From contig JACCSP010000154.1 of the NCBI GenBank assembly GCA_013812905.1, positions 1-33,152 of the forward strand: a DNA stretch of 33,152 nucleotides, written 5' to 3'. Below are positions 1 to 33,152 of the stretch, piece after piece; the stretch's first letter is position 1; every line of letters begins with the position of its first letter. A program made the translations under genes and the position numbers. This DNA comes from Pyrinomonadaceae bacterium (GTDB lineage: Bacteria; Acidobacteriota; Blastocatellia; Pyrinomonadales; Pyrinomonadaceae). Under the pieces are notes generated by a model. It worked only from the letters and a program-made list of their open reading frames with translations, had not been told where the DNA came from and ran no database searches.

Positions 1-2126
1 CCGGGAGCCTCAAGTCCTTTCCTGAACCAGAGCACTGCAGCGCGCGGCATCCCCTTGTGTACAAAGCAATGACCAAGCATGTTACAGCACTGAAGATAAC
101 GCGAGGTTCCATCGCCCGGTTTAGCAAGATTTACAGCAGTCTGAAACTCCTGGATGGCTTCGTCGAGGAGTCCCATCTCATTGTTGGCTGTGCCCATGTT
201 ATAATGCGTCTCGTGGTCCTCGCTTGAGATGGGCTCCTCTTCAGCTGCCTCCCGAAACTCCTCAAAGATCTCAGCCAAACCGGCGTCCATACCTTTTGTG
301 CCGTCAGATGAAGCGAGATCGGGGTTAGACAGGACCTCGGCAGTTTCAGCTTCCATCTTGCGGATCCCGCCGAAAGTGATGTCTAAATCTGTCGCTTTTT
401 CCGCTCGTGGTTCGATTCCGCCAAACTCAAACATTTCTGGTAGATCGTGGGGCGCTACCGAACCTTCCACGGGCTGTTCGCGTCCTAGTTGCGCACGCCG
501 AGCATCTATGTCCGGGTGGGAACCAAATTGACGTTCCACCAAATCAAGAGTGTCGGCGGCAATGTCGGCATAGCCTTGCGTAATATAAAAATCTACGCTT
601 TCCAGTTCCTGGCGCAGTAATGCCTCAGAACCTCTATTGTCGCTAACGGGCGGCGCCGGTTCTGCATGCCCTCTCAAAGTTTCATTGAGTGCGACACTAC
701 CGGATTCAAATCCTTCCATAGAGAACTCGATTCCATAACTAACCGGGGTTTCGTCGTTGAGTTCTGCGAAAGAAGAACGAGCGTCTGGCGTTATCACCTC
801 GGACACTGAATTCCATTCAAACTGATCCGCTTGAACGGTTTCATCTGTACCTGCAGTCGGAGCCTGGTCGTAGACTCCTCCGTTAAAGTCTTCGAACGAA
901 GGAACGTCACTGACGGAGGGTTCCAGAGCGAAGGCAACTTCTTCGTCTGCCTCTTGAGCTGCCCCGCCCAATGCGGCGAGTCGCTCACCATAGCGATGCT
1001 CCTCCGGGGCCAGACGAACGAGTTGCGTAAGGGCATAACGCTCGTCCTGAACAAATCCTGCCGCTTCGGCAGCTTCCGCGAGTCGTTCAAGAGCCAACCG
1101 AAGATTCTCCATGTCACGCTGCCACCAGTGAATTCTGACCAGCAGTCGCAAAGCCTCGAGGTGTTCCGGATTTCGCGCCAGCACTTCCTGCACGATTTCG
1201 TGGAGATCATTTTCCTCACGACCCGCCAGCAACTGTTCGGTGATGCCGCTCAGAACTCTGGTGGCATGGTTTACCTCGTCCAGGTTCAGATACAGCCGGG
1301 CCACCTCAATGAAACGACTGTACTTGGAAGCATCATGCGTAACGAGCGAGGCAATTACGCGCTCAGCACCTGCTGCATTCTCCGCATCAATATAGGTGCG
1401 CGCCAGCAAGGAAAGCAGCTCCAGATCGTCCGGCCGTTCTCCGAGCATTCTCTCGAGCAGCTCCGCCGCTTCATCGGCGGAACCCAACGCAACGTGAGCA
1501 GACACCACACCTTTGAGAGCGGCGTCTTCATTGGGCCGAATCTCCAAAGCTCGGGCGTAAGTCTTGAGGGCTTTCTCAAACTGACCGGTGTCGAATAGCC
1601 GAGTTGCTGCCTCCAGAAACGCTTTTGTCGCTTCAGATCCTAGATTCTCTTTGAGGTAATTTTCAGCGAGTTTTAATCTAATCTCAGTATTGTGCGGATC
1701 GAGATCGGCAACCTTGTGCAGGATCTCGAAAGTTTGTTTCGTCTTTCCGGCTCGGGTGAAAGCGTCGGCAACAATCAGATACTGAGCACGTGCATCGGCA
1801 GTCAATCCCTGCGTCGCGTAAAGTGACGCCAATTTGCTCGCGATGGCCGGATCGCGCGGCTTGAGCCGATCGATTTTCTTGTACATGGCGATCGCTTTTA
1901 AGTTGAACTCCTGCTCGCTATAGTGCTCGGCTATCCGATAGAAACAGGAAATCGCCTCGTCATTCTTGCCCTCACGCACACAAAGATCTCCGAGCATGTT
2001 CAGACTCGTCAGATCCTCCTCGTCATTCTCGACGATCTGGCGATACTCTTTGATCGCGGCGTTGATCTTTCCCTGGGAGAGGAATTTCTCAGCGGCTTTA
2101 AGAACCTTAGCCTTTTCGAAAACCAT
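1..2126 (-). CDS. Large tetratricopeptide-repeat protein (3' end outside window)
   Basis: The reading frame starts at the ATG at 2126-2124 and stays open to the left edge, so at least 708 residues are present and the C-terminus is missing. From the N-terminus (MVFEKAKVLKAAEKFLSQGK) to about residue 350 it reads as back-to-back 34-residue TPR-like helical pairs with the usual Gly/Ala/Tyr/Pro spacing, for example around GKNDEAISCFYRIAEHYS. Residues of roughly 390-600 form an acidic, low-complexity linker rich in Glu, Ser and Pro. TPR-like repeats return near the truncated end (HYNMGTANNEMGLLDEAIQE). There is no signal peptide or membrane segment, so a cytoplasmic scaffold or adaptor role is likely. 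It is divergent from the ligase-type gene across a 266-bp gap. A link with polysaccharide export is only positional, and the function is unknown. Confidence 0.85.
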   Translation of the reverse strand, partial: MVFEKAKVLKAAEKFLSQGKINAAIKEYRQIVENDEEDLTSLNMLGDLCVREGKNDEAISCFYRIAEHYSEQEFNLKAIAMYKKIDRLKPRDPAIASKLASLYATQGLTADARAQYLIVADAFTRAGKTKQTFEILHKVADLDPHNTEIRLKLAENYLKENLGSEATKAFLEAATRLFDTGQFEKALKTYARALEIRPNEDAALKGVVSAHVALGSADEAAELLERMLGERPDDLELLSLLARTYIDAENAAGAERVIASLVTHDASKYSRFIEVARLYLNLDEVNHATRVLSGITEQLLAGREENDLHEIVQEVLARNPEHLEALRLLVRIHWWQRDMENLRLALERLAEAAEAAGFVQDERYALTQLVRLAPEEHRYGERLAALGGAAQEADEEVAFALEPSVSDVPSFEDFNGGVYDQAPTAGTDETVQADQFEWNSVSEVITPDARSSFAELNDETPVSYGIEFSMEGFESGSVALNETLRGHAEPAPPVSDNRGSEALLRQELESVDFYITQGYADIAADTLDLVERQFGSHPDIDARRAQLGREQPVEGSVAPHDLPEMFEFGGIEPRAEKATDLDITFGGIRKMEAETAEVLSNPDLASSDGTKGMDAGLAEIFEEFREAAEEEPISSEDHETHYNMGTANNEMGLLDEAIQEFQTAVNLAKPGDGTSRYLQCCNMLGHCFVHKGMPRAAVLWFRKGLEAP

Positions 2127-2392
2127 CGGTAGTATTATGTATCCTCAAATAGGACAGCGGCGTCAATCGTAGCGGCGGGTAGAGAGAACAGCCCGGCCGG
2201 GGATCGCCTTGCAAAGTTGGGCGACTATTTCCCGGGACGAGACAGCCGCACAATACGCTAACATGCGTAAATGAAGGTGTCAACTCGTTCGTTATCAAGA
2301 GTTTGAATGGAATCTCGGGCAGCCTTAGCCGCTCCGCTGTCCCTCTGCAGACAGTCGGCAAATTCCTCCACGTCGCCTTGGATTATTACTAA
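2127..2392. other. Divergent intergenic region (no gene seen)
   Basis: 266 bp separate the start codons of the TPR gene (minus) and the ligase-type gene (plus), so promoters for both should lie here. I see no convincing -35/-10 pair, operator or strong Shine-Dalgarno in front of 2393. The short reading frame crossing it on the minus strand has no recognisable protein features. Confidence 0.5.
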
Positions 2393-3904
2393 ATGATCTC
2401 TGCACTTCACTCCCCCGCTTTCGATTCTAAATCACCCCTCGCTCTTCTTGCTCGCCGCGTTGCCACCGCAGGTTTCGTTCTTTATGCGGCATTTGCGCCA
2501 CATTCGATCGCCGGAGCGGAAATCGCCCTGGCGATAGTTGGCTTAGGCTGGCTGGTTCGTACGATCGCCACGGGAAAAGCGGGGTTTCGACGCACGAAGC
2601 TAGACTTGCCGATCTGGCTATTTTTCGCATGGACCATCGCATCGTCCTGTCTATCCCAAGAGCCGCAGATTAGCGTCGCCAAACTGCAATCCGTTTGCGT
2701 CCTCTTTCTCTTCTATCTCACCCAGGCAATTGTCACCAGAGGCAACGCGGTATTTTTAGTGTGTATCATGATCCTTTCTGGCGTGGCCGGCAGCATTTAT
2801 AGCGTTTACGATTTGCTCCGCGGACGTGGAATTGTCGCCGAAGCGGTCTCGGGGGAAAGTCCTCTGCGTATGAGCGTGGCGCCCGGGGATGTTGTTTGGA
2901 GAGTGGATGGGCGGCGAATCTACTCGGTCGACGAAATCGAAAGGGCGATCAAGGCAGTTCCTTCAGGAACAAATCTGCGGGTGAGTGTCATCACGCGTGG
3001 CGAACACGTCGAACGCACTAGCTTGGCGATCACGGATCAATTGAAACAGCTTGATGCTCCTTCGGGCATTATGGGGGGAAGTCCAACCCATCGGTTTCGC
3101 GCCTCGGGCTGGACGCGTCACTACGAAACATTTTCGGAGATTCTGCAGATCCTCGCGCAGCTCACTCTTGGGCTGGGACTGGCTAATCTAAAAAACCATG
3201 GTGCAAATCTTCGTTTTAAGTTGGCCGCTGCTGCTAGTGCGCTACTGGCGCTTGGGATTGCGCTAACGGCGATGAGAACTGTCCTAGTGGCATTAACAGC
3301 GGGCGCCTGCGTCCTTACCATTCGCGTCGCTCGAGGAAAAGCGCGTTTCCTCGTACCAGCGGCGTTAGTGCTTGTTCTGGCCCTGGGAGCGTTTATAGTT
3401 TGGCAGACTCGCGCGGAACAGGCCTTGTGGTTTCGAGACGACAGCGCTTCATTGCGTCTGACTGTGGCCTACGTTGGCGTCTCGCGAATAATGCTGCATC
3501 CTATTTTTGGTCACGGAATGGACGCTATGCACTTGCACTGGAATGAATGGGGCTTTCCGGGCCAGGAAATGCTGGGCCTGCATTCCACACCTTTGCAACT
3601 GGCTTTTGACCGCGGTATTCCCGCACTCGCTCTCTGGCTCTGGGTAATGGCGGCTTTCTGGCTGATGACAACACGAGCGGAACGGATCCTCAGAGACTCA
3701 CCTAAGAAGAACCAGCACGGCTTGCTGCTCGGCGCCACAGGAGCGATTGCCGGCTTCTTCGCGAGCTCCCTCGTTAACTATAACTTCGGCGACGGCGAAG
3801 TTGCTCTGGTCTTCTGGTGGCTGATGGGCATTGTTGTCGTACTGGCGCGGGATAACACGGCTGCACGGTTTGTCTCGGCGGTCGAAATCTCCAAGGGGCG
3901 CTGA
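2393..3904 (+). CDS. O-antigen ligase/polymerase-family membrane protein with PDZ-like insert
   Basis: The 503-residue protein has about ten hydrophobic segments and the layout of the Wzy/WaaL family, which joins or polymerises lipid-linked glycans on the periplasmic side. Typical features are the segment RFRASGWTRHYETFSEIL (about residues 234-251) entering a membrane helix, Arg-rich loops, and the late motif LHSTPLQLAFDRGIPAL (396-412), which resembles the conserved His-containing loop of these ligases. Unusually, residues of about 147-215 between two membrane segments read like a PDZ fold: a Ser-Pro-Leu-Arg strand, then APGDVVWRVDGRRI, then a helix (SVDEIERAIKAV), then two strands (LRVSVITRGE). 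It stands alone, with the next gene convergent. Ligase and polymerase cannot be told apart from sequence. The ATG has no strong Shine-Dalgarno, but the N-terminal hydrophobic helix fits. Confidence 0.85.
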   Translation: MISALHSPAFDSKSPLALLARRVATAGFVLYAAFAPHSIAGAEIALAIVGLGWLVRTIATGKAGFRRTKLDLPIWLFFAWTIASSCLSQEPQISVAKLQSVCVLFLFYLTQAIVTRGNAVFLVCIMILSGVAGSIYSVYDLLRGRGIVAEAVSGESPLRMSVAPGDVVWRVDGRRIYSVDEIERAIKAVPSGTNLRVSVITRGEHVERTSLAITDQLKQLDAPSGIMGGSPTHRFRASGWTRHYETFSEILQILAQLTLGLGLANLKNHGANLRFKLAAAASALLALGIALTAMRTVLVALTAGACVLTIRVARGKARFLVPAALVLVLALGAFIVWQTRAEQALWFRDDSASLRLTVAYVGVSRIMLHPIFGHGMDAMHLHWNEWGFPGQEMLGLHSTPLQLAFDRGIPALALWLWVMAAFWLMTTRAERILRDSPKKNQHGLLLGATGAIAGFFASSLVNYNFGDGEVALVFWWLMGIVVVLARDNTAARFVSAVEISKGR

Positions 3905-4054
3905 CCAAATAACCAGAGTTGCCTTTAATAACCTGCAGAATGTGAAACATTGCCGGCGTCAACAACCCTTAAGAAGGGCTCCTGGAGATACTCTGAAACT
4001 CAGTTCAATCTTGCCGAGCCTTCCTAAACTAGCGGGGTATTGCCTCGGAGTGGT

Positions 4055-4879
4055 TCAGATTACGTCAGCAAAGTTTTTTCGGGTGCGAGCGAACCACCAG
4101 TAGCCAAAGAAAAAGCTGACTAAGGCGAAGACCGTGAAGTAGGCAAGGCCGGACCAGTCGGGCAACGCCCCTTCCAGCAAGATGCGCCGGTAGCTTCTAA
4201 CCAGAGATGTGAATGGATTGATGTTGATGAAAAGGCGATAGCGCCCAGGCACGAGCGATTCCGGATATATAATCGGAGTCAGAAACATCCAGGCAGTCAG
4301 GACAAGCGATATCCCTTGTGCGATGTCACGCAAGAAGACACCCAGCGAAGCGATCATCCAAGCCGCGCCGAGCGTGAACAGCAATTGCGGAATAATTAAT
4401 GCGGGCAGCCAAAACACTGAGACGTGAAGCTCGTGACGCATTATGACGATGGCGATCAAAAGGGCAAGGGTGCCGAACAACTGATTGCCGAGAGACGACA
4501 GCGCCTGCGCAATCGGCAGAGTCTCGAGGGGAAAGACTACCCTCTTTACCAAATTTGAATGGCTAACAATTGTCGTCGCCGACTGCACCAACGTATCCTG
4601 AAACATCGTCCAGGGCAGCAGACCGCAAAAAAGATATAGCGCGTAATCCCAGGGAGAACCGTTGGCACCAAAACGGGCCCCAAAGATGCCTGCAAATATG
4701 AACGTGAAAATCGCGATCATTACCACCGGTGTGAGCAGCGCCCAGATTACTCCCAACGCTGAACCGCGATAACGCGCCACGAGTTCACGCCGGGCCAGTG
4801 AGAGAATCAACTCGAATCGCCCAGGTAGTTCCCAGAGTGGTCGCCACACTGCGCGTCTTGCCGTTTGAGCGGAAATCAT
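4055..4879 (-). CDS. wzm: ABC-2 type polysaccharide export permease (Wzm-like)
   Basis: The 274-residue membrane protein has six predicted spans and the N-terminal amphipathic stretch of ABC-2 polysaccharide permeases (ELILSLARRELVARYRGSAL), followed by a first span rich in Ile and Phe. It also has the family's cytosolic segment SHSNLVKRVVFPLETLPIA and the loop NPFTSLVRSYRRILLEG near the C-terminus. With a Wzt ATPase it would move a lipid-linked polysaccharide across the inner membrane. The only candidate ATPase in the window is at 11181 on the opposite strand, about 6.3 kb from this start, whereas these two genes are usually adjacent. A zinc-ribbon methyltransferase gene lies just upstream in the same direction, and the 53-bp gap holds a heptamer repeat. 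The family call is firm; the gene symbol is by analogy. Confidence 0.92.
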   Translation of the reverse strand: MISAQTARRAVWRPLWELPGRFELILSLARRELVARYRGSALGVIWALLTPVVMIAIFTFIFAGIFGARFGANGSPWDYALYLFCGLLPWTMFQDTLVQSATTIVSHSNLVKRVVFPLETLPIAQALSSLGNQLFGTLALLIAIVIMRHELHVSVFWLPALIIPQLLFTLGAAWMIASLGVFLRDIAQGISLVLTAWMFLTPIIYPESLVPGRYRLFININPFTSLVRSYRRILLEGALPDWSGLAYFTVFALVSFFFGYWWFARTRKNFADVI

Positions 4880-4882
4880 CGC

Positions 4883-4916
4883 GCGTGAATAGTAGATCGT
4901 GAATCGTGAATAGTAA
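4883..4916. repeat. Degenerate heptamer repeat, CGTGAAT unit (array 1)
   Basis: The plus strand reads in 7-base steps CGTGAAT, AGTAGAT, CGTGAAT, CGTGAAT, AGTAAAA. It fills almost the whole gap between the permease start and the end of the upstream methyltransferase gene. The same unit recurs at 13212-13243 and, in reverse orientation, at 13405-13439. Confidence 0.75.
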
Positions 4917-4932
4917 AAACTGCCGAGTCAGC

Positions 4933-5928
4933 CTAAACTCTGCCAAAGCCGCGCCAGCTATTCTTGTTGTGCCATTGGATCGACACTTCAGTGGCGTCAA
5001 TGTCGCGCCACCATTGCTCGAATTCTCCGCTTGGGATGTAGTGTGCGGTCGGGGCGACCAAGTGATCAAAGACTATTGTGTGCTGTTCCTTCCAACCAAA
5101 ACCGGAGATGGCCAGCAGGTAATCGTTGTAGAAAAGACGCCGGGCCATTGCACCTCCGGCGACGCGATTGAGCGGTCGATAAACCAACTTGGTCGCGAGG
5201 TAAACAAGGGCTGTAGGCACTTTTGAAAGATGTAAGAGAGTGCGGGGATTGATTCGGGAGGTCAAGTGTTCTCGCATTGGGCTGACCAAACGGGTGATCC
5301 ACTCATTATTCTCGGCGCCATACACCCACGCGGACAGATGTCCTCCTGCCCTCACCTTAGAAGCCAGTGACAGAAAACCACGATGCGCATCAGGCAAGTG
5401 ATGCAGCACCCCGACAGAAAACGCGTAGTCGATCCTTTTCTTGATCGGCAATTGATAGATGTCGGCCTGGATGATGTGAGCGTTTTCCAGATGGCGGGTC
5501 GCGGCAAATGCCGTGTCGACAGCGGCACTGAGGTCGACTCCGATTACGTCCTGTGCACCCCAAACGGCGGCCAGCTGAGTGTGCCGCCCTTTGCCGCAAC
5601 CGCCTTCTAGTACGATCTTGTCCTTAAAAAACTCCGGGGTGACCGGAGCAATCCATCCCAGAAACTGATCGGCGTACTTTTGGTCTTCTTGAGTGAAATG
5701 CTGCCACTGCCAGCCGAAGTTTGCCGCTGTCGCCGCCTTGCCGGGATCAAGTTTTTCAAGAGCCGCGAAGCGAGGGATACCACGAGTGATGGGAAACCCG
5801 GCCTTGCATGAGGTGCAGGCCAGCTCGCCTTCCAATACGTGACTATCATCGCTGAACGATACGCCAGACAATTCAAGCGAACCATCACATGCACGGCAGG
5901 CTAAATATTGTAATAAGCGCTGCCGCAT
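4933..5928 (-). CDS. SAM-dependent methyltransferase with N-terminal zinc ribbon (Trm112-like)
   Basis: The 331-residue protein opens with a small zinc-ribbon-like domain having two Cys pairs (C11/C14 and C38/C41) followed by FPITRGIPRF, the pattern of Trm112-type domains often fused to methyltransferases in polysaccharide clusters. A class I methyltransferase follows, with a motif I loop (KIVLEGGCGKGRHTQLA, about residues 104-120), an acidic residue after the next strand (DVIGVDLS), and YAFSVGVLHHLPD as the post-I/IV region. The C-terminal third is basic and Trp-rich. It lies directly upstream of the permease gene on the same strand, so the two are probably transcribed together. The likely role is methylation of a sugar or lipid-linked intermediate in the cytoplasm. 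The substrate is unknown. Confidence 0.88.
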   Translation of the reverse strand: MRQRLLQYLACRACDGSLELSGVSFSDDSHVLEGELACTSCKAGFPITRGIPRFAALEKLDPGKAATAANFGWQWQHFTQEDQKYADQFLGWIAPVTPEFFKDKIVLEGGCGKGRHTQLAAVWGAQDVIGVDLSAAVDTAFAATRHLENAHIIQADIYQLPIKKRIDYAFSVGVLHHLPDAHRGFLSLASKVRAGGHLSAWVYGAENNEWITRLVSPMREHLTSRINPRTLLHLSKVPTALVYLATKLVYRPLNRVAGGAMARRLFYNDYLLAISGFGWKEQHTIVFDHLVAPTAHYIPSGEFEQWWRDIDATEVSIQWHNKNSWRGFGRV

Positions 5929-5982
5929 TCTAGGGTTCTCAGGATGTTCGACGTCGGCAACTTGGGAAAAACAGAAGGAAAA

Positions 5983-8154
5983 CTAGCATCCTTTACGCGT
6001 ACCGTACATTCCAAAGCGGGATTGGTATTCAGCGGAAGTGATGAAGGCGCAGACCATTGCCCGATGTGCGGGCGAATCAGATCCAGTTCGATCATCGAGA
6101 GTACTCAGCCAGAAATTGTACCCACTCTCGTCCGGCTCTCGTCGGAGATAGCCAAAGTACTGGGCCAACACGAATGCCTTCGAACTCTCTTTCTTAGCCA
6201 GAGTCGGATGATCCGCCAGTCTTTGAATGATCTTGGCTCGTCCTGTGGTTGTGCCATCGTACAAAGCCGCCAGACTCGAACGCTCCGAGAAGAGATCCAG
6301 TTCCGAGCTTTGTATCAGCGAAGATATCAACTGATCCAAAAACTTATCGATTTTCTCCCCGGCGCCGTATTTTTCTAAAAATTCCTGACGAACTACAAAG
6401 CTTTTCGTAAAGCCGAGTTTGCTGCTTTCGCGGGCCTCAGGGTCATCTACAATTTGGAGCCGGTCGCTATTAAATTCTAAAAGAGTTGGGCGACGGCCGA
6501 GCGTGGCTTTGTAGACGCGATAGATGAAAGACCATGTCTCCAGAAATTCGTCTTCAATGAAACCCGCGGAGACATCGAGCCGACGATTACGAGCGCAGTC
6601 AGCGTCTGACCGGCAGCTCTCAAGCTCATCTATCCACTTGTTAACGCGCAGCTGCAAGGGTTCACGGCCGAGAAAGTCTCGATAATGTTGATTGATGAAG
6701 AAGCGCGAATCGTCGACCGGATTTGCTGCAGCGGTGTTGACGCCTGGATCGATTGTGAGGCCGCCCGGAAGGTATGCAACTTCGCCGGAGTTGGACTGGA
6801 GCCGAATGCTGTAATCGCCAAAGGAAACGTGGTCCGCAACTGTCACATCAAATCCGATTACCGGAAACAAGGTTCCGAACTGCTGCACCGTCAAACTGTC
6901 GGGATCAATGGTCATAAAAGGCGACATCACGGCGATGCCACTAATCGGCACCTGATCAACGCCCTCGCCACCAACGTAGATGGTCAGTTTCTTCCCGGCT
7001 TCCGCGGGCAGAGGTGTTGCTGAAATATCGCCATTCGTTCCCAGGAGACGAGGCTTGAGAAGGGGTGGCCCATTTTGAGGAGGTACCATAACAAAGTTGA
7101 TCCTGGTAGTTGTACCTGCGCGCAGCCGTACCCGATCGCGGAGTTCGACGCTTCGAAAAGCCCGTTGCGCGCGCGTGTGATTCCCAGGATTCATTGCCAC
7201 GCCAAAGAAGGAACCTTCCGTTTCGCCTGGACCATCGAGATACTCAGCTAGCACGCGATATTGACCGGATGGAATACTCTCGATGCGGTAGTTGCCGCTG
7301 GCGGAAGTGATGCCACTGGCGACGACGCGGCCGGAGCCGCTCTCCTCAACCCAAACATGGGCACCTTGCAAAGAAACTGGGTGTCCTCCCCACGAGCTAG
7401 TTGTCAGCTTCCCTTCGATCGAACTTAGAACTTCCGCAGACCCGTATAGGGTACGCACTCTGGTCCGATCGTCTTCGGTTAACGTTCGTTCGGTGAACGC
7501 CGGGAGTTTGTAGGTTCCATTCACACCCTGATGGGCCCGCATTGTAGAACCAATTACGTATGAGTGATCCAGACCAAGAAAATGGCCAATCTCGTGCATG
7601 AGAGTCGATTCAAGATCATACGTGCCCGGCGTGCCGTCGGTCGAGAATCGGAGCACTGTTCCGTCCGCGCCAACGGGATGCGGATTAATAGCGACGTCCG
7701 CCTCGACGATCTCCCCTGTCTGCGGATCGTAAAGCACGCGGGTACGTGCAAGGTGATGGCCGCCTCCGAAGATAGCCAGATTCTCCGCTGTCTCCGCAAT
7801 CGTTATTAGGCTTATTCCATCGCCCCCGCTCACCGGGCTGATAGACTGCACTTTCGACGAGACTGCTTCGAACCGAATGTTCGCGGCGTTGGACCAGCGG
7901 TCAAGTGCTCGATGGACAGCGGCTACAATATCGCTCTCTGGAGTTATACCTGACGCAGGCGAGGTGAGGGACGTCGATAGACTAACCCGGATAGTTTTGG
8001 TCGACCACTTTGTCCGACGCTGGGCATTACTACCGTCGAAGTCGAGCAAATTTGGAAAGTCAGACGCAAGAGGCCGAACCGGCGCGATGCATGCCAGGAT
8101 CAATAAAGCCAGAATGGAGTTGAGGAGTCGCACTCGAGAAATTCCACGACGCAA
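5983..8154 (-). CDS. Secreted matrixin-like zinc metalloprotease with DUF4214-like C-terminus
   Basis: The 723-residue protein has an N-terminal hydrophobic signal (LLNSILALLILACIAPV; the Cys at about residue 22 could be a lipobox Cys). A metzincin/M10-type protease domain follows, with the complete zinc site HEIGHFLGLDH (187-197) and a Met-turn candidate at M205. Residues of about 245-355 look like a carboxypeptidase-regulatory-like beta domain (GITSASGNYRIESIPSGQYRV). Residues of about 370-470 are Ig/IPT-like. From about 485 to the end lies a DUF4214-like region (FINQHYRDFLGREP, a Cys pair at 514/520, ending SAEYQSRFG). No matrixin 'cysteine switch' propeptide motif is visible. It is probably exported and either surface-bound or released. 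The track start is TTG at 8154, but GTG at 8133 is also possible. It shares its C-terminal architecture with the proteins at 31314 and 32466. Confidence 0.9.
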   Translation of the reverse strand: MRRGISRVRLLNSILALLILACIAPVRPLASDFPNLLDFDGSNAQRRTKWSTKTIRVSLSTSLTSPASGITPESDIVAAVHRALDRWSNAANIRFEAVSSKVQSISPVSGGDGISLITIAETAENLAIFGGGHHLARTRVLYDPQTGEIVEADVAINPHPVGADGTVLRFSTDGTPGTYDLESTLMHEIGHFLGLDHSYVIGSTMRAHQGVNGTYKLPAFTERTLTEDDRTRVRTLYGSAEVLSSIEGKLTTSSWGGHPVSLQGAHVWVEESGSGRVVASGITSASGNYRIESIPSGQYRVLAEYLDGPGETEGSFFGVAMNPGNHTRAQRAFRSVELRDRVRLRAGTTTRINFVMVPPQNGPPLLKPRLLGTNGDISATPLPAEAGKKLTIYVGGEGVDQVPISGIAVMSPFMTIDPDSLTVQQFGTLFPVIGFDVTVADHVSFGDYSIRLQSNSGEVAYLPGGLTIDPGVNTAAANPVDDSRFFINQHYRDFLGREPLQLRVNKWIDELESCRSDADCARNRRLDVSAGFIEDEFLETWSFIYRVYKATLGRRPTLLEFNSDRLQIVDDPEARESSKLGFTKSFVVRQEFLEKYGAGEKIDKFLDQLISSLIQSSELDLFSERSSLAALYDGTTTGRAKIIQRLADHPTLAKKESSKAFVLAQYFGYLRREPDESGYNFWLSTLDDRTGSDSPAHRAMVCAFITSAEYQSRFGMYGTRKGC

Positions 8155-8465
8155 CTTTCAAGATAAGAACTGCCAGGACGTGACCGCAGTTTGGGCGGGC
8201 CCAAGTCGGGAACAATACTATCACTTTCAGACTACTATTTTTCGGTAAAGTTGGAGAGTCAAACATCTGCTGTGGCAAACGTCGAAGCTGGTTACCCCAC
8301 CGGAAACCGCGAGCGGCAGAGGATGTGTGAAAACTCGAAAAGGCCTGGGGGAGAGGTTGCAGGTTGGCAAGGGCTAAAGCGCAGCGCGCTTACTCTCAAG
8401 ATTAGTGGCCACTCAACCTTGAATAGACACTTCAAGCCCAGCGACTTACATCAGGCAGGCATCAA
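8155..8465. other. 311-bp intergenic region with a dispersed repeat copy
   Basis: It lies downstream of the propeller gene and upstream of the metalloprotease gene, both on the minus strand. It holds a repeat copy (8302-8391) and a short hairpin (AAGCGC/GCGCTT, 8377-8391) without a T-tract. No gene is supported here. A promoter for the metalloprotease gene would be expected near 8160-8250, but I cannot point to one. Confidence 0.5.
8302..8391. repeat. Dispersed intergenic repeat family B, copy 1
   Basis: It shares ordered blocks with 21369-21434: GAAnCC, GAGCGG, TGTGTGAAAA, AAAAGG, AAGGGCT and CTAAAGCGC. The spacing differs between the copies by short insertions. It ends in a small AAGCGC-AGC-GCGCTT hairpin. 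Confidence 0.5.
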
Positions 8466-10922
8466 CTACGGACTAATTGTGATAAGCGGCGCGGTGGCCG
8501 CCGGTCTGCTCGAAAAAACCGAGGTGGCCCTGGTTACGGTCACGACTACCGGGGCGTCAGGGGAGTTTGCTAATGATGCCGGTAGCCTGAAGTTTATGAT
8601 ATCCCATCCAGGCATCTCCAGATTGGGTCTAACCAGAACAATCGAGTCGCCGGTAATGTCGGTTGTGCCAACCGTAACTTTAACTTCGGCTGGGGTTACT
8701 CCTCGGACTCCAGTGAGAGTAATTTCCAGTACCGTCGGCACCGTCATTCCACTGGCATCCAGCGACGTCACGGTGAAAGGTTCACCGGTCCGAGCCGCAG
8801 GATTGGTTACATTCACAATCGCCGCACGTCCTCCAACAGTAAACAGGTCGGGCTGGGCAGGTACAATTTGCAGCAAGCCACGAAGCTGGGTGCCTCCATT
8901 CAACCTGCTGTTTACTACCACAGTGGCCACTCCCGGAACAGCTCCCAGCGGCACTACGAAATTGATCTGCCTCGAAGTCCTGCCCACGAAGTAAAGTCCC
9001 GCGGCGACGCCGTTTATTGAGACAGACACTCCATTCAGTTCCACCGGCAAGGCCGGGCTGCGCAGGGTTTCGGATCCACCACTGGCCGTTTGATCCGAAG
9101 GCGCAAACTCAACTGTGGTTCGAACAATTCCCAGTTCTCCGCGCGCGAGACCCGTAATGGTGCCGGGTGAAGGACTCGGGGTGGGGCTTGGGCTCGGGCT
9201 GGCTTCGGGAATAGGCAGCGGAAATTCACTAGCGCCCGTGAAGAACGACAAGGGCGCTGATAATTCCGAAGTCACTGTTGGACTCAAAAGATAAAAAGCT
9301 TCGACAGATCTATCAGAATTGCCGGTACCGAGTTCCGCCCCACCATGACTGTATGCAAGTCGCTGACGGCTATCGCTCGTCAACGGACGAACGCCTACGA
9401 GAAAATCATTCGCAGCCAGAGCAGGATGCTTGGAAAGCCGCGTGAACGTGTTTGCGGGTGTGGCGGGAGCCTGCGTCGCGAATATCTGCGTGACTGTATT
9501 TGGATTCAAACCCGTACTGGCCTGGTCCGCTGCAGGGAACGTTCCGTCAGGTTTGAAGTTTAACGCCGAGGCAAAAATTAGCGTGGCCGGTTGGAGCGAA
9601 TTATTGTAGTCAGTGAAAGTCGGGAAACGAATAACGTCGTTTCCGGCGGCGGCTCTTTGGCCAACCTTTACAAATGTATCTGCGGCAATGTTGTAAACAA
9701 AGATGGCGTGCGCAGCTTCGTTGGTCGCGCTATTTGCCTTAGGATCGGAGGCCAGCGACTCCAAAGCGATCAGCGATCCATCCCGGCTCAATCGACGACC
9801 GGGATGGAGCGAATTTACCAGTCTGGTTTCGTCCCTGGTGCGAGTCGCCTGGCGAACATTGCTAAACGCGGCTCCGTCGTAGCTGGCAACGTAGATTTCC
9901 AGATTTCCCCGACCGTTGCCGTCATCGTTACTTCCAGCTAGATTCGCCGTCGAAAGAAAGGCCACCACGGAACCGTCCGCTGAGATAGACGGATTCTGTT
10001 GAAACACAGAAAACGGTCGTGCGCCGCCTGTGCTCTGCGTAATTGTCGCTTGAGTGAACGCGGATGTCTGCCGATTGAAGAAAAACAGTTCCGGATTTCT
10101 GTCAGCGTTCCCTACCGACGGAACCAGATTAGCTGTGGAAACAAATGCTATGCGATTGCCGTCATCGGAAATCGTCGCATCGCGGTTGTCGTCCGCCACC
10201 TGCGGTGCAACTCCACTTGCTCCGGGCGTGGGAAGCGTGGTTGCGGGAGTATCAGTGACTCTGGCAAATGCTCCACCAGACAAAGTCACAATCGGCAAAT
10301 TAGCGCCGCTCGTAAGATCTACGTCGGCAATTGCGGGTACCTGGTAAGTCCAAATTTCCTGATTTCCATCGGCGGCCAGTGCGCCCCCAGTGTCTACGCC
10401 GTTAAAATTACCCGGATCTGGAGCGTTTGAGCTAAAAACAATCGTGTAGAAGCGTTGGTTGGTGGTATTCAGCACCGGAGCCAAGCTGATCATGGGACGG
10501 TTGTTACTGATCTCAATCTGAATCTGAGCCGGATCAGCCGGTGCAGGAGTCGGTGCCGGACCGGGAGTTGGTGTCGGGGTGGGAGCCGGACTGGCGGATG
10601 GCTTGGGAACGTTTTTGGTATTCGTTATTTGGAAAATCCGGCGCTGGGCATAATCAGCGATGAAGATTTCTCGATTACCATCGGAATTATTGCGAGCTGC
10701 AGATCTATCAGTAGCAAGATCCCCATCGGATTCGAACACCACCAATCGCCCATTCGCTGTGAGGTCATTGGCAGTCGTCCTAAATCCGCTTGGTGACGAG
10801 GTCAATTGAATCAGGAATGGCTCCGGCGTGGCGCTCGGCGTCTGGGCGCTACTCGAAGAAAATCCCCCACAGGCGAGGGCAAGCACGACCATAGCGCACA
10901 ACGAACAAAAGGCTTGCTTCAC
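8466..10922 (-). CDS. Secreted PD40/TolB-like beta-propeller protein with Pro-rich linkers
   Basis: I place the start at GTG 10922-10920, not the longer upstream frame, because GGAGGG sits at 10932-10927 with a 4-5 base spacer and the protein then begins with a normal signal peptide (VKQAFCSLCAMVVLALACGG). This gives 818 residues. The first part carries repeated PD40/WD40-like strands (ANGRLVVFESDGDL, DDGNRIAFVSTANLVP, DGSVVAFLSTANL), as in periplasmic TolB-like propellers. Pro-Thr/Ser linkers lie at about residues 105-130 and 570-590. After the second linker comes a beta domain (VSINGVAAGLYFVGR, RQINFVVP, ATVVVNSRL) resembling the 'Solibacter C-terminal' family TIGR03437. It is probably exported or surface-exposed and structural or binding in role, with no catalytic motif. 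It reads in the same direction as the metalloprotease gene but 311 bp upstream. Confidence 0.85.
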   Translation of the reverse strand: MKQAFCSLCAMVVLALACGGFSSSSAQTPSATPEPFLIQLTSSPSGFRTTANDLTANGRLVVFESDGDLATDRSAARNNSDGNREIFIADYAQRRIFQITNTKNVPKPSASPAPTPTPTPGPAPTPAPADPAQIQIEISNNRPMISLAPVLNTTNQRFYTIVFSSNAPDPGNFNGVDTGGALAADGNQEIWTYQVPAIADVDLTSGANLPIVTLSGGAFARVTDTPATTLPTPGASGVAPQVADDNRDATISDDGNRIAFVSTANLVPSVGNADRNPELFFFNRQTSAFTQATITQSTGGARPFSVFQQNPSISADGSVVAFLSTANLAGSNDDGNGRGNLEIYVASYDGAAFSNVRQATRTRDETRLVNSLHPGRRLSRDGSLIALESLASDPKANSATNEAAHAIFVYNIAADTFVKVGQRAAAGNDVIRFPTFTDYNNSLQPATLIFASALNFKPDGTFPAADQASTGLNPNTVTQIFATQAPATPANTFTRLSKHPALAANDFLVGVRPLTSDSRQRLAYSHGGAELGTGNSDRSVEAFYLLSPTVTSELSAPLSFFTGASEFPLPIPEASPSPSPTPSPSPGTITGLARGELGIVRTTVEFAPSDQTASGGSETLRSPALPVELNGVSVSINGVAAGLYFVGRTSRQINFVVPLGAVPGVATVVVNSRLNGGTQLRGLLQIVPAQPDLFTVGGRAAIVNVTNPAARTGEPFTVTSLDASGMTVPTVLEITLTGVRGVTPAEVKVTVGTTDITGDSIVLVRPNLEMPGWDIINFRLPASLANSPDAPVVVTVTRATSVFSSRPAATAPLITISP

Positions 10923-10926
10923 AAAA

Positions 10927-10932
10927 CCCTCC
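10927..10932 (-). promoter_or_regulatory. Ribosome binding site deciding the GTG start of the propeller gene
   Basis: On the minus strand GGAGGG lies four bases before GTG (10922-10920). It moves the start 31 codons downstream of the longest frame and places the signal peptide at the true N-terminus. Confidence 0.75.
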
Positions 10933-11180
10933 GAAAATAAAGACGTAGATACAAGCAGATAAGATGCCCCAGGGAGCCTGAGCAGCAGCACGCCCCGGGT
11001 GAAGTTCCAAAACAATTAATTTGCCACCTGGCACTCAAAAGAAGCGCCATTTTACGCAGAACAAGCGGGTAACCGCAAGCATGCACGCAAACAAGCCTCC
11101 GAGGCTAGACGACTTGACGCCCGCGCGGAGTGTGGCCCCGACTTTACCGCATGGCCCAGAACAGTTATCGTTTCAACCAT

Positions 11181-12509
11181 ATGAGCCTGGCACTGCGCGT
11201 TGAAAGCGTTTCCAAGGTGTATCGCATCTATGACAGGCCGAACCATCGCCTGAAGGAGATGCTTACGCGCGGCCGCTGGAAGCGACATCGCGAATTCTGG
11301 GCTCTTAAAGACGTCGCTTTTGAGATTGAAGCGGGCACCACCACAGGCATCATCGGACCGAACGGCAGCGGCAAATCAACACTCCTCCAAATAATGACTG
11401 GGACGCTCGAACCCACTCATGGGAACGTGTGGCACGAAGGTCGCATTGCCGCCCTGCTGGAACTCGGGGCGGGATTCAATGCCGAATTTACGGGAATCGA
11501 GAATGTTTTCATGAATGCCGCGTTAATGGGTTTTTCGCGACGGGAAACAGAGGTCTTACTCCCTGAGATCGAGCGTTTTGCGGAGATCGGTCCCTTCATT
11601 CATCAAACCGTCAAGACTTATTCAAGCGGCATGTATGTGCGCCTGGCGTTCGCCATCGCGGCGAGCGTAGAGCCCGACATTTTGATCGTTGATGAAGCGC
11701 TAGCGGTCGGTGATGCAGTCTTTCAGCATCGGTGCTTGCGTCGCATCAAGGATCTTCAGCAGCATGGTAGGACGGTAGTCTTCGTTTCTCATGACGCAGC
11801 CGCAGTACGCGCCTTGTGCACTCGGGCAATTCTCTTAAACGCCGGACGCGTAATCGCAGACGGCAAACCCACCGACGTGCTCAATCATTATCAGAAGATC
11901 ATTATGGAGCGCGAGGAGGAGTATGATGCGGAGACGACTGCTAGCATATCTTCCGCAGGTCCCCTTCCCCCCGACGAAAGCCTGGCGCCTCTCAGTTACA
12001 CTTATCGTCACGGAGATGGCAGCGCCGAGATTGTGGGAGCCGAACTTACTGACGCCGCCCATCGCCGCATCGAAATTAGCGAAACCGGCGAGCCATTGGC
12101 GGCGCGGGTGATCGCTCGCTTCCATCGGGACGTGGACGAACCCGTGGTTGGCTTTCTCATTCGCAACCGTCACGGCATACACGCCTACGGAACTAACACG
12201 AAAGAGCAGCAAATCGAATTCGGCTCGGTAAGACGCGGTGAGGGATTGGAGGTTAGTTTCGCGTTTAACTGCTGGCTGGGCGTTGACCAATATTCGATTT
12301 CGTTTGCGATTCACGGCCACGATGGGCAGGCTTATGACTGGCTGGATGGCGCTCTCTTCTTCAACGTGACAAGTATGACGCGGACCGAAGGGGTGGCCAA
12401 CCTCGATGCGACCGCCACCGCGCGCCGCCGCCCCGCAACCCCCCGGGCGGCGGACATAAACGATGAGAGAGCGTTAAATATCAGGCGAGAGGGCGCGGCT
12501 CATGGTTGA
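11181..12509 (+). CDS. wzt: ABC transporter ATPase for polysaccharide export with C-terminal glycan-binding domain (Wzt-like)
   Basis: From the ATG at 11181 the protein has 442 residues; the upstream in-frame extension has no ABC features. The ATPase domain has Walker A GPNGSGKST (59-67), the variant signature YSSGM typical of Wzt/TagH exporters, Walker B ILIVDEALAVGD and the switch His in VSHD. After a hinge, residues of about 275-400 form a Wzt C-terminal beta-sandwich (EIVGAELTD, VVGFLIRNRHGIHAYGTNT, YSISFAIHGHDG), which in E. coli O8/O9a-type systems recognises the modified end of the glycan before export. A 40-residue Ala/Arg-rich tail follows. It overlaps the next gene by 8 bp (12502-12509), implying translational coupling. 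Its permease partner is presumably the gene at 4055-4879, which is not adjacent. Confidence 0.93.
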   Translation: MSLALRVESVSKVYRIYDRPNHRLKEMLTRGRWKRHREFWALKDVAFEIEAGTTTGIIGPNGSGKSTLLQIMTGTLEPTHGNVWHEGRIAALLELGAGFNAEFTGIENVFMNAALMGFSRRETEVLLPEIERFAEIGPFIHQTVKTYSSGMYVRLAFAIAASVEPDILIVDEALAVGDAVFQHRCLRRIKDLQQHGRTVVFVSHDAAAVRALCTRAILLNAGRVIADGKPTDVLNHYQKIIMEREEEYDAETTASISSAGPLPPDESLAPLSYTYRHGDGSAEIVGAELTDAAHRRIEISETGEPLAARVIARFHRDVDEPVVGFLIRNRHGIHAYGTNTKEQQIEFGSVRRGEGLEVSFAFNCWLGVDQYSISFAIHGHDGQAYDWLDGALFFNVTSMTRTEGVANLDATATARRRPATPRAADINDERALNIRREGAAHG

Positions 12510-13230
12510 TGAGGAAGTTGAAAGCACGCTACGAGAGATACGTGAGCGGGTCCGCAAAACAGCAGAACTGGAAGCCGAGACACCCCGCGCAGTTATAAGC
12601 CCCGCCAACGTTTCCGTGGGTTTCATAGGCGAATCTGCGAGAACGCGCGAAGCCATGACGCGCATCGACGCATATCTCACCACGACGGCGCGTGCCTGGG
12701 ATCGGCTGCCGCCCCTGGTCAGTAATCGCAGCGGAGGACTCGCGCGTCTGGAACTGTGGGTGAAGCGGCGCTTTAAACAAGCAACGCGCTGGTATTCGTG
12801 GGAGCAGGTCAACTTCAACGCCGCCGTGCATCATGCGCTTCGCGATATGCTGGATGCACTCCTGGCCTTGGAACAGCAGCTCGGGCAACAGCGGGCGGAG
12901 TTGAGCGCGGAGATGGAAGCCCGAGCGCAGCAAAACCAGATAGAAATAATGACGCAGCGAGCGGAAATCGAGTCGCAAAGGGCAGCACTTGAGTCGCAAC
13001 GGGCACAAATGGAAGCGGAACAACAAGCGCGAAGTCTTGAGGTGAATACACAACTGGCCGATCTGAGCCGGGAAGTACGCGAGCGCGATCAAGAGCGTCT
13101 CGAAGAGCAACGTGTCTGCTTCAAACAATTATCACTCGAAATCAGCGAGGCGGAGGTGTTGCTAGATCGCGCAAGACGCGACATTGAATCGCGGCTGGAC
13201 AAGCTGGAAAGTTCAAATCGCAAATCGTGA
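12502..13230 (+). CDS. Coiled-coil protein, candidate chain-length ruler component
   Basis: The 242-residue soluble protein starts inside the stop region of the Wzt gene (8-bp overlap). Residues 1-75 are mixed and charged. Residues of about 80-125 contain LELWVKRRFKQATRWYSW followed by EQVNFNAAVHHALRDML, a segment type I associate with the N-termini of some polysaccharide-cluster methyltransferases and glycosyltransferases. From about residue 125 to the end it is a nearly uninterrupted, Gln/Glu/Arg-rich coiled coil with three near-identical heptads (QRAEIES, QRAALES, QRAQMEA). There is no catalytic motif, signal or membrane span. Its place between Wzt and a methyltransferase suggests the coiled-coil ruler part of a WbdD-like terminator encoded as a separate protein (inference). 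The last codons and the stop lie inside a heptamer DNA repeat. Confidence 0.82.
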   Translation: MVDEEVESTLREIRERVRKTAELEAETPRAVISPANVSVGFIGESARTREAMTRIDAYLTTTARAWDRLPPLVSNRSGGLARLELWVKRRFKQATRWYSWEQVNFNAAVHHALRDMLDALLALEQQLGQQRAELSAEMEARAQQNQIEIMTQRAEIESQRAALESQRAQMEAEQQARSLEVNTQLADLSREVRERDQERLEEQRVCFKQLSLEISEAEVLLDRARRDIESRLDKLESSNRKS

Positions 13231-13243
13231 ATCGTGAATCGTG
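13212..13243. repeat. Degenerate heptamer repeat (array 2), overlapping a gene end
   Basis: Steps of seven read TTCAAAT, CGCAAAT, CGTGAAT, CGTGAAT, CGTG. The array supplies the last five codons and the TGA stop (13228-13230) of the coiled-coil gene. It is in the opposite orientation to array 3 at 13405. Confidence 0.75.
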
Positions 13244-13327
13244 TCCGTGTTTGGTAGCGTCATAGTTTAGTGTTCTTAGCGTAATAGGCCCAATGGATCT
13301 TCTTGAGCAACGTTTCAGCAAGAATTA

Positions 13328-13395
13328 CGATCCACGAAACCGCACGAAACGTCACGAAGGCGAGTTGGTGTGACTTCGTGTCATTTGGTGGATCG
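13328..13395. repeat. Long imperfect palindrome, family A copy 1
   Basis: The left arm CGATCCACGAAAC continues with repeated CACGAAA-like words. The right arm mirrors them (CTTCGTG) and ends in GGTGGATCG. Together they form a hairpin-forming element of about 68 bp between two heptamer arrays. Homologous copies lie at 21438 and 32385. Confidence 0.75.
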
Positions 13396-13404
13396 TCTCC
13401 TTCA

Positions 13405-13439
13405 GTTCACGATTTACGATTTGCGATTCACGATTTACG
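13405..13439. repeat. Degenerate heptamer repeat (array 3)
   Basis: Five consecutive heptamers, GTTCACG, ATTTACG, ATTTGCG, ATTCACG and ATTTACG, stop 11 bases before the next start codon. They are the reverse complement of the CGTGAAT unit. The false N-terminal extension of the next gene (FTIYDLRFTIY) is the translation of this array. Confidence 0.8.
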
Positions 13440-13450
13440 CTCCTAGTAAT

Positions 13451-14785
13451 ATGCCATCTTCACCCCTAAACAATTTCTATCAACAAGCCGGGATCGTCGA
13501 CCCTGCTGAGTTCTACCGCACGAAGTTTGTTTCGGACGAGGTGCTCGACGCGCGTTACTTCAAGGCGCTGGACCGCTTTGACGTGCGCTTCGCGCGAACC
13601 ATGTGGATTTACGACAACGTGCGCGCCGGTTCGTCTGTGCTTGATCTCGGCTGCGGTGCGGGGATGCTGGCTCTGTTAAAGCGCAAAGGTATCACGCTGA
13701 CAGGAGTTGATCTCTCGCCAGAGTGCGCACAGGCGGCGCGGCGCAACGGCTACGATTTCACTCTTAGCGCTGAACTCTCGCACCTGCCTCTCGCGGACGC
13801 GAGTTTCGATTATGTGGTCAGTCTAGACGTAATCGGTCACGTCGGTTTTGAAGAAAAGGATGCGGTGCTTGCCGAAGTCAGGCGCGTGCTGCGTCCAGGC
13901 GGTGTAACCATGCACGGCATTGAATGTACGGATCGTCGCGCCCAGAAGTCTTACGACGAAATGAACCCTGATGAGTTGCGGCGGTTCGTCGAGGTGGACG
14001 GACACGTGGGCCTGGAGGAGGAACAGGAGCACACGGCTCGATTCCGGCAATTCTTTGACCACGTAGCATCAGAGCCGCGTTACACACTTTGTCTCAGCAG
14101 CGAAGAATTCATAAAGCAGGCAGACAAATACGGGCTACATTTTGAGTCGGATTTTCTCGACTACCTGCGCAGTCTTTCCTTCAAGGAGCGCCGTGCCTTC
14201 GACCTAGCGATGGGTTATGTGTTTGGAAAGATATCCGACCTCCAGATGTCTTTGCCGAAGAGCGGCCTCTACCTCTTTTTGAAGGCTTCAGATCGGCCCC
14301 TGGGACCGTTTTATAACGAGCATCGCGACCGCCACGCCTTGTTAGCCCCCGAGCGTGCTGACGACACGGGGCAGGTTGTTTGTCTTGATCGGAGCAGGAA
14401 GGCGACGTTTGACTATGGCTGGTTTGAGCCAAATATCATACCGCCGGTCGCGCGCTGGATGAGCAGCCGCGGTCGCGTGTCATTCGGCGTTGATAAGCTC
14501 TCCGAAGTCAGTCTTGATCTGACGACGCATATGCCAGACCTTCGTACGCGACCGCTCGGTGTGGAAGTCTTCCTAAATGGAACAAAGCTCTGCGCATTCT
14601 CGCTTTTCCAACAGTCGTGGCTGAATCTGCGCGTCCCTGTCCCCGAGCCTTTAAGTTCGAAAGCGCGGGGAAAGTTTGAACTTGAGATTCATGCCGACCG
14701 CACATGGCAGCCCCGACCGTCGGGCGAGGAGACCCGCGACGACCGCGAGCTCTCCGTCGCGGTCTGCAACATCGTGATTCAATGA
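13451..14785 (+). CDS. SAM-dependent methyltransferase with C-terminal beta-sandwich domain
   Basis: The longer frame from 13370 only translates a heptamer repeat, so ATG 13451 (MPSSPLNNFYQQAGIVDPAE) is taken, giving 444 residues. A class I methyltransferase fold occupies the N-terminal half: motif I VLDLGCGAGMLALLKRKG, acidic residue GVDLS, motif IV FDYVVSLDVIGHV and LRPGGVTMHGIEC. Residues of about 190-290 are helical. From about 300 to the end is a beta-rich module (FDYGWFEPNI, PLGVEVFLNGTKLCAFSL, ending RDDRELSVAVCNIVI) that looks like a carbohydrate-associated accessory domain. Following Wzt and the coiled-coil gene, it is the best candidate for the enzyme that caps the chain end recognised by the Wzt C-domain. 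That role is inferred from context; the methyltransferase call is firm. Confidence 0.9.
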   Translation: MPSSPLNNFYQQAGIVDPAEFYRTKFVSDEVLDARYFKALDRFDVRFARTMWIYDNVRAGSSVLDLGCGAGMLALLKRKGITLTGVDLSPECAQAARRNGYDFTLSAELSHLPLADASFDYVVSLDVIGHVGFEEKDAVLAEVRRVLRPGGVTMHGIECTDRRAQKSYDEMNPDELRRFVEVDGHVGLEEEQEHTARFRQFFDHVASEPRYTLCLSSEEFIKQADKYGLHFESDFLDYLRSLSFKERRAFDLAMGYVFGKISDLQMSLPKSGLYLFLKASDRPLGPFYNEHRDRHALLAPERADDTGQVVCLDRSRKATFDYGWFEPNIIPPVARWMSSRGRVSFGVDKLSEVSLDLTTHMPDLRTRPLGVEVFLNGTKLCAFSLFQQSWLNLRVPVPEPLSSKARGKFELEIHADRTWQPRPSGEETRDDRELSVAVCNIVIQ

Positions 14786-14812
14786 CCCAGTCAGGAGTCT
14801 GGAATCCGTTTA

Positions 14813-15865
14813 TTGTCGATTCGTAACATTCTCATTTGCACGACACAGGTTCCTTTTACGAGCGGGGGAGGCGAGTCTCACGTCCAGGGACTGCGGCGCG
14901 CATTCTGTGAAGCAGGCTACCTGGCGGAAGTGGTAGCGCTGCCATTCAAGTGGTATCCCCCGTCTGAGATCATGCGCGGGGCGCTGGCATGGCGTATGCT
15001 CGACTTGAGTGAGGCGAATGGCAAGCCCGTTGACCTGGTCATTGGAATGAAGTTTCCGGCCTATCTGGTTAAGCATGAAAGAAAAGTCCTGTGGGTCATG
15101 CACCAGTACCGCGGCGCTTATAACCTTTGGGGCACGGCCTTCGACGATCTCTCAACTTATCCAGAGGGTACTCGAGTGCGCGAATGGATACGTCACTGCG
15201 ACACGCGCTTCATCCCTGAGGCGAAAAGAGTCTTCGCTAACTCAAAGACGGTCGCCGAAAGACTCAGACGCTACAACCAGATCGCAAGCGATCCGCTTTA
15301 TCATCCACCACCGCGGTTCGAGCAACTGCGCTGCGGCGCACAGGGCGACTACATCTTCTATCCAAGTCGTCTGGAACCACAGAAGCGCCAGGAACTCTTA
15401 ATTGAAGCAATGAAGTTTGCGCACACTCCCATCAAGGTCGTTTTCGCCGGCAATTCGTCCAACCTCAAGCATTATCATTCGCTTATCAAACAACACGGAG
15501 TGGGGGAACGTGTAAAACTGCTCGGATTCATTTCGGACGAGGAGAAGATCGAGTTTTACGCAAACGCGCTGGGCGTGTGTTACCTGCCTTTTGACGAAGA
15601 CTATGGCTACGTAACGCTCGAAGGATTGCTTTCGGGCAAGCCTGTCGTGGTACCCAGTGATGGGGGCGGGGCAACAGAATTTGTCGAACACGACCGGGAT
15701 GGTTTCGTCGTCGCTCCCGACCCGCGCGCCATAGCGGACTCCTTGGACGCGCTTTATCTGGATCGGGAGCGGGCTCGAAAGATGGGCGTGCGCGGAAGGG
15801 AGAAACTTCAGGCCATGAACTTGTCGTGGCAGAACGTGGTCGACCGTCTCATCTCCGCAGCTTAA
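14813..15865 (+). CDS. Glycosyltransferase family 4 (GT-B fold)
   Basis: The 350-residue soluble enzyme begins with IRNILICTTQVPFTSGGGES, the usual GT4 N-terminus with a Gly-rich loop. The C-terminal nucleotide-sugar half has YIFYPSRLEPQKRQELLIEA, IKVVFAGN, VKLLGFISDEEKIEFYANA and the conserved acidic region EDYGYVTLEGLLSGKPVV ending in DGGGATEFV. It would transfer a sugar from an NDP donor to the growing lipid-linked chain in the cytoplasm, with retention of configuration as in the family. The start is TTG at 14813, the only sensible start near motif 1. AGGAG at 14792 is rather far upstream. It lies 27 bp after the methyltransferase and is likely co-transcribed. Donor and acceptor cannot be read from sequence. 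Confidence 0.9.
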   Translation: MSIRNILICTTQVPFTSGGGESHVQGLRRAFCEAGYLAEVVALPFKWYPPSEIMRGALAWRMLDLSEANGKPVDLVIGMKFPAYLVKHERKVLWVMHQYRGAYNLWGTAFDDLSTYPEGTRVREWIRHCDTRFIPEAKRVFANSKTVAERLRRYNQIASDPLYHPPPRFEQLRCGAQGDYIFYPSRLEPQKRQELLIEAMKFAHTPIKVVFAGNSSNLKHYHSLIKQHGVGERVKLLGFISDEEKIEFYANALGVCYLPFDEDYGYVTLEGLLSGKPVVVPSDGGGATEFVEHDRDGFVVAPDPRAIADSLDALYLDRERARKMGVRGREKLQAMNLSWQNVVDRLISAA

Positions 15866-15889
15866 TCAAAAAACATCGACGCGATATGA

Positions 15890-16057
15890 AGCGATGGCGA
15901 CGCGAACTTGCCGCACGATATCCGGCCGGACGAGGAAGTAACTCTCATGATCAAAGTAAAGGTGCCGCAAGATTCCAGCCAATACGTGCTTGAACTGGAT
16001 ATAGTGCAGGAGCAATTAAACATCTTCCACGAGCGCGGTTCGCAGTCCGCGAAGTAA
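15890..16057 (+). pseudogene. Remnant of an Ig-like C-terminal domain (gene fragment)
   Basis: This 55-codon open stretch follows an in-frame TGA (15887-15889) and reads LPHDIRPDEEVTLMIKVKVP, then QYVLELDIVQEQLNIFHERG, then ends at a TAA. It matches the last part of the C-terminal domain of the proteins at 17428 and 20223 (for example LPGSYTLKVDLVDQHVCWFE and PGRYIVEFDMVSEYIAWFE): the same LP...PxE signature, the Tyr-x-(Val/Leu) strand, the Asp-(Ile/Leu/Met)-Val strand and the Glu/Phe end. The Trp of the final WF is replaced by Ile. No start codon or upstream domain remains, so I read it as the 3' relic of a deleted methyltransferase or glycosyltransferase fusion. Confidence 0.75.
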
Positions 16058-16085
16058 ACGTGCGAGTGGAGTAGGCTCAAGGTTT

Positions 16086-17390
16086 GTGGTATTTCACGAC
16101 GTTTCTGCCAAGATGGAGACACCAGCACCCGCTGCTCGCGCCGCTGAAGTATCCGCCGAAGACGCGGCGCCCGCTGTCCGACTCAGTTTCTGGCGCGGCG
16201 GGGGTAGCGCCCGCGCCGGTGCCCTGTGGAGTCGCTTTGCCGGCGACCCTAGCCTCCGCGCGGCAGTATTCGCCTTCACGTTTTCCCGCGTCGTCGTACT
16301 TACCATCCTGATCGTCGGCGGGCAGATCAACCAAACCACTTCGGCCGGGGTGGAGGGGCCGCGCCAGGTTGACCTCTCGCTCCGGAGGATTTCTATCGCG
16401 CGCATTCTCCGGAGAACCGTTTTGACGGCGGACGCAAACTGGTACGCCGGCATCGTGACGAAGGGGTATCATAAGACCGCGTTCAAGACAGACACGCACT
16501 ACAACTGGGGCTTCTTTCCACTCTACCCTATTCTCTGGCGCTTGGTTTGGAATGTAACCGGCGAGCTGCCAATCACGGGGATGGTGCTCTCGCACGTCTT
16601 CTTCCTGGTTGCACTTTTCTTCGTGCATCGGTCGGCGCTGGCTTTCGGCTACGAGGAGAGGATTGCCAGCCGCGCGCTTTTTTACCTCGCTTTCTTCCCA
16701 ACCTCCTACTTTTACTCGCTGCCGCTACCGGAATCGCTGTTCCTGCTCCTGACGGCGGCAAGTCTTAACAGTGCCGGGCGCGGGCGGTGGTTGGCGGCGG
16801 GCCTTTGCGGTGCAATCGCCTCGGCCACGCGCTTCACTGGTGTGCTCCTTTTACCCGCGCTCGTCGCACTTTACTGGCAAACTCACAGGCTGAACTGGCG
16901 GCGCAGGGAAGTTCAGAGCCTGTGCCTGATCCCGGTTGGGCTTCTCTCGTTCATGTCCTACCTGCAAGCGATCACCGGCAACGCCTTCGCATTCAAGGGC
17001 GCGATGGTAGCATGGGGTCGGAGCACGTCGATCTTCCTGGTCCCTCTTTTGGACTTCCTGCGCGACCCGCTGTTGCTCACCAATCAATGGGACTTCCGCG
17101 TCATGAACTTCACGGCGGCGATGCTCGCAATCATTTGCGGGTTGGTGTTGCTAAGGAAGAGGTGTTGGGCGTTCGGCTTGTACACGCTCGGGTCTATCCT
17201 CGTCACGCTCTCGTCGGTTATGCTCCAATCGCAGGCGCGCTACGCAATGGTATTATTTCCCATGTACTTTGTATTGGCAGCCGCCGGCGAGCGTGGGCGA
17301 GTTGACGAAGTAATCCAAACTGCGTCGGTGGCTCTGCTTTGTTTAATGACGGCGCTATTCGCCGCCTACTTCAGCTTCGTGCTTTCTTGA
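16086..17390 (+). CDS. PIG-V-like GT-C mannosyltransferase (integral membrane)
   Basis: The 434-residue protein has a roughly 60-residue Ala/Arg-rich cytoplasmic N-terminus, then about nine or ten membrane segments. PIG-V family hallmarks are visible: an aqueous loop after the first span with WYAGIVTKGYH and NWGFFPLYPILWRLVW, then FFPTSYFYSLPLPESLFLLL, and later ATRFTGVLLLPALVAL. In eukaryotes PIG-V adds mannose from dolichol-phosphate-mannose to GPI. Bacterial relatives use polyprenyl-phosphate sugars on the outer face of the membrane. The DPM1-like synthase at 27556 could supply such a donor. The start is GTG 16086, with ATG 16113 equally possible; neither has a clear Shine-Dalgarno. It lies 28 bp after the domain remnant and 37 bp before the next gene. 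Confidence 0.87.
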   Translation: MVFHDVSAKMETPAPAARAAEVSAEDAAPAVRLSFWRGGGSARAGALWSRFAGDPSLRAAVFAFTFSRVVVLTILIVGGQINQTTSAGVEGPRQVDLSLRRISIARILRRTVLTADANWYAGIVTKGYHKTAFKTDTHYNWGFFPLYPILWRLVWNVTGELPITGMVLSHVFFLVALFFVHRSALAFGYEERIASRALFYLAFFPTSYFYSLPLPESLFLLLTAASLNSAGRGRWLAAGLCGAIASATRFTGVLLLPALVALYWQTHRLNWRRREVQSLCLIPVGLLSFMSYLQAITGNAFAFKGAMVAWGRSTSIFLVPLLDFLRDPLLLTNQWDFRVMNFTAAMLAIICGLVLLRKRCWAFGLYTLGSILVTLSSVMLQSQARYAMVLFPMYFVLAAAGERGRVDEVIQTASVALLCLMTALFAAYFSFVLS

Positions 17391-17427
17391 AAAGCGTGGC
17401 CTGGCAATTCACGATTTTATATTTCTT

Positions 17428-20088
17428 ATGAAACTCGCATACTTCAGCCCGCTCAATCCGCAGCCCTCCGGAATCTCCGACTATAGCGAGGAGCTCCTGC
17501 CTTACCTCGCCGCTGATGCTGAAATAGATCTTTTCGTGGACGGCTTTCGTCCCAGCAACCCGAAGACGACGACTCAGTTCCGCTGCTTCGACTACCATCG
17601 CGACCCATCCGCGCTGGATAGCCTCCAGGGCTATGACGCGGTCATCTATCACATGGGAAACGATCATCGCTACCATGCGGGTATTTTCGACACTATGCGC
17701 CAGCAGCCCGGCGTCGTAGTTTTTCACGACTTCGCTCTACAAGATTTCTTTCTGGGCCTGGCGCGCGTACGGGGAGATATTGAACTATATCTGAACGAGG
17801 TCGCTGCCTGCCACGGGGAGAGTGAGCGCATCAGAGCCGAGGAACATCTGCTGCGCGGGAGCGTGCCGCCGCAGGTCGCTGCCCCACTTAGTTTTCCACT
17901 CAATTGCCGCGCGGCCGGTGCCGCAGAAGGTATCATTGTGCATTCACACTGGAGCCGCTCTCGGTTTGAACGCCTCGCTCCGGGCGTTCCTCTCGCGCGT
18001 ATTCCGATGCCCGTCGCCAACAGACGCACTGACAGGTCCGTGGAAGAAACGGGATCTTCCGTCAAGAACGACAACGGACAACCTCGCGTCGTGTCAATCG
18101 CTTCATTCGGACTGGTAACTCCGGATAAAGGCATTGAGCTCACACTACGCGTACTCGCGCGGTTGCGCGATAACTATAACTTCAACTACACGCTGGTTGG
18201 TGCCGAGAACTCTTACTTTGATGTGCGCGGAATAATTCGTGATTGCGGGATGTCCGACCGGGTGACGATCACGGGGCATGTGACACTGGCCGAGTTTCAA
18301 CGCTACATTGAGGAGACCGACATCGCTATTAATCTTCGCCAGCGAACCGTCGGCGAGACCTCCGCCAGCCTTTATCGAGTCATGGCTGCAGGCGTGCCTG
18401 CCATCGTCTCCAACGTAGGAGCTTTTGCTGAGTTGCCTAATAACGCAGTGGTCAAGATCGACCATGACCGCTACACCGACGCGCTGCTGGAGGCTTATTT
18501 GCGCAAGTTGATCGAGGATACCCAGTTGCGCTTGCGCATCGGCGCCAACGCGCGACGGCACGTGCTCTCAGAACATGATGGCAAAGAGAGCGCGGCTTGT
18601 TACATTGCCTTTATCAATAATGTGATCGCAAATCGCTCGCGCAAACACCTACTCAACAAAGTGTCCGATGAATCGTCGTTGCTGGGAATACAGGGGAATG
18701 ATGAGGCTTTCCTGCGCGGACTCGCTTCCGAAGTCGCCACACTCGCGCCACTTCAAATGTTCGCCACCGTCTCCAATACCCTTGCAGAGGTGCGCGTCGA
18801 AAGCGCGCCCGTGCAAAGGTCCGGCAACGGTCATGCTGCTACGCCTCCGAGCAGGGAAGTGGCCGGACGCCTGCCCAGGCTCGCGGGCATTGATTACAAA
18901 CGCGCGGCCATCGAGTATCCAGGCAGGCTCGACGCTGAGCGCCGTTATTACCTGAAAACGAAGCCTTTCTACAATCTCAAGAATAAACCAGTCAAGCATC
19001 TCGCGGACGGTATGGATGCCGAGACGCACCGCCACTTTTCAGACTTCGCCAACATCGCTGTGGCGCTCGGTTTGCCTGCGGGTAGCAGCATCCTTGATGT
19101 CGGGTGCGGGTCGGGATGGCTGAGCGAGTATTTCTCGCGTCTTGGCTATAAGGTTCTGGGGATTGACATCAGTGATGATCTCATTCAGATGGCAGAGGAG
19201 CGCATTGAGCGTGTACCTTACGATGTGGACCACGAAACGCCGCTCCGCTGTCGTTTTCTTAAGCACGACGTAGAGACAGCTCCACTTCCAGAAAAGTTTG
19301 ACGCCATTATTTGCTACGACTCGCTGCACCACCTGGAGGACGAGGCGGCAGTCTTATCCCACCTCGCGGCGATGCTAAATATTGGTGGATTGCTTTTTAT
19401 TCTGGAGGGCCAGAAACCGGCCGCCGGCTCCGCAACGGAAGATGAGCTAAGCGACGTAATGCGCCAGTACGGAACGCTTGAATCGCCGTTCAGCGGCGAC
19501 TACTTGCGCTCTCTGCTCGACGAACACGGTTTTGCCGTGGTTGGTGACTACGTTAGCGTCAACGGCCTCTTCGAGCGCGAAATGCTGGAAGGCGATCGTC
19601 TGCCCCTAACCACGCTCGCGACGCATTATCATTACCTGACTTGCAAAAAAGTCTGCGAGGGCGCGAGTGCGGCTACGGTGCCTGACAGCCGCACTCCGGG
19701 CCTCTTGCGAGCGCAGTTTTCTATGCACTCAACTCCACCCCACCAGATCGCTCCCGGCGCGCCGCTGACGATACCACTAGCCGTACGAAATACCGGGGAT
19801 ACGCTTTGGCTTGACGGGCAGACAGTACGTGCGGGAATCGTGATGCCCGCTGTCCGAATCTTTGATGAGGCAGGCACTTTGGTCAGCGAGTTCCACGGCG
19901 AGCCACGACTTCCCTCCGCCGTCGCCCCCGGTGAAACGGTAAACATCAAGATCGAGCTCGCCTCACCGAGACTTCCCGGTTCTTACACGCTTAAAGTTGA
20001 CCTCGTCGATCAGCACGTCTGTTGGTTCGAACAGCAGGGGTCAAAACCCTTCGTGCTCAGATTTGAGGTCGGCAGTAGCCCTCCCTAG
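17428..20088 (+). CDS. Three-domain fusion: GT4 glycosyltransferase + methyltransferase + Ig-like domain
   Basis: The protein has 886 residues, over twice the length of a normal GT4. Residues 1-405 are a GT4 enzyme: MKLAYFSPLNPQPSGISDYS, then RVVSIASFGLVTPDKGIELT, then NYTLVGAEN, then RVTITGHVTLAEFQRYIEETD and SLYRVMAAGVPAIVSNVGAF. A linker of about 100 residues follows. Residues of about 515-745 are a class I methyltransferase with motif I SSILDVGCGSGWLSEYFSRL (about 551-570), the acidic GIDIS and the motif IV region FDAIICYDSLHHLED. The last 130 residues form an Ig-like module (VRNTGDTLWLDG, SAVAPGETVNIKIELASP, LPGSYTLKVDLVDQHVCWFE). One chain could therefore both add and methylate a sugar. 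The Ig-like domain also occurs at 20223 and as a relic at 15890. The frame is intact throughout. Confidence 0.9.
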   Translation: MKLAYFSPLNPQPSGISDYSEELLPYLAADAEIDLFVDGFRPSNPKTTTQFRCFDYHRDPSALDSLQGYDAVIYHMGNDHRYHAGIFDTMRQQPGVVVFHDFALQDFFLGLARVRGDIELYLNEVAACHGESERIRAEEHLLRGSVPPQVAAPLSFPLNCRAAGAAEGIIVHSHWSRSRFERLAPGVPLARIPMPVANRRTDRSVEETGSSVKNDNGQPRVVSIASFGLVTPDKGIELTLRVLARLRDNYNFNYTLVGAENSYFDVRGIIRDCGMSDRVTITGHVTLAEFQRYIEETDIAINLRQRTVGETSASLYRVMAAGVPAIVSNVGAFAELPNNAVVKIDHDRYTDALLEAYLRKLIEDTQLRLRIGANARRHVLSEHDGKESAACYIAFINNVIANRSRKHLLNKVSDESSLLGIQGNDEAFLRGLASEVATLAPLQMFATVSNTLAEVRVESAPVQRSGNGHAATPPSREVAGRLPRLAGIDYKRAAIEYPGRLDAERRYYLKTKPFYNLKNKPVKHLADGMDAETHRHFSDFANIAVALGLPAGSSILDVGCGSGWLSEYFSRLGYKVLGIDISDDLIQMAEERIERVPYDVDHETPLRCRFLKHDVETAPLPEKFDAIICYDSLHHLEDEAAVLSHLAAMLNIGGLLFILEGQKPAAGSATEDELSDVMRQYGTLESPFSGDYLRSLLDEHGFAVVGDYVSVNGLFEREMLEGDRLPLTTLATHYHYLTCKKVCEGASAATVPDSRTPGLLRAQFSMHSTPPHQIAPGAPLTIPLAVRNTGDTLWLDGQTVRAGIVMPAVRIFDEAGTLVSEFHGEPRLPSAVAPGETVNIKIELASPRLPGSYTLKVDLVDQHVCWFEQQGSKPFVLRFEVGSSPP

Positions 20089-20222
20089 CCAGGATTGTCA
20101 CAATTTAGAATTGAGGATGCGTTACGAACGTTATGTTGGATTGCTGCAAATTAACCGTAGGCCCCTTTTTTGTTATCACAAACTCGCTACCACTGGGTCA
20201 TAACGCCCTTGAAGAATCAATC

Positions 20223-21347
20223 ATGACTAGGGAAGAGATTGTTGCTGAGCTCAGGAGGCTTGAGCCGTGGTTCCACGCCATTGATCTCGGCGATGGCATC
20301 AGCACCAAGATCCGAAGCGTCATGGGTGAGCCTGTCAACCACCCGTATGGACCCTGGCAGTCGATCCAAAAATGCCTTCCCGAAGATCTGAGCGGCAAGT
20401 CGGTGCTTGATGTTGGCTGCAACGCTGGATTCTATTCCTTCGAGGCAAAGCGGCGTGGCGCCGCGCACGTGCTCGGACTAGACGCTCAGCGACACCACAT
20501 CCGACAGGCTGTCTTCGCGCGCAAGGTGCTGGGCCTGAATCTGGAGTTTCGCCGGATGAATGTTTATGAACTGGACCAACGAAGGATGGGGCAGTTCGAC
20601 ATTACTCTAGCGCTCGGGCTGATCTATCACCTCAAGCACTTAGTGCTGGCGCTTGAAAATCTTTATAACGTAACGCGGGAAACGCTGATTATCGAGACGG
20701 CTATCATGCCGCCCGAACGGGGGTCGGCATCATTCTCACATCCGCTTGGTCAAGACCATATGCGGCTGCACCCGCTGGCCCTCGTAGAAAATCCGCGGGA
20801 TGCGAAAGAGCAAGTCTTCAACTGGTTCCTGCCCAGTGTCGAGGCCTTGGAAGCACTGTTGAGAAACACCGGCTTTGACAACATCGAGGTTGTGGAGGTC
20901 AAAAACGAACGCGCCGTAGTGGTCTGTCGGAAGACCGCGGGCGGCTCCGAGGAAAGCGCGCGCCTTCATTACTTCGCTGCCCTTGCGCTCAAAGCCGGCG
21001 CGCCAGCTTGCCAGCCCGATCAGGAGCTCTCATTTACCCTCCGGGTTAAAAACTCCGGATTGACGCGTTGGCCTGCTCGGGGCGAAGGCTTGTCCGACAA
21101 AGGGGCCGTACATCTGGGCGCTCACCTGATGCATACAAACGACGAAGAGATCTCTTGGGATTACGGGCGCGCCAACTTACCCCAGGACCTCGAACCGGGC
21201 GCCGAGGCAGTGATAGACATTGTCTTGCGAGCGCCTCCGAAGCCGGGCCGGTACATCGTCGAATTCGACATGGTGTCTGAGTATATTGCCTGGTTCGAGG
21301 ACTTCAGCTCGGCGACGCTAAGACATGAGCTTACAGTCGAGCAGTGA
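20223..21347 (+). CDS. Methyltransferase (CmoB/TIGR04290-like) with C-terminal Ig-like domain
   Basis: I take ATG 20223 (MTREEIVAELRRLEPWFHAI) because the 30 codons upstream are unlike the family, giving 374 residues. Residues of about 1-235 resemble CmoB-type and 'glyco-like' methyltransferases: YGPWQSIQKCLPEDLSGK, motif I SVLDVGCNAGFYSFEAKRRG, GLDAQ, then FDITLALGLIYHLKHLVLAL and the late NWFLPSVEALEALLRNTGF. Residues of about 240-374 form the same Ig-like module as the fusion protein (LRVKNSGLTRWP, LPQDLEPGAEAVIDIVL, PGRYIVEFDMVSEYIAWFE). It lies 134 bp after the fusion gene on the same strand and ends the plus-strand block. The likely substrate is a cluster sugar; that is inference from neighbours. 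Its methyltransferase core resembles that of the gene at 21535. Confidence 0.9.
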   Translation: MTREEIVAELRRLEPWFHAIDLGDGISTKIRSVMGEPVNHPYGPWQSIQKCLPEDLSGKSVLDVGCNAGFYSFEAKRRGAAHVLGLDAQRHHIRQAVFARKVLGLNLEFRRMNVYELDQRRMGQFDITLALGLIYHLKHLVLALENLYNVTRETLIIETAIMPPERGSASFSHPLGQDHMRLHPLALVENPRDAKEQVFNWFLPSVEALEALLRNTGFDNIEVVEVKNERAVVVCRKTAGGSEESARLHYFAALALKAGAPACQPDQELSFTLRVKNSGLTRWPARGEGLSDKGAVHLGAHLMHTNDEEISWDYGRANLPQDLEPGAEAVIDIVLRAPPKPGRYIVEFDMVSEYIAWFEDFSSATLRHELTVEQ

Positions 21348-21368
21348 CGCGTGAGGGGGGCAGTGGGT

Positions 21369-21434
21369 CAGAAGCCCGAGCGGAGTCTGTGTGAAAAGCT
21401 AAAAGGTAAGGGCTGCGAATCTAGCTAAAGCGCG
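21369..21434. repeat. Dispersed intergenic repeat family B, copy 2
   Basis: Blocks shared with copy 1 are GAAGCC, GAGCGG, TGTGTGAAAA, AAAAGG, AAGGGCT and CTAAAGCGC. It is shorter and abuts the palindromic element beginning at 21438. It lies between the convergent methyltransferase genes. Confidence 0.5.
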
Positions 21435-21437
21435 GAC

Positions 21438-21509
21438 ACGATCCACGAACTAACACGAAACGACACTAATAAGATTTCGTGTTGAGTTCGTGTATTTTCG
21501 TGGATCGTT
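21438..21509. repeat. Long imperfect palindrome, family A copy 2
   Basis: The left arm ACGATCCACGAA is mirrored by TTCGTGGATCGT at the right end. Inner CACGAAA and TTTCGTG words pair as well, so nearly the whole 72 bp can fold into one hairpin. It sits between two convergent genes, but the loop side has no T-tract and so it is not an ordinary terminator. Confidence 0.8.
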
Positions 21510-21534
21510 ATGTGGCCTTTTCCGACCACCACCG

Positions 21535-22323
21535 TCAGTCTCGTACAGCCACAATCGTAGACCTTTTCTCGAGTCGATCTCCGTAGTGATAGTAGTACTG
21601 CGAGTGGGTGATGCGCGCGATACTAAAGCCGAGCATCTTGAAGACCTCGTAATAGATGCCGACAGAATAAATCCACCATGTGAAATCATTTTCCGGGTGA
21701 TTTGCCGATGCATGGAAGCGCGCGATTCGCTCTTCGGTTTCCAGCAGTGGCGTAACCACAACCACGGTCTCTTTCGTAAGACGTGCGATTGAGGCCAACG
21801 CGGTGATCTGATCGCTCAAGTGTTCCAGCACTGCCCCGACAATAGCCACATCAAACTGGCCGAGGGCTAGCGGTAGGTCATAGATATTCCCGTAGAAAAC
21901 CTCAGCCTTCGATTCCAACACTCTGTGGCAGAGCCAGTAGGCGTTCTTCCACTGTTCGATTTCCGCGCCATATTGTTCGGCCCAACGCTCAGGATCGCGG
22001 TAATAAAGCTTATCCTTAAAAGGGAGACACCGGAACTGCCTTGGATCGCTCATGTCGAACGAGAGCACCCGGGCTGCGCCTCTTTTCTCGGCTTCGAAAC
22101 TGAGGAAGCCAGTCGCAGTCCCCACGTCGAGCACTTTCTTCCCACTGAGATTCACGCCACCAACATAATTGTTGAATCTGCCACGCAAATCCCATTGTCC
22201 GCGCACCTCGCCGAAGCCAGGGATGTCCATCGTGTGATAGAAAAAGCAGTCACTCAGGCTATCGATATGCCGCGGCTTTACCAACACAATTGACCTGTTG
22301 TCGTCGGCGTCTCCCTTGTGCAT
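21535..22323 (-). CDS. SAM-dependent methyltransferase
   Basis: The 262-residue single-domain class I methyltransferase has motif I LSGKKVLDVGTATGFLSFEA, an Asp at the end of the next strand (VLSFDMSD), YGNIYDLPLALGQFDVAIVG as the motif III/IV region, and AVLEHLSDQITALASIARL. The last 80 residues are aromatic-rich (WWIYSVGIYYEVFKMLGFS). Methyltransferases of this type are common in capsule and O-antigen loci; the substrate is unknown. It has no Ig-like tail. A frameshifted, truncated paralogue lies 54 bp upstream at 22377, pointing to a tandem duplication. The start is ATG 22323, and a shorter start at MDIPGFGEV is possible because the first 30 residues are poorly typed. Confidence 0.87.
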   Translation of the reverse strand: MHKGDADDNRSIVLVKPRHIDSLSDCFFYHTMDIPGFGEVRGQWDLRGRFNNYVGGVNLSGKKVLDVGTATGFLSFEAEKRGAARVLSFDMSDPRQFRCLPFKDKLYYRDPERWAEQYGAEIEQWKNAYWLCHRVLESKAEVFYGNIYDLPLALGQFDVAIVGAVLEHLSDQITALASIARLTKETVVVVTPLLETEERIARFHASANHPENDFTWWIYSVGIYYEVFKMLGFSIARITHSQYYYHYGDRLEKRSTIVAVRD

Positions 22324-22376
22324 CGCTATGGTGGTGATTCTCCCGTTTGAGAGTTGGGCCTTATTCAGGTCGACAG

Positions 22377-22650
22377 CTACGAGTGTGGCTCTTTCCTTGT
22401 AGCAGCCGGCGCAGTCTCAGTAGAGGCCTCGAACCGCGCTAGTTGTTCATCCGTCTGGAGCAGCGGCGTGATTAGGACCATAGCCTCCGCCGTCAGCCTC
22501 GAGACAGAGGCCAATGCCGTAGTCCGGGTCTGAGAGGTGCTCGAGCACTGCCCCGACTATTGCCACATCGAACATTCCAAGTTCCCGCGGCAGGTCGTAG
22601 ATGTTTCCGTACTGAAGCGCGGCAACGCGAGCAGCCCTTTTGTATTCGTC
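22377..22650 (-). pseudogene. Truncated, frameshifted paralogue of the neighbouring methyltransferase
   Basis: Reading the minus strand just after the stop of the YfhO-like gene gives YGNIYDLPRELGMFDVAIVG and AVLEHLSD, nearly the same as the intact neighbour. After the LSD the frame is wrong by one base. Shifting it gives TALASVSRLTAEAMVLITPL and LQTDEQLARFE, again parallel to TALASIARLTKETVVVVTPL. The segment then diverges to a TAG at 22379-22377. The motif I half is absent and the fragment abuts the YfhO-like coding region, so the gene lost its 5' part by deletion and gained a one-base frameshift. Confidence 0.85.
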
Positions 22651-22653
22651 CTT

Positions 22654-25600
22654 TCATTCACTCTTGATTTCGTCCGCGAATTTTTCATTCTGTCTGCTCC
22701 GTAATCCCCGGAGCAGGAGCACTGCCAGCGTGAGGAGGGAGACGAAAAACCCGGTAACCACCGACTTCGGGCGGTAGACGAACTCGATCAGGTGCTCACC
22801 AGGGCCGAGTTCAACGCCGCGCAGGTTGTAATCCACCCGCAAGGTATCAGTTGCACGACCATCGACGTAAGCACGCCAGCCGGGGTAATAATTCTCGCTC
22901 AATACGAGAGTTGATCTCCCGCTAAAGTAGGTCTTCAAATTAATTCGATTTGGCTCGTACTTCGTAATTTCTGCGCGCGCGTCTTGCGTCGAGGTTATAG
23001 AGGCTAACGGTTTCGCCTCGACGAGAGCAGTGCGCAGTGGATCCCACACGGACCCATCAGGCAGCTTACCAGTGCGAACTACTTCAAGCGTTGTGCCTTC
23101 GTCCAAAACCATGGACTCTGATGCCAACCATGCGCGCGGTAGGTACCGCGCGTTCTCGTAGATATCTACCTTCGAGGTTTGCCCCAGAAGTTTCCATCGA
23201 TCGGTTTTCGGTTCGCCGGCCGGTTGAGTTTCCGCAAGTGCAGTTGTGCGATCAATACGCATCCATTCGCGCCGCAGTGGATAGCTCTTGCCGTGATCCA
23301 CATCCACTAGCGACAAGCGAAGAACGCTCAGGCGAAGATCCGGCCAGCGAATTCCGGCCTCAAGCTCAATTTCACCACCTGTGAGAGTGATCTTTTCAGG
23401 AAGCGTAAACGAGGTGACGTATGAGTGCCCTTCGTACCTACCTTTGGCATCATTGACTGGATAACTAGTGGCCAAGGAGGGAAGCTTGTGCTTAATGCGG
23501 GCGCGAATGTCCGGGCGATCGTGGGACCACTCCGCAGTGTCTACGCCAGCGCGTAATTGGAACTCGAAAGCACGACCGTCATTTGCTATTAATCGCAAAC
23601 GGCCAACAATCGCCTGGTCCGGAACGTTGTCGGACCATGCCAGGTTAGAAACCAACGCCACACGATCCGCTGCCAGCGGTCTGACAACGAAACGCAGTCG
23701 CTTACCAATACCTATACCAGGCAGACCAAGATCGCTCTTGGCAAACATGAACCCATTATAACGATCAGTCGCAGGGGGAAAATCATTCTGAGGAGCGGAG
23801 ACAGAATCGGTTTGGTCTTTCCCGGATTGCTGGCGCAGCGAAATCAAATAACGCACGTTTAGCAGATCGATCTCGCGGCTGTCGCCGCGAAGCGTCGTCT
23901 CAGGATCAGTTAATTCGCCCCAGACTTTCATTTGCCCCGCGAGGCGGCTGTAACGCTCTAATCCTAAACCATCATAGCCGGCGGCGTTGTGAACGCCGTG
24001 CATCATATAAACGTCGGGTTGCGTCCAGAGCACCCTGTCAGTCGAATGCGAGACCGAAGGTGGGACCGGAGGTGTCGCTGGATCAAATGCGTGTGGCGCA
24101 GTCAGAATTCTATACGCGGATGCATCCTGCGGAGCCGTACGGCGCAGAAATTGAACGGTCTGCGGCACGCTCCAAACCTCTTCGTCTGCGGTAGGGCTCG
24201 ACGTATACCATCCGCTCGAGTGTCCCCAGATAATGAGGTCGACCGTGAGGATTGCGAGGAGCCGTGCTGTACTGCCGCGTCGTCGCCGCGCGAAAACCCA
24301 TAAGGCCCAGGCGCTCAAGGCCGCGAACAGAACCGGAAGAAACAGCTCAGGCGCACGTAATAGTGTCACCGGCGCAGAGCGCGCCAAAAGAAATTTTTCG
24401 GGCCGCAAGCAGGTCACCATTAGACAAGTTAGAATGACGACGAGGCTAGCGGCGATCGCGACCCTCCGCAGAACTGGTTTGCCACCGCGGCCTTCCGCCA
24501 ACACCGTAATCCCGCGACCGGCCAGCACTGCAATCGCGAAGTCCACCTCCATCAGGTGGCGTGCCGGGACCCGGAAAAGATTCAGAACCGGCACGTAATA
24601 AACAAACCAATACAAGTTCAGGGGCGCGTGCGCGCCAAACGCAAGCAGCGCACACACGAGCGCCGTACAAGTCCAGAACTTTGTCCTTGTGTCCCGTTTG
24701 ATTAGAACGGCGACGAGCGCGAGCATCATCGCCAGCAAGCCGGCATAGCCGATGAACACGGAGTAAAAGGGCTCCCCAAAGTAGGGTGCGCGGAACAATC
24801 TCCCGTCGCCGCCACCCATGATGTACGGAGCAAAGTAGGCCGATAGAAACCGGCGAGGCATCGAGAATGAAGTAAAGAACTCGTAAGTGGCTTCGGCGCG
24901 TTGGCTCTTGCGCAGCAACTCGAAGGTCGGTACGATTTGCACCGCGGCCAACAATACACCAGCCGCCGCATAGGCCAGCGACCAGAGGTAACGCTTCCAA
25001 GATTGCATAGCACCCCACGCGGGCTGCCCCGGGGTCCCCAAGCGGGTAGCCCGCTTGGGGTGGGCGCGTGGGGACCCCGCAATGTTGGCAAGCGCCATTA
25101 CCACAGCGTAGGCCGTAACCAACATCAGCGAATACGCAAAAGTTTGTTGATGGCCGACCATTGCCTGGAGAGCTACGATAAGGGCCAGCATAGCGCCGCG
25201 AGGGCGACCACCGCTGCGCGCGTATCCTTCAACCGCCCAAAGCACCCACGGCAGCATTGCGGCGGTCTGAACTATGTTGATGTGGCTGAGCTGTCCAACG
25301 AGGAAACCGCCGCATTGCCAGACGATACTGGTTACCACAGCTCCCGCGATCGTCGCGCCGGTTCGACGCGAATACAAATAGGCACCCAGCGCCGCTAACA
25401 TATAGGTTGAGATCACCATCAAATTTGTAGCGACGGTGGGTGAGAAGAGCAGGTAGTACCAGTTGAGAGGAAACAAAACTCCGGCCTGTGAAGAAGCGAG
25501 CAACGGTATTCCGCTGAAGTAATATGGATTCCACAACGGAAGATTTCCGGCGCGGAGGATATTTGCCGCAGCCACCCGAAGAGGTACGTTTTGAATAAGG

Positions 25601-25731
25601 CCGTCGTGGGGACACAGCACTTTGTGGTTTATGACGGCCGGGAGGAAATAGACAACCGGACCCAGGGTAACTGCCAGTGCCGCAAGATAGTCAGTCTTTA
25701 TCCTCAAGCGGGGGTTGAATGGACCAGTCAT
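22654..25731 (-). CDS. YfhO-like giant membrane protein (GT-C family candidate)
   Basis: The 1025-residue protein has a first half with about twelve membrane segments. It has a large extracytoplasmic loop after the first span (HDGLIQNVPLRVAAANILRA, then LPLWNPYYFSGIPLLASSQA), the usual YfhO pattern. The soluble second half (about 500-980) is followed by the family's conserved end: ENYYPGWRAYVDG, RVDYNLRGVELGPGEHLIEF and a final span with a basic cytoplasmic tail. YfhO-type proteins are proposed glycosyltransferases for surface polymers using lipid-phosphate sugars. Residues of about 218-239 are encoded by a palindromic DNA element. The start ATG 25731 overlaps the divergent GT39 gene by 13 bp; no good Shine-Dalgarno is seen. 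The family call is confident, the activity is inferred. Confidence 0.88.
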   Translation of the reverse strand: MTGPFNPRLRIKTDYLAALAVTLGPVVYFLPAVINHKVLCPHDGLIQNVPLRVAAANILRAGNLPLWNPYYFSGIPLLASSQAGVLFPLNWYYLLFSPTVATNLMVISTYMLAALGAYLYSRRTGATIAGAVVTSIVWQCGGFLVGQLSHINIVQTAAMLPWVLWAVEGYARSGGRPRGAMLALIVALQAMVGHQQTFAYSLMLVTAYAVVMALANIAGSPRAHPKRATRLGTPGQPAWGAMQSWKRYLWSLAYAAAGVLLAAVQIVPTFELLRKSQRAEATYEFFTSFSMPRRFLSAYFAPYIMGGGDGRLFRAPYFGEPFYSVFIGYAGLLAMMLALVAVLIKRDTRTKFWTCTALVCALLAFGAHAPLNLYWFVYYVPVLNLFRVPARHLMEVDFAIAVLAGRGITVLAEGRGGKPVLRRVAIAASLVVILTCLMVTCLRPEKFLLARSAPVTLLRAPELFLPVLFAALSAWALWVFARRRRGSTARLLAILTVDLIIWGHSSGWYTSSPTADEEVWSVPQTVQFLRRTAPQDASAYRILTAPHAFDPATPPVPPSVSHSTDRVLWTQPDVYMMHGVHNAAGYDGLGLERYSRLAGQMKVWGELTDPETTLRGDSREIDLLNVRYLISLRQQSGKDQTDSVSAPQNDFPPATDRYNGFMFAKSDLGLPGIGIGKRLRFVVRPLAADRVALVSNLAWSDNVPDQAIVGRLRLIANDGRAFEFQLRAGVDTAEWSHDRPDIRARIKHKLPSLATSYPVNDAKGRYEGHSYVTSFTLPEKITLTGGEIELEAGIRWPDLRLSVLRLSLVDVDHGKSYPLRREWMRIDRTTALAETQPAGEPKTDRWKLLGQTSKVDIYENARYLPRAWLASESMVLDEGTTLEVVRTGKLPDGSVWDPLRTALVEAKPLASITSTQDARAEITKYEPNRINLKTYFSGRSTLVLSENYYPGWRAYVDGRATDTLRVDYNLRGVELGPGEHLIEFVYRPKSVVTGFFVSLLTLAVLLLRGLRSRQNEKFADEIKSE
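25013..25078. repeat. Palindromic element inserted in frame inside the YfhO-like gene
   Basis: The outer arms CCCCACGCG (25013-25021) and CGCGTGGGG (25065-25073) enclose a perfect 11-bp hairpin, CCCCAAGCGGG/CCCGCTTGGGG (25036-25060, loop TAG). GGGGTCCCC and GGGGACCCC flank it. The 66 bp are a multiple of three and keep the minus-strand frame open, encoding a Pro/Arg/Gly-rich loop between two membrane segments. Confidence 0.7.
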
Positions 25732-27518
25732 TAAGTCAGGAGACCGCGAAGGAAACTGACGTGCTTGTCTTCAAGCCGCGGCACACGCTAGCCGCAGTGC
25801 TGCAATGGGTGCGGGCGCGCCGCGCTGGGCTGCTGGCCGGAGCATTGCTCGGCGTCATGAGCCTCCAGATGCTGGCAGTGATTTCTCGCAAGAGCATCAC
25901 CGCGGACGAGATCGTAATGATTCCGGCGGGATACTACCATCTTGTCGCGGGTTACTTCCAACTGGTCGACGACCACCCCCCGCTCTCGAAAATTCTCGCC
26001 GCGATCCCGTTGCTCTTCATCCAGCCCGCTGAGACGCAGCCTCGGGACATTCTCGCGCCCCCGCAATCAGGGAATGCGGACGGGGCGTACCAGGAACGGT
26101 TCTGGGAGGACAACCGCGCCTCCTTTGAAACGATTTCGTTCTGGACACGCGTGCCTATGATCGCGCTGACGGTCGCACTTGGCATCCTCATTTTCATTTT
26201 TGCGCGTGAGTTGTTTGGCGCGCGGGCGGCTGTGTTGGCGGTCGTGCTCTTCAGCCTCGAGCCAACGGTACTCGCGCACGGGCGCGTCGTGCAGACGGAT
26301 ATGCCCGCGGCCTTCGGCTATCTTCTCGTGTGCTTCATGCTTCACCGTTATCTGCGGGCTCGCACCTGGCAGCGTGCCGGAGCACTTGGTGCGGCGTGCG
26401 GCCTGGCATTCCTGGCAAAGTTCTCGATGCTCATTATCGGGCCTCCGCTGGCAGCGATCTTCGCGGTGCTGCTCTGGCGCGCGCCGCGAACAGGACCCAG
26501 GCGCAAGGCGTTGATGGCCCACGCTACGCTCGTGTCGCTGATCGCGCTGCTGCTGATCAACGCGGCTTACTACTTTCACAGCCGCGAGCTGACGAACGCA
26601 GACGCGCTCTGGATCGCGCAGTCGTTTCCGTCTTACAAGGCGGCGGTGTCGAGCGCCGTGCGCCCTCTCTCTTACCTACTTCCGACCGACATGGTAATCG
26701 GCATCCTGTGGCAATTCTGGCACAATGGCGAGGGCCATCCGGCGTCGCTCCTTGGGATGTACCGCGCGACCGGCTGGTGGTACTACTTTCCCGTAGCCTT
26801 CGCTCTCAAAGTCTCGCTCCCCTTCCTGCTGCTTTCGCTCGCTTCGCTTGTGTGGTGTGTTCACGATTTGATTAGCAACCGTGACAAGAAAATTCTCATC
26901 ATTCTGATCCCATTCGCCATCTACACGATCTTCGTGCTGTTCAGCAGGATCAACATCGGCGTCCGTTACTACCTCCCAGCCTACCCTTTCCTTTTCATCG
27001 CCGGCGGCGCTTCTCTCGACTGGCTGTTGAGACGACCGGCGCGTCGCTTCGGGGTGGGCATAGCCGCCGCTCTTCTATGCTGGATGGGAGTCGAAGCAGT
27101 GCGGGCCTACCCAGACCAGATGACTTATTTCAACCAGCTCGCAGCCTCGCGCCCGCACTGGTGGTATCTTTCCGACTCGAACGTCGAGTGGGGCGATGAC
27201 GTGCCGCAACTAGCTGCATACCTCAAAGCTCGGGGCGAGACGCGCGTAAACGCGGCGCTATCTGCCGGCTGGAGTACTCTTACGCAGTACGGATTGGTTT
27301 ATGTGGATCTGCTGTCGAAGCCCGCTGGTTCGACACCTGACACGCGGTACGTAGCCATCGGCGCGAGTTTTCTCAACGGCTCGACAGTGCCAGTGCGGCC
27401 GATTCACGGCCGCTTGCCGACGGAGCCCGAGCGCATCAACTTCTTCGACCCCTACCGCCATCGGAAGCCGGAAGCTGTGTTTGGGAATTCGATTTACCTC
27501 TATCGCATCCCCGAGTGA
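25719..27518 (+). CDS. GT39/ArnT-like integral membrane glycosyltransferase
   Basis: The 599-residue protein has about eleven membrane segments. The first extracytoplasmic loop carries ITADEIVMIPAGYYHLVAGY followed by DDHPPLSK, the acidic and His-Pro-Pro motif of the PMT/ArnT (GT-C) class that transfers sugars from polyprenyl phosphate. VVQTDMPAAFGYLLVCFML and RINIGVRYYLPAYPFLFIAG are also typical. The soluble C-terminus (WWYLSDSNVEWGDDVPQLA) matches a common bacterial subgroup. ATG 25719 overlaps the divergent YfhO-like start by 13 bp. GTG 25761 with AAGGA at 25749-25753 and a 7-base spacer is a credible shorter start that removes the overlap. It heads a plus-strand unit with the DPM1-like gene 37 bp downstream, which could make its donor lipid. 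Confidence 0.9.
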   Translation: MDQSLSQETAKETDVLVFKPRHTLAAVLQWVRARRAGLLAGALLGVMSLQMLAVISRKSITADEIVMIPAGYYHLVAGYFQLVDDHPPLSKILAAIPLLFIQPAETQPRDILAPPQSGNADGAYQERFWEDNRASFETISFWTRVPMIALTVALGILIFIFARELFGARAAVLAVVLFSLEPTVLAHGRVVQTDMPAAFGYLLVCFMLHRYLRARTWQRAGALGAACGLAFLAKFSMLIIGPPLAAIFAVLLWRAPRTGPRRKALMAHATLVSLIALLLINAAYYFHSRELTNADALWIAQSFPSYKAAVSSAVRPLSYLLPTDMVIGILWQFWHNGEGHPASLLGMYRATGWWYYFPVAFALKVSLPFLLLSLASLVWCVHDLISNRDKKILIILIPFAIYTIFVLFSRINIGVRYYLPAYPFLFIAGGASLDWLLRRPARRFGVGIAAALLCWMGVEAVRAYPDQMTYFNQLAASRPHWWYLSDSNVEWGDDVPQLAAYLKARGETRVNAALSAGWSTLTQYGLVYVDLLSKPAGSTPDTRYVAIGASFLNGSTVPVRPIHGRLPTEPERINFFDPYRHRKPEAVFGNSIYLYRIPE

Positions 27519-27555
27519 CAACTTGGTAATTTTCTTAAGGAGTATGTGATCTCGG

Positions 27556-28257
27556 ATGCGAGCCATCGTCGTCCTCCCAACGTACAACGAGCGCGCAAAC
27601 CTAGCGGAACTCGTCGAAAGGATTCAGCAGTTCTCTGCTGACATACACATGCTCATCGTCGATGACAATTCGCCTGATGGCACGGGTGAGCTGGCCGATG
27701 AGTTGAGTCGCAAAAACCCAGATCAGGTGTTCGTGCTGCATCGGGATCTTAAGGATGGCTTAGGCAAAGCCTATGTAGATGGGTTCAAGCAGGTTTTAAA
27801 GAAGGACTACGAATACATCCTGCAAATGGACGCTGACCTATCGCACGATCCCAGTCATCTCCCGGCCTTTTTTGAACAGATCGAAAGTCATGACCTGGTC
27901 GTAGGGTCGCGCTACCTTAACGGGATTAGTGTAGTGAACTGGGATCTAAAGCGGCTAATCTTAAGTAAGATGGCTACCAATTACGTGCGCTTCGTTACCA
28001 GAACTCCCTTGACCGACGCCACAAGCGGGTTTAACTGCTGGCGACGCGAAGCACTCGAAGCCCTTGGTTTCGAAGGCTTCTTCTCAAGCGGATATGTGTT
28101 TCTCGTCGAGATGAAGTACAGGGCGTACCGGAAAGGTCTAAAGATCGGCGAGGTCCCAATTGTTTTCGTCGAAAGAAAAAGCGGCGATTCGAAACTAGAC
28201 TGGCGCGTGATCTTCGAGGCAGTCTGGGGAGTTCTCCGTTTGAGGTTAAGACATTGA
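27556..28257 (+). CDS. Polyprenyl-phosphate mannose synthase-like GT2 (DPM1 type)
   Basis: The 233-residue soluble GT-A enzyme is close to the full length of short DPM1 proteins and lacks C-terminal membrane spans. Motifs in order: VVLPTYNERANLAELVERI, MLIVDDNSPDGTGELADEL, GLGKAYVDGF, the metal-binding DAD in YILQMDADLSHDPSHLPA, DLVVGSRYLNG, TDATSGFNCWRREAL, GYVFLVEMKYRAYRKG and the basic end FVERKSGDSK. It would load mannose (or glucose/GlcNAc) from an NDP donor onto a polyprenyl phosphate at the cytoplasmic face, supplying GT-C enzymes on the other side. AAGGAG lies somewhat far (about 13 bases) upstream of ATG 27556. Both neighbours on the strand are GT39-like, which supports this role. 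Confidence 0.93.
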   Translation: MRAIVVLPTYNERANLAELVERIQQFSADIHMLIVDDNSPDGTGELADELSRKNPDQVFVLHRDLKDGLGKAYVDGFKQVLKKDYEYILQMDADLSHDPSHLPAFFEQIESHDLVVGSRYLNGISVVNWDLKRLILSKMATNYVRFVTRTPLTDATSGFNCWRREALEALGFEGFFSSGYVFLVEMKYRAYRKGLKIGEVPIVFVERKSGDSKLDWRVIFEAVWGVLRLRLRH

Positions 28258-28323
28258 GAAAGCGAAAGGTTCGCCGTTCTCGAGGCAGCGAAGAGCAATG
28301 ACGGCTCTTTGGGCGCTAAGTGG

Positions 28324-29829
28324 ATGATAAGGTTGACCGACGTGCATAACTTCTTGCGTCGCCACAGATGGATGCTGACGCTATTCACCGTCTCTATTCT
28401 CGCAGTTCTTCTCTATATCGCCGACGTATTGAATAACCCGGCGGGCTTTCATCTCGATGAATCGTCGATCGCCTTCAACGCGCACACCATCTCACAGACA
28501 GGCCGCGACGAGTACGGCCTGTCGTGGCCTCTCTACTTTCGCGCCTTCGGGGAGTTTAAGAACCCGGTTTACATCTACCTGCTCGCGATGTTGTTTGGGC
28601 TGACCGGCCCGAGCATACTTGTGGCCCGCCTTTTCAGCGCGACTGCTGGCTTCTTGACCGTCGCGGTTCTTGGCGTGCTGGCCGCGCGTGTAACAGGCCG
28701 ACGCACCGTTGGGCTGTTGGTGGCCGTCTCAGCAATGTTCACACCTTGGCTGTTCGAGTTAAGCCGCGTCGTTTTGGAAGTCACTCTATACCCGCTCGTT
28801 CTAGCACTTTTTCTCCTCTGCCTGCACTCGGCTGCGCAGAAGGCGGAATGGTCCTGGCGCGACACCATACCTCTCGCGATAACGCTCGCCCTGCTAACTT
28901 ACACCTACTCGATCGGCAGGCTGCTTGCTCCGCTCCTGACGCTCGGACTGCTGTTCTTCGTCCGGCGCGTGGGGTGGCGCGGTGTACTGTCGGCGTGGGG
29001 GTTGTACGCGTTGACGCTCGTCCCTGTTGTAGTCTTCAACTTTCGACATCCCGGCGCGCTTACCGGGAGGTTTTCACTCATCACCTATATCTCGCCACAA
29101 AGCAGTTTTGGCGAGACAGCGCTCGGCTTCTTGAGACACTACGCGGCCAACGTTAACCCCTGGCGGTTGCTTATCACGGGCGACCCGAACTATTACCAGA
29201 TGGCTCACGTGCAGGAAGCGGAACTGATGCTTGGGGCGACGGCCTTGCTCGCGGCGGCGGGTGCGTGGCTCGTGCTCCGCAGCAGAAGGCCGGGGCCGTG
29301 GTGGGCCTTCATCCTCTACGGCCTTGCTGCCTCAATCGTACCTGCTTCGCTCACTGATGAACCCTTTCATATGCTCCACCTCGCACCCGTTCCGGTTTTC
29401 CTGATCATCCTTTCGGCGCCGGCGCTCGATTGGCTCCTGACGGGTAAGACGCGCCGGCTCGCCACCCTACTCGTGGTCGCGGCAGCGACGCTCGCGCAAG
29501 GCGCGGTGTTTCAGTGGCAGTACCACGGGAGCGCAGGCTCGGCGCGGCGCCTGCATCTCTTCGACGCTGAATATCCGCAGAGGATTCTCGAACCTGCGCT
29601 TGCTCGAAAGCAGACGCCAATTTACCTGGCTGATGCTATAGCGATTCCCGGTTACATACATGCATATTGGTATGTGACGCTTCGCGGGCTCGACCTCTCG
29701 CTGTTTACAAGACTGCCAGCCGAAGTAGACCCTCCGGCCGACGCGCTGGTAATTAGCACTAGGGAAAACTGGACTGGATGCGAAATACTCTCCAGGATCG
29801 AGCCATATACGCTATGTGTGACCCATTAA
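28324..29829 (+). CDS. Second GT39-like membrane glycosyltransferase
   Basis: From ATG 28324 the protein has 501 residues; a TTG 15 bases upstream would add five. It has about eleven membrane segments. The first loop (NNPAGFHLDESSIAFNAHTI, then FGEFKNPVYIYLLAM) has the acidic-residue pattern of GT-C enzymes of the PMT type, with Asp-Glu in place of the DDHPP seen in the neighbouring enzyme. A lumenal, weakly conserved C-terminus ends in YTLCVTH. It follows the DPM1-like gene by 66 bp on the same strand and probably uses its product. The fold and class are fairly sure; donor sugar and acceptor are unknown. The next gene is convergent. Confidence 0.85.
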   Translation: MIRLTDVHNFLRRHRWMLTLFTVSILAVLLYIADVLNNPAGFHLDESSIAFNAHTISQTGRDEYGLSWPLYFRAFGEFKNPVYIYLLAMLFGLTGPSILVARLFSATAGFLTVAVLGVLAARVTGRRTVGLLVAVSAMFTPWLFELSRVVLEVTLYPLVLALFLLCLHSAAQKAEWSWRDTIPLAITLALLTYTYSIGRLLAPLLTLGLLFFVRRVGWRGVLSAWGLYALTLVPVVVFNFRHPGALTGRFSLITYISPQSSFGETALGFLRHYAANVNPWRLLITGDPNYYQMAHVQEAELMLGATALLAAAGAWLVLRSRRPGPWWAFILYGLAASIVPASLTDEPFHMLHLAPVPVFLIILSAPALDWLLTGKTRRLATLLVVAAATLAQGAVFQWQYHGSAGSARRLHLFDAEYPQRILEPALARKQTPIYLADAIAIPGYIHAYWYVTLRGLDLSLFTRLPAEVDPPADALVISTRENWTGCEILSRIEPYTLCVTH

Positions 29830-29934
29830 CCGCCAGGCTCACCCGAGCCGCTGTCTAACAGCTCTCTTCGCCCATGAATTGAAGTACCTGATCCGCCAGC
29901 GATGTCGGGGGCCAACGGGAGGCGGTTTCTCTGC

Positions 29935-31101
29935 TCAAGATTCGCGCCGGTATTCACCCCGGAATCGTCTCAGCGCCTCATCGTAAACTCCCAGAGTTGT
30001 CTGCGCAGTTTGCCCCCACGAAAACTTCGCCGCCTGCCTCAGCCCGGCGGCTACAAGTTTCTCGCGTGCGTTTTCGTGCTCCGTTATTGCGGAAATGGAA
30101 CGTGCGAGGTCCTTGTCGCTTGAAGGGTTGAAGAGAATAGCAGCTCCGCCGGTGGTTTCTTCGAGGGCGGGGATGCGGCTGGTGATCACAGGGGCGCCGC
30201 AAGTCATTGCTTCGAGCGGTGGTAGGCCGAAGCCTTCATAGATAGAAGGATAAACAAACGCCCGGCAGGACGCGTAAAGAGCGCACAGTTCTTGGTCGTT
30301 AAGATACCCGGTAAGGACGATTCGCTTCCGCATTGGTGATTTTTCCAAGACATCGAATAACGGTTCACTGAGCCAGCCGCGGTTGCCTGCGATTACCAGT
30401 TGAAGAGTTAGTCCCGATTGCCGGCTGGCAACTTCCTGGAAAGCGCTAATCAGCGTTCGCAAATTCTTGCGCGGCTCAATCGTCCCTACCGTCAGTAGAA
30501 AGTCGGCTCCTATTCCCAGCCTTTGGCGCACGTCTTCTGTAGCTTCCAAATCCATGGGTCTAAAACACGCGCGCGCGGCTTCCGGAACCGCGAAGACCTT
30601 CTCGGGAGAAAGCCTCAGGTGCTCGCAAACTTCGGCGCGTACACTCGCGGTGGGAACGATTACAGCGTTTGCCGCCCGCGCCATTATCGGGAGGCGGCGG
30701 CGGGAACGACTGACTCGTCGCTTTTCGTGGGTCTCGGGATGAATCAGGAGCGATAGGTCGTGGATCGTAAGCACTGTCGCGCACTGTCCCCAGGGAGGCA
30801 CCTCATAATTAGTACCGTGAAAGAGCTGAATGCCGCTGCTACGTATGTAACGGGGTAACCCCATCGACCACCAGTGCCTGCCCAGAGGACCAACCCGGAC
30901 CCGCATGACCTCTAGGTTGGCAGGCAGCGATAGTGGCTTGTCGTGTTGGGTGATGGCGATGGGGGGGGAGCTCGCTGGGTAGACTATGTCAAAATCGCTC
31001 TCAGGATCGACCCGGGCCAGAGCGCAGGCAAGTTCAAAAGTGTAGTGCCCGACGCCCGTTTTGAGCGCCGTCAGGGGCATACCGTCGAGTCCGATGCGCA
31101 T
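29935..31101 (-). CDS. Glycosyltransferase family 4
   Basis: The 388-residue soluble GT-B enzyme begins MRIGLDGMPLTALKTGVGHY, a start typical of mannosyl- or rhamnosyltransferase-like GT4 proteins with the GVG loop. It continues with IQLFHGTNYEVPPWGQ, ATVLTIHDLSLLIHPE and AVIVPTASVRAEVCEHLRL. The donor half has FLLTVGTIEPRKNLRTLISA, IVLTGYLNDQELCALYASCR and the catalytic-site region PSIYEGFGLPPLEAMTCGAP. It is full length. It is monocistronic between a convergent membrane enzyme and a divergent DUF4214 gene. It would extend the same lipid-linked glycan in the cytoplasm. Confidence 0.93.
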   Translation of the reverse strand: MRIGLDGMPLTALKTGVGHYTFELACALARVDPESDFDIVYPASSPPIAITQHDKPLSLPANLEVMRVRVGPLGRHWWSMGLPRYIRSSGIQLFHGTNYEVPPWGQCATVLTIHDLSLLIHPETHEKRRVSRSRRRLPIMARAANAVIVPTASVRAEVCEHLRLSPEKVFAVPEAARACFRPMDLEATEDVRQRLGIGADFLLTVGTIEPRKNLRTLISAFQEVASRQSGLTLQLVIAGNRGWLSEPLFDVLEKSPMRKRIVLTGYLNDQELCALYASCRAFVYPSIYEGFGLPPLEAMTCGAPVITSRIPALEETTGGAAILFNPSSDKDLARSISAITEHENAREKLVAAGLRQAAKFSWGQTAQTTLGVYDEALRRFRGEYRRES

Positions 31102-31201
31102 GTTTTACGTGTCTTTTTCTCTGACTATCAGACAATCCCACGTCGGTTCAGTCATCAGAGACGGTGGTTTCCAAATACGGTGACCCAGGCGAAGCTTCCT
31201 A

Positions 31202-31230
31202 TTGACCAATACAGCCCGAGGAGTTAGACT
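31202..31230 (+). promoter_or_regulatory. Candidate sigma70-like promoter upstream of the DUF4214 gene
   Basis: TTGACC (31202-31207) and TAGACT (31225-31230) are separated by 17 bases and match the consensus hexamers at 5/6 and 4/6. It would leave an untranslated leader of about 75-80 bases. This is weak evidence alone, since such matches occur by chance. Confidence 0.3.
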
Positions 31231-31313
31231 TTAAGTCCTGTTGGTGCGTCTAAGGCTCATGATAGACGAACCCTCTTGTCCCTTTCCTTAGCTTAAATTT
31301 TGTCAGGAGCAAT

Positions 31314-32237
31314 ATGATGAGAATTGCCATTGCCGTTTTCGTGATCAGCCTGAGTGCCTTGAGTGTATTGGCCCAGGCCCCCCCGACGCTAAGGATAGTA
31401 ACAGAGGTTCCCAATCTTCCTTCCGAGCTGTTTTACGGAGATATCAAAGTAAAGCCTCTGCGTCTACGGCCGGGGACCAACACCCCTATTACCATAAATG
31501 ACGCCGATTTCTTTGTTCACCAGCAGTATGTTGACTTCTTGAGCCGTATGCCGGACCAGAGTGGCTTTAACTTCTGGGTGAACCAAATTACTGGCTGCGC
31601 CGGCAACGCAGCCTGCGTCGACGTCCAACGGGTGAACTCGTCTGGTGCGTTCTTCCTTTCCATCGAGTTCATTGGCACCGGGTATTTCGTTTACCGTCTT
31701 CACAAAGGGAGCTTTGGCGACCTTCCCCGCTACGCGACTTTTATGCCCGATACGCGTCAGGTCGCTAACGGTGTGATTGTGGGGCAGGGGGACTGGCAAG
31801 GGACATTGACGGCCAATCAGACCGCATTCGCTAACGCCTGGGTTGATCGACCCGCCTTCCTTGCGCGATATCCAACGACCCTGTCGGCCACTGCGTATGT
31901 TACTAGCCTTATTGAGACCGCAGGTCTTACCGGGCAGGTGGATCCCGGCCCGATTGTCACTGAGATGGGAACTGGTTATCCCCTGGCCACGGCACGCGCA
32001 ATTGGTCTGCGCCGGGTCATCGAGAGCTCGGCCTTTGACGCCAAGGAGAAGAGTCCGGCTTTCGTGTTGATGCAGTATTTCGGTTATCTACGGCGGAATC
32101 CCAACGATGCGCCGGACAACAACCTCGATGGCTATAACTTCTGGCTGACCAAGCTAAACAACCACAACGGCGACTTTCATGCCGCCGAGATGGTCAAGTC
32201 GTTCATCGTCTCCGGGGAGTATTTCGCTCGCTTCTAA
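31314..32237 (+). CDS. Secreted DUF4214-like protein
   Basis: The 307-residue protein has a clear signal peptide (RIAIAVFVISLSALSVLAQA) with cleavage likely after AQA or nearby. Nearly all the rest is a DUF4214-like region: DADFFVHQQYVDFLSRMPDQ, SGFNFWVNQITGCAGNAACV with a Cys pair, SGAFFLSIEFIGTGYFVYRL, VLMQYFGYLRRNPNDAPDNN, and the end ASGEYFARF-like (VSGEYFARF). DUF4214 proteins are often exported and linked to surface layers or glycan binding, but no activity is established here. AGGAG at 31305-31309 suits ATG 31317 (7-base spacer) better than 31314. A strong terminator follows 20 bp after the stop. It is convergent with, and paralogous to, the gene at 32466. Confidence 0.9.
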   Translation: MMRIAIAVFVISLSALSVLAQAPPTLRIVTEVPNLPSELFYGDIKVKPLRLRPGTNTPITINDADFFVHQQYVDFLSRMPDQSGFNFWVNQITGCAGNAACVDVQRVNSSGAFFLSIEFIGTGYFVYRLHKGSFGDLPRYATFMPDTRQVANGVIVGQGDWQGTLTANQTAFANAWVDRPAFLARYPTTLSATAYVTSLIETAGLTGQVDPGPIVTEMGTGYPLATARAIGLRRVIESSAFDAKEKSPAFVLMQYFGYLRRNPNDAPDNNLDGYNFWLTKLNNHNGDFHAAEMVKSFIVSGEYFARF

Positions 32238-32256
32238 CATTCAGGGCGGCTTAGTT

Positions 32257-32296
32257 AAAAAGGCGGGACTCAGATTTGAGTCCCGCCTTTTTCTTT
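32257..32296 (+). terminator. Rho-independent terminator
   Basis: A perfect 10-bp stem GGCGGGACTC/GAGTCCCGCC (32262-32271 and 32278-32287) has a 6-base loop AGATTT, is preceded by AAAAA and followed by TTTTTCTTT. It lies 20 bp after the stop of the DUF4214 gene. The A/T flanks mean it could also act on the minus strand for the convergent gene. Confidence 0.93.
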
Positions 32297-32384
32297 GCGA
32301 GCTGTCAACGGACTTGACCGGGTTAAATGCCCCGTCGAGATCAGCGTAGCCCCCGTTCTGACAAGAAGCAGGAGCGTCAAAACA

Positions 32385-32445
32385 CGGTCCGCGAATTGCG
32401 ACGAAATAATACTAACAAGATTTTGCGTTGGTTCGTTTCGTGTAA
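32385..32445. repeat. Long imperfect palindrome, family A copy 3 (degenerate)
   Basis: It aligns with copy 2 through GTCCGCGAA, GACGAAA, ACTAACAAGATTT and GGTTCGTTTCGTG. The terminal GATCG arm on the right is lost, so it appears decayed. It sits between the terminator and the end of the minus-strand DUF4214 gene. Confidence 0.6.
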
Positions 32446-32465
32446 GCTTCTTTCCGTCTGGATCC

Positions 32466-33152
32466 TCATGGAGGTCCGAAGCGGCTGCGATATTCGCTGG
32501 ACGTAATGAACGCCTTGACCATTTCCGCCTGCCGGAAGTCCCCGTTGAACTGGTTCAGCTTGCTGAGCCAGAAGTTGTATCCGGCGAGATTGTTGTCAGG
32601 CGCATCGTCCGGGTTACGCTGTAAGTAGCCGAAATACTGCATCAGCACAAAGGCCTTGTTGAACTCTTGTGCTTTCAGTGACGAGTTCTCAGCTACTCTC
32701 CGTAACGCCCGCGCCCGCGCTGCCGAGTCTGCACTGGTACCTACCATGCCAAATTCGTCAATGGCCGCTTGGCGATCCGTCGATGATGGTATGACCCCGG
32801 CGTTCGCAAACAGAGTGTCGACAAACTGAGCCGCCGTGGTTGTCGCAGGATGCGCGTTGGTAAACCGCGTTAGAGTGACAAAGTTTCCAACGAAGCTCTG
32901 CTTGTTGTTTTCCAACACCTGCTCCCAGCCGGCTGGCCCAACCACAACCCCGCTCCCGATTGTTCGCGTGTCCGGTATGAAGGGGTCTCTCCTGACGGGG
33001 AAAGGCACGTCGACTGCCAAGTCGCCGTAGGCAGCCTTGTACAATCGATAGACCAGGTAGCCGGTTTCCTGAAATTCAATCGATAAGAAGAACGCAGCGC
33101 TGGTGTCGATGCGCTTTACCCGGCACAACGCGAGGGCGTCGCAGCTGTTGAT
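32466..33152 (-). CDS. DUF4214-like protein, paralogue (5' end outside window)
   Basis: The frame is open from the right edge (no start in the window) to the TGA at 32468-32466, leaving at least 228 residues. It matches the gene at 31314 along its whole length: a Cys pair (SCDALALC), TSAAFFLSIEFQETGYLVYR, AYGDLAVDVPFPVRRDPFIP, FVLMQYFGYLQRNPDDAPDN, NLAGYNFWLSKLNQFNGDFR and the end SSEYRSRFGPP. The N-terminus with the expected signal peptide is missing. It is arranged tail-to-tail with its paralogue, 228 bp apart. The TTG at 33128 is only an internal codon. Confidence 0.9.
   Translation of the reverse strand: MNSCDALALCRVKRIDTSAAFFLSIEFQETGYLVYRLYKAAYGDLAVDVPFPVRRDPFIPDTRTIGSGVVVGPAGWEQVLENNKQSFVGNFVTLTRFTNAHPATTTAAQFVDTLFANAGVIPSSTDRQAAIDEFGMVGTSADSAARARALRRVAENSSLKAQEFNKAFVLMQYFGYLQRNPDDAPDNNLAGYNFWLSKLNQFNGDFRQAEMVKAFITSSEYRSRFGPP

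Follow-up and report, generated by a model that had tools for sequence, protein, structure and literature searches.

A predicted periplasmic PDZ domain within a WaaL-type O-antigen ligase of Blastocatellia

The membrane enzymes known as O-antigen ligases are generally portrayed as constitutive, and one would wonder what a PDZ domain could be doing inside one of them. The question is raised by an open reading frame of a Pyrinomonadaceae bacterium (assembly GCA_013812905.1, contig JACCSP010000154.1), located in a stretch of 33,152 nt that was analyzed as a whole and is called the window hereafter. From the letters of this DNA, the original prediction had read a PDZ fold over residues of about 147-215 of an O-antigen ligase-type protein, at positions 2831-3040, which correspond to residues 147-216. 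The features discussed below are listed in Table 1.

Table 1. Features of the PDZ-containing ligase and of its neighbours, in window coordinates.
Feature	Position	Strand	Remarks
TPR-repeat protein, divergent, upstream of the ligase	3..2126	-	TPR_19 2.5e-29; cut by the window start
WaaL-type O-antigen ligase containing a PDZ domain	2393..3904	+	503 aa, 12 predicted transmembrane helices
PDZ domain (predicted fold), residues 144-231, between TM5 and TM6, predicted periplasmic side	2822..3085	+	Profile, PDZ_2 and fold matches
GRG motif, residues 144-146, PDZ start, directly after TM5	2822..2830	+	G144 in 100%, R145 in 95%, G146 in 99% of 79 homologues
S224-G225-I226, position of the GLGF-type carboxylate-binding loop (putative)	3062..3070	+	G225 in 97% of 79 homologues; strand 226-228
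R236-A-S-G239 ligase loop, directly after the PDZ domain	3098..3109	+	R236 and G239 in 100% of 79 homologues
R295	3275..3277	+	Aligns with R191 of solved WaaL (profile alignment to 7tpg); invariant in 30 homologues
R355	3455..3457	+	Aligns with R265 of solved WaaL (profile alignment to 7tpg); invariant in 30 homologues
H397	3581..3583	+	Aligns with H313 of solved WaaL (profile alignment to 7tpg); invariant in 30 homologues
Wzm-type ABC transporter permease, polysaccharide export	4055..4879	-	ABC2_membrane 1.5e-20
Wzt-type ABC transporter ATPase	11130..12509	+	Matches models of teichoic acid/galactan export ATPases at 1e-66 to 1e-50

Judged by its family and its fold, the host protein is a WaaL-type O-antigen ligase. 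Residues 281-416 match the Pfam family Wzy_C (PF04932) with an E-value of 4e-14 and a score of 53.1 bits, above the curated cut-off of 31.7. The full-length protein was modelled with AlphaFold2 from an alignment of 30 homologues (mean pLDDT 89.4, pTM 0.88), and VIA-align superimposed 363 residues of this model (17-490) on the cryo-EM structure of WaaL (7tpg) with a Z-score of 31.0, an rmsd of 4.0 and 18% identity; the next rows come at a Z-score of 16.9, in a set of structures that included no solved O-antigen Wzy. Foldseek also ranked WaaL 7tpg first (1.5e-8), followed by an FtsW complex and then by PDZ domains from RseP and related proteins. Finally, a profile of residues 232-489 matched WaaL only (7tpg/7tpj, 3.4e-8). 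The identity proposed for the host by the original prediction thus rests on both the Wzy_C match and the WaaL fold. As read from the profile alignment, the ligase part keeps its catalytic residues R295, R355 and H397, the WaaL numbers in Table 1 being counted along the printed 7tpg chain. Residues R215, R288 and H338 of E. coli WaaL have been reported to be important for function and are conserved in PglL too (PMC3643930); they would correspond to R191, R265 and H313 of 7tpg. The predicted donor is most likely an undecaprenyl-linked polysaccharide, and the predicted acceptor lipid A-core. That LPS may serve as the acceptor is plausible, since 18 of 20 genomes, that of the query among them, encode a KdtA-type Kdo transferase.

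Residues 144-231 are predicted to form a PDZ fold of the RseP/HtrA type. Block means of pLDDT across the insert range from 84 to 94 in the full-length model, which displays strands at residues 147-152, 167-171, 194-201, 204-212 and 226-228 and a helix at 179-188. VIA-align matched this region with the PDZ domains of RseP/MucP (Z-score of 10.6). When the insert was modelled in isolation, its core kept a pLDDT of about 92-94 and the PDZ domain of an RseP homologue was matched at 1.0e-4. At the sequence level, a profile of 30 inserts searched against the PDB retrieved DegQ at 5.5e-18, the DegQ/DegP matches ranging from 5.5e-18 to 1e-16, and the NCBIfam models matching the PDZ part were MamE (1.3e-6) and DegP (1.6e-4). 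The Pfam PDZ_2 match is weak in the full ligase (residues 146-204, 5.8e-4, 20.5 bits) and stays under the curated cut-off of 27 when the insert is searched alone (6e-5, 23.7 bits). This low score is outweighed, since the cut-off is a curation threshold and both the profile and the fold evidence support a PDZ domain; besides, PDZ_2 matched the inserts of 29 of the 30 homologues searched on their own. Together, the insert profile, the PDZ_2 matches and the fold match rule out a chance resemblance.

The extent of the domain had to be corrected. The sequence read at 2831-3040 is indeed present, but the domain is wider than had been claimed, because the last short strand (226-228) completes the fold. 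The structural match reaches residue 230 in RseP-type chains and ends near residues 216-220 in HtrA chains. The claim that the domain stands where relatives have a short loop was borne out by 13 of the nearest ligases from other Acidobacteriota, in which the segments flanking the insert both align but are separated by no more than 5-24 residues; this also rules out that the insert is an ordinary loop. Thus, the structure prediction did return a PDZ fold, and the insert did not align with the usual loop of the family.

On which side of the membrane the domain lies was deduced from the model. The loop equivalent to that of H397 is periplasmic in WaaL. Counting back from it through the model puts the start of TM6 (residue 244) on the periplasmic side, and the PDZ domain is thus predicted to be periplasmic. 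On the opposite side are the positively charged loops (56-67, 266-273, 308-315 and 433-442, from sequence reading and the model), in agreement with the positive-inside rule. The placement of the PDZ domain relative to the ligase body in the model is only loosely supported, since the AlphaFold output gives a pTM of 0.88 and no inter-domain error.

The way in which the domain joins the enzyme is also of note. The carboxylate-binding loop lies before the domain in HtrA PDZ domains and after it in those of the RseP type. By its position, the S224-G225-I226 motif could be such a loop. It reads S/L-G225-I/V/F in the family, with the hydrophobic residue after the conserved glycine placed in the appropriate strand (226-228); the sister ligases described below as clade B read LG(I/V/F/L) there, with L224 in 93%. 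R236 sits 11 residues beyond the G225 motif, in a loop whose R-A-x-G motif is also found directly after the short loop of PDZ-less ligases from outside the class, for example as RATG in locus L163. Since the G225 motif precedes R236 and G239, a ligand bound in the groove would be expected to push against a strand that runs on into the ligase loop. The helix lining the groove (179-188) is only moderately conserved among the 79 homologues.

The PDZ ligase is widespread in its class. A relative was present in 57 of 59 related genomes, and all 30 aligned relatives carry the insert. A contig scan by patterns of the ligase part gave 218 relatives, of which the best 80 are all titled Acidobacteriota; the titles assign the family to Blastocatellia, and mostly to Pyrinomonadaceae. 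Across 297 genomes sampled from the whole phylum, a full-length match (E < 1e-98) was obtained in 29 of the 32 Blastocatellia genomes, and the PDZ domain was found in each of the 29 Blastocatellia loci checked. Three genomes, all of one genus, are without the PDZ ligase, which is therefore dispensable. Among the listed matches outside Blastocatellia, the best reached 5e-46, and none started before model position 227, which is close to the end of the PDZ domain or beyond it. For two of the PDZ-less ligases from outside the class (L148 and L149), the open frame is 713 and 819 residues long and 300-400 residues come ahead of the ligase part; these could be fusions or simply long open frames.

Of the five Wzy_C proteins encoded in the query genome, two have the PDZ domain, namely the query and one paralogue, whereas no PDZ match was obtained for the remaining three. 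In a tree of 79 homologues, rooted at its midpoint only, the carriers form one family split into two sister clades, A and B, of 36 and 43 rows (support 100/100 each), with the PDZ domain in both; the question of a common clade posed by the original prediction is thereby answered. A clade B copy occurs in the cultured Pyrinomonas methylaliphatogenes K22 (L072). The simplest reading is a single insertion of the domain that preceded the duplication of the ligase in the ancestor of Blastocatellia and was then kept. Among five close relatives, dN/dS is 0.12-0.33 for the PDZ part and 0.08-0.20 for the rest, indicating purifying selection that is slightly weaker on the domain than on the enzyme. A horizontal or phage origin was also considered and rejected, no relative being found in viral contigs (single-protein search) or in plasmids.

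Read from its gene content, the ligase locus is an ABC-transporter polysaccharide locus. The Wzm permease is conserved beside the ligase (neighbour families 8 and 27), methyltransferases and glycosyltransferases also lie downstream in the window, and the Wzm/Wzt setting recurs in several clade A loci. The ABC-transporter pathway is expected to end with a ligase of the WaaL type. The TPR-repeat protein has a long low-complexity middle; of 35 clade A loci, 22 have a member of its family next to the ligase. This protein was set aside as a PDZ ligand because it looks cytoplasmic, with no obvious signal peptide on sequence reading, and the PDZ domain is predicted periplasmic. Clade B genes are often outside polysaccharide loci, some of them near an initiating sugar-phosphate transferase (family 12). 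Clade B genes often lie (L085, L088, L097 and others) between cdaA/cdaR-like genes and a gene for a beta-lactamase-like serine hydrolase, names that come from reading the sequences of families 6, 5 and 10.

Some other proteins of the window were noted as well. The product of 17428-20088, a methyltransferase fused to a glycosyltransferase, has an Ig-like C-terminal stretch (N_BRCA1_IG 2.2e-5, below the cut-off), and the methyltransferase encoded at 20133-21347 ends in a similar one (1.1e-6, above the cut-off); such an NBR1-type tail is unexpected on polysaccharide-modifying enzymes. DUF4214 is found in three proteins (5983-8154, 31314-32237 and 32466-33128), one of which also contains matrixin-type metalloprotease and CarboxypepD_reg domains. 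A large protein on the minus strand (8466-11015) ends with the Solibacter C-terminal domain TIGR03437.

A comparison with known systems helps to situate this architecture. The query shares with WaaL (7tpg/7tpj; CAZy GT121) the 12-helix fold and the three matched residues, but the loop equivalent to TM5-TM6 is devoid of a PDZ domain in the solved WaaL. WadA of Brucella, which is bimodular, already provides an example of an O-antigen ligase carrying an additional domain in the same chain (PMC9938171, PMC10920833). The extra domain of WadA is, however, an N-terminal cytoplasmic GT25 glycosyltransferase, whereas that of the query is a PDZ domain predicted to be periplasmic. As for the domain itself, the best sequence-profile match is to the HtrA proteins DegP, DegQ and DegS, in which the loop strand comes before the domain and not after it as in the query and in RseP. 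In the site-2 protease RseP/MucP, too, transmembrane segments flank the PDZ domains, which face the periplasm and whose groove is completed by the last strand, but this enzyme carries a tandem where the query has one domain, and is a protease where the query is a glycan ligase. Thus, ligases with an extra domain and PDZ domains filtering access to a membrane enzyme are both known; the combination of PDZ and O-antigen ligase appears undescribed, as we found no description of it in open-access papers.

What, then, could the domain do? From the architecture established above we infer a partner, a ligand and an effect on the ligase. We propose, with a probability of roughly 0.5, that a periplasmic PDZ module, inserted once into a WaaL-type ligase, docks a protein partner on the enzyme or gates it. 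An RseP/HtrA-like domain in the TM5-TM6 periplasmic loop would serve as a regulatory and docking module. It would receive the free C-terminus or an unfolded peptide of an envelope partner, and peptide binding would be coupled to the access to, or the activity of, the ligation site. Such a coupling is proposed because the carboxylate-loop-like strand runs straight into the invariant R236-G239 loop. The original prediction had likewise suggested that the domain may bind a C-terminus or recruit a partner or a protease. A more specific version, which we put forward as a tentative and rather doubtful one, is that a peptide on the PDZ domain would shift the R236-G239 loop and thereby turn ligation on or off, making the attachment of surface polysaccharide dependent on the state of an envelope protein. 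The docking or gating proposal is weakened by the moderate conservation of the groove helix and the slightly faster evolution of the PDZ part, as well as by the three genomes devoid of the protein and the frequent location of clade B genes outside polysaccharide loci.

Another possibility, which we consider unlikely, is that the PDZ domain binds no peptide at all but covers the active site and limits the range of acceptors admitted to it, as the RseP PDZ tandem, a size-exclusion filter (PMC7728848), does. The closest structural match to the domain is indeed that of RseP/MucP, which likewise lies amid the membrane segments of an enzyme whose active site is recessed, and the R236 loop immediately follows it; such a steric gate leaves the conserved carboxylate-loop-type G225 unexplained, though this glycine could be structural. 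The domain could also recruit proteins by their C-termini if the enzyme transferred its glycan to proteins. PF04932 covers both WaaL and PglL enzymes (PMC3643930), a PDZ domain recruiting substrates would suit a protein acceptor, and the next-best NCBIfam model is TIGR03097, a putative O-glycosylation ligase associated with exosortase A (4.3e-8; 32.4 bits, far under its cut-off of 188.1). We nevertheless regard this activity as quite improbable. The query shares its Pfam family with PglL, but PglL_A (PF15864) was absent from its Pfam matches up to an E-value of 10, where HMMER filters may hide weak ones. Moreover, neither a pilin nor any other shared candidate substrate was found among the neighbours of the ligase loci, and exosortase genes are absent from 11 of 20 genomes, while the PDZ ligase is encoded in many of these 11. 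This patchy distribution also rules out an exosortase/PEP-CTERM partner system as a general explanation, the query genome itself having an exosortase.

That the protein would be a Wzy-type polymerase, its PDZ domain contacting a chain-length regulator, seems to us very unlikely. Wzy_C does include polymerases, and the sugar-phosphate transferase beside some clade B genes would fit with one. The Wzm/Wzt pathway, however, needs no Wzy, and the query lies in such a locus; the structural match to WaaL is also far ahead of all others in a comparison that included no solved O-antigen Wzy. Finally, there is only a slim chance that the domain is a passive spacer or a dimerisation element devoid of any regulatory role: moderate groove conservation and slightly relaxed selection would agree with this, but the domain has been kept throughout the class, in both paralogues and under purifying selection.

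We found no paper on surface-coat building in Blastocatellia, a common soil class, in which the PDZ ligase is a clear lineage marker and likely a key to this process. The PDZ domain is a contained module of about 90 residues, for which the PDZ-less relatives provide controls. Its fixation beside the active site in nearly all sampled Blastocatellia suggests that ligation can be subject to regulation or to docking with a partner. If this is true, Blastocatellia may control the attachment of their surface coat through a protein partner.
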